From Melastoma dodecandrum (Eukaryota; Streptophyta; Magnoliopsida; Myrtales; Melastomataceae): 64,000 nucleotides of DNA. Under the pieces are notes generated by a model. That model saw nothing but the letters and a program-made list of their open reading frames with translations. It searched no databases and was not told where the DNA came from. Positions 1 through 64,000 of this stretch are shown here, one piece after another (position 1 is the stretch's first letter; every line of letters begins with the position of its first letter). Location: assembly GCA_029817715.1 (NCBI GenBank), contig JARUPY010000473.1:2728001-2792000 (forward strand), in the 5' to 3' direction. The translations under genes were made by a program, and so were the position numbers.

Positions 1-1
1 G

Positions 2-2331
2 AAGCAGCAAATTACAGTAGATTCAAAGGCCAAAGACAAGGATGGTGAGCCAATTATTCTCTCCAGGGATTCCAGTTCTAGGAAAGGCAAAGAGGTTGAT
101 GCCGGAGATGGTCCCGCCTCGTCTGCTACTCCAGTCAAAGCTTCAGCCGGTCTTAATAGTGAACTCTCTGACAAGTTGGACCTTGCTAAGGAAACCTATA
201 ATGCTCTTCTGCTGAAGAATGGCAAAGTTACAGGGAATAACCCAGCACAATTGCTTCCAAAAAGCAGTCTTACCGGTCAGGAACATCCTGTTAAAACTCC
301 GGTTAGTTCATCTGCAGATGCTGTGAAAAATGATGGAACATCTGGGAAGCCTTTCTTCATCCCTCCTGGTGCGGCTCCTGCAATGCCAATGGCAAGGCCA
401 ACCATTGGCATGCGTGGGTTTCCTGGAGAATGTCCTTTCAGTGGAATGACTTTTCCGAATCCTGGAGGGGTTCTCCATGGCAGTTCTCATCCTGCCGGTG
501 CATATGGTCTTTCTGGAATAGTGTTTCACAAGGGGGTTCGCTGTGATGGCTGTGGGGTTCATCCCATTACTGGACCTCGGTTTAAGTCGAAAGTGTAAGT
601 TGATTATCTGTATTGATAATTTACTCTGTTTATTGAATAATACTCTGTGGAGTTCTTATACCGTTTGGGGCTTGTGTGCAGGAAGGAAAATTTTGACCTT
701 TGCAGCTTATGCTTCTCTACCATGGGAAAAGTGGAGGATTACATCCGGTTGGATAGGCCCGTTCCTTACGGAGCCTTCCGACATGGCAGGCCTCCAGTCA
801 GGGGAGTGTATGACCAGGTATGCCTTACTCTCAATCAGCAGTTTCCGACTTGTCTTGGATATGTGTCCAATGCTTATGGCTATGTCTGCTTCCTTCTGTC
901 AGTACCTTTGGCCAGCTCCACCATCAGTGCCGCAGATACTCAAGGGATGTCGTACCAAGATTGGTAAACCAAAGTTGGACAGCCGCTTCGTAGCAGATGT
1001 GACTGTAATGGATGGAACGGTGATGGCGCCGTCAACACCATTTACTAAGATATGGCGGATGCGAAATAATGGTGGTTTTGTTTGGCTCCATGGCACCCAG
1101 CTAGTCTGGATTGGAGGTGATAAGTTCAGCGATACTGCCGCACTTGAACTTGAGGTATGTTTTGTTTTGCTTTGTTTATCAATGTGGAGAAGATCTGCGA
1201 TTTTATGTTCTTTAAAATCTGTTGGTGAGCCAGAGCTAAACTTTCATCTCTTTGTTTTGATTGCAAGATCCCCGCAGATGGGGTGCCAATGGAAGGAGAG
1301 CTGGATGTTGCCATTGATTTTATGGCCCCAAACTCACCTGGCCGCTACATTTCATACTGGAGGATGGCTTCTCCTTCTGGTCAAAAGTTTGGACAGCGCA
1401 TCTGGGTTTTAATTCAGGTTGAGTATTTTTCTTTTATTGTTTCCTCAAAGCTGCATTCTTTATTTGTATCTAAGTCGATTAATTCTGTTGGCAGGTGGAT
1501 GCTTCTCTCGATAATTCTGTCCGCACTGGCATGGAGGATCTGAACCTCAATCTACCTGCTGAAAACCAACCCCTGGACGGTCTCTTCGGTGAGACTGGAA
1601 ATGATGGGTCGAATCTCCTTGGGGATATGGAATTAACGGGAGGACCTGTGGAAGCTCAAATCCCTGCTGCCAGTTTGACTGGGTCGAGCAGCTCAGGCAT
1701 AGTCTCAACACCAGAAATGCCAGAGACAGATGAGCTCAAGCGGAAAGAAGTAGAACTGAACTTCCCCATTAATTCTGTCCTCCTTACAGGGGACGGTGGT
1801 TCTCACTCCTCCACAGCTTCTTCCTCGGCGATTTCTTACCCCAAGATCGATACATCTGAGGCTCATGCTTTCCCTGTTGTTGCCACCCCGCCAATGGCGG
1901 TCCCCAAGGCGATGCCTGTGGCGTCTGCGCCATCTGAAGAAGTGACCGGTAACCCGAGCCTTGAGGTTGAGGCCACAATGCTGAGAGAGCTGGAGGAGAT
2001 GGGATTCAAGCAGGTTGATCTGAACAAGGAGATTCTGAGGATGAATGCATACGACCTCGAGCAGTCGGTGGAGGCTCTCTGTGGAGTCTCGGAGTGGGAC
2101 CCTATCCTCGAGGAGCTCCAGGAGATGGTTAGTAGATAGTAGATAATAGGAGAATGCCTCCTTTCTTCATCCCTTTTTATCGTTTTCATTCATTGGACCA
2201 AGCTGATAAGATGCCGTTTCATCGATTGCCAGGGGTTCAGCGACAAGGAGATGAACAAGATGCTGTTGAAGAAGAACAATGGGAGCATCAAGCGTGTGGT
2301 TATGGACCTCATCACCGGGGAGAAAGCTTGA
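2..2331 (+). CDS. NBR1: NBR1/Joka2-like selective autophagy receptor, 3' portion (six exons)
   Basis: Partial at the window start. Exons are 2-594, 682-817, 903-1154, 1268-1417, 1495-2127 and 2233-2331, all with GT/AG borders and matching phases, giving 620 residues to a TGA. In order: a low-complexity linker; a ZZ zinc finger (about residues 178-225, CxxC pairs split by the first intron); the NBR1/FW (four-tryptophan) domain (about 269-377, with the PGRYISYWRM stretch); a UBA domain (about 537-575); a WDPI AIM/LIR ATG8-binding motif (about 579-582); and a second UBA split off by the last intron (about 589-620). This order is the family signature. In plants the protein links ubiquitinated cargo to ATG8 on the phagophore. 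The N-terminal PB1 domain must lie upstream of the window. No breaks are visible, so it is probably a functional gene. Confidence 0.95.
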
Positions 2332-2634
2332 GGCCGAGGCCTTCGTTTATCTATAAATAAAATAAAGACTCGGTCTTTTGACCCCCTCTACCTTATGATG
2401 GTCGTCCTCTTGTCCAGCAGTTGTCCTGTGTATTTCCGGCTTTTGGTTGCATCTTCTCCCGGTCCTCCGGTGATGCTGATGCTGGTTTATGTCTGAACTC
2501 TTGGTCGGAGATGTTAATAGAATAAGTTATGCTTAGTATCCCTGCCTGCCCTTGGTAGTCGATAGGCCGCATGGGGCTTCCCTGTTTCTTCCGGGCTCAA
2601 ATCTTCTCCCTCGCATCTCCTAATCCAAGGTGGG
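2332..2634 (+). other. NBR1 3' UTR and flank
   Basis: This non-coding stretch follows the NBR1 stop. An ATAAATAAAATAAAG run at about 2351-2365 could serve as the polyadenylation signal. No separate gene is visible. The duplicated unit begins at its right edge, around the shared CATGAC at about 2635. Confidence 0.6.
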
Positions 2635-3825
2635 CATGACATTGCCGATCTAATCGTCTTCCTCTTGATGTTTGACTTAGCGTGATCACCGTGTGGCCGC
2701 AGCCAAGACATATGTCCTGGCCTGTCGTTTGGGCAAACCTCTCCTCTCTCTCCCCTTCCAGGAATTGGCACGCGCAGGGGACGGACCGGCCAGTCAGGTG
2801 GCGGAAGGGGATGGCGACAAGGGGAATAACGGGGCCGACCAATAAGAATATAGTTCTGAATGAATGACAATGTAAAGGTAAAATCTGGTAGGATGACTGA
2901 CTGGCCCGAGTCAATTCACTTTTGGCACATTGTTTCATGATTGGGGATGATGACCCGGGCAAAATGACATTATTTGTTACGGTAATCGGGTCTAAGTCAA
3001 GTGTATTCGACCTCGTCCTAATCACGGACCCACGCGGTTTAAGTCGGTCAATTGTCTTCCAAGTCTCTGCCTAAACGTGTAAATTCAATTAATCAGGAGG
3101 AGAGGAACGATTCAATTCAGTTCGTTTCATATGAATACGATGTTTCAATTTTTAACTGAATAAATGTATTATTAGAAGTATGGTGTTAATAAATCCTTAT
3201 TAACCAACCCCGAGTGAATGAATAATGTTGGAAAAGCAAAGAGGATTCTTGGAAGCTGTAACTTAATCTCTTGTCGCGTGACATATTCTTTTTATTCGAG
3301 CTTTTGTACTAGTTTTGAAAATAATTCACGAAATGCAATTGCAGTTTTTTAATTTACGTCTATTTAATTCTATAAAAAAGACGCGTTTTAAAAATTTGTG
3401 GTCTGAAAGGTCGAAGAAATGATATATTTTAAAAATGCATACTTAGTTTTTCTTTAAAAATTTGGAAAGAGTATTAGTTGAATATGACATAGCTTGTTTT
3501 AATGGTCGAAAAAACATTGACAAGATCAAGCTTTCGAAATCTGATTTCTTTATAAAATCAAGGGCGATAGTTGAAAATCTATCCTAGCAACATGAAAAAT
3601 AGTAATTTTTGACGTATTTTTTTTAAAAACAAATATTATATCCTCCTCCTTATTCTTCTTCATTCTTTTTGTATTGTTTTATTGTTTCAAAAAATAGAAT
3701 ATAGTTAGTAGAAGAAGTCATTGCGCTCCCTCTAGACGGTCTAAATGAACGTGCATAAGAAGTTGCGTAATCACAGGAGAAATAGGAAAGGAAGAAATGG
3801 ACATCTTCACATTGTAAGCATTAGT

Positions 3826-3833
3826 TATAAATA
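3826..3833 (+). promoter_or_regulatory. TATA box of MMP copy 1
   Basis: A TATAAATA sequence lies 65 bases upstream of the proposed ATG at 3898, so transcription should start near 3855-3865. This argues against the in-frame upstream ATG at 3745, which lies before the TATA box. The same box occurs in copy 2 at 48875-48882. Confidence 0.7.
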
Positions 3834-3897
3834 CTCCCACACCCAACCTTGCCTAATTCACCCATCACCAAAACAAGCACTACATACATTTGTAGTA

Positions 3898-4836
3898 ATG
3901 GCGACCAGATATCTAGCGTTAGTATTAGCCATCCTCTTCGTCCCTATGGTGATCACGGCACACGCTCACTCCCACCACCACGACCACAAGAACATGACGT
4001 CGCCCTTCGCGTTCATCAAGCACCTCAAGGGCTGTCATAAGGGCAACAAGACCCAGGGCATCCGCGACCTCAAGCTCTACCTCGAGCACTTTGGTTACCT
4101 GAACTACAACGCCTCCGGCGACCTCACCCATGCAGACGACGACGACTTCGACTCCCTCCTGGAGTCCGCCGTCAAGACTTACCAGCACAATTACCACCTA
4201 AAGCCAACTGGCACCCTTGACGCCAAGACCGTGTCCGCCATGTCCAGGCCCCGCTGCGGCGTCGCTGATATCGTCAATGGCACCAACTGGATGGGGAAGG
4301 GCGATCACTCCCACGGCCGGGGGCTCAGATCTTTTCACTCCGTTTCTCACTACTCTTTCTTCGACGGACGCCCAAGATGGCCAGCTTCCAAGTCCCACCT
4401 CACCTATGCTTTCTTCCCCAATACCCCTCAGCAAGCCATGGAGCCCGTGGCTCGGGCATTCGCTACGTGGTCGGGCAACACTCACTTCCGGTTCTCTCGC
4501 GTGAGCAGCACCGCGAGCTCAGATATCAAGATCGGGTTCGGCCGCCTGGAGCACGGAGACAGGAACCCTTTCGACGGGAGGGGCGGGACGATAGCCCACG
4601 CGTTCGCGCCGACGCGAGGACTGTTCCATTATGACGCGGACGAGGAGTGGAGCGTGGGCAGTGTCCCGGGGAGATTCGATCTGGAGACGGTGGCGCTGCA
4701 TGAGATTGGTCACCTCCTCGGACTCGGGCATAGTTCGGTCGAAGGAGCAATCATGTTCCCGTCCATATCCCCGGGGACCACCAAAGGTCTGCACGGCGAT
4801 GATGTCCAGGGGATCAAGGCGTTGTACAACGCCTGA
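3898..4836 (+). CDS. Plant matrix metalloproteinase (MMP), copy 1
   Basis: An intronless 312-residue secreted zinc endopeptidase precursor, the usual length and structure for plant MMPs. From the N terminus: signal peptide (about 1-23) followed by a His-rich stretch; a peptidoglycan-binding-like propeptide (about 35-115); the cysteine switch PRCGVAD (118-124), whose Cys keeps the zymogen latent; and a catalytic domain with HEIGHLLGLGH (268-278), the three zinc-binding His plus the catalytic Glu, and a Met-turn Met at about 286. The start at 3898 is chosen because it lies downstream of the TATA box and begins the signal peptide. Compared with copy 2, it differs in the GDxxPFDG loop (GDRN instead of GDGY) and nearby, while the zinc ligands are kept. 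It probably acts in the apoplast; the substrate is unknown. Confidence 0.92.
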   Translation: MATRYLALVLAILFVPMVITAHAHSHHHDHKNMTSPFAFIKHLKGCHKGNKTQGIRDLKLYLEHFGYLNYNASGDLTHADDDDFDSLLESAVKTYQHNYHLKPTGTLDAKTVSAMSRPRCGVADIVNGTNWMGKGDHSHGRGLRSFHSVSHYSFFDGRPRWPASKSHLTYAFFPNTPQQAMEPVARAFATWSGNTHFRFSRVSSTASSDIKIGFGRLEHGDRNPFDGRGGTIAHAFAPTRGLFHYDADEEWSVGSVPGRFDLETVALHEIGHLLGLGHSSVEGAIMFPSISPGTTKGLHGDDVQGIKALYNA

Positions 4837-5471
4837 ACTCACTCTTTCCAAAAATATGATAATTTTGTCCCCTCAAATACTAAATTGAGGCATATTCCCC
4901 CCCCCCCCCCCCACCAGAGATCAGTCCATGTATTTCGTATTAAGAGAATAAAGCTTTTCCGATCTATTGTTACCTACCAAGTTTTTCCCATGTATACCCG
5001 ATGATTCATCGCATCAACTCATTATAAGAAGAAACTCACGACACAATTCTCCCACTTGATCGATTCTCCCAAAGGCCAGCTTAAATAAAACAAATATAAA
5101 GCCAAATGTTCACAAATTGGTCACAACAAGGGGACGAAAGATGGCGGCGACCTACAATCCCCGAGCTTTGTTAGTCCGTAAAAGTAATTTGTCGTTTACG
5201 GTAATAACTTTTGAAATTTGACAATAATATCGTTCCGAATTTCACTAGCAGGGAAAGAGTGCGTGCGTTCATGGGCTGGAGGCTGCAAGAACATTTGGGC
5301 TTGGAGGGAATCCTCTGACCGGTCGACAAATACATCCAGGGGACTCCAAATTCGGCCTCTCGGTGCTTTGAGGGGTTTTGCTCCTTCACTTTCATCGCAG
5401 GACACAATCCTTTTCACTGTATTCCACGCTAACTACTTCTAAGGCTTGCTTGGTTAATTACGAAAGAGTGA

Positions 5472-5476
5472 CAGAG
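5472..5476. repeat. Target-site duplication of element A, left copy
   Basis: CAGAG immediately before the 5' LTR, repeated at 20473-20477 after the 3' LTR. The uninterrupted site is seen once in unit copy 2 at 50514-50518. Confidence 0.95.
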
Positions 5477-6483
5477 TGTTGACATGACAAATAATTTTGG
5501 GCCTGTGCTTAGAACAGAAACCCAGTAATCACTCAAGTCACACTCCGAGTCGGCCCAAGATACAGTCGTCTAGGCCGACTCACGACGAAGTCGATTAGGT
5601 CGACCCATGACGAAGTCGACTAGGTCGACTTATGACGAAGTTGACTAAGTCGATTTATGAACGGAGTCGACTAGGTCGACTCACGACGAAGGAATATGGT
5701 AATCAAAGTCAACCAAGATGACTCAACAGTAGCTAAGTCTACTAGTAGGGTCAAGTCGACGGAATTCTGGATAAGTCGACCAAGTCGGTCGTAGTCCGTA
5801 CAGATCAATAATGTCGACAAGGTTGGAATAAATTTATTCATTTTCAATCACGTTTGTTAAGGATCGTAACTGATCCTAATATCCAGGAACGTGATCCCAT
5901 ATATCAAGGAGGTTGTTGAGACACTCCCACGATATTAGGGATCACGATCTATAACACGATCTGCAATACGATCTATCTGTTACGTGTTAAACACGTACAA
6001 GTCCTCTATAAATAGCAGATGAATTTTTCAAGAGAAGGCACGACCATACACAGCCAAAGCTCTGAAGTTTGTTCGTCAACCTTAGGAATTAGATACCTTG
6101 ACCCGGTTTATAGGTCAACTCCCCTTCCACCGACAGAGTGAGCTCGTAGGGCCTTTGCCGTCAACCCCCCGCCAGCGACACCACCGACGGAGTGAGCTCG
6201 TAGAGCCTTCGTCACAGCCTCCCGCCAGCGACCGCCACCGACGGAGCGAGCTTCCAAGGCCTTCGTCACAAGTTCTCCGCCGTCACAGGATTCCACATCG
6301 TTGTCACCACTTGCTCCCTTTTCGTTTTTTTATGGCTGTAAGCCCCTGTTCTTAATTCGTCAAGATTGTAAGACTTGCATTCTGTTTGAATAAAATTGTA
6401 CATCTTCTTACTGGCGACCACAATCCAATTCCTGTGAGTCCTTTGCCAAATATTTCCGACGTGATCCGTTCTATACGCGAACA
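5477..6483 (+). repeat. 5' LTR of element A (1007 bp)
   Basis: Starts TGTTGAC and ends GAACA. U3 holds a short tandem array of GTCGAC-rich units of about 26-30 bp (about 5570-5700). A CTATAAATAG promoter box lies at about 6004-6013. The 3' LTR lacks one 25-bp piece of the array. Confidence 0.93.
5570..5700. repeat. GTCGAC-rich minisatellite in the element A LTR
   Basis: Successive units of the form GTCGACTAGGTCGAC-ACGACGAA, each containing one or two palindromic GTCGAC hexamers, with drift between units. The 3' LTR counterpart begins near 19584 and is one unit shorter. Confidence 0.75.
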
Positions 6484-6489
6484 CGTTTT

Positions 6490-6507
6490 TGGCGACCATA
6501 GTGGGAG
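6490..6507 (+). promoter_or_regulatory. Putative primer-binding site of element A
   Basis: TGGCGACCATAGTGGGAG begins six bases after the LTR. It begins with the TGG expected for a tRNA 3' CCA and resembles the TGGCGAC-type (tRNA-Arg) sites of Tat/Ogre elements, though it differs in its middle. The tRNA assignment is inferred. Confidence 0.6.
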
Positions 6508-6535
6508 AAGAGAAAAAAAAAAATCTTAGTCTCAA

Positions 6536-7182
6536 ATGCCGATAAATACTCGAAGTACTATTGGCCGTGAGCCTCAGAATCCCTTAGATGGGGAAGACCA
6601 GGAACTTCCTCCTGGAATGGACTTGGAAGCGCCGGCCCTAGGAGGCCAGGCAGCTACAAACCAGTCCACTTTTGATTCACATGCCCCGTCCGAATTTATT
6701 TCGAGACTAGAGTTCCACAAGGAATTGGGGGATGTGCGTCAGGAGTTGACTGATATGAAGGGTATTCTAATGGATGTCCAAACTCTAATAGGGCGTCTTT
6801 CTGGCCCGAGAGACGAGGAAAGAGTGAGACCTCGTATGAGAGAGGCCCCCTTTAGGGAGTCTACGTTCATGGCAGACGCTCGTCGGACTGCTCAAGGGCC
6901 ACGTAACGTGACTTTTGAGCAATCTGATATAAGGAAGAATGCTCTCTTTGAACCCGGGAATCTGGTTCCCCCTGGCCGACCCTCTTCTTCACGTAATCGA
7001 CCAGCGAATACGTATTGGAATGAGGCAGAGGACTTCCAAGAGGAAACAGATCGGGGGGAGGATTTTATTCCGTCTCGTCGCCCTGGAAAAGAGCCAATGG
7101 TCGACGCAGTTGGAGATCCCTATGAGCCTGGACCCCGGAGTAGTAATCATCGTGAGGAGCCTTCATTTTATGTAAGGGATCC
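6536..7182 (+). pseudogene. Element A gag, N-terminal part
   Basis: An open frame begins with ATG shortly after the PBS and encodes a hydrophilic gag N terminus of about 215 residues with a short coiled-coil-like region (about 60-90). It is interrupted by the solo LTR at 7183. The upstream and downstream gag frames match in phase once the 2038-bp insertion (LTR plus one TSD) is discounted, so the insertion itself is what breaks this part of gag. Confidence 0.75.
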
Positions 7183-9215
7183 TGTTGGATCGTTTATGTA
7201 CACTAAGAGGGGGGTGAATTATTGTTTATCACGTTTTCGCCCTTTCTCGGTGTAAGCGGAAGCGTACTGTATCACAGCAGAGCGTTTCTCAGAATGAGAA
7301 GTACCTTACTGTAACTGTTACGATTTTGTCGAGTAGGTTTTCGTACGAGTGTTGCGCGATCGTAATGGACACAGTGATTTATAGTGGTTCGGCCTTAATT
7401 GACCTACGTCCACTTTCCACCAACAAGGTGATTCCACTATATAAAATAATGGGTGCAAAAAGCCCTTGCACTAGGCGTATGTTCCTCTCACAAAGTGAGA
7501 TTTAGAATCCCGTACAATAGATGATCACTCCTGGCAACGGTCAACTCCTCACACAGTGGACGTCTTCTCGTTTCCAGCAGAATGATGCTTATCCTCAGCA
7601 GTTGGTAGCTCAATGGATTCCACACAGATCGTTGTCGCTTAATATAAACCTGACTTATCAAAGAACACAGACAACGTTATGTTAGAGTATAAATCCTCAC
7701 AGATAATTCCTTACGGTGAAGAATGTATTCTCAGAGAGCATCTCGTTTCTGCTTCACAGCGAAGGATTGCTTCAGCACTTTATCGTTCAACAGAGGATTT
7801 CCACACAGATCTTGTCTCTCCTTAAGATAAGCCTGCACTAGCTTAAGAGACAACCACAAAGTTGAACCACAAAAATCACGAAGATAGGAACCACAAAGAT
7901 CACAAAGAAAACCAGAAAGCCACTTAGAAGGTATCCGTCCTACACTCAGTTCGGACGTGCACGGTTACCACAGCCGTGACTCACTGCACTGCACACCCAG
8001 TGCCTAGGGTGGAATTTTCCGATCCGTTGGCTTCCACGCAACCTGCTTTACTAACCCTCTGTATCAGGCGTTCAAGACTTCTGCACAGCACCCCTATGCT
8101 CGGGAGGAACTCTTTCCACTCCGGCGGCGTTCCCAACTCCTGTTCTACCCTGCAGGCACGAGACTTCTGGCGCGCACCCGCAAGTGCGTGTCTAACTGCT
8201 CAAACTCCGTAGGCTCGAGACTTCCCTGCGAAAAGACACGACAAGAACGGCTTCTTGCCGATGGGTCAGCAACCGGTTACTGAATTCAGAGCAGGTATTC
8301 ACTTAGCTTCCCTCAGACGATTCGCCGGTTGCTCGTTGAACGCACAGAGGACACCTAGTCCCTCTCAGACGATTCAAGGGATCTGACCTCAGCCCCTTGA
8401 CACTCTCACACGCAGCTTGCAAGAGAAAGAACCAGGAGACACTTAGCACCTTCCGCTCTCCGTCGACGCACAAAGCTCACACAGACCACACAGACCACAC
8501 AGACCACACAGATGCACAAAGGCAGAGAGAAAAATGTCGTCCTTGGTCTGATTATAACGGAGAAAGAAGCATAAGGGATGACGTTCGCAATCTTCGAGAT
8601 TTGTTGCCAAAACTGGCAGCGAGGACACAGCAACGGTCTGCTCAACGTTCGCTGTCCCATAGAAGGAAAGATCCAACGGTAACTTCCTTCAATCGTATCA
8701 ATTAGATAATTTATTTCCAATCTATATTATCTAATCATATCTTATTTAATCGATTGTGATGATCAAATATATTTAATTTGATATTTTCTCCCATTACAGC
8801 GAGACGTTGCTGCAGGGAATCAGAAGGATATTTTGTTTCCAAAAATAACAATTGGAAAGATAATCCCAATATATATTGTTGCCTAAGTGCTTAATATAAG
8901 ATCATTAGGCTACGTTAAATGAACCTAGACACTCAGAATAATTATCTGAGATAGATTAAAATAAATCTTGGAATAAATCATGATTATTAAAAATATGTTT
9001 CCATATTTTCAACTTCTATGCGTAATATCACAGTAACAGTGTACTGGAACGCAGTAATATATAGCGGTTACTAGCTGTGGTTCAGCAACGAATTGCTCAA
9101 GCTCATCACTAAGAATGAACACATAACTTGTGAAACATTACTACTGACCACCAGTAAGATGTCGCTTACCATCAGTACCATGTCGCTTAAGTTCATCATC
9201 AAAACCAGGTCAACA
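7183..9215 (-). mobile_element. Solo LTR (Sirevirus-like family) nested in element A gag
   Basis: 2033 bp, bounded by TGTTGG...TCAACA on the + strand and by the 5-bp TSD GATCC (7178-7182 and 9216-9220). Read on the minus strand it starts like element C's LTR (TGTTGaccTGGTTTTGATGATGA) and near its end carries the C-rich CACCCCCCTCTTAGTG motif that precedes the PBS of Sirevirus elements. No internal coding region is present, so it is an LTR left by LTR-LTR recombination. A CAGACCACA microsatellite lies at about 8479-8512. It has no convincing genes. Confidence 0.88.
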
Positions 9216-9790
9216 GATCCAACGAGCCAAACAATGGGAGAAAGGCCTCCGTATAGCCTGTTAAGGCCAACTCGACTCGCAGGGCAGGGGCCGATAGGCG
9301 GTGTACCCCCAGACTTAAGAGAGGCCATAACTCAGGTTATAGAGCAAGTCGTCCCCGGAATAGCTCGGCGAGATGACACCTGTTTATACAGGTCTCCTTA
9401 TCCTGCGTACATTGATAGGGATTTCCCTTTACCTAGAGGTTATAGGGTGCCCGACTTCACTCGCTTCTCGGGCGAAGATGAAATGACTCCACTTGAGCAT
9501 ATTGCTCGCTTCACTCATCAACTTGGTGAGGCGGTCGGGAATGACTTCTGGAAACTAAAGCTCTTCCCGAACTCATTAACCGGGGATGCCTTTACCTGGT
9601 ATGCAAGTTTGCCGTCGGGGTCAGTAGCTTCATGGACTCAGATGCAGTCCATGTTTGTTAAAACCTTTGCTCGACTCGATACCCCCATGTCGATGTTTGA
9701 GGTTATGCGCCTTAGGCAGGCTAATGGGGAACACCCGGGGCAGTTTTTAATGAAACTTAGAAAGGACGGTGTAGGCCTCCCATACCAGAG
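9216..9790 (+). pseudogene. Element A gag, central domain
   Basis: Encodes the conserved Ty3 gag region (retrotrans_gag type): PDFTRFSGEDEMTPLEHIARF, then the WKLKLFPNSLTGDAFTWYASLP block. The frame is lost at about 9775-9790 by a single-base shift, and the homologous reading continues in the next frame from 9800. Confidence 0.85.
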
Positions 9791-9799
9791 AAAGACCAG

Positions 9800-12184
9800 T
9801 TGCTCCTCGCATTAAATGCGTTGTCCATTCCTTTCCGGAAAAAGCTACAAGGGGAGCGCTTTGCCGATCTATATGATTTGGCAAGGAGAGCCACTGAGTA
9901 CTATCAGCTCCTAACAGAAGAGGCCAAGCTGACTCGAGCCTACCAAGTCGATACTTATGAAGTCGACGTGGCCGAGTTTGTTAAGGGAGAGTCGACTATA
10001 TGTGACCCCTTGACTAGGAAAAATTCTAAAGCTAAAGTCTCCCAGAAAAATGCCGAGGAAAGGAAATACTCATTCGACACAGATAAAGTCGACGCCATTT
10101 TTGACTGGCTTTATCAAAAGAAAAGGATCAGGCTTAAGCCTGGTCATCGAGTCCCTCAGACAGAAAGGGAAAAAAGTAGGAATTACTGCAAGTGGCATGG
10201 TTCCTTCACCCATACTACCAAGGACTGCCTGTCTTTTAGAAATATAATTCAGGATTTAATAGAGTCTAAAGAGCTCTGTTTTCCTGAAGTCGATGAAGTC
10301 GCCATGGTGGATGATAATCCATTTGGGGACGAAGTCGCCATTCATACATTTGATATATTTGACACTGAGGTTAACCTTGTAGAAGTCATTAACGACTCTA
10401 CTATACCCTCGCAGGATTTGCAAGCAACTGGCGAGACCTTGGTGGTTAATGCCCTGATGAAGCGACTGGCTGAGCGTGGGGTTTTCATCCTGCCGAAGGG
10501 AAGGGACAAGTGGCTTTGCCACTGGCACCTGAACGACACTCACACGACGGATCAATGCCACACATTTAAGAAGTACCTGTTGGACAGTAAGACAGAAGAC
10601 TGGTATGACCTGACCCCTTTCGAGGAAGCAGCAATGTCGTTGACTACCCCCCGAGGACCTTCTCACGTCCTTAAAAGTCCTCCTAGTGTGGATCGCCGGC
10701 TGGCTTCGCGAGGAGGAAGAGGAGGTTCCCAGGGGCATAGGGGGAATGGAGAGGCAGCCGCCCGGGGTACGGAACGCCCGGCACGGCGACTTGAGTTTAT
10801 GGACTCGTCTGGCCAGAGAGTTGTCAAGCAGGGGTACACTAGGACTACCCCTGTCAAGGAGATAAGACCTGTGGAAGAGTATAAGGGAGTAGACCGACCC
10901 CAACAGGCTGCAAGTCGCAGGCCTCGATATGCGTCACAGACAGTCGACCCCCAGGAATTGCAGAGGGGACCTCCTATCGCCCAATTCTTGGACGAGAAGC
11001 TACTGTGCCAGAAATGCAAGCTGATCGCCCACAATTGGATACTCATTACCCAGCTCTGCACAGCATGCTGCGTCAACTATTTCTTGCGGCTGGTCGACTT
11101 GTCCGCAAAAGGGGAGATGCTGGTGAAAGCGGTCCGCCCCGAGGGTACAGGTAATTCAAACCCTAGCAAACCTTCCTCGAATAGACCAGAAAATACTCCA
11201 GTGCAGGTGGGATATGACCCAGTCGACGGCAGATTCGTGGAGGTAAGCCGACTCCCTTTTGGTTCTAAGAAACCAATATTCGTCAAAGCCCCTAACCCTT
11301 CGTCTCAATGGCAGAAGGTGGAAAGGAAGGTTGCGCCCCCCTTAAGGGCTCAAAAGAGAAAGGAAAGGCGTCTAAGTCACGCCCAAAAAAGACCTAGGAT
11401 GACCCCTGCGATGCCACCCTCGGAAGGGAACCAAGCCGCAGAGAAACAAGTCGCGGAGCCTGAAGGGGTCGAGTCTACTGATTACTCGGAAAACCCGGGC
11501 TCAAGCTTCGACTACACTCCTCTACGAGGAGACAGGCCCTGCGACTTCAACGCAGAACAAGGGCCCCTTGTGAGCTGTAACGCTCTCACATTTCCTGCGG
11601 AGTTCGCCTGCAACGACAAGTCGGAGGCGCCGAAAGGTAAAACCCTGGACTCTAAGGTCACTTCTTTTCCATCTGGCTTCCCTCTGCACTGGCTGAGGAA
11701 ACCATCGGATCGCATGAAACAGCACATGCACTCGTTATACATCGCAGCCACCTTTGACGGTGTTTTGGTGGGTCGAGTCTTAATAGACAACGGCGCCACC
11801 GTCAATGTTCTCCCACTCACCAAGTTTAGACTACTTGGGTACAAGCCTAGCGAGTTGGTGCGAACCGACGTGGCTGTAAGCGGCTTTAATGGGAGGAAGT
11901 CCGAATGCCTGGGGATATGCTCTATGCATTTAGGCGTTGGAAGACACGAGCAGGAAACTGCTTTCTTCGTAATTGACATAGCCCCTTCGTTTAATGCGCT
12001 TTTGGGACGCGATTGGCTTCATAAAGCCGCCGCGATCCCATCGACTTTGCATAGGGAGTTGATTTTATGGCTTGACTCTGAAATAGAGACTATCAGGGCT
12101 GATGAATACTCCTGTTGTGACAAGGGCATTTTACATGCAGAAACATGCAAGACGATCAAGGACCTCACCCTGGATCAACGCTAG
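9800..12184 (+). pseudogene. Element A gag C terminus and aspartic protease
   Basis: An open stretch of 794 codons. It continues gag (FRKKLQGERFADLYDLARRATEYY), with two Cys/His motifs of the CKWHGSFTHTTKDC and CHWHLNDTHTTDQC type (about residues 130-150 and 235-255), then a low-complexity linker and a retropepsin-like domain whose active-site loop reads IDNGAT (about 11785), followed by the LLGRDWL block. A TAG at 12182 interrupts the frame, which otherwise continues to about 12470, where a further shift joins it to the RT frame. Odd GTCGAC enrichment runs through this coding part. Confidence 0.85.
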
Positions 12185-12365
12185 AAGCTAGGAGACCCTA
12201 CTGTCGGACCCCTAGGTGAACCCTCCGGGAAGTTCGACTTCATTGTGAGCTATGGCACCTCTCACCCCAAGCCTGATGAGGGATCAATCGTGCCGATAGG
12301 ATGGGGGCCCGACTTCACGGACAAGGACATAGATGAGGTCCTGCAGGAAGTAGTCCCGACCAAGG

Positions 12366-13994
12366 ATGGAGGCGAGACAGACAACAGTCCTAATGGCGAC
12401 AAGGGGGAGGCGCCTAAGAGCCAGGAAAGTGCTGCGACGGAGTTGGAGCCCGATAGACTCCTGCACGAAGGGGTGTATGGACAGTGACGAAGGAAGAGGC
12501 TATGCAGTCGCTGATATCCTCCAGCGACTTCAGGAGTATGTTAGGAAGTCTAGGAAATTAGGTTGCCAAATAAGCAATGTAAATGCTGAGGCTAGCTTAT
12601 CTAAGTCCATTGATACCGACTTAGGCGGTGTCCAGGGTCGCGAGTCACTTATGATGCCATGTGACCCGCTTGTAAGTATCAATTTAGGCGAGGAATCTAG
12701 CCCTCGGATCGTTTTCGTTAGTTCTTCAATGAATAAAGAACTTTTCAATTCTATTAAGGCTACTCTTGAAGAATTCAAGGACTGTTTCGCCTGGGACTAT
12801 ACTGAAATGCCTGGCCTAGATCCCCGACTTGTAGAACATAAGTTGCCAATCAAAGCAGGATTTAAACCAGTCCAACAGGCACCAAGGAGAATGACTCATG
12901 AAGTCACTCAGGCAGTATTCGAAGAAGTCAAGAAGCTCTTTAAAGCTGGGTATATAAGAACATCGAGGTACACCGAGTGGATATCCAGCATAGTCCCTGT
13001 CATAAAAAAGAATGGCAAGATTAGAGTCTGCATCGACTTCAGAGACCTAAATCGTGCTACTCCAAAGGATGAATATCCCATGCCCATTGCAGACGACTTA
13101 GTCGATAAGACTGCAGGGCACCAAATTATGTCATTCATGGATGGTTTCTCAGGATATAACCAAATTTTCTTGGCTGAGGAATATATCCATAAAACCGCGT
13201 TCAGTTGTCCCTTAGGCATTTTCGAGTGGGTAGTCATGCCGTTTGGGCTTAAAAACGCTGGTGCAACCTACCAACGAGCCATGAACGCCATTTTTGATGC
13301 TTCGATTGCCAAAACAGTCGAGGTATACATAGATGATATAGTGGTCAAATCAAAAGACGAGAGGTCGCATGTTAATGATCTTAGGAATGCTTTCATCCAA
13401 ATGAGAAAGCATCAGCTCAAACTAAACCCTCTCAAATGTGCTTTTGGAGTAAGAGCAGGACATTTCCTAGGGTTCCTAGTTCATCAACGTGGCATAGAAG
13501 TCGACCAGAACAAAGTGAATGCCATTCAAAGATTGAACCCTCCGAGTAACAAGAAGCAGTTACAGGCTTTCTTAGGAAAGGTCAATTATCTCAGGCGATT
13601 TATTGGTAACGTCGCTAGACGGACAGAAGTCTTCTCGACTTTACTAAAGGCAAAGGGAAACTTTGTGTGGAGCGACGAACACCAAAAAGCATTTGAAGGC
13701 TTAAAGGAGTATTTAATGAAGCCGCCTGTGCTTGCCCCTCCTCGGATAGGAAAGCCCTATCTGCTTTACGTGGCAGCGACTGAATCAGTCATCGGAGCCA
13801 TGTTAGCCCAAGAGGCGGAAGACAAAACTGAGAGAGCGGTCTACTATTTGTCAAGACAACTAACCGCTACAGAAAAACGCTATACAATTAAGGAGAAGTT
13901 ATGCCTGTCAGTTTTTTATACTGTTACTAAGCTAAGACATTATATTGGATCCCAAGAGGTTCATGTCATTACCAAGTCTCCAGTCATAAAGTAA
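12366..13994 (+). pseudogene. Element A reverse transcriptase and RNase H
   Basis: Ty3-type RT (RVT_1) with the IRVCIDFRDLNRATPKDEYPMP block, SFMDGFSGYNQIFLAE and the catalytic YIDD at about 13325, then the RNase H-like domain (about 13740-13990). Residues before about 12500 are likely out-of-frame readthrough. The frame ends at TAA 13992, and a second in-frame TAA at 14031 separates it from the next segment; both stops lie within otherwise aligned sequence, so this is decay rather than a natural gene end. Confidence 0.9.
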
Positions 13995-14042
13995 TTTTTC
14001 GAAAGTCCCCTACTGACTGGGAGAATTAGTTAATGGAGTTTA

Positions 14043-15938
14043 GTGCTATCCGTGTATGATCTACGATTCAAATCCCAACAGTCGGTGAAAGGACAAGCTC
14101 TAGCCGACTTCTTGGTGAGTCACGATCCATCTGTATCAATCGACCAAGAAGAATCCCTTGAGGACATCTGGCAGGGTTGGTTTGATGGATCTTCGGCGAA
14201 ATCCGGCGTAGGTATAGGCCTTCGTATACTTTCGCCACTAGGGAAAGATGTTCGTCTAGCGTATCGTTTGACGGCAACTCACACCAACAATGCGACTGAA
14301 TATGAAGCTTTGATCACGCTCCTGAAGGAACTATTAACCTTGGGAGCCAAGAAAGCCACAGTGATGGGGGACTCTCAACTGGTGATTAACCAGATGAATG
14401 GTACTTCTATATGCCAAGAGAAACTCACACCCTATCATCAAGTCGCCCGCAAGCTAGTCGAGCGATTTGAAGCGATCACTTTCCTCTTTGTAGGTCGAGG
14501 GGAAAATACCATCGCTAACGACTTAGCCCAAAAGGCTTCAGGATACAAGGACAAAAGAGGAAGCGATTGTATCCCAGAAATAGTTTCCCACCTAGTTCCC
14601 CAAAGCGACGCGTTCGCTCTGGACATAATGACAAGCGATAAGGATTGGAGGAAGCCAATCACCGACTTCCTTTCTGACCCAACACAAAAGGCGAGCCAAA
14701 GAATTAAGACTCAAGCTTTGTCGTACACCCTTATAGATGGGGTACTTTACAGAAAGACCAAGGAAGGAGTCCTGTTAAGGTGTGTCGACTTAGACGAAGC
14801 GACCCCAATTATGTTAGAGACTCATCAGGGGTTATGCGGATCTCACCAATCTGGCACCAAAATGTCTTGGACTATCCAAAGACATGGTTTTTACTGGCCA
14901 TCAATGCTAAAGAACTGCATAGAAATGGCTAGGGGATGCCAAGAGTGCCAAAAACATGGTCCGGTGACAAGGGCCCCAGCGTCCGACTTGGTCTCAGTCA
15001 TCAAGCCTTGGCCATTTAGGTCTTGGGCTTTAGATATAATCGGGGAAATCCATCCGCACTCAAGTAAAGGTGACGCCTATGTTCTAGTCGCCACCGATTA
15101 TTTTACTAAATGGGTCGAGGCTCAGGTTTATAAGAAGATCGATCATAAAGAAGTGATCGATTTTCTCAAATCATCCATCATCTATAGATTTGGAATTCCC
15201 CAGAATATTGTAGTGGACAATGGCACCACTTTCAATAATGAGAAAATGCGAGAATTCGCTACGGAGTTTGGTTTCTCAATCACCAACTCAACACCTTATT
15301 ATCCTCAGGCGAATGGACAGGCTGAAGCTACCAATAAACTCATAAAGAACAATATTCAGAAAATGGTTGGTGCAAATCCAAGAGGATGGCACAAACTATT
15401 ACAAGACACTTTGTGGGCTTTAAGGGTTACTAAGAGAGAAAGCACAGGGGAAACCCCTTTTTCACTAGTATATGAGCAAGACGCCGTCCTACCTATTGAG
15501 TTTCGATACAAGTCGCTCAGGGTGACTCACCCTGATTTACAAGACGAGGCAATGTACCTCGCTTTGGAAGAATTAGAGAAGAAGCGACTTGATCTAATAG
15601 ACCGACTCGAGGTGCATAAACAAAGGATTGCTAGGCATTATAACAAAAGGGTTGTCCATAAGCACTTTAAAGTGGACGACTTGGTTTGGAAGATGGTGCT
15701 ACCCCTTAAATCGAAAGACCAAGTTTTGGGTACATGGTCCCCTAATTGGGAAGGTCCATATGAGGTATGTGAAACATACTCATCTAATAGTTATCGGCTT
15801 ATGACGAGAAGTGGGGTCAGACATCCATTAAAGGTTAATGGTAAATATCTCAAACCCTATCGCGCGACTATCTGGGAAGCTCACCATAAAATCCTAAAAC
15901 AAAGGACTCCATTAATTTGGGAAGCGCTTAATTCCTAA
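14043..15938 (+). pseudogene. Element A archaeal-type RNase H and integrase
   Basis: In the same frame as the RT segment. It begins with the tether between the RNase H domains (SVYDLRFKSQQSVKGQALADFL), then the extra archaeal-type RNase H typical of Tat elements (WFDGSSAKSGVGIG, NNATEYEALI, MGDSQLVINQMNG; about residues 45-180). Integrase follows: HHCC zinc-binding region (CIEMARGCQECQKHG) and an rve core with ALDIIGEI, VDNGTTF and QANGQAEATNKLI supplying the D,D,E residues. This segment has no internal break. After the stop at 15938, about 145 bases remain before the antisense gene's 3' end. Confidence 0.9.
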
Positions 15939-16084
15939 GAAATCGCGCTAGGCTTCAGTAACGCTGTCTGGAAGAATGAATTGTGCGTAGTGGGCAGAAA
16001 TTCATTTGAGACACAATGCACTTGATTTATTGAGTAAAACAAAAACAATGGAATTGCATTGTTCTTTGATTACAAATCTAATTT

Positions 16085-19000
16085 TCATAACCCGCCAACT
16101 TCTTTGAAATCGAGGACAAAGGATTCACGAGCTCGTCGCTTCGCGTTCACCTTGTTTCGCTGGGCATAAAGGTCGACGACCTTTTCTCTATCCTTCTCAG
16201 CATTGGCCTCCAGCTCCTCGATTTCTTGAGTATTGATCGACGCGAGCTGCCGAGTCAGGTCATTCTTGAGGTTCGTATAGAACTCTATTTGTCTCTCTGC
16301 CTCGGTCAGCTTCTCTTGCACGTCGACCAAACGTTGGCGGGCGTCCTGCGCAGCTTTAGAGGCCTGCCCTCGAGCTTTATTAATCGACTGAATCTTCGAG
16401 TCAGTCGATTCCAAGGTGAGCAGGTCGGCGTCGTAATCCCTCCAGCGGGTCCAGTACGTCGACCTGAAGCTCTTGCAGGCCCCCAATATTTCGTCCGTGA
16501 CCCGAGGGGATGCCTCGATTCTCTTCAACAGCTTCTGCATCCTCCTAAATTCGTTGACGCTTAAGGGGTCGATGAGCAGAAGTTGGCAAAGTTCTTCGAT
16601 ATCCTCGTGAAGCTTCTCCCACGGGTCTTTGGTTGACCTAGAAGTCGCTGCAGCAGGATCCTGAAGAATAAGAGGCAAAATGTTGTTAAACAATACCCTA
16701 AAAAGGCCAACGACCTCGTGCGATCGAGTACTTACCTCTGGAGGCAATATATCCCCAGAGCTCTCGTCCGAAGAAGAAGGGGGAGTAGGAATCTTTTGTC
16801 GGCCAGCAGGCACCTTCACCCTCTTCGGACGAGCCTATAAGGAAGGATACAAGTACCCTAGTTAAAATCGCAATGATAATACTATGTTCTGTTTAAAACA
16901 AGAACACATACCATCGCTGGTGTAGGAGTTTGGACTGGAGGAGAAGGAATAGCTTGGTTTTCCTCCTCACGAGTCGACCGAGTCGGTGGGTCGACCAGGA
17001 TCACGATATCCAGAGCAGCCTGTTCTTCTTGAACCAAGGCCTCAGGGATGTGCCGTTCCTGAAACAGAGTATGATGCAGAACCGAAAGTTCATATATGAA
17101 CTAAAGTAATGATACACCAGCTTAGAATTAAACTCACCTTGGCGACTGAAGCCTTTGAACTTTTATCTAAGGCATGGGAGATAAGCTGGTCGTCATCCTC
17201 ATCTGAAGCCTCTCCCTAGACAATATAGTATGGGTTAGATATGAAAACTCAAAACAAAAAAACTGGAGTCATCAGAGTCATACCTCTGCGGTCGGCCTTT
17301 GTGGAGCGTCAACTGCAGCTGAAGACGCTGGCACCGCAGCTGGTGCCTTGGTAGATGAGGTCGCCGCTGAAGCAGCTGGCGACCTGGATGGGGTCGCCGC
17401 TGCAGTAGCTGGCGACCTGGATGGGGTCGCCGCTGCAATAACTGGCGACCTAGGAGAGGAAGTCGCCGCTGGAGTCAACGCCTTCACCAGTCTCTTCCTC
17501 TGAGACAGAGGCACCTCTTCAAGATCTTCTTCCTCTTCCTCGGCCGCCTTGCGCTTTGGTGCGCTTTTAGATCGAGCCTTAGAGGGATCACCTTTGGCTA
17601 CTTCCCTGGGGCTCGCAACTTTAGCCTTCCCCTTGCTGGTCGACTTGAGTTTAGAAGGAGCAGGGGCAAGGGGGCCTTTAGGCTTGGGTTTTCCAGAGCC
17701 CCGGGGAAGCAATGATCCTGAAAGAGGAGAAAAACTTATGATTAGTATTAAGAACCCAATACTCTTAAAACAAAGCTAAGTCCTTACCTCTTGCTTTAAT
17801 ATGCGCGTCATCGGTGTAAAAATCAGGTTCCTCGGAGACCTCCAAGAAATGCATCAAGGCCCGCAGCTCTTCGTATGTAGTCGACCACAGCACGGTGAAG
17901 AACTGTGTGGCGAAACAGGAAGAAGTATCAGATGGGAATTCCATCTGGGAGAGCTGCGCCTTGTGATTGAGCAAGTCGAGGATCTTCGAGTCGATCGACT
18001 TGCACACAATCTTCTTCATCCTGTCCCCATATAAGCCGCCGGCAGGGTCAACGAGTGGAACTGCTACACTTTGGATAAACCCAAACTGCCTTGCACACAG
18101 TTGAGGGTTATAGATTTCAAAGGTCAGGCAGCCATCGAAAATAACTGGCAGATCTCTGCTGGTCAATACTCCATTCCAGAAGCCACGAGTAGTTTGAGGA
18201 TTGATTTCCTGAGCAAGTGTCTTGTCGCCTGGAAAGGGTGCCCAGTCGCGTCGATCTACCCTGCTGAAGTCGACTATGTGCTTTAGATGGCCAGTGATCG
18301 ATGTCATAAGCCATTGATCCTTACGCTGGCAGCACTGATTTAGGATGCTCTCCCCATAATAGAAGGCTTCAGGGGGCGAAGAAGGGACCTTGAACCCAGT
18401 CAATCTCGGCATCCACACGGCTGACCAAAGATGAACTAGCCAGAGCAACCCTCCTGCTGGATGTCTTGGAAATGGCTTGATTTGAGACGTTGCTCTGTCC
18501 AGATCGTGATAAAGAAGACCCAAAATGAAGGGACCCCAGGAGATTTCTTCATCGGTCTCCCTCAGAAAATTGGCCACCGCATAAGAAGTGTGGCTAACTT
18601 TCTTCCCAGGGAAGCAATAGACGAATTTGCTCAACCAGGTGCTGAGGAACTCGACCTCTTCCTGGGCACCAAAACTTTCAGTCGACAACCTCTCATCTGA
18701 CCTCTTGCCTGCTGAGGCCATCTTCAGATGCCTATTCACCACTTCCATGTACTGAAGGGCGCCCTTGGGATTAATATCGCCTGCCTGGGAGTACTGTCGA
18801 ACAGGGCGGCCATTGATTTTGCACTTGGTCAAAATCTTCACATCTGCCAATGTAACTGACATAGGGCCTTCTGGGAAATAGAAGCAGTTCACGACAGAAT
18901 TCCAGAAAGGCAGCATGGCCGAACAAACCCTGGGATCACAGTTCTTATTTGCTACTGACATCCTAAAGAATCTCAAAATCCTCTGGTTCCTAAATCTCTC

Positions 19001-19393
19001 TGTAAAGTGCTCCTCCCACATCTCAAGCCAGTCTACCATCTCAGACTTAGATGCAGATGGAAAACATAGGAAAGATCCCTGACCTTCCCAGTTGAGGGGA
19101 TCGATGAAGTTGGGATGACAAATCGGGATGGGCTTCTCAGTGATGAGATAGTTGAGCGGCACCGTCTTCGGGAAAAGACGCTCTGGCAAGATAGGTCCAA
19201 GAGTGACGCCCGACCCCTGATCCTCTGCGACCGGAATGGGTCCGGTTGGCCCCGCGCGCAGATTATGGAACTCAAAAGACTTAAAAGTTGACATCTTTTT
19301 GAGGATCGAAGGAGTTTTGGCAAGGGAGACGAAGGGTTTTCTGGGAAACGAGGGTTTCTGGTTTCTTGGAGAAGATGGAGAAGTGTTGAGCAA
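16085..19393 (-). CDS. Antisense six-exon gene in element A: plant mobile domain-like protein with coiled coil
   Basis: Read on the minus strand, exons are 17788-19393, 17284-17717, 17138-17215, 16912-17058, 16736-16834 and 16085-16660. Every junction has GT/AG with a fitting tract, every phase joins, and the total is 2940 bases (979 residues plus TGA). Exon 1 (residues 1-535) resembles the plant mobile domain (PMD, aminotransferase-like), with the hallmark TLADVKIL near residue 178 followed by a NGRPV stretch. Exon 2 encodes a Lys/Pro/Ala/Ser-rich region with acidic runs and possible nuclear signals; the last exon encodes a coiled coil (about 860-940). Extra antisense ORFs downstream of pol, some with PMDs, are known in Tat elements; the exon structure here is read directly. 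A second Met at residue 34 could be the true start. Function is unknown. Confidence 0.85.
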
Positions 19394-19428
19394 GGAAGAA
19401 AAGTGCGGGAAAAGGACGATGACTCTCC

Positions 19429-19436
19429 TTTATATA
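19429..19436 (-). promoter_or_regulatory. Candidate TATA box of the antisense gene
   Basis: On the minus strand CTATATAAAG lies about 40 bases before the first ATG (19393), with a C/T-rich leader after it. This places a promoter for antisense transcription just inside the 3' LTR boundary. The distance would make a very short leader, which favours use of the later Met at about 19294. Confidence 0.6.
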
Positions 19437-19478
19437 GGGTATGATTTCTGCTGAGTCAGCATAGCCAACCCAGCATAA

Positions 19479-19490
19479 AAGGGGGGCTTA
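19479..19490 (+). other. Polypurine tract of element A
   Basis: AAAAGGGGGG directly before the 3' LTR, the expected second-strand priming site. Confidence 0.8.
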
Positions 19491-20472
19491 TGTTGACATG
19501 GCAAATAATTTTGGGCCTGGGCTTAGAACAGAAACCCAGTAATCACTCAAGTCACACTCCGAGTCGGCCCAAGATACAGTCGTCTAGGCCGACTCACGAC
19601 GAAGTCGATTAGGTCGACCCATGACGAAGTCGACTAAGTCGATTTATGAACGGAGTCGACTAGGTCGACTCACGACGAAGGAATATGGTAATCAAAGTCA
19701 ACCAAGATGACTCAACAGTAGCTAAGTCTACTAGTAGGGTCAAGTCGACGGAATTCTGGATAAGTCGACCAAGTCGGTCGTAGTCCGTACAGATCAGTCA
19801 AGTCGACAAGGTTGGAATAAATTTATTCATTTTCAATCACGTTTGTTAAGGATCGTAACTGATCCTAATATCCAGGAACGTGATCCCATATATCAAGGAG
19901 GTTGTTGAGACACTCCCACGATATTAGGGATCACGATCTATAACACGATCTGCAACACGATCTATCTGTTACGTGTTAAACACGTACAAGCCCTCTATAA
20001 ATAGCAGAGGAATTTTTCAAGACAAGGCACGACCATGCATAGCCAAAGCTCTGAAGTTTGTTCGTCAACCTTAGGAATTAGATACCTTGACCCGGTTTAT
20101 AGGTCAACTCCCCTTCCACCGACAGAGTGAGCTCGTAGGGCCTTTGCCGTCAACCCCCCGCCAGCGACACCACCGACGGAGTGAGCTCGTAGGGCCTTCG
20201 TCACAGCCTCCCGCCAGCGACCGCCACCGACGGAGCGAGCTTCCAAGGCCTTCGTCACAAGTTCTCCGCCGTCACAGGATTCCACATCGTTGTCACCACT
20301 TGCTCCCTTTTCGTTTTTTTATGGCTGTAAGCCCCTGTTCTTAATTCGTCAAGATTGTAAGACTTGCATTCTGTTTGAATAAAATTGTACATCTTCTTAC
20401 TGGCGACCACAATCCAATTCCTGTGAGTTTTTTGCCAAATATTTCCGACGTGATCCGTTCTATACGCGAACA
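19491..20472 (+). repeat. 3' LTR of element A (982 bp)
   Basis: Near-identical to 5477-6483 apart from one 25-bp deletion in the GTCGAC array and scattered substitutions. Followed by the TSD CAGAG at 20473-20477. Confidence 0.95.
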
Positions 20473-21319
20473 CAGAGCCAGAAACTGCCCTCTGCATTTC
20501 CCCTTCAATTCCCACCTACTACTTCATTCACTCTTCCTTAGCGCCCGCATGACCGGTTCACTGTCATGGGACAATGGCAGTAAACAGCCACAACTTTTGG
20601 TTGCATGAGATGCCGCCTCAGGTTAATTAATACATCAGCAAGTGCAGATGAGATATCCCCAGGAATCCAAACAATGGGAAAAATCATAGAGCGGGTGAGA
20701 TTGACGGCAGAGAGTGTTCACATCTAAAACCGAATTATCAGGAGTCCAGCTAAGATTTGCTAAAGTTCAACCAGGGCAAAGACGAACAAAACTTCAAATA
20801 TAAAATATACGAGACATTCACTTCCGATTCATTCTTTTCATGTCTGATTCTGATGCCGGTCTGATCCATTTGAAGACCAAATCCTCTGCAATTTAAAATA
20901 GCATCACTCAACGATCGGCTGAATGACACCGGCCCTGACCGTCTTCCCACCTTCCCTGATAGCAAACCTCATCCCCTGTTCACAAGCCACTGGCATAATC
21001 AGCTCGACCACCATCTTAGCACGATCTCCTGGCATCACCATCTTGGACTCCTCATCCTTATCGTTCATGATAGAGGACACCTTTCCAGTCACGTCAGTCG
21101 TCCTCATATAGAACTGGGGCCGATACCCAGCGAAGAAAGGAGAGTGAACGAACTTTGTATGCGGGGTGATCGTTCCGGGTTTTGCCAAGGCCATCCCTCT
21201 CTGAATGTCTGCCTTCTGAACACCTCTAGCAGCAGCCCAACATTATCTCCAGCCATTGCCTCGTCAAGAATCTTCTGAAACATTTCAACCCCGGTAACTG
21301 TGGTGTTGCTTGTCTCCCT
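20473..21319. repeat. Tandem-duplicated unit, copy 1, right of element A
   Basis: Matches 50514-51360. Bases 20478-20903 have no ORF of note and probably represent the old 3' flank/UTR of the EF-Tu fragment that follows on the minus strand. Confidence 0.88.
20904..21319 (-). pseudogene. tufA: Chloroplast-type EF-Tu (tufA) 3' fragment, copy 1
   Basis: Minus-strand C-terminal part of elongation factor Tu: [22 protein letters not shown], then a one-base frameshift, then [45 protein letters not shown] and [19 protein letters not shown], ending at the natural-looking end near GVIQPIVE. About 15 residues normally between TKF and the SPFF block are missing. The wording ([14 protein letters not shown]) fits the nuclear gene for the chloroplast factor. 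Only domains 2-3 are represented, and its 5' end abuts plastid rps4 sequence, so it is a dead fragment. Confidence 0.88.
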
Positions 21320-22723
21320 CAGTCCCTTTACTAGTTAGACCCAGTAAAACTCCATACTGCGACATGAAGACCCCTTTTTTGTTTGGACATAAACAAACTA
21401 AACTAAATAATTTGATTAATTAATCGAGATAAAATCCAATAATACAATGAAGTATTGTCCTAAAAAGAATTAAGAAATAAATGGATTGAATTGGAGTACT
21501 AAAATGACCATTTTTTTATTTATGTGTTTTTTATTTATGTATGGAAATCGTTTTCTTTCTATATTAATCTATATATCTATATTATATAAATTTCTATTGA
21601 TATGATATAGAAATTTATATGATCGATAGAAATTTATTAAAAATTAGAATAATTTTATTTTGTTAGTCCGAAACAGACTTCTTACTATTTTTTTGCTAAT
21701 TGAAATAGGGCATATGATAGGTCGGTAACCCTTGGAAAAAAGGGAAAGTCGTTTCAATATTATGTGATTTCAAAAATAAACTCTCAATCATGTGAAAATC
21801 AAACCAAATAAACAAAAGCCAGCTATCGGATTTGAGCCGATGACCATCGCATTACAACTACTATGCTCTAACCTCTGAGCTAAGTGGGCTCAAATAGAGG
21901 AAAAATTGTGTATGCATCCTAAATTGTGTATGCATCGTAAACTAATACGATCTTTTTTTTTATTAATATGTTTGATTAATATAAATTATATTAGCTATTC
22001 ATAATAACTATAGATTCCTCTCTTTTCATATTGATCAATATTTTAGAAAATAATGATTATTATTTCGATTATTTATTTTTTGTTATATAAAAAGTTTGAG
22101 TGATACAAAATGGATATCCATTTTCTGCTTATCAACACTTAAGGCAAACCTCTTTCAATAAGGTATTTGAAAATGTTTATGTATTAGAATTCTAGGAATT
22201 CTAAAGAATTCAAAATTCTAACTAATTCCAATATTTTTAATAAAAAATTGAAAATTTACTGTGAAATAATTAGTTTCGTTTTAGATATAATTAATGTTTA
22301 ATATTTTTGATAACTCGATAGAAAATATTTGATATTGTATCAAAAACCTTTTTTGAGTTTTTTTCTCAGAAGTTAAAGACAAAAAAGGAATCGACCGTCC
22401 AAGTATTTCAAATTACATAAAAAAAATTAAAATAATAATGATAGTAAGGGAGGCATACATATACATATATATATATACATATATATATATATATGTATAC
22501 AAATATGTATATGTATATATATTACGACATGTATCAATTTCTATTGAATTGTATAAAACAAAAATGATAGAATCATTTTGAGTTGTAACAAATGTGGGTG
22601 TCGGCTTTGGGTATCCAATAGACATTAAACAAAATGAAATAAAATAGAAATAGGCAAGAAATTCAAACAACAAGATCCACTTTTTTAGTTTATAGAGGGT
22701 TGATTTACATATAAATAGAAATC
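21320..22723. other. Nuclear plastid DNA (NUPT), part 1: rps4 5' end to trnT-trnL spacer
   Basis: Plastid-derived, AT-rich. It begins with the first codons of rps4 (minus, 21320-21365: start codon, then an internal deletion, then the PGLTSK-like stretch), continues through the rps4-trnT spacer, trnT and the first part of the trnT-trnL spacer, which includes an AT dinucleotide-rich stretch at about 22455-22520. It stops at the AAATC target site of element B and resumes colinearly at 41650. Confidence 0.88.
21817..21889 (-). pseudogene. trnT-UGU: Plastid trnT-UGU remnant
   Basis: A 73-base minus-strand tRNA-like sequence with the plastid tRNA-Thr(UGU) D-arm, TGT anticodon and T-arm recognisable. 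The 5' half of the anticodon stem has changed and no longer pairs fully, and the acceptor stem carries changes. It is a NUPT copy with no expected nuclear function. Confidence 0.85.
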
Positions 22724-24512
22724 TGTACACGTGCCTTCCGGCCTAGCACGCGCGAGGCGGTTCAGGCAACCCGAATCTGGGATGTGATCTCTCGGCTCTT
22801 CTGCACTTGCCGGGATGGGAGATTTGCAAATCAAGGTGGCTCTGGTTCTCTCTCTCCCGTGTTTTGCTTGGTCAATCTACCAGTCAGCTGGTTGGAAGAC
22901 ACGTTGAACTGGTGAAGTTATTGACTGCAGCGGATATGCCGTCTATGAATTTGTTGGAAGCGAGGTTGGAGGGTCGCCTTCTCCGGGATATACACCTACA
23001 CAAGAAAGAAAACAAATTAAGATGGAGAGAGAGAGAGAGAGAGGGAAAGAGAGAGAGAGAGAGAAAGAGCTCGATTGCAGGTATCGTCGTCGATTCTAAT
23101 TTGAACAGGGCCGGAGAAAGGGGTGGTGTCGACACTACGCCACAGACTAGGTGACAGTTAAAGAGGGGAAGAGGTTGTGCAAGGAGAGTTTGCTGTAGAA
23201 TTTGACCATGAGTCGTCGGACATTGGCCGGTGGGGAACCAGATCGGGTGACAAGTCGCTGAAATCGGCAAGAGAATGACCGCCTTGGGATGCCTACAGCA
23301 GGAACTGGTCTCTCTTCGCTGAATGGCTATCGTTTGGGAGGAGACGAATTGCCACGGCCCTGAAATAGAAGAAACAAACCAATACCTGAACCGGCAAGGA
23401 AAGGCAGGTTTGGGGTACGACCACTTTACATGCTACGAGCTGATGGTCCGTATTTGTGGGATGACAGCAAACAGTTAGGACTTCAGTAGCCGTAAGATCG
23501 CCACAGCAGGAGTGTTCGTTGCCGCTGCAGCTAGGGGAAACCTGTACAAGTGAAGAAAGAAGTTAGTACTAAAAGAATCCCTCCATGAAGCCGCAAAGGC
23601 CTCAGAAGGTGACATTTAGCGACTTCTTGTTCCTCAGAGAAGGGGAGACGCTGGTTGTTCCAAGAGCTGCTGGCGGGAGAGGAAGAAGAGATGCGTTGCA
23701 GTTGCTGATGTTGGAGACTTTGAAGAGGTTGATTCGAGATGGCTGGGAATCCCGTGTGCTTCATTGTCAGCGCTGAGGCAAGCTGAAGATAAGTTGATCG
23801 CTAGCATCCTCTTTCTTCATTGCTGATGCTGAGTTGGGCTCATTCGGGGAGTTCCACCTTGCTGGCATTCCTTACCTTGGTTGGGGATGGCTTTGAGGCT
23901 CCAACGGCGATGAAGCTCCTCAGGTCAGCGTCTTCCTCCCTCTTCTCTTCTTCTCTTTTCTTTTCTCTTCTCCCCTCTCTATTTTTTTTAGGAAGGTCTC
24001 CCCATAAAGGAATCGTTCACCCCCTTTCAGAAGCCTCCTCGTTCCCTTTTAAGAAGAGTTCTCTTATGGTTTTGCTGATTCTACCCCTCCCCCCAAACTT
24101 TCCGGATAGCCTCTTTTCTCTTAGTCTGGTTCCTTCCCCCTCCGAAATTTATTGAGATTTCTTTGATTTTCATCCGAAAGCTCCTGAACTGGTTGAAGTC
24201 TCCTTACTCTGGTTGGGTGCAGTAAAATGGGGGCTGTTGTGAAGGTTGTTGGGGAACATGTGTGTCCTTGCTCTTCAGTCTGCTGAAGATATTGCCGGAG
24301 CAGCTGATTTCAGTCTGCTTGAAGATATTGTTGGGGTATCTTCATTACAGATGATCCTCTGATTTGCCAAAATTCCTTGGCCAGGTGGAGAGCTGCGTCA
24401 GAGGTTGAAGAAGCATATTTCAATTAGTTATTGCCGAAGGAATTTCTGGGAACATTTCTTCTTCTTCTTTTTAATTCTTCTTGCGTGTGTAAGGGTATTC
24501 TGAAGGTGCCCT
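22724..24512 (-). repeat. Element B 3' LTR (left), internally deleted
   Basis: Begins TGTACACGTGCCTTCCGGCC like the right LTR at 32673 (TGTACGAGCGCC...), matching for about 60 bases. It then jumps to sequence matching about 34940-35280 and 40190-41455, so it lacks about 2.2 kb found in the right LTR as well as the chromovirus. A GAGA microsatellite lies at about 23024-23069. Homology ends near 24512; the last 190 bases of the right LTR have no counterpart here. Confidence 0.75.
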
Positions 24513-24519
24513 ACAACAA

Positions 24520-24950
24520 GTGAGCTCATGTAACTTGTTTTCTTTTAAAGTAAGAATGAAGTTTGCTCGTGTAACTTCTTTTATACGAAATGTGAAGTTG
24601 ATACTTCCCTTTTTGTATGATTTCATCGTTGCATTTTCGTCTTATGGAATCGAAGGCTTGACGAAATTGTTACTCTTACTTGATGTCTGTTGTGAAAGGA
24701 TGTTCATGTACCTATCAAGTAGATGGCTAGAAACAAGGAAATTCTTGTAACTTGTTTCTGCTAGAGTAAGAATGAAGTTTGCTCATGTAACTTCATTTGT
24801 AAGAAAAGTGAAGTAGAGTTTTGACACTTTCCTTTTTGTGTGATTTCATCAATGCATCTTCGTCCGATGGAATCGAAGGTTCGACGAAATTGCTACAAGA
24901 CCTTGGCCTAAAGCTTTGCCACCCTGCCACCCTCGCCTTTGTCATAGGAA
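24520..24950. repeat. 216-bp tandem duplication next to the left LTR of element B
   Basis: Two diverged units, for example TAAGAATGAAGTTTGCTC at 24551 and again at 24767, with following blocks (TTTTTGT-TGATTTCATC, GGAATCGAAGG) repeated in the same order. Tandem repeats between integrase and the 3' LTR are common in Tat elements. 24951-25311 shows no gene. Confidence 0.75.
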
Positions 24951-25311
24951 TTTTGCACCATACGTTTGAGGAGCTCTTGTACCTGCCCACGAGACAAATG
25001 ACGTAAATGAAATGTGTTCATGTAATTTTGCTTGACTGAGGAGAAGAATGATTGTGTTTCTCCCTTATCCCTAGTGTCAGTGTTCTTTATCCTGAATGAT
25101 TCTTCGAGGTATAAAAGAATTCAGCTGACAGATATTGTCTCAAAAATCTGACTTGAGATCTGGATACCATTCAGGTGTAATAACTTCGGAGAGCATCTGC
25201 ATTAATTGCTTGTGGCAGCTCTCCTCCATCCATTCTTGCTAGGATGGTTGCCCCTCCTGAGAAGGCGTGCTTGACGATGAAAGGTCATTCGTAGTTTGGA
25301 GCGAATTTTCC

Positions 25312-26072
25312 TCATGGATCCTTGACATTCGATAAGATTCTTTTAAGAACGAGGTCACCTGATCTGTACCTAATTGGTTTGACCTTTTTGTTGAATGCTC
25401 TAGACATGCGTTGTTGGTAGCATTGCATGTGGTGAGCTACGGCAAGTCGTTTCTCATCAATGAAGTCGAGGTGGGCGAGTTGATGATTAGCCTTCTCTTC
25501 TTCTGTCATGTTGCTTTGGGATGATATCCTGAGTGTTGGCAATTTGACCTCTGCTGAAATGACCGCTTAGTGCCGTAGACGAGTTCGAAGGGAGTTGCCC
25601 CAGTCGAAGTGCCCATCGTCGTTCTGTAGGGGAGTAATGCGAAAGGGAGCTTCTCGTGCCAATCGCGATAGGTATTTGTTGTCTTCTGAAGAATCTTCTT
25701 CATAATTTTGTTGGCGGCTTCGACTACACCATTCATTTGTGGATGATACGGTGAAGAGTTGAGATGTTTGATTCGAAATTCCTTGCATAGGGATTCCATT
25801 AGTTTGCTGTTGAAGTTTGAACCATTATTTATGACTAATAGTTCTGGAGCTCCATATCTGGCGATGATGTTCGCTCTCATGAAACGCACGATGTTGTTTG
25901 TTGTGACTTCTTTGAAGGATTGTGCTTCAATCCATTTGGTGAAGTAGTCGATTGCGACCAGCAAGAATCGATGCTCGTTGGATGCTTTGGGATTAATAGG
26001 CCCGATTACGTCCATGCCCCACGTTGAGAATGGCCATGGTTCGAATAACGGGTAAAGTCTTGTTAGAGGCAC
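25312..26072 (-). pseudogene. Element B integrase (core and C-terminal part)
   Basis: Minus strand: WPFSTWGMDVIGPI, AIDYFTKWIEAQS, NNGSNFNSKL and QMNGVVEAANKIMKK supply the rve core with its catalytic acidic residues, then the LPYRTTMGTSTGATPFELVYG block. A frameshift near 25540 moves the reading to the frame of 25312-25542 (KRLAVAHHMQCYQQRMSRAFNKKV). The N-terminal zinc finger is missing because of the deletion at about 26085. Confidence 0.85.
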
Positions 26073-26084
26073 ATGTACCTTGTC

Positions 26085-26301
26085 GCCGTAAATCTAACAC
26101 CCGCATGTCGAGTGCGCGAAGTAGGACGAGGATGCACGCTTCATATTCAGCTATGTTGTTCGTGCAGGGAAAGGTGACTTTGGCCGCCGTTGGGTAATAC
26201 TGTCCATATGGGGAAATTACCACAGCTTCTATTCCCGATCCCGAGGAATTGACTGCACCATCGAAGTACATCTTCCATCTTGGTTCTTGTTCCATGAGCA
26301 A
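26085..26301 (-). pseudogene. Element B archaeal-type RNase H remnant
   Basis: KMYFDGAVNSSGSGIEAVV and NNIAEYEACILVLLRALDM correspond to the first half of the second RNase H domain. It then joins directly, in the wrong frame, to sequence just before the integrase core (YGDKVHVP in the next frame), so roughly 1 kb with the rest of the RNase H and the integrase zinc finger has been lost. Confidence 0.82.
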
Positions 26302-26334
26302 GATGTTCTCATCTGGTAGTCCGATTTCTAAAGA

Positions 26335-27929
26335 CTAATCCGTTCCTGGATACTTAGCGATATGATCAGCGATTGTTCTCCCCTTGACTGACTTCGTGGA
26401 ATGAAATCGAATGTCGAATTCAGCGAGTTGCAATTGCCATTTAGAAACTGTTCCCATCAATGTTGGATCAGCGATTGTTCTCCCCTTGACTGACTTCGTG
26501 GAATGAAATCGAATGTCGAATTCAGCGAGTTGCAATTTCCATTTAGAAACTGTTCCCATCAATGTTGGCTTGTCAAAGAGGTATTTGAGTGGGTCATTCT
26601 CGGACACTAACAGGATCTCATAGTGCAGATATACCGTCGTAATATGTGGAGGACCCAGATGAGTGCACAGAAGGTACGCTCAGAAGTTATGTATCTCAAC
26701 TCACAATCTATAAATTTCTTGCTGAGGTAATAGATCGCGTGCTCCTTGGTGCCTGGCAGTTGTTGGGCGAGCATGGCTTCAAATGATTCTTCCCTAACGG
26801 TGAGGTAGAGCATGAGAGGATACCCTGACTTTGGCGGGATAAGAACTGGTGGTTCTGTCAAATACGTCTTAATCTGTTCAAATGCCATCGTGCAATCATT
26901 GTCCCACTCAAATTTGACGTCTTTCTTTAATTTCTTGAACAGTGGTTTGCATGTGTCTGCTAGGTTGGAAATGAACCGTCCGATATAGTTAACACGTCCC
27001 ATGAAGCCGCGCAACTCTTTGACTGACCTTGGAGCTAGGAGATCGCGAATTGCTTCGATTTTATTAGGATCAATCTCAATGCCTTTGTTACTGACGACGA
27101 AACCAAGAAGTTTGCCTGAAGTCGCTCCAAATACACATTTGGAGGGGTTGAGGCGCAACTTATACTTGCGAAGCCGTTCGAATAGCTTTCGAAAAATGGC
27201 GATCATGTCATCGACGTAGACTTCATTTTCGCGGTGCATCATATCATCAAATAAAACCACCATAGCATGTTGATAAGTTGCCCCGGCATTCTTGAATCCA
27301 AAAGGCATGACTCGATAGCAGAATGTGCCCCAGGGTGTCGTGAAGGTTGTTTTCTCTTTGTCCTCTTCAGTTATGCAAATTTGATTGTAACCAGAGAATC
27401 CATCCATGAAAGAGCACCTGTTGAATCCAATGGTATTGTCCACCAATAAATCGATGTGCGGGAGTGGAAAGTCATCCTTGGGACTTGCTTTGTTGAGGTC
27501 GCGATAGTCGACGTAGACACGGACCTTCCCGTTCTTCTTGATGACAGAGACTATGTTGGCAACCCATTGTGGATAGGTAGATACTTCAATAAAGTTAAAC
27601 TTCAGCAGCTTATCCACTTCTTCCTTGATGGCAAGGGCTAGTTCGGGCTTGTACCGGCATTGCTTCTGCTTTATAGGATGAATTGACGGATCTGTTGGGA
27701 TCCTGTGTTCCACAATTTCTGAATCTAGCCCCGACATATCTGTGTACGACCAAGCAAAGACGTCAGAGAATTCCCTAAGCAGGTTGACGATGTCTTCAGT
27801 TTCATCCTCTGATAAATCTGCGCCGATGAACAATTCCTTGGGGTCATCTTGAGTTCCGATGTCAATTGAAATCGGCTTCTGTAGAGTGATGTCCTTCGGC
27901 TCTTCATGTTGTTGAAGACCTTGTTCCAA
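26335..27929 (-). pseudogene. Element B reverse transcriptase and RNase H
   Basis: Minus strand; a 440-codon open stretch (26607-27929) holds the Ty3 RT with VYVDYRDLNKASPKDDFPLP, SFMDGFSGYNQI, MPFGFKNAGATYQHAM and catalytic YVDD (about 27210), followed by the RNase H region (PLMLYLTVREESFEAMLAQQ). About a dozen residues are missing just after the YVDD. A stop at 26607 and the 102-bp duplication follow. Confidence 0.88.
26364..26567. repeat. 102-bp in-frame tandem duplication in the RNase H tether
   Basis: Two near-identical 102-bp units (starting 26364 and 26466) encode the 34-residue segment with AEFDIRFHSTKSVKGRTIAD twice. The units differ at one or two positions, so the duplication is recent. 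Confidence 0.9.
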
Positions 27930-28017
27930 GCCATAGTATCATTATATGGATTTAGGGTCGTCTACTGCTTCTCCGTCTTGTTCAGGGGTTTTCTTGAGTG
28001 CTCCCGAAGCACCGTTC

Positions 28018-28111
28018 CTGAAAAGGAGAAGAAATTAGAGTAATGTAGTCAAATAAATTATTTGAAATATTATTTCATGCGACAATTTATATTAAGGCAT
28101 GCGTTTTTTAC
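28018..28111 (-). other. Putative 94-base intron upstream of RT in element B
   Basis: On the minus strand a GTAAAA donor at 28111 and a T/C-rich CTCCTTTTCAG acceptor at 28018 bound an AT-rich 94-base stretch. Ogre elements are known to splice an intron between the protease and RT regions. Here the protease-coding exon appears deleted, so function cannot be judged. Confidence 0.5.
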
Positions 28112-28280
28112 CAAAGAAAATGTTGTGGGGTCAGGACTTAGCGGGACCTTCGTCGTTTCCTCATATTCGCCCTGATCATCAACGATCCGATAGCACAAAC
28201 GCCCTAGGTACTGCCTGGGGGTCACGTTACATATAGACATCCTTGCTAGTCCGCGACCAGAAAAGTAAAGATGGAAAGTT

Positions 28281-30513
28281 TCACTCGTCGAGATGCATGT
28301 CTGACTCGGCCAGGATCGACGCTTCTATCATACAAACTTCTTCTTTGGACTCTCGTGTCCCGGTCTTCTCGTCTTCTTGATCAGCCAAGACCGAGAAGAA
28401 ATAAACCCCAATGTAATTCACATGTTCTGGAAGAAGATTGCTCTGAACATTCTGGGCAACTGTAGGCGCAGAAAATGTGATGGCTCCTTCATCTAACAGG
28501 TTATGAATTTTGAGCTTCAGAGCAATACAATCCTTTGTGTCATGCCCCGTTGCTCCTGAGTGGTACTGACAAACCACTTTGGGGTTGTATCCGAATGATG
28601 AAGGGTTGGTTGCTTTGGATTCAACGGGCTTGATGAAACCCATGTCCCTCAATCGAACAAACATGACATCGAGGGGATCGGGCGTTGGGGTTAAGTCCTC
28701 CAGCCTTCGTTGTGGACGCTCCATTTATGCAGGCCTTAGCTGCTCTTGTCCCACCATGTTGACGGGGGGGTCTGAAATGAGTAGCTTATGGGGCCAGGGG
28801 CCTAAGCGCGGCTACGACATACGTCCTTGGCGTGTACGAGGTCGGGGTGGAGTTGCCCCCATCGATTGCCTATTTTGTTCAGTAGTTACAATGAGCTCCT
28901 TGGGCTTGGGTTTCACTGTCGGTTTTGCAGAAGGGGAAGGGATTATCCCTTCTCGATTTACTCCATCAAGCTTGTCCGCATTGATGACCGCCTAGGCGAA
29001 GGTGGAGAATGTCTACCCGATCATGTAGGGCATGTACTCACGTGGAAGCAGCTGGAGGAATTCGCCGATGAGCTCCCTCTCTGTAAGCACCGGCTTTATC
29101 TGAGACGTGATGTGCCTGAACCGATAGGCAAATTGCATCACGTCTTCAGTGCGGTATCTCTTCAATTTCCGTAAATCCAAGATTGTAGGCGCCATCTCTA
29201 CATTGAAACTGTAATAGTTGAGGAAGTCGAGGGCCGAGTCTTTAAACGTCGTACTGACTAACATCTTTGGTGTAGTACCAGTGCAGCGCTGATTCTGCCA
29301 AACTCTCTTTGAACATGGTGATGCATAATTTATCGTCTGCTGGATATACCTCCATATTGTGGCAGAAGTGCTTGAGATGTAGCTCCGGGCAGCCATTCCC
29401 GTAGAATTTCTCGAACTCGGGCATTTTAAACTTTGGCGGGACTTGTATTTTGAGGGATCTAATAGTTGGCGTACTCCCAGTTGTGTGCCCGGTACCCTTG
29501 GATGGTGTTTAGGCGTTCTTCCAACTTCGCCATGCGGCGAGCCTCCTCTTGATGCATTGAGACAATCCTAGCCTCGAGCCTTGTCTCGAAAGCGTTGGTC
29601 TGTTGTTGCTCTCCAAATAACTCGTCGACGATCGCTGCGTTGCGGGTTCATGGGCTTGGCAAGGCTGGTTCCACATGCGGAACTGAAGGGGTAGCAATTG
29701 GCGGGGGAATTCTGAAAGTGGGAGGTTTGGAGGTTGTTTGAGGATAGGGAGTTGGTCCGGTTGTTTGAGTGTGGGAGTGGGGAGTCGGCCCGTACGGCAT
29801 TGGGAGGTAGGGAGTTAGCCCTTGGGATGTTGGTATGGTGGCAAATAAGGTTGAGGCATCGGAAGGGAGAGGGATGGCCCACTCATGTATGGGTTAGGTA
29901 AAGGTGCTATACTTATGGAGGTAGCGGATCTGGGCATGGCCGGGTTATAGGAAGGTAAATTGTTTGATGGGTGATAAGGAGGCAAAGTGTTTGATGAAGT
30001 GTTTAGGTTAGGATGGGATGGGTATTGTGGTGTTTGGGGTCCTGGCATGACGAGAGGAAGGTGAGGGTTTAGAGGTGTGGCTGCTAACTGTGGCTGCTAA
30101 CTGTCTTTGGAGGAGTTCTGCCATCATCGTCTTTAGGGAAGAGAATTTGGTTATGAGAGACTCCACCTTGTCTCCCAGTGAAGGACTACCGGCGCCTTGG
30201 GCTAGCATGTTTGAAGCAGTGTTGAAAGGAGCTGCAGCCAGCATCACTGACGGTGCTGCAGATGCGAGTGGTGGGATGTACAACGGTGTGGTTCTCCCGT
30301 ATGAGGGTTGCCCGACTGTGAGTACAGTCTGGGCAACGGCGGGAAGACAGAGATTGGGAAAGGCGAGGCAGCGTCCATCGAGGCCGAAAATTCGATGGCA
30401 GTGGGTGATGAGACTGCAATGGTGACCCCAGCGGCCGGGGCTATCTCCTCTTCTACAGTCGAGGACAAGACCATGGGAGTCAGCGCTGGTCCTGCCGAAG
30501 CTTCAGCCATCAC
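28281..30513 (-). pseudogene. Element B gag, broken
   Basis: Minus-strand pieces in several frames. A Pro/Ser/Ala-rich N-terminal region lies at about 29568-30513. The gag core at about 29013-29424 includes MPEFEKFYGNGCPELHLKHFCHNM and LAESALHWYY, then in the next frame DLRKLKRYRTEDVMQFAYRFRHIT. A Cys/His motif, CQYHSGATGHDTKDC, lies at about 28560-28600. At least three frame changes separate them. No protease active-site motif is visible between gag and RT. Confidence 0.75.
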
Positions 30514-30929
30514 TGCTTTGATGGCACGGTATCTGGGACGCTTTCGGTAAGGGGCTATTGCTCAGTACCTTGGCTTGGTAAACAAAGAAAAATTCGATCA
30601 GCATCAAGCAGTGATATTATGGATGCATGACATGTAGTGATGCATGATATGTCTAATGCAGGGATTGGATTGTTGTCACTCGAATTTAACCCCAAAAGAG
30701 AAGAAACGAATTAAATAGAAACCAATAAGTTCAACATCTTCATAAAAGTTAAAATACAATCAACTAAAAGGAAAGATAGAATGAGCTCGCAGGCCTGATA
30801 GCCGCATGAAGACGTCGTCGATCAGGTGCGATCCCACTGAGCATGACGCTTCCTCCAGAAACTAGGACTGAGCTGCGCGATCCTCCTCCTTGGGTTCTGG
30901 TGGAAGTTCACATATTTCTTCTGTGAGAG

Positions 30930-31811
30930 TCATCCATATGCGGGAGACATCTTGACCACCCTGTCGTCGAGGCTGATCGGTCGGAAGAGCTGCTGCGGAG
31001 TTATTCTGGTCCTCGGGTTCAATCCCAGCTGGTGTCGAACTTGGAACGGCACGTCGTAGGAGGTGCACCCAAACCCCATGATTGGAATGAAGTATCCATC
31101 CGTCGAGGAAGTGATGGCATCATCCGTGTCGAAGCAAGGGGCTCTCTGGTAGAAGTCGGCGGGCTCCAGAGAACGGAATAGTGCGTCGACTCCAACAAAG
31201 GTGCGTATAGGTAGGCGGGCTCGCTCCACAATGCGGGCCAGCAATCCTGGTATGTGTTCTCTCGTGAAGGCTTCTTCTATGATCCCGAGATGTGTGTAGA
31301 ACCACACTTGCAGTAGAGCCGGGCAGAAGGTCATCTTGTGGTTGCGGACTCCTCGCTTGGCTTCACGCACGATGTTGCTGAGGCTGAAGTTGGTTTCTCC
31401 AATCAGGTTGGGCAGGAAAGGAGCGCCATCCAAAATGGCTTTGGTGATGTAGGCGGCTCGTCTGTTGATTGTCTTCTCATTTTGCGGGTACAATATCGTC
31501 CCGACAAATAGCAGGACGAACGCTCGCGCTGATCCTTGTCCTTCACCCATGCGCGGGTTGTATAGTAGCATTTGCAGATCGATGATGCCATTGACGCTGA
31601 TGTCTCCTTGGGAATTGAATAGTCCGGGTACACTTGCCGACGGAATTTGGAGAAGCCTCGCTATGTATTCCTTCGGTTTGTTAATCCTAGGCAAGGGCAG
31701 TATTCCTGTGCGGTGGGGCATTTCAGCAAGGTTGATGTACTCTTCGTAGAGTGGCGCCAGCGTCAAATCCCCAAAGCGGAAGATGAAAGAATCCGGATCC
31801 CAGCGCGCCAC
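30930..31811 (-). CDS. Element B ORF1 (Ogre ORF1-like), probably truncated
   Basis: A 293-codon minus-strand ORF upstream of gag, beginning near MARWDPDSFIFRFGDLTLAPLYEEY. Ogre-type elements carry such an ORF1 of unknown function before gag, and the FGDLTL..LEEY-like opening fits that family. It ends at a stop at 30930; the homologous protein is usually longer, and the adjoining open frame at 30862-31068 suggests a frameshift near its end. 31921-32640 is the non-coding 5' leader of the element. Confidence 0.7.
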   Translation of the reverse strand: MARWDPDSFIFRFGDLTLAPLYEEYINLAEMPHRTGILPLPRINKPKEYIARLLQIPSASVPGLFNSQGDISVNGIIDLQMLLYNPRMGEGQGSARAFVLLFVGTILYPQNEKTINRRAAYITKAILDGAPFLPNLIGETNFSLSNIVREAKRGVRNHKMTFCPALLQVWFYTHLGIIEEAFTREHIPGLLARIVERARLPIRTFVGVDALFRSLEPADFYQRAPCFDTDDAITSSTDGYFIPIMGFGCTSYDVPFQVRHQLGLNPRTRITPQQLFRPISLDDRVVKMSPAYG

Positions 31812-32647
31812 CAGATTCTACAGGAGAGCCCAATCCAACTCCAAGCGAATGAGGTGGAAGAGCCCCTTGAGCTTGGACTGCACGAACTCGAGCTCGGATG
31901 GCCTTAGCAACGGCAACCACTGGTGGAGGTGATGGGCATCAGGCATGTTCTTCTGTCACAGTGAAATGGGCTCCATGAAGTCTTCCTGCATAATAGAGCG
32001 TCATTCGGGGATGATAACATTCCAATCCCTAACCCTAGTATAGTATGATTCGGCACGCAATTTGTGCAATCGTGTTCAAGTAAAAGAGAATGTAGGCAAT
32101 TACAAGAACAATTGTGAATTGAAATGCATTCATGCGATTATGAGTGTGTATGGATGTATTAAAGCGGTAAAATGAGTTAGGGAAGGGAGAAAAGGAATTT
32201 GGAACCCCCGTGACCAACCCAAACCGCTGCAAAATGAATAGAGTTAGTGTCACGATTTATCACATACAACACATACCAGAACATGTCCCTACACGAGTAG
32301 TAGTCACTTAGTAACAAGCAAATGCACGTGCGGCGTCTAGTACCCGTAGTGGGCTAGCAATTCTAGACTCGGATGAAGGTTTCTAAGACCTCCCTCGGAC
32401 TAAGGGAGGCGGGTCCCAGTCCATAGCCTACAAGCCGTAAGAAGCAGCCGAGGCCGTGCCTTTCGGTGACCCCTTAAAGATCCTATTCCTGGGTATAGGG
32501 ACTTACCTAGGTATGCCTAATAAAGCGGCAAACAACACAGGTACGAGATCATACAAAGGGCACCGAGCCAATCAATTACATGCGAAAATAAGCAACTCCC
32601 CTACGCATGCGGTAAAAAGTTTTCAGTAGGAATTCACATGCGACGGC

Positions 32648-32665
32648 TCCCCAGCGGAGTCGCCA
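32648..32665 (-). promoter_or_regulatory. Primer-binding site of element B
   Basis: The minus strand reads TGGCGACTCCGCTGGGGA, the site known from Ogre-type elements and complementary to a tRNA-Arg 3' end. It lies seven bases from the LTR end (TGTAC at 32673 on the + strand). Confidence 0.85.
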
Positions 32666-32672
32666 TCCGGGA

Positions 32673-35056
32673 TGTACGAGCGCCTTCCGGCCTATCACGC
32701 GCGAGGCGGCTCAGGCAACTCGAGGATCCGGGCCCGCTCCCTTTGAGGCCCAGTCCGGTCGACGTTACGGCTCGAACGCCGGACGCTGCGGAAAGGGACC
32801 TAGGGTTGGGTCTTCCCTTGATTCGTAAACGGGTCTGCGGGACGTTTCACCAACCATTTTCAGTTCCCTGAAGGTGGCGAGCGAAAGGCTGCGTAAGACA
32901 TCACTCACGAATTTTGGGGAAGGCTCATGGAGCGGCTCGGTCTGCCGTCACCTCATCCTAAATGGTTCCGAAAAAAGGATAGTGTTTACTTTAACTTTGG
33001 AAAACTTGTTCGGAGTCGCCACCGACTTAGTTTAAAAAGTATGATTTTAAGTCGAAAAAATCAGAGTTTGGGTTCGGGGATTCCTATTTACTAACCTTTG
33101 TATCCTACAACATGCGAAAAGGGTGGCGATTTGTCCAAAAAAGTTTAACTTTCGATTGACGGGTGTTGGGCCCTGATCCGGGAGTAGGCCGGACTCTTAT
33201 CGACATTTTAACGGGCGTTGGGCCTGACTTTAAGTTGGTTGGATTAAAACACACATGCGACGTCCAACCTAAAGCCTAAACAAGCGTGCAATCACAAGCA
33301 AGTATTTAGATCAAAAGGGCTGGGAAGGGCGGTGATTGCGGGCCTATACACTTGGGCCCGTAATCCGTTACAAGTAGATTTGAATAAAATTCGGGGAAGC
33401 CCGCACCTCCCCTTTGTACCTTTGATTGATGGTTGGGGCCGTTTTAAATCATCGAGCTTGCGGTTTTTTAGGCCGGGGTGGATCCACACGTTTTGATACA
33501 CGCGCATTCGAGTTAATCTTCGAAATTCCGGTGTTGATCTTCCGAGATTAAGTACTCGGTATACATGCGAGGAAAAATGTAAAAATGGGTAGTATCATCA
33601 AATTCGAATGGAATTCAATTAAATTGAGAAAGGTGAGGCTTGTCTTACCGTTTAATCAATGATGTTCTCTTGATGTAAAGATCGTCGAAAATATCCGAGA
33701 AGTTCTCCCGTATTTCACATGCAAAATAAAGAGAAGATAAATGTTAGTGATGCACATAAATCCAAGCAAAACAAAGATTGAAGTCCAAATGCTAAGAAAC
33801 ACATTCAGATTGCATCCCACCATAAGTATAATTATTAAAGGTCAAAAGAAGGTGATTAAAAAAATGTTAAGTTTAAGGTTCGCAGCTAAAAATCAGAAAA
33901 GTCAAGGGATGGTGGGTTTATTACCTGGAAAGGGGATGGCGTTTTGTGGCCCAATGGTCGAAGCCCACCCTTCTTTTGCCTAAATTCCAAATCAGACGTG
34001 GGATGAAGAAAAGAAAGCCTAAAGTCTTCTCTGATTTCACCCAAGGACCAGGATCGCTCCAAGGCTTTGTCACCGAGGTTAGCCCCTTTGAGAGACAGAG
34101 CCGGTGGCGACGACTGCTCAAGAGACGACGAAGCATGGGGCTTGATATCGGGAAGCATCGGGGAGGAGGTTCGTCAAGATTGTGACTGAGGAGGGAGGCT
34201 CCGTCGAGAAGACTTCAGATCCGGGCGCATGAGGCGACACCCAGGGTGAGACGACAAGTAAAGCGGTTGGGAGTGTCAAGCGGAGGGGTGGATGGCCACT
34301 GTAGGAGGCGCTGGACTTGGGGGGGCAACGCCGGGATTAGAGTATGAGGGGGTTTTGGGGAAGGACGGGTGCCGGAGGAGAACGCTGAGGAGAAATCTGA
34401 GAAGAGGTCGCATCTGAAGGAGGGCGCCGGGAAGCCGGATCTGACGAGTTTGGAAGACAGCCGGCCATGTCGGGGAGCACCGGATCTGGACTCGCCGTAG
34501 GTTCATCGAAAGGGGGTGGACCACAACCGCTGGTTTTGAGGTGCTAGAGGTAGGTTCGCTGTAGCTGGAAATACTCAGGGAAGATGGGTGTGCCATCGGA
34601 TCTCCGGCCGCGGGGCTGATTCAACGAGGCACCAAACCTGGCAGATCTGTGCATAGCCGGTCGATGAGAGATTCTGTCGAGGTTGGGACGCTGCGGTTGC
34701 AAAGGTCTGGCTTCGGGGAGGGTTGTCAGTGTCGCCGCGCTACTCTTCTCGGAGGGGAGTCTTGGGGACACTGCTAGGACAGTCCAGAGTCGGAGACTGA
34801 GGACAAGGCTGTCGTCGTTGAGAGGGCGACTGTAATCTGAGGACGTCTAGGGATATGGATTTGTCGCCGTTGGATTTGGGGATGACCATTGCTGGAAGGG
34901 ACGTAGGGGAGGCCGTGACTCCTTTCTGGAAAGTAACTGTGGGGGGAACCGCCTCTGGGATATGCCGTCTGTGAAGTTGTTGGAAGCGAGGTTGAAGGGT
35001 CGCCTTCTCCAGGATATACACCTACACAAGAAAGAAAACAAATTAAGATGGAAAGA

Positions 35057-35099
<43 letters not shown>

Positions 35100-38000
35100 C
35101 TCAATTGCAGGGATCGTCGTCGATTCTGATTTGAACAGGGCCGGAGAAAGGGGTGGTGTCGACACTACGCCACAGACTGGGTGACAGTCGAAGAGGGGAG
35201 GAGGTTGTGCAAGGAGAGTTTGCCGTGGAATTTGACCATGAGTCGTCGGACTCTGGCCGTTGGGGAACCAGATCGGTGACAAGTTGTTGCGATCCGATCC
35301 AAAAAATCAGTAACCGAATGTGAAATTCCAAGCAAAATCCCGAAACCAAGCCAAAGGCCGAAAACCAAGCCAAAAGCAAAACGTCCTTCGTCCAAATCTA
35401 ATCCTCTTACATATATTCTCCTAGGATCCCCCAATTCCCTCCATTATTTTCATTATTAAATATAATTTAAAATTCTCCGATAATCCCTTCATAATTATGC
35501 CAAATCTTGCCTTTCCTGATTTCTCCTGACGTAGACTTGAAGAGGACCTTTAAGCCGCGCGATCCCCTCCGGCTCCAGCTCCGGCTCGACATCCCGTTCT
35601 ATAACAACTTCCTCCTCCTCAACAACAGCCTTGTCCTCAAGGCGGAACTCCAGGAACTTTTGTAATAAATCATCAACATCTATCCACAACGCACCATCCT
35701 GAGACTGTCCTTGCCAACGAATTAATACTTGTCGTCGATCACCCCCCGTTGTCCTTAATGCACGTCGCGCGAGGCTCTCTGTCGGTCCGACAAGAGCAAG
35801 TAATGGCTCCCCAAGACTATCTGACGGGATAGGTTCGACGGGATGATTCCCACGGACACGCTTCAACTACGAAACTTGAAATACCGGATGAATCCGAGAA
35901 AACTCGGGAAGTTGCAAACGATAGGCCACTGATCCCACTCGTTCGATAACCTCGAATGGCCCATAAAACCTTGCTGCCAGTTTGTGGAAGTGGCTAGTGG
36001 CCACTGACAACTGTCAATGCGGCCGAACTTTGAGAAAAACCTTGTCTCCCGGCACAAATTCCAACGGTCACCTATGCTTATTCGCTTGCTGTGTCATTTT
36101 CTGTTGTGCCCGCTGCAAATTAAGTTTGAGGTGGCGTAATATTTCATCACGACTGCCCAACACCTCCGCCACGGTGGCGACTTGGCACTTGCCCGGTCGG
36201 TAGCGATGCATAGTAGGTGGTGGACGTCCGTAAACAATCTCAAATGGGGTCATTCTTGCACTTGTTTGGTAGGAAGTGTTATACCAGAATTCCACCCATG
36301 GAAGCCACGCAACCCATTTCCTAGGTTGCTCACATATAAAACACCTCAGGTAGGCTTCAATAATCCTGTTTAAGACCTCCATTTGCCCATCTGTCTCTGG
36401 GTGATAGGCAGCGCTAAATCTCAATTTTGTCCCTTGCAAGCGAAATAATTCCCTCCAGAACGAACTCACAAATATCGGGTCTCGGTCACTCACAATGAAA
36501 CTTGGAATGCCATATAACCTGAAAATCTCGTCGACAAAAGTCTGCGCCACTGATCTTGCAGATAGGGGGCTCCATAAAGCTATAAGGTGACAGTATTTAG
36601 ATAATCGGTCCACCACGACCATTATAGAAGAGAAACCTCGTGACTTGGGTAGGCACGTAATGAAATCCATAGAAATGTCTTCCTATACCTTGTCTGGGAC
36701 CGGTAGAGGTTGTAATAATCCAGCTGGTGACATAGCCTCATACTTAGCTTTCTGGCATTCCAAGCACTCGGCTACATAACTACGGACCCGTTTCGCCATC
36801 CCACGCCAATAGACACTCGTAGTAATCCGCTTATAAGTCCGCCAAGCACCTGCATGTCCTCTCATTGAGGTGTTATGAAATTCAAAAAGCAAACGGGGTA
36901 CCCACTCCGAATGTTCGGATAACACCATTCTATGCTTAAAAAATACGATTCCATTTTCCAGAGTAAATCTCGGATGTGATGATAGGTCAACTTTCAGGTC
37001 TACTTTTATTCCTTGGATAAATTCATCCGTCTCTTGCTCGCTGATGATGTCTAATGTGGCGGGCCATACCAAACTACTCAATGCCGCCAACTGTCCTTCA
37101 TCATCCCGTCGAGACAAAACATCTGCCGCCGAATTAACTTTGCCTGGCTTGTAAATAATCTCGAAATCATATCTGACGAGCTTAGCTACCCATACCTGCT
37201 GAAATGGTGTCCCTATACGCTGAGATAATAAATACTTCAAACTCTGGTGATCGGTTCAGACCGTAAATTTGCGGCCTATCAAATATGGACGCCAATGTTG
37301 TACCGCCAAGACTAGTGCCATTAATTCTCGCTCATACGCAGATTTAGCCATTGTCACTGGGCTGAAAGTTTTGCTAAAATAAGCTATCGGTCGCTCCTCC
37401 TGCATCAAGACTGCTCCTACATCTGTTCCTGACGCATCACACTCTACCACAAATGATTTCAAAAAATTTGGCATGACTAGAATGGGCGCCATCGTCAGAG
37501 CTCCCTTAATGTTTTAAACGCAGAATTTGCCTCATTCGTCCAATGGAAAGGGGATGGGGCATCTTTCTTTAGTAATTCCGTCAAGGGACGGGCGATGGAG
37601 CCATAATTACGGACAAACCGTCGATAATATCCTGCCAGTCCCAGGAACCCACGAACTCCTTTTGTTGAATGCGGAACCGGCCACTCCCTCACGGCTTTGA
37701 CCTTTGTTGGGTCCATGGCGACTCCCCTCTCCGAGATAATGTGTCCTGAGTATTCTACTTCAAGAATTCCAAAAGCACACTTCCTTTGGTTTGCCCAAAA
37801 CTGATGGCGATCCAGAATGTTCAGTACGGTCCTCAAGTGATCCAAATGATCGCTCAAGGATTCGCTGTATATCAAAATGTCGTCGAAGAAAACCAACACA
37901 AACCTCCGCAGATAAGGTCGGAACAGATCATCCATCGTCGATTGGAAGGTCGATGGGGCATTCATGAGGCCAAATGGCATCACCAGAAACTCGTAGTGCC

Positions 38001-41000
38001 CGCTATGCGTGCGAAATGTTGTCTTCGAAATATCCTCGTCCGCCATACGAATCTGTTGGTACCCGGCTTGCAAGTCGATCTTAGAAAAGATAGTTGCTCC
38101 TGCCAGTTCATCCAACATATCTTGAATCATTAAAATCGGGTATTTATCCGGAATCGTGACCTTATTTAATTCCCGATAGTCAACACAAAAACGCCAGCTC
38201 CCATCCTTCTTCTTGACCAGTATTACCGGGCTCGTGAATGGACTGGTGCTAGGCTAGATTATCCCTGCTAATAGCATGTCGGCAACTAAGCGTTCAATCT
38301 CATCTTTTTGCGCATGTCCGTATCTGTAGGGCCTAACAAATATTGGTCTCGTGCCCGGCTGCAGCTCGATTCTGTGTTCCGTTGCTCGTCGAGGAGGCAA
38401 ACCTTTCGGTTCTCCAAATACAGTCGAATACTCTTCCAGGAGCAAGTGTACAACCATGGGTAACTCATCCCCCACCTGTTTGGTTCCCTCACCTTTTGCT
38501 ATTACCACCCATAACTCGCCGCTCGAGCTCTTCAGTAACGATCGCAGACCCATCGGGGATCTACAAAGCGTCGGATCGCCGAACAACACAACATGCTTCC
38601 CTTCCTGCTCAAATCTCATGCTCATGGAATCCCAATTCATCTTAACATCTCCTAAGGTCACTAGCCAAGCAACCCCCAATATGACATCAACATCCCGTAG
38701 AGGAAAGAAATAGCCATCAATCTCCGTCTTGCAAACTTGTAGGTCGAGGAGCAAGTTCCGACACCAACCGGATGATTGCAATCTTTGCCCGTCTCCCAAT
38801 TGAACTAAAAATGTCTATGTGGGTTCCACGACCAAACCTACTAGGAATGGAGATAAAAAGTTATGGCTAGCCCCCACTATTTCCCCCTATGCTCCCACGA
38901 ACACGCATTGTCTTGGGCCTAGTTAATCCCGCCATGGAAAAAATTGGGAGGGTCACTCCTTCAGTTGAGTTCTCCTCGTACTCTTCTATCACCACATCCT
39001 CAGTTAACTCTGCACACTCCACCAGCTCAAATCCCGGTAACCCGTAATCGCCCTTCACGATCACTCTCAATTGTTTGTTCGCACATTCATGTCGGGGGTG
39101 GTATGGTTCTCGGCATCGAAAACACAATTTCTTCGCGCATAAGTCGGAATACTCCTGCTGTGACAACTTACGAAAAGGACCTCTAGTCTGTGGAGGGCCA
39201 TGCCGGGTTGTCGGCGCCATCGTGGGTTGAGTAGGTCGGGATTCAGTAACTTGCGCTAACCTGGTGGAGAACGTCGCGCCAGCCTGCCACTCAAAGCTCC
39301 CGCTAGCACGGTTCATAGCCCCTCATGGAAGTCGCGTTGCATATCGCTGTGGTCGACCGGTTGCCCCCAACTGGTCATACTGGAGCTAGAGTTCTAAGCT
39401 GCGCGCCAGATGCATTGCAACCTCTAGGTTAGTTGGATTCCATACTCTAATGCGCAAACGAATCGCTTCATCCAGCCCGCTGAGAAAATATCCCAAGTAG
39501 TTCGCTTCCATCAACCCTAGGATGTGGGAAGTGAGCCGCATAAATTCCCGGAAGTAGTCCCCTACTACTCCCTCTTGCTTGATCGACGCCAGTTGTTCGT
39601 ACGGGCTACCTTGGTACCGTCCATCAAATTGACCGATCAACGCTTGCGAGAACTCATACCAGGTGATGTGGGTATGTCGTGCCCGGTACCAGCGAAACAA
39701 ATCTAACGTCACATCTTCCATAGCCACCATGACTAATTGAATTTTCTATGACTCTCCTACCCCGTGTGTTTCGATGTATTGATCCATCGTTGCTAACCAG
39801 CCCAAAGGATTATGACCATAAAAAACGGGTAGAGACTTCATCGATGAATAAACGTGGTCGGGTGAATCCTTGGCTGGGGACAACGCCGCTGGAGGTTGTC
39901 GAACGATAGCCCCCGCCGCATATGTTGGCAGAAGAACCACTCATGTCATCGTGGTAATCCGGTCATCAGTCGACGGTGGTGCCTGTTGCGCAGTAAGAAT
40001 GTGTAGGATTTCCTGTAACTGACGATCAGTGTCTTCCCTTGAATCAACAACCTGATCGGCCAAGGTTTCCAAGCGTTGATCAACGACCGTCAATCTTCCT
40101 TCTATTTCGCCCACTTTCGTCTCTAACTCCAATATCCTGGTCGTATTGGTTGCCGTCCATGTCTCCATCTTCATTTCCCGGCAATGGATATCTGGACCGC
40201 CTTGGGAGGCTTACAGCAGGAACTGGTCTCTCTTCGCTGGATGGCTACCGTTTGGGAGGAGACGAATTGCCACAACCCTGAAATAGAAGAAACAAACCAA
40301 TACCTGGACCGGCAAGGTAAGGCAGGTTTGGGACTAACCTTGATTGTAGAGTAGTGGTCGGGGTACGACCACTTTACATGCTGCGAGCTGATGGTCGGTA
40401 TTTGTGGGATGACAGCAAACAGTTAGGACTCTAGTAGCCGGAAGATCGCCACAGCAGGAGTGTTCGTTGGCGCTGCCGCTAGGGGAAACCTGCACAAGTG
40501 AAGAAGACGTAGTAATAAACGAATCCCTTCATGAAGCCGCAAAGCCTCAGGAGGTGACATTTAGCGACTTCTTGTTCCTCAGAGAAGGGGAGACGCTGGT
40601 TTTTCCAAGAGCTGCTGGCGATAGAGGAAGAAGAGATGCGTTGCAGTTGCTGATGTTGGAGACTTTGAAGAGGTTGATTCGAGATGGCTGGGAATCCCGT
40701 GAGCTTCATTGTCTGCGCTGAGGCAAGCTGAAGATAAGTTGATCGCTAGCATCCTCCTTCTTCATTGCTGATGTTGAGTTTGGGCTCATCCAGGGGTTCC
40801 ACCTTGCGGGCCTTCCTTACCTTGGTTGGGGATGGCTTTGAGGCTCCAAGGGCGATGAAGCTCCTCAGGTCAGCGTCTGCCTCCCTCTTCTCTTCTTCTC
40901 TTTTCTTTTCTCTTCTTCCCCCTCTGTTTTTTTTCTAGGAAGGTCTCCCTAGAAAGGAATCATCCACCCCTTTCAGAAGCCTCCTCATTCCCTTTTAAGA

Positions 41001-41649
41001 AGAGTCCTCTTATGGTTTTGCCGATTCTACCCCCCGAACTTTCTGGTTAGCCTCTTTTCTCTCAGCCCGGTTCCTTCCCCCTCCGAAATTTAATGAGATT
41101 TCTTTGATTTTCATCTGAAAGCTCCTGAATTGGTTTAAGTCTCGTTACTCTGGTTGGGTGCAGTAAAATGGGGGCTGTTGTGAAGTTCGTTGGGGAACAT
41201 GTGTGTTCTTACTCTTCAGTCTACTGAAGATATTGCCGGAGCAGCTGATTTCAGTCTGCTTGAAGATATTGTCGGGGTATCTTCATTGCAGATGATCCTC
41301 TGGTTTGCAAAAATTCCTTGGCCAGGTGGATAGGCGCGTCAGAGGTTGAAGAAGCGTGTTTCAGTTAGTTATTGCCGAAGGCATTTCTGGGAAACATTTC
41401 TTCTTCTTCTTTTTTATTCTTCTTGCGTGTGTAAGGGTATTCTGAAGGTGCTCTGCTGTAAGATTTTTGCCGGGACTGATTGTAATAAATAAATAAAAAT
41501 AAAATAATAAAAGGATGGGATGGGCTTGGGCCAAGAGGATAAGGGATGGGCTTGGGCCATGAATGAACTTGGGCTTTGGCCATTTTGTTAGGCACATTAT
41601 GGGCTGAAAATAAGTGTTTGCGGCGCACATGTTAATTTAAGGTATTACA
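32673..41649 (-). repeat. Element B 5' LTR (right), about 4 kb plus nested chromovirus
   Basis: Runs from TGTACGAG beside the PBS to ATTACA next to the TSD AAATC. Without the chromovirus it is about 4.1 kb, in the range of Ogre LTRs. 32735-34900 contains no gene, only GC-rich short ORFs. 34940-35280 and 40190-41455 match the left LTR closely. A GA microsatellite lies at about 35055-35098. The last 190 bases (41456-41649) are absent from the left LTR. Confidence 0.72.
35290..40190 (-). mobile_element. Chromovirus (Ty3) coding region nested in the element B LTR, LTRs not found
   Basis: Minus-strand order: gag N terminus with coiled coil (39941-40174), gag core (39386-39730), zinc knuckle CFRCREPYHPRHEC (about 39120), protease remnant (38254-38799, ILGVAWL), RT (37495-38250, [13 protein letters not shown] and FFDDIL), RNase H (37256-37492), integrase (36068-37240, with CLECQKAKYE and a DFITCLPKS core) and a chromodomain-like tail (35495-35866, LIRWQGQSQDGALWIDVDDLL). 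Multiple stops and frameshifts make it inactive. Neither end shows LTR, PBS or TSD. The left LTR of B lacks it, with about 25 unrelated bases at the equivalent point. Confidence 0.85.
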
Positions 41650-41718
41650 AAATCCAATCATTCGAAATTCGTATGAAAAAAAATTATACCGCTTTGATTT
41701 CAGGATAGTAAACCATAA

Positions 41719-42306
41719 GGGGATACGGCGAAATTGGTAGACGCTACGGACTCAATTGGATTGAGCCTTGGTATGGAAACATACGAAGTGACAACTTTCA
41801 AATTCAGAGTAACCCTGGACTTTAAGATGGGATAATCCTGAGCCAAATCCTGTTTTACGAAAACCAACAGCAGTTCGTAACGCAAGAATACAAAAAGAAT
41901 AGGATAGGTGCAGAGACTCAATGGGAGATGTTCTAACAAATTGAGTCTACTGCGTTGAGTTGGTAAAGGTAAAGGAATTCTTCTATCGAAACTCAAAAAA
42001 AAGGGGGCGGGCAAACTATATTAAGACGCCGCGAGTCTATATTTATTTTGATGATTATATGTAAAATGAAAGAATTCTTGGGAAGTGAATTGATGGGATG
42101 GCCTAAAGACTCGAATCTTCATTGATTATATCATTTAGACAAAATTGACACCAGGATTTGAGAAATTTTTTTGAAAAAAAACTTAATGGCACAAGAATAA
42201 AGATAGAGTCCCATTCTACATCTCAATAGTGACAACAATGAAATTGAAAGAAAGAGGAAAATCCGTCAACTTTATAAATCGTGAGGGTTCACGTCCCTCT
42301 ATCCCA
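41719..42306 (+). pseudogene. trnL-UAA: Plastid trnL-UAA with group I intron (nuclear copy)
   Basis: The 5' exon (41719-41753) is followed by the conserved intron start (AATTGGATTGAGCCTTGG), a shortened intron and the 3' exon (about 42258-42306, AAAATCCGTCAAC...TCTATCCC). The last base of the 5' exon is C instead of the usual T, altering both the anticodon and the U-G splice-site pair; further changes in the T-arm show decay. Confidence 0.88.
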
Positions 42307-42530
42307 AAAAAACATTTGATTCGTAATGCTTTCTTTAGACTATTTTTTTTTCTTTCTTATTCGTTTTTTCTTTCACATAGTTATATACACGAGTGTATCA
42401 TTTTTTGTATTAACCCAACTTGAGTCTGGTGTTATATAAGGTACATACAAAGTAAGATCAATTCACTTTTCAATTGACATAGAACGAAGTCATATCATAA
42501 AATGCGGATGATATATTAAGTAAAATAATA

Positions 42531-42603
42531 GTCGGGATAGCTCAGCTGGTAGAGCAGAGGACTGAAAATCCTCGTGTCACCAGTTCAAATCTGGTTCCTA
42601 GCA
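42531..42603 (+). pseudogene. trnF-GAA: Plastid trnF-GAA (nuclear copy)
   Basis: A 73-base tRNA-Phe with the ACTGAAAATC anticodon loop. Substitutions in both arms of the acceptor stem (GTCGGGA, and TCCTAGC at the 3' end) are consistent with decay after transfer. Confidence 0.88.
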
Positions 42604-43531
42604 TAGAATTCAGTTGTATGAGTATTTATTCAACAAATCCATTCATATATCCAACATAATGGATACGGATCAACATACAAATTTATGAATCCATATCCAT
42701 ATTCATTAATAGCATCAATTAGCATACATACTTAGCCATCGAAGTATTTATAACTCTCATGTTATCCTTTGTATTCTATTCCATTTCAATTTCAAAATCG
42801 CCGACGAAAAGTTCTAGATTTATAGAAAGAGGCTAAAAATATTCTCTCATATAGAAAATCATATATAAAATCTGCGAATTAGATTATCTTCTTTTTTCTT
42901 TTGTTCCCGTTCTCCTACTCATCATATATAAAATCTGTGAATTAGATTCTCTTCTTTTTTCTTTTGTTCCCGTTCTCCTACTCTGTTTGTTCTTCTTCAA
43001 GATCAAGAAGAACGTTATGACTTGATACAGATATGTCTATGCAATACAGAATTGAAAGGTTCAATTAGTTGGTTGAGAGACCAGACCCAACCAAGCAAAA
43101 GTCTATTCTTAGTAAGTTGATATATAGGAATATACACGATGAATTTTAGATAGAGTCGAAATAAAATCGTATATTTTTTTTTGTTCATATTCTATTTCCT
43201 CATTCTTTTTAAGCGAACTTCAAGAGTCCCTGTAAAATATGCACGAGGTACAAAGTGCATAATTCGAAATTCATTTTCATTTGAATTTCGATTATTGGTA
43301 CAGTTGATCACAAATAACAAGAAACAAGTACCCTCTAATTTCATTTGAGAATTTCCAATGAATCCAGAATTGAATGATAGCACAAAAAGAAGAAAAACCT
43401 GAATAGGAAAATTTAGCACATTAAAATTACGAATGAGAACTCACGGACTTTGCTTGATTTTGAAGATAACATACATAGAAATACTATTTGCCTATCCGGA
43501 GTTATCAAAATGAAGATTAGTTTATTGGTAT

Positions 43532-44009
43532 TCAATGAGCATCTTGTATTTCAAAAAAATTCGGGGCAATGTAATCCTTATGTAAGGGCCATCCTATCCA
43601 ACTTTCGGGCATTAAGAAACGTTTCAGTCGTGGATGAGTATCATAATGGATTCCTAACATATCATAAGATTCCCGTTCTTGAAAATCTGCACTTTTCCAA
43701 ACCCAAAAAAACAGAGGGAATTCGAGGATTCCCACCGAGTACAAATACTTTTATGCATATTTCTTCCGGTTGATCTATATTATACTCTATTCTTGTAAGA
43801 TGATACACACTAGCTAGCAGTCCACTAGGTGCTACATCATAAGCATATTGAGCGCGTAGATAATTGTAACCATATACATATAAAATCACATCAATGGAAT
43901 TCCAATCCTCGGGCTTTATTTGTAAAGTTTCTATTCCTTGGTAATCGAATCCCAAGAATCTATGAACTAGCCCGTGTTTGATAAGCCAAGTCGTCAACCG
44001 ACCCTGCAT
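43532..44009 (-). pseudogene. ndhJ: Plastid ndhJ (nuclear copy)
   Basis: NDH complex subunit J. It reads [16 protein letters not shown] through NPRIPSVF, then needs a one-base shift near 43715, in a T run, to continue [17 protein letters not shown] to EIQDAH. The total matches the usual 158 residues. The shift makes it a pseudogene. Confidence 0.92.
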
Positions 44010-44322
44010 CTTTTTCCTATCTCCCAAATTTTTAGTTTGTTTATTTTAATTTGTATAAATTAAGTAGTTCACATTTACGCTGAGAAATTTATTTAAATTA
44101 ATTGTTTTTTTGTTATTCTAGACACTATAGACTAGGAACTATAGAAAGGAATTTTTTTCACTAATTATTCATTAATTCATGGTAAGATACTGAGCTTTTG
44201 TATTTGAAAAATAGTTCCGGCGGTATCTCGGAAAGAAATGGTGATTGATAGAGTAATCCGTGATCATAATTTCCAGTATAACTACTGCGTCTAAGATGAA
44301 ACTTGTGATTGGTCGTAAAACA

Positions 44323-44850
44323 TCAACTCCCCCCTTGAGATCTAATTCTATCTTCGTAGATTTCTCTAGATAGTTTCTTACGAAGTTTTGTTATAGCATC
44401 AATAACCGCCTCGGGTTTAGGCGGACAACCTGGCAAATAAACACCGACAAGAATTAACTTATCGACTCCCCGAACGGTACTATAAGAATCGGTACTGAAC
44501 ATCCCCCCTGTAATTGTACATGCTCCCATAGCAATAACATATTTTGGTTCACGCATTTATTCATATAATCTCAAAAAAGAAGGAGCCATTTTCATTGTGA
44601 CTGTCTCGGCTATTAAAATTAGATCCGCTTGTCTAGGACTCGATCTTGGTACCAATCTATACCGATCAAAGTCAAACCGTGATCCTATTAATGAAGCAAA
44701 TTCAATGAAACAACAACTAGTACCATAAAGAAGGGGCCATAAACTAGAGAATCCTGACCAATTTGAAAGATCATTTGACGTCATTGAAATAACTGAATTT
44801 TGGATTGTTCGAGTAAGTAAAGGAATTTTTATGGAATTTATAACTGTCAC
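44323..44850 (-). pseudogene. ndhK: Plastid ndhK (nuclear copy)
   Basis: NDH complex subunit [24 protein letters not shown] carries the iron-sulphur cluster Cys pair region. A TAA at 44557-44559 replaces a Gln codon (LYE-stop-MREPKYV), after which [11 protein letters not shown] and [14 protein letters not shown] continue in frame. The N terminus is also altered. Confidence 0.92.
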
Positions 44851-44889
44851 AATGTTTTTTTTTTTACTTTTTTGCTGAATATTCAGGAA

Positions 44890-45252
44890 CTAAGACCATT
44901 CCAATGCTCCATTTCGCCATGCATAAACTAAACCAACAATTAGGATAAACATGAAAATTAAAGCTTCGATAAATACGGATATCCCCACTATATCGAAACT
45001 CATTGCCCATGAATACAGAAAAACCTTTTCAACATCAAAAACAACAAAAACCAGAGCAAACGTATAATATCATATTCGAAATTGTAACCAAGCATCACCC
45101 ATCGGTTCGATACCCGATTAATAACTTGAAAGTTTCTTTGGACCTTTCCTAATCGGGGCTAAAATTCCGGAAATTAGAAATGCAAAAAGTTGAATACCAC
45201 TTGATATTATGAGAAATACCCAGAAAATATCATATTCATAAAGAAGAAACGT
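44890..45252 (-). pseudogene. ndhC: Plastid ndhC (nuclear copy)
   Basis: NDH subunit C (120 codons), a small membrane protein. The start codon is ACG and codon GAA after LSSY is TAA (45118-45120), followed by the expected remainder to GALEWS in a neighbouring frame. Both faults make it non-functional in the nucleus. Confidence 0.9.
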
Positions 45253-46036
45253 AGATGAACTCCTCGGGAATGTGAAAAAATACCCGATCGTCTTAGTTGA
45301 TTCAGCCATAATTCCTTGTCAATTCATCCATAACTGTTTAGTAAAAAAGAATACACTTGGGTCGACCCAACCGAGTTTCATTTGTTGGCCGTAGTACAGA
45401 TCTTGTTTACTTAAAAAATTCATCATCCAGTGAAATCTTATTTGTTTACTTCATTTTAGATTATGTAAATACAAATAGAAAATACTTCTTTAGATCTTCT
45501 ATTTTCTATAGATATCATATTTCTATAGATATTGTAGTTCAATAGATATCTATATATAGAGAGGAGGTAAAAAACGCTACTGTTCTGAGTTTTTATAAAA
45601 ATTCTACAACTGAAAACTAAAGAAAACTTGCTACGTCATTCAGTTTTTCGTTTTATTCAGTTGAAAAAAGGAATTCAAATAAAATTGAATTCCAATAACA
45701 AATTGAATTAATATTCAAATTTATATTCGATTGGAAATTGATTTCCATTTTTTTCGATTCAAATTCGATGTTTTAGCTTAAAAGTCAAAAGGATTTGATT
45801 ACTAAATCAGAAATAATATAGTAATTGATTGTATTACTAGTATAGTCTTATTACTAATATAATCGTATTCTTACCACATTTGATTCTTATTTTGTTGTAT
45901 ATATAGAATTTGATATACAATAGATAAAGTATATATATGCATGCTAATTGGATTCAATTATTAATCCAAATAAATTCGAAAGAATAGAATATGCGATTTT
46001 TTAGTTTTGAATGGATTAGTGCGATATGATATCTAT

Positions 46037-46729
46037 TAGGGCTATACGGATTCGAACAGTAGACCTTCTCGGTAAAACAGATCAAACTGATCATTATCAA
46101 AATTATTCGAACTGTTTCAAAGACTCAACATGCTTTTTTTGCATTGGGCTCTTTCGTTGACTGAAATAACTATCAGTCAGTCAGCCATCTTTTTTTTTTT
46201 TTGCAAATCAAATAAAGAAATGGCTCCACCTGCCCGGATTCATTATTTTGATTTTACCTCATGGGAAATACCAAAGTGTTTCAAAGAGGGGTTTCTTGGT
46301 TTCTTGACGTAGGTCTGCTCCTTGCGGAGAACAACCTAAGTTAAATGAAGTCTATATCCCCCCCCTCGCCCCCCGCTTAAGAAAGCAAATATCAAACCTC
46401 ATACACCTTAAAGTTAATAGGGAGAAAAGAGAATTTGTTGAGGGCCTTCTACTCATTATACCAAGCATTGAATAGATTGAGGTATTCACCTTATCAATAT
46501 CTAAAATCAAAGATGCGTCCTATTTGGTGCTTACTGAAACAAAGGGGACACCGAAGCGAACGAAGAATCTTTTGTCAGGCGATTGTTTTCTTGTTTTGTT
46601 CTCTAAACGATGGAGTAAGACATCAATGATTGCGCAATAAGAACAATCTTTTGAATTCCATCATGTGATCTTTGGAAAACATTGGCGCACATGTAAACGA
46701 GGTGCTCTACCTAATTGAGCTATAGCCCT
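46037..46729 (-). pseudogene. trnV-UAC: Plastid trnV-UAC with group II intron (nuclear copy)
   Basis: 5' exon on the minus strand at about 46692-46729 (AGGGCTATAGCTCAATTAGG), intron between, and 3' exon at about 46037-46072 (CCGAGAAGGTCTACTG...TAGCCCTA). Substitutions are present in both exons. Confidence 0.87.
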
Positions 46730-46930
46730 TGTGTTCTTGTGTTTGTGATACATAGAATATTATGCATGTAGATAATTTCTTGTCAAGATGAATAGTCCAT
46801 GATTCAACACATATTCCTTTGGTTGATTGGTATGATATGCTACGCAGTAATATCGAATTGATCATTCATCGCTGTACTACGATTAAGATGAGTTCCTTTG
46901 CGTTTGGTTTTCATTGTGATCATCAAAGAC

Positions 46931-47003
46931 ACCTACTTAACTCAGTGGTTAGAGTATTGCTTTCATACGGCGGGAGTCATTGGTTCAAATCCAATAGTAG
47001 GTA
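46931..47003 (+). tRNA. trnM-CAU: Plastid-derived trnM-CAU, apparently intact
   Basis: A 73-base elongator-type tRNA-Met. The acceptor stem ACCTACT/AGTAGGT pairs perfectly, the anticodon loop reads TTTCATA and the T-arm is intact. It is the only NUPT gene without visible damage. As nuclear tRNA genes need only internal promoters, expression is possible but unproven. Confidence 0.75.
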
Positions 47004-47182
47004 GATTTTATTAGATACCCGAGTTTTGGTATCTAATAAGTTTTATTAATTTAAACTATCTTCTTTTATTTTTTGAATTCTTTTATATTCATTTTTTTTA
47101 ATCAATGGGCGGAATAAGAAAAACAAGAATAAAAAAAAAGCATCGATAGCCATAGGTTCCGATTAGATAGAAATTTCTGTGA

Positions 47183-47605
47183 TTATTTGTACACACTGAC
47201 TGGTTGTAAACCCGCATTGATAGCCTCGACTCGGGTCCTAGCCCGTCGAACAGCTAGGGTTCCTTCAATTGTTTGTCTCTTGCCTTCTACTTTTCTTAAG
47301 TTAGCTTCCGCTAGTTCAGGAGTTTCTTGAGCTTCTTGTGGATCAATGTCACTACCCTTTTCCGCGTCATTTACTAAAATAATAATCTCATTATTGCCTA
47401 TTCTAGCAAAACCGCCCAGCAGAGCCATCGTTAACCATTCATCGTTAAGGCGTATTCTTAATATACCTATATTCACAGTTGTGGCAATAGGGGCATGGTT
47501 TGGTAATACGCCAATTTGCCCACTATTCGTCGATAAAATGATTTCTTGCACTTCTGAATCCCAGACAATTCAATTAAGGGTTAGTACACAAAGATTTAAG
47601 CTCAT
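47183..47605 (-). pseudogene. atpE: Plastid atpE (nuclear copy)
   Basis: ATP synthase epsilon subunit: [22 protein letters not shown] through [11 protein letters not shown]. Codon 12 is TGA where Arg (CGA) is expected, a C-to-T change typical of methylated nuclear copies. Its ATG overlaps the atpB TGA (ATGA), as in plastids. Confidence 0.9.
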
Positions 47606-47668
47606 TTCTTCAATTTACTCTCTATTTCTAAATTTGTAGCCTTCGCAGTAGCTTCATCAATGTTACGT
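47602..47668 (-). pseudogene. atpB: Plastid atpB, 3' end fragment
   Basis: The last 22 codons (NIDEATAKATNLEIESKLKK-stop). The plastid match ends at about 47668, where copy 2 of the tandem unit begins. Confidence 0.88.
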
Positions 47669-48874
47669 GGTAGACATGACATTGCCGATCTAATCGTCTT
47701 CGTCTTGATGTTTGACATAGCGTGATCAGCGTGTGGCCGCAGCCAAGACATATGTCCTGGCCTGTCCTTTGGGCAAACCTCTCTCTCCCCTTCCAGGAAT
47801 TGGCACGCGCAGGGGACGGACCGGCCAGTCAGGTGGCGGAAGGGGATGGCGAGAAGGGGAATAACGGGGCCGACCAATAAGAATATAGTTCTGAATGAAT
47901 GACAATGTAAAGGTAAAATCTGGTAGGATGACTGACTGGCCCGAGTCAATTCACTTTTGGCACATTGTTTCATGATTGGGGATGATGACCCGGGCAAAAT
48001 GACATTATTTGTTACGGTAATCGGGTCTAAGTCAAGTGTATTCGTCCTCGTCCTAATCACGGACCCACGCGGTTTAAGTCGGTCAATTGTCTTCCAAGTC
48101 TCTGCCTAAACGTGTAAATTCAATTAATCAGGAGGAGAGGAACGATTCAATTCAGTTCGTTTCATATGAATACGATGTTTCAATTTTTAACTGAATAAAT
48201 GTATTATTAGAAGTATGGTGTTAATAAATCCTTATTAACCAACCCCGAGTGAATGAATAATGTTGGAAAAGCAAAGAGGATTCTTGGAAGCTGTAACTTA
48301 ATCTCTTGTCGCGTCACATATTCTTTTTATTCGAGCTTTTGTACTAGTTTTGAAAATAATTCACGAAATGCAATTGTAGTTTTTAAATTTACGTCTATTT
48401 AATTCTATAAAAAAGACGTGTTTTTAAAATTTGCGGTCTGAAAGGTCGAAGAAATGATATATTTTAAAAATGCATACTTAGTTTTTCTTTAAAAATTTGG
48501 AAAGAGTATTAGTTGAATATGACGTAGTTTATTTTAAAGGCCGAAAAGAACATCGATCAGGTAGAGTTTTCAAAACATGATTTCTTTATAAAATCAAGGG
48601 CGATAGTTGAAAATCTATCCTAGCAACATGAAAAATAGTAATTTTTGACGTATGGTATTTTACGATTTTTTTTTTAAACAAATCTTATATCCTCCTCCTT
48701 ATTCTTCTTCATTCTTTTTGTATTGTTTTATTGTTTCAAAAAATAGAATATAGTTAGTAGAAGAAGTCATTGCGCTCCCTCTAGACGGTCTAAATGAACG
48801 TGCATAAGAAGTTGCGTAATCACAGGAGAAATAGGAAAGGAAGAAATGGACATCTTCACATTGTAAGCATTGGT

Positions 48875-48882
48875 TATAAATA
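48875..48882 (+). promoter_or_regulatory. TATA box of MMP copy 2
   Basis: TATAAATA 65 bases upstream of the ATG at 48947, as in copy 1. Confidence 0.7.
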
Positions 48883-48946
48883 CTCCCACACCCAACCTTG
48901 CCTAATTCACCCATCACCAAAACAAGCACTACATACATTTGTAGTA

Positions 48947-49885
48947 ATGGCGACCAGATATCTAGCGTTAGTATTAGCCATCCTCTTCGTCCCTATGGTG
49001 ATCACGGCACACGCTCACTCCCACCACCACGACCACAAGAACATGACGTCGCCCTTCGCGTTCATCAAGCACCTCAAGGGCTGTCATAAGGGCAACAAGA
49101 CCCAGGGCATCCGCGACCTCAAGCTCTACCTCGAGCACTTTGGTTACCTGAACTACAACGCCTCCGGCGACCTCACCCATGCAGACGACGACGACTTCGA
49201 CTCCCTCCTGGAGTCCGCCGTCAAGACTTACCAGCACAATTACCACCTAAAGCCAACTGGCACCCTTGACGCCAAGACCGTGTCCGCCATGTCCAGGCCC
49301 CGCTGCGGCGTCGCTGATATCGTCAATGGCACCAACTGGATGGGGAAGGGCGATCACTCCCACGGCCGGGGGCTCAGATCTTTTCACTCCGTTTCTCACT
49401 ACTCTTTCTTCGACGGACGCCCAAGATGGCCGGCTTCCAAGTCCCACCTCACCTATGCTTTCTTCCCCAATACCCCTCAGCAAGCCATGGAGCCCGTGGC
49501 TCGGGCATTCGCTACGTGGTCGGGCAACACTCACTTCCGGTTCTCTCGCGTGAGCAGCACCGCGAGCTCAGATATCAAGATCGGGTTCGGCCGCCTGGAG
49601 CACGGAGATGGGTACCCTTTCGACGGGAGGGGCGGGACGATAGCCCACGCGTTCGCGCCGACGGTAGGAGTGTTACATTATGACGCGGACGAGGAGTGGA
49701 GCGTGGGCAGTGTCCCGGGGAGATTCGATCTGGAGACTGTGGCGCTGCATGAAATTGGTCACCTCCTCGGACTCGGGCATAGCTCGGTCCAAGGAGCAAT
49801 CATGTTCCCGTCCATATCCCCGGGGATCACCAAAGGTCTGCACGGCGATGATGTCCAGGGGATCAAGGCGTTGTACAACGCCTGA
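48947..49885 (+). CDS. Plant matrix metalloproteinase (MMP), copy 2
   Basis: 312 residues, intronless, with the same layout as copy 1: signal peptide, propeptide with PRCGVAD cysteine switch (118-124), HEIGHLLGLGH zinc site (268-278) and Met-turn. It keeps the GDGYPFDG loop usual in the family, where copy 1 has GDRNPFDG, and VGVLHYDADEEW where copy 1 has RGLFHYDADEEW. The promoter region is shared, so both copies may be expressed alike. This copy looks the more ancestral. Confidence 0.92.
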   Translation: MATRYLALVLAILFVPMVITAHAHSHHHDHKNMTSPFAFIKHLKGCHKGNKTQGIRDLKLYLEHFGYLNYNASGDLTHADDDDFDSLLESAVKTYQHNYHLKPTGTLDAKTVSAMSRPRCGVADIVNGTNWMGKGDHSHGRGLRSFHSVSHYSFFDGRPRWPASKSHLTYAFFPNTPQQAMEPVARAFATWSGNTHFRFSRVSSTASSDIKIGFGRLEHGDGYPFDGRGGTIAHAFAPTVGVLHYDADEEWSVGSVPGRFDLETVALHEIGHLLGLGHSSVQGAIMFPSISPGITKGLHGDDVQGIKALYNA

Positions 49886-50944
49886 ACTCACTCTTTCCAA
49901 AAATATGATAATTTTGTCCCCTCAAATACTAAATTGAGGCATATTACCCCCCCCCCCTCCCCGAGATCAGTCCATGTATTTCGTATTAAGAGAATAAAGC
50001 TTTTCCGATCTATTGTTACCTACCAAGTTTTTCCCATGTATACCCGATGATTCATCGCATCAACTCATTATAAGAAGAAACTCACGACACAATTCTCCCA
50101 CTTGATCGATTCTCCCAAAGGCCAGCTTAAATAAAACAAATATAAAGCCAAATGTTCACAAATTGGTCACCACAAGGGGACGAAAGATGGCGGCGACCTA
50201 CAGTCCCCGAGCTTTGTTAGTCCGTAAAAGTAATTTGTCGTTTACGGTAATAACTTTTGAAATTTGACAACAATATCGTTACGAATTTCACTAGTAGGGA
50301 AAGAGTGCTTGCGTTCATGGGCTGGAGGCTGCAAGAACATTTGGGCTTGGAGGGAATCCTCTGACCGGTCGACAAATACATCCAGGGGACTCCAAATTCG
50401 GCCTCTCGGTGCTTTGAGGGGTTTTGCTCCTTCACTTTCATCCCAGGACACAATCCTTTTCACTGTATTCCACGCTAACTACTTCTAAGGCTTGGTTAAT
50501 TACGAAAGAGTGACAGAGCCAGAAACTGCCCTCTGCATTTCCCCTTCAATTCCCACCTACTACTTCATTCACTCTTCCTTAGCGCCCGCATGACCGGTTC
50601 ACTGTCATGGGACAATCGCAGTAAACAGCCACAGCTTTTGGTTGCATGAGATGCCGCCTCAGGTTAATTAATACATCAGCAAGTGCAGATGAGATATCCC
50701 CAGGAATCCAAACAATGGGAAAAATCATAGAGCGGGTGAGATTGACGGCAGAGAGTGTTCACATCTAAAACCGAATTATCAGGAGTCCAGCTAAGATTTG
50801 CTAAAGTTCAACCAGGGCAAAGACGAACAAAACTTCAAATATAAAATATACGAGACATTCACTTCCGATTCATTCTTTTCATGTCTGATTCTGATGCCGG
50901 TCTGATCCATTTGAAGACCAAATCCTCTGCAATTTATAACAGCA

Positions 50945-51360
50945 TCACTCAACGATCGACTGAATGACACCGGCCCCGACCGTCTTCCCACCTTCCCTGA
51001 TAGCAAACCTCATACCCTGTTCACAAGCCACTGGCATAATCAGCTCGACCACCATCTTAACACGATCTCCTGGCATCACCATCTTGGACTCCTCATCCTT
51101 ATCGTTCATGATAGAGGACACCTTTCCAGTCACGTCAGTCGTCCTCATATAGAACTGGGGCCGATACCCTGCGAAGAAAGGAGAGTGAACGAACTTTGTA
51201 TGCGGGGTGATCGTTCCGGGTTTTGCCAAGACCATCCCTCCCTGAATGTCTGCCTTCTGAACACCTCTAGCAGCAGCCCAACATTATCTCCAGCCACTGC
51301 CTCGTCAAGAATCTTCTGGAACATTTCAACCCCGGTAACTGTGGCGTTGCTTGTCTCCCT
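50945..51360 (-). pseudogene. tufA: Chloroplast-type EF-Tu (tufA) 3' fragment, copy 2
   Basis: Same minus-strand fragment as 20904-21319, with the same frameshift and the same missing segment between TKF and SPFF, so the damage predates the tandem duplication. It retains [14 protein letters not shown] at its end, closer to the family than copy 1. Confidence 0.88.
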
Positions 51361-51569
51361 CAGTCCCTTTACTGGTTAGACCCGGTAAAGCTCCATACTG
51401 CGACATGAAGACTCCTTTTTTGTTTGGACATAAACAAACTAAACTAAATAATTTGATTAATTAATCGAGATAAAATCCAATAATACAATGAAGTATTGTC
51501 CTAAAAAGAATTAAGAAATAAATGGATTGAATTGGAGTACTAAAATGACCATTTTTTTATTTATGTGTT
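51361..51569. other. NUPT start in copy 2 (rps4 5' end and spacer)
   Basis: The rps4 start remnant (minus, to 51406) shows the same internal deletion as copy 1, and is followed by the same rps4-trnT spacer. It is cut by element C at 51570; the rest of this plastid copy should lie beyond the window. Confidence 0.85.
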
Positions 51570-52627
51570 TGTTGGAAAAGGTTTTGATGATGAGCCAGAC
51601 CTCTGTGCCACAGAAGGTCGAACATTCTTGGCTTTGATGATGAGCCTGACCCTCTGTGCTACAGAAGGTCGAACATTCTATTCTACAGAAGCTTCTTATG
51701 TTAAGGGCTTTATGTAAGAATTATTCTTGTAATTAAATGATTAGTTATCAATTATTTGATTACGAAATATATATTATCTGATTAAGATATTCGTCTAATC
51801 AGATTATCATGATTTGATTTTCAAATAATCATATTGGAGATAATATTTCTTGTAGAAGGAAATGTATCTTCTATATATGGAAAGGTTCTATTATTTGGTC
51901 TACAGGCTTCTGTAAGCTTACTTGATCAATATACGAACATTATTTGATTGCAAATCACCACCACCTGTCCAGATACACTCTCACGTGTGTTTTTATCAGG
52001 ATGGAATTGACTTCAAGTCATTTGGAAACAAATCAACGATTGTTTCCACCTGTAGAAGGTTATCAAGCAGAACCTTCTGCGATACCTTCTGTGGTGCACT
52101 ATTCATGGAAAATATATCATGATCTTATTCTGATTTATTTTCTGAATGCTTGCACGTGTATATCATTCTGTTTATTTTGTAAACTAACTTTTAATTTCTT
52201 GTTTTGCAGATTTCGTTTTTATCTTTTCCCATTTAAGTTTTCTTCTTAGCCTTTATGTATAAATAGCCACGCCCTCTCTCCCATGTAAAAAAAAATAAGA
52301 CAATTCTTTTCTCCCATCCCATTCTGTCCAGAGAGAGCGTGTGCTTGAGCTTGCTTTAGTTCTTTCATTCGTTCGAAGTTAGTCACACGAGGAGCACTAC
52401 CGACGGACGGCTGCATCGTTGGTGAAACCTTCTGGGAGAGTGACTCGGGGGCTCGAAGGACTCGGCTGGAAGCTGCAGGAGACGTTGTTGGAAGCGTGTG
52501 TACGTGGGCAACGTGCAGCGGGCCGGAGAGAAGGGCTGAACCTCGGGAGCACAGAAGGTGAGGGACTGACCAGCTTCTGTTGTGTAGAACTCTGTGTGCA
52601 GGAACCTAGGACGGAGGCTGCCGTCTG

Positions 52628-52840
52628 CTTGCGTGGGGTTTGCCACGTGCTTGCGCAGGGTCTGCTGCGTGCTTGCGTAGGGTATGCTACGTGCTTGTGT
52701 GGGGTACGCCACATAGTCGCTATCTCGAGGAGATCGTGCAGGTCGTGTGGAGCCGCCGGAGGGAAAATCCATCCTTGAACAGGGGTTGCTGTTCGCTTGC
52801 GTAGGGTCCGCTACGTGCTCGCGTGGGGTACGCCACGAAG
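52628..52840 (+). repeat. 22-bp-period hairpin array in the element C LTR
   Basis: Four consecutive units (52628-52716) and two more (52795-52838) of the form TTGCGnnGGGTnyGCnn-CG. The stem arms alternate: GTGG/CCAC, GCAG/CTGC, GTAG/CTAC, GTGG/CCAC, then GTAG/CTAC and CGTGG/CCACG. The GGGT part of the loop stays constant. In the 3' LTR one C changes to T, replacing a G-C by a G-T(U) pair. Confidence 0.75.
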
Positions 52841-52910
52841 TCGTTTTCCTTAAGAGGATTGCGCATTTGCTACCTAGTTAGTCACGTTAACGCGTGCAAC
52901 CTCCTGTTGT

Positions 52911-53550
52911 ACAGAATCTTCGGATCTGTATAACCTCCTGTAGAGCAGAACCTTCAGGTCTGAATCTACTTTAGTGCAGAACCTTACGGTCTGTACAACC
53001 CTCTGTAGTACAGAACCCTACGGGTCTGTGCATACATTTTCCTTGTCACTTTTGCTACAGAACCTCACGGTCTGTTCAGTAGAAGGTCGACTACCCTTGG
53101 TACAGAATCTTTCAGATCTGTGCTTTTCATCTAGGTCATTTTCCTATACAGAACCTTCTGTTGTGGATTGACATATTCGACACAGAACCCTCTGTGTTGT
53201 GCCTACCTTCTTCGACACAGAACCCTCTGTGTTGTGCCTACCTTCTTCGACACAGAACCCTCTGTGTTGTGCCTACCTTCTTCGACACAGAACCCTCTGT
53301 GTTGTGCCTACCTTCTTCGACACAGAACCCTCTGTGTTGTGCCTAAGTCTCTTCGACACAGAACCCTCTGGTCTGTGTTGTGCCTTACTCTCTACGATAC
53401 AGAACCTTCTGGTCTGTATTGAGCCTAAGTTACTATAGTACAGAACCTTCGGGTTTGTGCTACATAACGAGCCTCTACGGCACAGAACCTTCTGGTCTGT
53501 GTTCTGCCACTCAAGCCTCTATTGTACAGAACCCTACGAGTTTGCTTTTG
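52911..53550 (+). repeat. Bulged-A hairpin array, LTR section
   Basis: About a dozen imperfect palindromes of the form ACAGA-A-xx..loop..xx'-TCTGT. Examples: 52911-52929 (tip TC/GA), 53010-53029 (CCC/GGG), 53102-53121 (TCT/AGA), and several CC/GG. Each 5' arm has one A more than its partner. Copies occur between the predicted transcription start and the PBS, so they would be in the RNA. Confidence 0.82.
53181..53355 (+). repeat. 35-bp tandem repeat, five copies
   Basis: Units starting at 53181, 53216, 53251, 53286 and 53321 are identical. Each includes ACACAGA-ACCC-TCTGTGT, a simpler version of the bulged hairpin. The 3' LTR copy starts near 63866 with an additional small insertion, so the array is evolving. 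Confidence 0.92.
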
Positions 53551-53826
53551 GTTGCTATCACTTGTGTAATTTGTACTGAGATACATTTGAGTGGAAACCA
53601 TCCAAATATCTGGGTGAAGAGTGGACGTAAGCAATTTGCTGAACCACTATAAAAATCCTTGTGTCCATTAAACAAATTTGCGTACACAATCAAACATTCT
53701 GTCTTACAGAAACTTACAGGCTCTGTTTAACAGAAGCTTTTCATTCCGCTGCGGGGTAAAACGAAAAAGGGTTAAAATCCAATTTTGGAGATTAACACTA
53801 ATTCACCCCCCTCTTAGTGTAACAAT

Positions 53827-53838
53827 TGGTATCAGAGC
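53827..53838 (+). promoter_or_regulatory. Primer-binding site of element C
   Basis: TGGTATCAGAGC, complementary to the 3' end of initiator tRNA-Met, two bases after the LTR. Confidence 0.95.
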
Positions 53839-54726
53839 GGGTTCAACAGAGGCTTAACAGCTTGTTGTAGATCCTTGAAAAGCTCTTTCCAGCTACACAC
53901 TCATCTCCACAGAAGCTCTTAGCTCTGTGACTGGTTCTATTCTGTAGAAGCCTACGCTCTATCAGAATCAACCCGCTACTGCACAGAAGCTTTAAGCTCT
54001 GTGAAAATCTACTGGTTCTATTCTGTAGAAGCCTACGCTCTATCAGAATCAACCCACTACTGCACAGAAGCTTTAAGCTCTGTGAAAATCTACCGGTTCT
54101 ATTCTGTAGAAGCCTACGCTCTATCAGAATCAACCCGCTACTGCACAGAAGCTTTAAGCTCTGTGAAAATCTACTTGGTTCTATTCTGTAGAAGCTTACG
54201 CTCTATCAGAATTTAACCTCTGTTCCACAGAAACACCTTGTTCTGTGAGAAACTATTTGTGTCTTCTCTGTAGAAGCTTTAGCTCTATCAGAAGCTACCT
54301 TCTATTCAACAGAAGCTTGCGCTCTGTTTGAAAACAACATCTGGAATAAGTGTTCTACTCAACAGAGACTGAACTAAACTTTTCCATCCTCCAGAAGCTT
54401 CAAGCTCTGTGAGTATTAAATTGTAATACTGTGTAGAACTCTGCATTCTATCAGAATCTATTCAACAGAAGCGTACGCTCTGTGAATATCACATTTGGCA
54501 TTTTGTTTCTATTCTGCAGAAGCTTGCTGCTCTGCGAGAATTCAACAACTGCCACCTGAAAGAAATTCTCAGTTCTGTCATATTGACACTCGTGCTCTAT
54601 TTAACAGAGGCCTGATTGTTGACTTGACGACTGACTTCTACCCAACAGAAGCTTGCTTGTTTGTTGAGGTTCTATTCGTCAACGTTCTGTTCTATAGAAG
54701 CGTAATACTCTATACGAATCGAACAT
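53839..54726 (+). repeat. Element C leader with bulged-A hairpins and 81-bp repeats
   Basis: Non-coding leader before gag. About fifteen hairpins of the same form as in the LTR, with differing tips: GCT/AGC at 53908-53929, ACA/TGT at 54226-54247, GCG/CGC at 54465-54483; outer pairs vary too (GCAG/CTGC at 54516-54535, TAG/CTA in others). Three to four 81-bp tandem units (53941, 54022, 54103, 54185) each carry two hairpins. Confidence 0.82.
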
Positions 54727-57700
54727 ATGGCTGAAAACTATAATGTGCCTAAACCACATGTTGGGAATCCTCCCATTTTCGATGGTAAGAATTTTTCCTA
54801 CTGGAAAATTCGTATGAGCGCATTTGTTGATGCAATTGACGAAGACTTATGGTCTTATATAGAAGATGGTCCTCCTTCTATACCAGAGAACCAACAATTT
54901 GATCGAGAAGGTCATCCTACACGGGAATACCTTAAGATCAGACGACTCACTAAAACGGCAAAGTATTTGATGTTCAATGCTATGTCAGAAGGTGAATTCG
55001 TCAAAGTTTCAACTTGCACTTCGGGCAAGGAAATCTGGGATAAACTTGTCACCATGTATATTGGGACAGACCAGATAAAAGAAACTAAGGTGAATTTTTT
55101 AATTCACCAATACGAAAACTTCACTATGAAGGCTGATGAATCTGTAGAACAAATGTTCCAGAGACTCAACCTTCTAGTTGATGCCCTAACTCATTTGGGC
55201 AAAACCTATCAAAATTCTGAACTAGTTCGAAAGGTTTTGCGTACTCTACCCAAATCTTGGGAAGCCAAGAAAACGGCTATAGAGGAAGCTAAAGACCTCT
55301 TTATTCTTCGACTAGATCAGTTGATGAGCTCCTTAATCTCGTATGAGATGGAAAGATCCTCTCAACCAGATATAAAGAGAGCACCCGTTGCTTTCAGAGC
55401 ATCAGAAGAACCTACAGAAGGTTCGGATGATGAAGCAGAAGCTGATTCGGATGATGAACTCGCAATGATAGCTAAACGACTTTTGCGGTTCGCCTCCAAA
55501 AAGCGCTTCAATAAGAGAAGCCAAAAACACATGGATCCAAAGTTGGTCACATGCTTTGAATGCAAAAAGAAAGGACACTACAAAACAGAATGTCCTTTAC
55601 TTAAAGAAAAGGAGAAACCTTCTCCTAAATACAAGTTCAAGAAAGCAATAGCTTCTTGGGCAGAACTTGATGATTCTGATGATGAGGAAGCACAAGTGTG
55701 CCTCACAACTCACACAGAAACTCAAAATGAACTTCATACCTGCTTTCAAACAGAAACTGTTGAAAGCGAATGGTATCTGGATAGTGGATGCTCCAGGCAC
55801 ATGACCGGAGACCCATCCAAATTTTCCCAACTGACTCTACAATGTGGAGGGTCGGTTAAATTCGGTGACAATAGCAAAGGCTCTGTCATCGGCAAAGGTA
55901 CCATTGGAAGTTCTGACTCCATGGTCATCGATGAGGTTCTGTTGGTTACAGAACTCAAACATAATTTGCTGAGCATTAGCCAGCTTTGTGACAAAGGTTA
56001 TAAAATAACTTTTGATCAAGACAAGTGTTCCGGAATCCTGAACAATGAAGTTCGCTTCATTGGGACCCGTAAGAGGAATATCTATACCTTGACTCAGAAT
56101 AGCTTCTGTACAACAGAAAGTTGCCTTCTGACAGTCAAAGATGAAAGCCTACTATGGCATAGAAGGTTGGGACACTCCAACTTCAAATTGTTATCCAAGC
56201 TTCTGAAAAAGGATTTGGTTAAGGGATTACCCAATATCCGTTTCGAGCATGACAGCTTCTGTGAAGCATGTTCTCTTGGAAAACAAACTAAATCTTCATT
56301 CAAATCTAAGAATGAAGTTTCTACTTCTCAACCTCTTGAACTTCTACATATGAATCTATTCGGACCTACTAGAGTTCAGAGTGTCGGTGGTAGAAGGTAC
56401 TGTCTAGTTGTAGTTGATGACTACTCTAGATACACGTGGGTTAAATTTCTAACTCACAAAAGCGATGCTTTTGAAACTTTCATTAAGCTAGCTAAGAAAT
56501 TACAAAATGAAACTGGTTCTTCTGTAAAAGCTATAAGAACGGATCATGGTACTGAGTTTGAAAACCATGACTTCGCTACTTTCTGTGACGAACAAGGTAT
56601 CGATCACAATTTTTCTGCTCCTTATACTCCTCAACAGAATGGAGTAGCAGAACGGAAAAATAGAACTCTAATAGACATGGCTAGAACCATGATGTGTGAG
56701 AGCTCTGCTCCACAGAACCTATGGGCAGAAGCTGTTAATACAGCCTGCTACATATCAAACAGGGTTCTACTTAGACCCATACTTGAGAAAACTCCCTATC
56801 AACTATATAGGGGGAGAAAACCGAACATCTCCTATTTCTACTCCTTTGGAAGTCCTTGTTTTATCTTGAGACCTTCTAAGGACAATTTAGGAAAGTTCAA
56901 AGCTAAGACAGATGAGGGCATCTTTCTCGGATACTCTATGTCTAGCAAAGCTTATAGAGTTCTAAACAAAAGAACTTCTACTATAGAGGAGTCTATTAAT
57001 GTAAAAATTAATGACCTTCCTACTATTATTACAAGAGATGTTATATCTCAAGAACCTACAGAAGATGCTGTAGAACCTCTACCCTCTACGAAAGAGAAGG
57101 GTGAACCTTCTGTTCATGAATCTAAAAATGATCTTGAACAAACAAATAATAATTATGAAGAACATTCTCATAATGATCAACAAAGTGATATTAGAGCACC
57201 TGCTCTTTATCAAAGACGTCATCCTATAGACCAAGTTATAGGAGATCTTAACAGAGGCATACAGACTAGAAGTTCTGTAAATGCCTTCTATGAACACTTG
57301 GTTTTTCTATCACAGAAAGAGCCAGAGAATATTGATGAAGCTCTCAACGATCCAGATTGGATACTTGCTATGCAAGAGGAGCTTGAACAATTTGAACGGA
57401 GCAAAGTGTGGTCACTTGTTCCTAAACCTGGTAACCGTTCCATCATTGGGACTAAATGGGTTTTCAGGAACAAACTAAATGAGTCAGGCATTGTTGTGAG
57501 GAACAAGGCTCGGCTCGTTGCAAAAGGGTACTCTCAACAAGAGGGTATCGACTTTGATGAGACGTTTGCTCCTGTAGCTCGTCTAGAGGCAATACGAATG
57601 TTATTAGCCTATGCTTGCTTTAACAACTTTAAGTTGTATCAAATGGACGTAAAAAGTGCATTCCTCAATGGAGAAATCAAGGAAGAGGTCTACGTAAGTC

Positions 57701-58845
57701 AACCTCCTGGTTTCGAGGATCTGCAACACAGAGACTACGTCTATAAACTCTCCAAAGCTCTATATGGCCTTAAACAGGCTCCTAGAGCATGGTATGAGAA
57801 ACTTAGCTCCTTCCTTGTCGAAAAGGGCTACAATAGAGGAAGAGTAGATACTACTCTCTTTCTCAAACACAGAAGCAATCATCTCATTGTTGTCCAGATC
57901 TATGTCGATGACATTATCTTTGGATCAACTGATGAAACGCTCTGTGATGAATTCTCCAAGCTCATGACAAGTGAGTTTGAGATGAGCATGATGGGAGAAC
58001 TTACGTTCTTCCTTGGTTTACAAATTCAGCAATCTGCAGAAGGTACATTCTTACATCAAGAAAAGTACACTAAGCAGCTTCTGAAGAAATTCGGCCTAGA
58101 AGGCACGAAACCTTTGTCTACTCCAATGGGCACAAATACTCAATTGGACAAAGACGAAAACGGTAAAGAAGTGGATAGTAAGCTCTACAGAAGCATGATA
58201 GGTTCTCTTCTGTACCTTACAGCTTCTAGACCAGACATACTATTTAGTGTATGTCTCTGTGCTAGATTTCAATCAGCACCTAAAGAATCTCACATGACTG
58301 CGGTCAAGAGGATCTTTAGATATCTACAGGGTTCTGTAAACCTTGGCATCTGGTATTCTAAGAAATCAAATTTTGATCTCACTGGATACTCCGATGCAGA
58401 CTTCGCAGGAAGTAAAGTGGACAGAAAAAGTACAAGTGGTACTTGTCAGCTCATGGGAAACATGTTGATTTCATGGTTTTCTAAGAAGCAGACTTCTGTT
58501 GCCCTCTCCACTGCAGAAGCTGAGTATATAGCAGCCGCAAGCTGCTGTGCACAACTCCTGTGGATGAAACAACAACTTGAGGACTATGGTCACTCATTTA
58601 CAAAGATACCGATCAAATGTGATAATACTAGTGCTATTAGCCTAGCTAAGAATCCAGTATATCACTCGAGATCGAAGCATATCGAACTCAGACATCACTT
58701 TCTGAGAGATAATGTACAACAGGGTTCTGTTAATGTAGAATACATTAACACCGAACACCAATTGGCTGATATCTTTACTAAACCTCTGGATAAAGAAAAA
58801 TTTTTCTTTTTCAGAAGCGAGTTAGGAATATGCCATCCTATATAA
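54727..58845 (+). CDS. Element C gag-pol polyprotein
   Basis: 1372 residues without a break. Gag (UBN2/retrotran_gag type; [16 protein letters not shown] start) with CCHC knuckle [14 protein letters not shown] (about 276-289); aspartic protease with [14 protein letters not shown] (about 350); gag-pre-integrase ([12 protein letters not shown], about 474); integrase core with [18 protein letters not shown] and AERKNR giving D,D,E (about 561, 604, 641); copia RT (about 910-1100) with [19 protein letters not shown] and YVDDIIFG; RNase H (about 1220-1360) with [16 protein letters not shown] and [11 protein letters not shown], ending near LADIFTKPL. All catalytic residues are present. The domain order is Ty1/copia. 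Functional retrotransposition is plausible. Confidence 0.96.
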
Positions 58846-59688
58846 TGTCTTTCATAAGACAACGAAAAGTTAAGTAAGTACTTCAGAAACTTACTACAGA
58901 AGGTACATAAGTGTACACTCTATTACAGAAGGTGCAAACCTCTGTTTCTACACTACAGAGGGTACACATTCGTACACCTCACTATAGAAGGAAGAATATT
59001 TAGCTTTCTACACAATAGAAGGTTAAATTTCACCATCCATCATATAGAAGGTACACCTTTGTACACTTCAAACAACCGAAGGTATAATCCTTCATTTCAT
59101 CTTTATAGAAGGTAGAAATATCCACCCTCTATTAAACAGAAGGTACAATTGTTTGTACACTTCATTACAGAGAGTTGATTACACTTTCTACCTTATAGAA
59201 GGCCTTACGAAATGCTTACCTAAACTTTAATTTAGGTAACTTTCAAACTAAATCTGGAGATATAATATATCATCCAATAAAAGATTTTGATGAATAAAAT
59301 ATTTATTCTGATCGAAATTTTCTTTGTTAGGAATATTAAAATCCTAATAAACTATACTTGGATACAAATATCCATTATATTTAGCTCTTCGGTGTGGAAG
59401 AAGCTGTAACAGAAGGTGACGATGTCTTTCTTGCCTTAAAAAGCCATTCACCTCACACAATCGAATCAAGGAAATAAAATTTCCTTTCCCCCGTGTTTCT
59501 GATGCATGTCAGTTTGACATGACATCTCAAATAGATCACTTGAGCGGGAAAAATATTTTATTCCCATAAACCGCCTTTAAAACCCACAACCGTCATCCTT
59601 CTTCACACCACCCTCAGATCATCGTATCCCCTTTCTCCTTCTCTCTCATTTTGCCCTAAAACTCCCAGACCTTCGTTCTTCATCACCC
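58846..59688 (+). other. Spacer between gag-pol and the second ORF of element C
   Basis: Non-coding, with repeated ACAGAAGGTAC-type motifs (58880-59200). One forms the bulged hairpin with tip GGT/ACC at 58924-58944. No splice acceptor or promoter is certain; a C-rich stretch lies just before the next ORF. Confidence 0.7.
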
Positions 59689-61494
59689 ATGGCACCCAAG
59701 GCGAAATCCTTGAGGAAAAAGGCTAAGGCCGGAAGAAAGAAGGCTCGCGCCTCTGGATCGGAGAAGCCTGCATCATCTGCGAGCAGGACTCCAACCCCTT
59801 CCTCGCCGGAGAAACCCATCTCTCCTGCGAAGGAACAGACAATTCCTGCTGTTGTTGAGACCCACGATGACATGCAACCCCTCTCCAAGGACAAGGGACT
59901 TGAAAAAGCCCAAATCCAAGTGGAAGAGAAAGCACATGAGGGATCCCTGGTCGCTGCGACAAAGGAACTCCCTGACCCTGGTTCTACTACGGCTGATGAC
60001 ATTGATGCATCAAAGGTCGCCACTCCTGAGGAGAATGCTGAGTCTGATAAGGAGGTGGAAGTGCCCCTTGTCGATGACGCACCAGAGGAACCAGATGAGG
60101 AAGCTCCTGCTCCTGTCATCTCTGTCTCCCCTGACCTCAAGCAGAAAGGCGTTGCCTCTGCTGCACAGAAGGCTACCCAGAAGCCGGCAGCACCCTCTGG
60201 AAAGAAGCTCCTCCATGAGGCCATCAAGTCAGGAGGTGTATCCTCTCGGACTAGGCTGAAACGGAAAGAGCCTGAGATGGTCAGCACCTCACTTGTCAAA
60301 GTGGCTGCCAAGAAAACCAAGTCCCCGGAGAAATCTGTTCCCGAGGACACCTTCGCTGAGGGGCTGGATACCTTCATATTTCCGGTAAACCCTCTGGTCT
60401 CTAAATCGGAGATAGAAACTGTGCTTGCCGATACCAAACTGCCAAAATGCGATGCCGCTGGTCGACAGTTCGCTGCCTTCAAGCGCATTGATTTTAATTG
60501 GTTTAAGGCAAATGATCTTGACATTGCTCCATTGCTTGAGAAAGTTGGTTTGAAAAACTTCTGTGAGACATATGCAGAGGTGGCCGTTTCTCGCCTGAGA
60601 GAGTTCTATGGTAACATTACGTTCCATGAACAAGGACCTCATGTCAAGTTCATCAAAATAGTGATTGAAGGGGTTCCGCTTGTCTTCTCTGCACATGATG
60701 TTAACCAATTGTTTGGCTGTGAGGAATATGACCCACTGTCAGATCTTGGAAAGGAGGAATCCTACAGCATCATCATGGGAGAAAGAGTCCAGTCGGACAA
60801 ATACCTGGAGTCCACAAAGCTGGAACTCAAGACTCGTGTATTGCATCGAGTTGTGCTATTCTGCCTCTTACCAAGGACCGGGAGCATCGACACCATCACC
60901 TCAATTGATGCGTCACTGATGGCTCACATCATGAAGGGAATCCCTTTCAACCTTGGCTTGCTGGTGTTCTCGCACATGAAACGTTGCTGCAATACCACAG
61001 GAAAGGCTCTGCCTTATGGCCAGGTAATTGCCGGCCTTCTTAAGCTTGCCCGTGTTTCTACTGATGCATCTACTTTCCAAGAGAAATGGAAGGTTGGTAC
61101 CTTTGGGCACCAGATCATAGCTAGCATGCATTATGTAAGGAAGGGCTCCTCCTGGACTCTCAAATTGAAGTCACAGGACACCACTGAGGATGATGAGGAT
61201 AAGCCCCTGTCTGCCAGAATGTCCAGAAAGGCTGCTACTGCACCTTCTGCTTCTGCCTCTGCAGCTAAGGCTCCTTCAGCACAGAGACAACCCAAGTCCT
61301 CTGCTGAGATGACCATCCTCCTGGAACAAACTGCTCTCCTCAAGGACCTCCAGCAGAAGGCTGTAGCCAATGAGGAAGATATGCGCGTCCTACGCAAAAT
61401 GGTAGAGAACCTGACTCGCGAGCTGGAACGCCAAGCAAAGGTTATCCGTGATAATCTTGATGCAGTCCCTTCTGAGGAGGAAGAGGAAAAATGA
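59689..61494 (+). CDS. Element C second ORF (env-like position), putative plant transposon protein
   Basis: 601 residues with a good start context (CCCATGG). A Lys/Pro/Glu-rich N terminus (1-190) precedes a folded domain (about 220-470) with FKRIDFNWFKAND, FYGNITFHEQGPHVKFIKI and LHRVVLFCLLPRTGSIDTIT, which resembles the 'putative plant transposon protein' family found in many plant retroelements. A C-terminal coiled coil follows (about 535-590). It stands where Sireviruses carry an env-like ORF, but no signal peptide or membrane segment is visible, so an envelope role is not supported. The function is unknown. The frame is intact. Confidence 0.8.
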   Translation: MAPKAKSLRKKAKAGRKKARASGSEKPASSASRTPTPSSPEKPISPAKEQTIPAVVETHDDMQPLSKDKGLEKAQIQVEEKAHEGSLVAATKELPDPGSTTADDIDASKVATPEENAESDKEVEVPLVDDAPEEPDEEAPAPVISVSPDLKQKGVASAAQKATQKPAAPSGKKLLHEAIKSGGVSSRTRLKRKEPEMVSTSLVKVAAKKTKSPEKSVPEDTFAEGLDTFIFPVNPLVSKSEIETVLADTKLPKCDAAGRQFAAFKRIDFNWFKANDLDIAPLLEKVGLKNFCETYAEVAVSRLREFYGNITFHEQGPHVKFIKIVIEGVPLVFSAHDVNQLFGCEEYDPLSDLGKEESYSIIMGERVQSDKYLESTKLELKTRVLHRVVLFCLLPRTGSIDTITSIDASLMAHIMKGIPFNLGLLVFSHMKRCCNTTGKALPYGQVIAGLLKLARVSTDASTFQEKWKVGTFGHQIIASMHYVRKGSSWTLKLKSQDTTEDDEDKPLSARMSRKAATAPSASASAAKAPSAQRQPKSSAEMTILLEQTALLKDLQQKAVANEEDMRVLRKMVENLTRELERQAKVIRDNLDAVPSEEEEEK

Positions 61495-62252
61495 ACTCTC
61501 TTGATGTTCTCTCTTTTATGCATTTCTAGCTAGACCAAAAACTGATTTCTGTGGTCTTCTAGATTGTAATAAGTGCCAATTTGTTGGACACAACTCCTTT
61601 GCATGAATGGTATTTGAAGTTTCTGTCATACCTTCTGCACCACATTCTGCATGATGGTTTTTGAACCCTCTGTTCTACCCTCTGCAAGAATTAAAACTAC
61701 CCTCTGCACGTTGGTCATGAACATTATGTCATACCTTCTGCAAGAAGCTTACTCTTCTTTTTCAACCTACATTCATCTTCTATTTGATGTTACAAAAAGG
61801 GGGAGAAAATTGTGTTGAGGGGGAGTACCTAGCTCTGTATTGGTTATAGAAAAATCCTTGATTTTCTATAACTCTATGGGTCGTAGAAGGCTATACCGTC
61901 TACGGTATAGAAGCCTATGAGACTGATACAGCTCATAATCGCAACCTTCTGCAGGGAATGCGATTCGTGATCTTTTTAAAGTCACTATTGCTGGGAGTGC
62001 AGAAATGAAATACCATCATTTTTGTCGGGCTAAATACAGAAGCTCCACGCTCTGTATTAATCACAGAAGCCTTTGTGCTCTGTACAACCTTCTTCATAAC
62101 AGAAGCTTCTATGCTCTGTTTCACAGAAACCTTATGGTTCTGTACAAACGCGAGACTGTTACTCTCATCTATTTAGGGGGAGTTAGGGGGAGTTCTTGCA
62201 AACATATTTCCCTCAACGATGAATGTTTTGTCATCATCAAAAAGGGGGAGAT
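61495..62252 (+). other. Element C 3' untranslated region and polypurine tract
   Basis: T- and C-rich stretch, then more hairpins: 62036-62055 (GC/GC tip) and 62123-62143 (ACC/GGT tip). Several GGGGGAG purine runs occur; the last, AAAAAGGGGGAG at 62239-62250, lies two bases before the 3' LTR and is the likely polypurine tract. Confidence 0.8.
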
Positions 62253-64000
62253 TGTTGGAAAAGGTTTTGATGATGAGCCAGACCTCTGTGCCACAGAAGG
62301 TCGAACATTCTTGGCTTTGATGATGAGCCTGACCCTATGTACTACAGAAGGTCGAACATTCTATTCTAGAGAAGCTTCTTATGTTAAGGGCTTTATGTAA
62401 GAATTATTCTTGTAATTAAATGATTAGTTATCAATTATTTAATTACGAAATATATATTATCTGATTAAGATATTCGTCTAATCAGATTATCATGATTTGA
62501 TTTTCAAATAATCATATTGGAGATAATATTTCTTGTAGAAGGAAATGTATCTTCTATATATGGAAAGGTTCTATTATTTGGTCTACAGGCTTCTGTAAGC
62601 TTACTTGATCAATATACGAACATTATTTTATTGCAAATCACCACCACCTGTCCAGATACACTCTCACGTGTGTTTTTATCAGGATGGAATTGACTTCAAG
62701 TCATTTGGAAACAAATCAACGATTGTTTCCACCTGTAGAAGGTTATCAAGCAGAACCTTCTGCGATACCTTCTGTGGTGCACTATTCATGGAAAATATAT
62801 CATGATCTTATTCTGATTTATTTTCTGAATGCTTGCACGTGTATATCATTCTGTTTATTTTGTAAACTAACTTTTAATTTCTTGTTTTGCAGATTTCGTT
62901 TTTATCTTTTCCCATTTAAGTTTTCTTCTTAGCCTTTATGTATAAATAGCCACGCCCTCTCTCCCATGTAAAAAAAAATAAGACAATTCTTTTCTCCCAT
63001 CCCATTCTGTCCAGAGAGAGCGTGTGCTTGAGCTTGCTTTAGTTCTTTCATTCGTTCGAAGTTAGTCACACGAGGAGCACTACCGACGGACGGCTGCATC
63101 GTTGGTGAAACCTTCTGGGAGAGTGACTCGGGGGCTCGAATGACTCGGCTGGAAGCTGCAGGAGACGTTGTTGGAAGCGTGTGTACGTGGACAACGTGCA
63201 GCGGGCCGGAGAGAAGGGCTGAACATCGGGAGCACAGAAGGTGAGGGACTGACCAGCTTCTGTTGTGTAGAACTCTGTGTGCAGGAACCTAGGACGGAGG
63301 CTGCCGTCTGCTTGCGTGGGGTTTGCCACGTGCTTGCGCAGGGTCTGCTGCGTGCTTGCGTAGGGTATGTTACGTGCTTGTGTGGGGTACGCCACATAGT
63401 CGCTATCTCGAGGAGATCGTGCAGGTCGTGTGGAGCCGCCGGAGGGAAAATCCATCCTTGAACAGGGGTTGCTGTTCGCTTGCGTAGGGTCCGCTACGTG
63501 CTCGCGTGGGGTACGCCACGAAGTCGTTTTCCTTAAGAGGATTGTGCATTTGCTACCTAGTTAGTCACGTTAACGCGTGCAACCTCCTGTTGTACAGAAT
63601 CTTCGGATCTGTATAACCACCTGTAGAGCAGAACCTTCAGGTCTGAATCTACTTTAGTGCAGAACCTTACGGTCTGTACAACCCTCTGTAGTACAGAACC
63701 CTACGGGTCTGTGCATACATTTTCCTTGTCACTTTTGCTACAGAACCTCACGGTCTGTTCAGTAGAAGGTCGACTACCCTTGGTACAGAATCTTTCAGAT
63801 CTGTGCTTTTCATCTAGGTCATTTTCCTATACAGAACCTTCTGTTGTGGATTGACATATTCGACACAGAACCCTCTGTAACCCTCTGTGTTGTGCCTACC
63901 TTCTTCGACACAGAACCCTCTGTGTTGTGCCTACCTTCTTCGACACAGAACCCTCTGTGTTGTGCCTACCTTCTTCGACACAGAACCCTCTGTGTTGTGC
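62253..64000 (+). repeat. 3' LTR of element C, cut by the window end
   Basis: Matches 51570 onward through the start of the 35-bp repeats, with about a dozen substitutions and one insertion of about a dozen bases near 63878. The remaining 500 bases and the TSD (expected GTGTT, as at 51565-51569) lie outside. Confidence 0.95.

Follow-up and report, generated by a model that had tools for sequence, protein, structure and literature searches.

In phage coat-protein operators, which are short hairpins, the 5′ arm has an unpaired A located a few base pairs below the loop. For palindromic repeats in plant retrotransposons, the closest described system is the RM boxes of Sireviruses, which according to the main text of PMC2829016 occur in at least eight copies in the long terminal repeats (LTRs) and upstream of env. 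In 12 of 13 elements they have a CGG-CCG core, one described family, Tnd-1, being without it, and 92% of the copies in LTRs are found in the upper half, 5′ of the TATA box; the boxes form CpG islands. The same main text makes no mention of a hairpin, bulge or RNA structure for the RM boxes: It applies the term "secondary structure" to the repeat at the gag/pol boundary and to the PPT repeat, and the leader appears only in a reference.[PMC2829016] For maize, passages of PMC10760457 describe clusters of Sirevirus LTR palindromes with strong predicted RNA folding (citing Bousios et al. 2016), to which many small RNAs map and whose consensus CACCGGACNNNGTCCGGTG has no bulge; miRNA-like structure in maize Copia elements is there said to be concentrated in the LTRs. 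Beyond retrotransposons, genome-scale ordered RNA structure (GORS) has been proposed to hide animal viruses from sensors, and structured transcripts evade sensing in animal cells (PMC3950689). Values quoted from PMC7642675 give a mean MFED of about 15% for SARS-CoV-2 and 7.5–10.7% for HCV, with 23.4% as the highest genome mean of a vertebrate RNA virus and peaks above 50% in single SARS-CoV-2 regions. Probing data summarized in PMC11381356 portray the genomic RNAs of Ty1, Ty3 and HIV-1 as mosaics, in which highly structured sequence accounts for up to 30% in the Ty elements and about 40% in HIV-1.

The window analyzed here, a stretch of 64,000 nucleotides from Melastoma dodecandrum, contains arrays of short hairpins within an env-type Sirevirus (plant Ty1/copia) that extends from the start of its 5′ LTR at 51570 to the window end. 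This assignment rests on the CA/ATTGG junction and primer site (TAACA-ATTGG-TATCAGAGC at 53820–53838; junction and primer site as defined in the relevant part of PMC2829016), multiple identical polypurine tracts 5′ of the 3′ LTR, a polyC-rich integrase signal at the LTR 3′ end (CACCCCCCTCTTAG at 53804) and the copia order gag, integrase, RT within a single ORF. Its parts are the following:

51570–53824, plus strand: 5′ LTR (2255 bp; TGTTGG...TAACA, ends read from the sequence)
52258–52266, plus strand: TATA box TATAAATAG
52290–52859, plus strand: R/U5a, unstructured (Z −0.2), with the sole upstream ATG (52684)
52685–54726, plus strand: ATG-free stretch of 2042 nt that ends at the gag start codon
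52907–53549, plus strand: R/U5b hairpin array, 17 units at a spacing of 31–47 nt
53827–53838, plus strand: primer binding site TGGTATCAGAGC, 3′ of the CA/ATTGG junction
53905–54717, plus strand: leader hairpin array with an 81-nt tandem unit
54727–58845, plus strand: gag-pol ORF, 1372 aa, open
58896–59210, plus strand: linker1 array, 11 AYAGAAGG-like units at a spacing of 28–31 nt, upstream of the env-like ORF
59689–61494, plus strand: env-like ORF, 601 aa, Pfam Transposase_32, weakly structured
61799–62250, plus strand: polypurine tracts, five GGGGGAG before the 3′ LTR
62032–62147, plus strand: linker2 hairpins, four with a bulged A (tips GC/GC in three, ACC/GGT in one)
62253–64000, plus strand: 3′ LTR, ending at the window edge; the first R/U5b hairpins recur in it

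The LTR pair is 98.8% identical over 1749 aligned columns, which suggests that this copy of the element is fairly young. Transcription probably starts near 52290, as indicated by the TATA box at 52258 and by a depletion of ATG that sets in after 52283. The gag-pol frame matches the Pfam families Retrotran_gag_2, Pol_BBD, gag_pre-integrs, rve and RVT_2, in this order; its Gag carries a CCHC zinc knuckle, as has been reported for Sirevirus Gag,[PMC2829016, in part] and its nearest named gag homologue is from Melastoma candidum (82% identity). Transposase_32 (putative plant transposon protein) is the sole Pfam family matched by the env-like ORF. The GGGGGAG tracts lie at 61799, 61819, 62176, 62186 and 62244. 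Inside the unstructured R/U5a, a 22-bp tandem repeat in four copies (52626–52712) encloses the sole upstream ATG, which opens a 10-codon reading frame.

The original prediction had described dozens of hairpins of the form ACAGA-A-tip/loop/tip′-TCTGT, with an extra A at a constant place in the 5′ arm. A family scan for this motif, in which G-U and A-C mismatches were treated alike, recovered 34 copies, 30 of them distinct, in the array regions (52860–53824, leader and linkers), among which those at 53708, 54561, 59046 and 61885 are doubtful members. All six hairpins quoted at the outset are present with their tips, except that the copy at 54465, read before as GCG/CGC around a 2-nt loop, is a hairpin better read as GC/GC with the loop GTAC. 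Both tip positions are Watson–Crick paired in 26 of the 30 distinct plus-strand copies and in none of the 16 matches on the minus strand of the same regions; elsewhere the scan returned 6 matches in gag-pol, 3 in env and, in the remaining 51.5 kb, 13 on the plus and 12 on the minus strand. The bulged A found in 30/30 copies is partly built in, since the scan demands a near-match to CAGAA. We also report a free scan, run over 52290–53824, leader and linkers, that accepts any hairpin whose 5′ arm contains one unpaired base: Here 71 anchor matches (registers of one hairpin counted separately) include 65 in which the bulged base is A. Free-scan density per kb amounts to 29.9 in the leader, 26.4 in linker2, 11.1 in the 5′ LTR, 9.5 in linker1, 10.0 in gag-pol and 6.1 in env; the 51.6 kb of the window that do not belong to the element have 2.1. 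Six R/U5 copies, one at 53150 and the others in 35-nt repeats at 53184–53324, lack the tip and hence the bulge. In gag-pol the bulges found by the free scan are mixed (A 13, T 10, G 8, C 1; 32 distinct starts).

Which of the two As bulges is ambiguous, because AGAA stands opposite TCT. The R/U5b array comprises 10 units with bulged A and intact tip, one partly decayed unit (53528) and the 6 tipless ones; the leader array alternates two types, CACAGA-A...TCTGTG and TTCTGTAGA-A...TCTATCAGAA; and linker1 holds one perfect bulged-A hairpin (58925–58945, GCAA loop). Part of the copy number is accounted for by tandem duplication units of 35, 41 and 81 nt, and 43 of the 88 AGA[AG] cores in the four array regions (R/U5, leader, linkers) have no downstream partner under the pairing rule used. 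Loops of some array hairpins read UUCG within C(UUCG)G at 52913 and 53442 and GCAA at 58927; C(UUCG)G and GCAA, the latter of the GNRA type, are known stable tetraloop types. A few related palindromes also occur in U3.

Covariation of the tips was assessed by a non-circular procedure in which the partner was picked by the outer stem only and the tip was scored afterwards, with shuffled partners as the null. Watson–Crick pairs occupy 62 of 82 tip positions compared with 34.7 after shuffling (n=41, duplicates collapsed; 0/20000 shuffles, p<5e-5), and 19 of 38 positions compared with 10.2 when each tip type is represented by a single hairpin (p=0.002). The regions agree individually (R/U5 p=0.002, leader p=0.013, linkers p=0.001), and by eye the first tip pair occurs in four types, C-G, G-C, U-A and A-U. 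That the tips differ yet stay complementary is thereby borne out for related copies within one element; as these copies are akin through tandem duplication, a kinship the permutation ignores, the tip and alignment statistics overstate independence. In a 13-row alignment, chosen from one of 28 rows for its 8-nt interior, the covariation score exceeds shuffles (0.352 vs 0.169, 0/500; at most 0.145 when slid), as does the number of cells changed on both sides (12 vs 4.0, 0/500), but two of five measures do not: Pairs changed on both sides number 3 vs 2.5 (255/500) and further pair types 10 vs 8.6 (115/500). The covariance model built from these 13 copies gave 33 matches with E≤0.05 over the window, 32 on the plus strand and all inside the element; they include the 13 training rows, found by construction, and six more identical to training rows (four in the 3′ LTR, two tandem), six of the 33 lying in the 3′ LTR. 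Over six loci of other genomes the model gave no match with E below 0.39, and Rfam over 51500–64000 gave nothing at gathering score, with three sub-threshold matches at E 0.43–0.5.

Between the presumed transcription start and gag (2437 nt), ATG occurs once, compared with an expectation of 27.3, and the final 2042 nt contain none, compared with 23.7; its complement CAT occurs 26 and 22 times, respectively. In U3 immediately upstream, ATG is at its expected level (16 vs 16.8). The 2043-nt step that ends at the gag ATG is the longest ATG gap on the plus strand of the window. ATG depletion is best explained by ribosomes scanning along a very long leader, and this explanation places the arrays in RNA. 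The two longest ATG gaps of the minus strand (7741–8572 and 7166–7741) span the 3′ portion of a second LTR, from a Sirevirus of a different family, located at about 9215–7200 on that strand, with a polyC integrase signal and apparently solo, as no primer site follows it. Its 3′ 1372 nt contain 1 ATG where 20.1 are expected, and its part 8599–7200 is not structured (Z +0.8). Near their 3′ ends both Sirevirus LTRs have AGTGGACGTA...GAACCACTATAAA in common (53620–53653; minus strand near 7413), on inspection by eye a hairpin with conserved outer arms and differing inner arms (AGCAATTTGCT vs GGTCAATTAAGGCC).

A strand comparison bears on the question of RNA or DNA as well. Relative to shuffles, the plus strand folds better than its complement in R/U5b (Z −5.6), gag-pol (−4.2) and linker1 (−3.1) and slightly so in U3 (−2.1); there is no asymmetry in the leader (−0.2), linker2 (−0.3), R/U5a (−0.7) or env (−0.7), nor in the second LTR (−0.4, +0.8). 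In gag-pol the asymmetry drops to Z −1.5 once G-U pairs are excluded. The G-T pairs originally noted near 53440 are present, and within the hairpin family G-U outnumbers A-C mismatches by 13 to 4 (p=0.025), although among these 13, three seem to go back to a single inherited change and three belong to doubtful members; strict gag-pol stems have 5 G-U and 0 A-C. A general excess of G-U failed in wider stem sets, where G-U and A-C do not differ.

For comparison with other elements, relatives were searched by RT and gag in viral contigs, without result, and among plasmids, where four records have a distant RT (30–37% identity) and were set aside. Genome contigs yielded six related loci in bacterial assemblies, apparently plant or other eukaryotic sequence. 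The copia elements L001 and L002 (Labilibacter sediminis) and L003 and L005 (MAG contigs) are probably eukaryotic contamination in bacterial records; the nearest fragment is L005 (67% RT identity). In L005 (1270–1365) and L002 (6870–6990), the linker after pol contains perfect palindromic repeats without a bulge (GGGTCGACCC; CTTCTGTTGNTCAGAAG).

Predicted folding is in excess along most of the element. Relative to dinucleotide shuffles, gag-pol comes close to the arrays, its mean window z being −2.23 as against −3.18 in R/U5b, −2.62 in the leader, −3.28 in linker1 and −1.99 in linker2. When gag-pol is compared with synonymous-codon shuffles, its folding energy per 120 nt is −29.17 vs −21.33 kcal/mol (Z −19.9 with 30 shuffles, all 67 windows negative; Z −18.4 with 80 other shuffles). 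The same measure gives −4.2 for env and −3.6 and −2.6 for two gypsy frames, −1.2, −1.1 and −0.2 for three more frames of the window, and −7.5 for the neighboring frame 14043–15938, which exceeds the other controls. Other copia elements reach −3.9 (L001), +1.1 and −2.3 (L002), −0.6 (L003) and −1.7 (L004); L005 reaches −3.8, and as Z grows with length, this short fragment may resemble our element more than its Z suggests. MFED was computed for 350-nt fragments with 12 dinucleotide shuffles in 13 regions. Its mean is 30.1% in gag-pol (19 fragments, 20.0–53.6%), 36.8% in R/U5b, 35.8% in the leader, 58.3% in linker1, 20.8% in linker2 and 6.5% in env; three neighboring frames have 9.1, 9.6 and 14.9%, and L001, L002a, L003 and L005 have 12.2, 0.3, −0.7 and 16.2% (the last from 4 fragments). 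The gag-pol excess is attained with pairs at most 50 nt apart, and the fold with this span consists of 111 domains with a median span of 32 nt and a median gap of 4 nt. U3, which lies outside the 5′ leader, is strongly structured too (Z −7.7). Folding energy well below that of shuffles, as in GORS, is found in gag-pol, R/U5b, leader, linkers and U3, weakly in env and not in R/U5a, the latter two being the least structured RNA parts of the element.

The hairpin arms recur in the coding sequence: The 5-mers most over-represented in gag-pol relative to synonymous shuffles are CAGAA (23 vs 9.6) and TTCTG (19 vs 7.3), followed by ACAGA and TCTGT, and the top 6-mers are ACAGAA, CAGAAG and TTCTGT. 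CAGAA stands near TTCTG somewhat more often than at random (12 of 23 vs 7.5, p=0.04). The idea that gag-pol owes its structure to CAGAA–TTCTG pairing finds no support, since the folding of windows that lack the motif (mean z −2.23) matches that of windows containing it (−2.12). In the local fold, 5 of 23 CAGAA and 9 of 19 TTCTG are fully paired; with few motifs fully paired and motif-free windows equally folded, the spread of the motif and the folding may be separate.

Our preferred reading, to which as a whole we assign slightly less than an even chance, is that selection has favored local folding of the genomic RNA over the greater part of its length, with capture and condensation by Gag as the likeliest use. 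The folding of gag-pol would be brought about by synonymous codon choice, and the noncoding arrays (R/U5, leader, linkers) would represent one module, ACAGA-A-tip...tip′-TCTGT, multiplied by tandem duplication, after which the hairpin arms may have drifted while staying paired; the bulged-A array would then be the amplified noncoding part of selection for RNA folding. Scanning ribosomes presumably read the leader, which would explain why ATG is excluded and the hairpins are kept short. The likeliest use would be multivalent capture and condensation of the full-length RNA by the element's own Gag with its zinc knuckle, and protection from small-RNA silencing may be a side benefit or a rival. 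Of this, the hairpins, the covarying tips, the lack of ATG, the surplus of predicted folding, the partial strand bias and the enriched motifs in gag-pol are computational results, whereas the start of transcription, selection as the driving force, Gag as the ligand and packaging are deduced. The original prediction is supported in part: A constant bulged A as a protein-binding site of the phage-operator kind is only a candidate, and the strong structure of gag-pol with its several bulge types suggests that structure itself is selected. Several observations speak against our preferred reading. The evidence comes from one element only; neither the leader nor linker2 has a strand asymmetry; G-U is no higher than A-C in the wide stem set; two of the five covariation measures of the 13-row alignment are at shuffle level; motif and gag-pol folding may be distinct phenomena; within this one RNA, R/U5a lacks structure and env has little of it; the 35-nt repeats have neither tip nor bulge; and the strong structure of U3 falls outside the 5′ leader.

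The main rival to condensation by Gag is shielding, which we consider unlikely on balance. Here dense local structure would bar access to the RNA for Argonaute guided by small RNAs, for RNA-dependent RNA polymerase or for decay enzymes, and no specific ligand is needed. Structure that spans coding and noncoding parts with varied stems, the equal folding of windows without CAGAA and the escape of structured transcripts from sensing in animal cells (PMC3950689) would all suit it. Yet the bare R/U5a and the weakly folded env are left open, which argues against shielding as the sole cause; it has no need for one common bulged-A module; and, according to passages of PMC10760457, the LTR palindromes of maize Sireviruses attract rather than repel small RNAs. 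The remaining alternatives are less likely. Regulation at the DNA level, which we consider rather improbable, would make the palindromes repeated sites for a host DNA-binding protein, akin to enhancer-like RM boxes, and the hairpins incidental. It draws on the palindromic repeats of Sirevirus LTRs near the promoter and before env, on the enhancer in the untranslated leader of Drosophila copia (both as recorded in PMC2829016, in part), on the perfect palindromes after pol in L005 and L002, and on the enrichment of CAGAA and TTCTG in both orientations. The tips, however, vary freely, so that no fixed site is kept; the paired tip with its extra A is a property of the plus strand (26/30 copies, compared with 0/16 on the minus strand); the gag-pol structure is independent of the motif; and R/U5b, linker1 and gag-pol favor folding of the plus strand. 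Some copies read AGAAC/CTTCT and resemble heat-shock half-sites, which would also favor a DNA site; a heat-shock-element reading of the leader was dropped, as by eye copies such as AGAAGCTT... break the GAA/TTC spacing.

A mutational origin appears improbable to a greater degree: Template switching during reverse transcription would make and mend quasi-palindromes and tandem duplication would multiply them, with no selection for folding. Tandem duplication is indeed plain, and copying of one arm from the other yields compensatory changes without selection; but such copying would erase the extra A, which is kept in 30/30 copies (as the scan partly demands) and in 65/71 of the freer scan, strand asymmetry would be unexpected, the gag-pol stems lie within an open frame of 1372 aa, and an effect of this size is seen neither in the control frames of the window nor in other copia elements. 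Least probable is control of translation through internal ribosome entry or shunting past the structured leader, for which the long structured leaders of plant pararetroviruses, described in part of PMC5902531 as using shunting, offer a precedent. Upstream ATGs would then be tolerated, and their complete absence from the 2042 nt before gag argues for plain scanning instead; moreover, linker2, at a great distance from the leader, has hairpins as well.

A stronger version of our preferred reading, possible but doubtful, holds that the genomic RNA apart from env and R/U5a is a string of hairpins, in which the ACAGAA/TCTGT module acts as a distributed packaging or condensation code read by Gag while the ATG-free leader lets ribosomes pass. 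If this were true, the module with its bulged A would have spread in noncoding arrays and, via synonymous codons, in gag-pol, the structure of gag-pol would exceed the highest quoted mean of a vertebrate RNA virus, and the 2-kb leader would be free of ATG so that ribosomes can pass. The synonymous sites of gag-pol appear devoted to folding. Should this, together with the covarying hairpins of the leader, be upheld in relatives, genome-wide RNA architecture would enter plant retrotransposon biology together with a testable packaging or silencing-evasion code, and two cheap sequence tests, the ATG gap and the synonymous-shuffle Z, would become available for any LTR element.

In the literature searched, mostly titles and abstracts with few subscription papers and no preprints, we found no report of a bulged-A leader array, of an ATG-free Sirevirus leader or of GORS in a plant retrotransposon. 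The claim that the bulged-A family is undescribed stands to this extent, but arrays of folding LTR palindromes as such are known from maize. Like the phage operators, the present hairpins have a bulged A; they differ in their dozens of copies, their variable loops of 3–6 nt and a ligand that is a candidate only. With the RNA viruses that have GORS, the element shares consecutive local stem-loops through the coding sequence and a folding-energy excess over shuffles, but it is a plant retrotransposon with a gag-pol mean MFED of 30%, a comparison that is approximate because PMC7642675 used its own shuffling program and finer steps. Ty1, Ty3 and HIV-1 genomic RNAs likewise have a structured 5′ end and dispersed structured regions, whereas for the present element the evidence is a prediction, in which each gag-pol window folds more stably than its shuffles do on average. 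In maize Copia elements structure is concentrated in the LTRs, while here gag-pol is structured too, although strongly folding palindrome clusters in LTRs are common to both. The RM boxes are alike in being multi-copy palindromes in LTRs and upstream of env, where our element has 11 units (58896–59210) before the ORF at 59689; they differ in that the CGG-CCG core is replaced by ACAGA/TCTGT with an extra A, that the array 52907–53549 follows the TATA box at 52258 instead of clustering upstream of it, and that copies also occur in the leader and linker2. As far as the cited passages go, Sirevirus LTR palindromes have been treated as promoter elements or silencing triggers, whereas here they very likely lie in an RNA leader, covary and adjoin the coding region.
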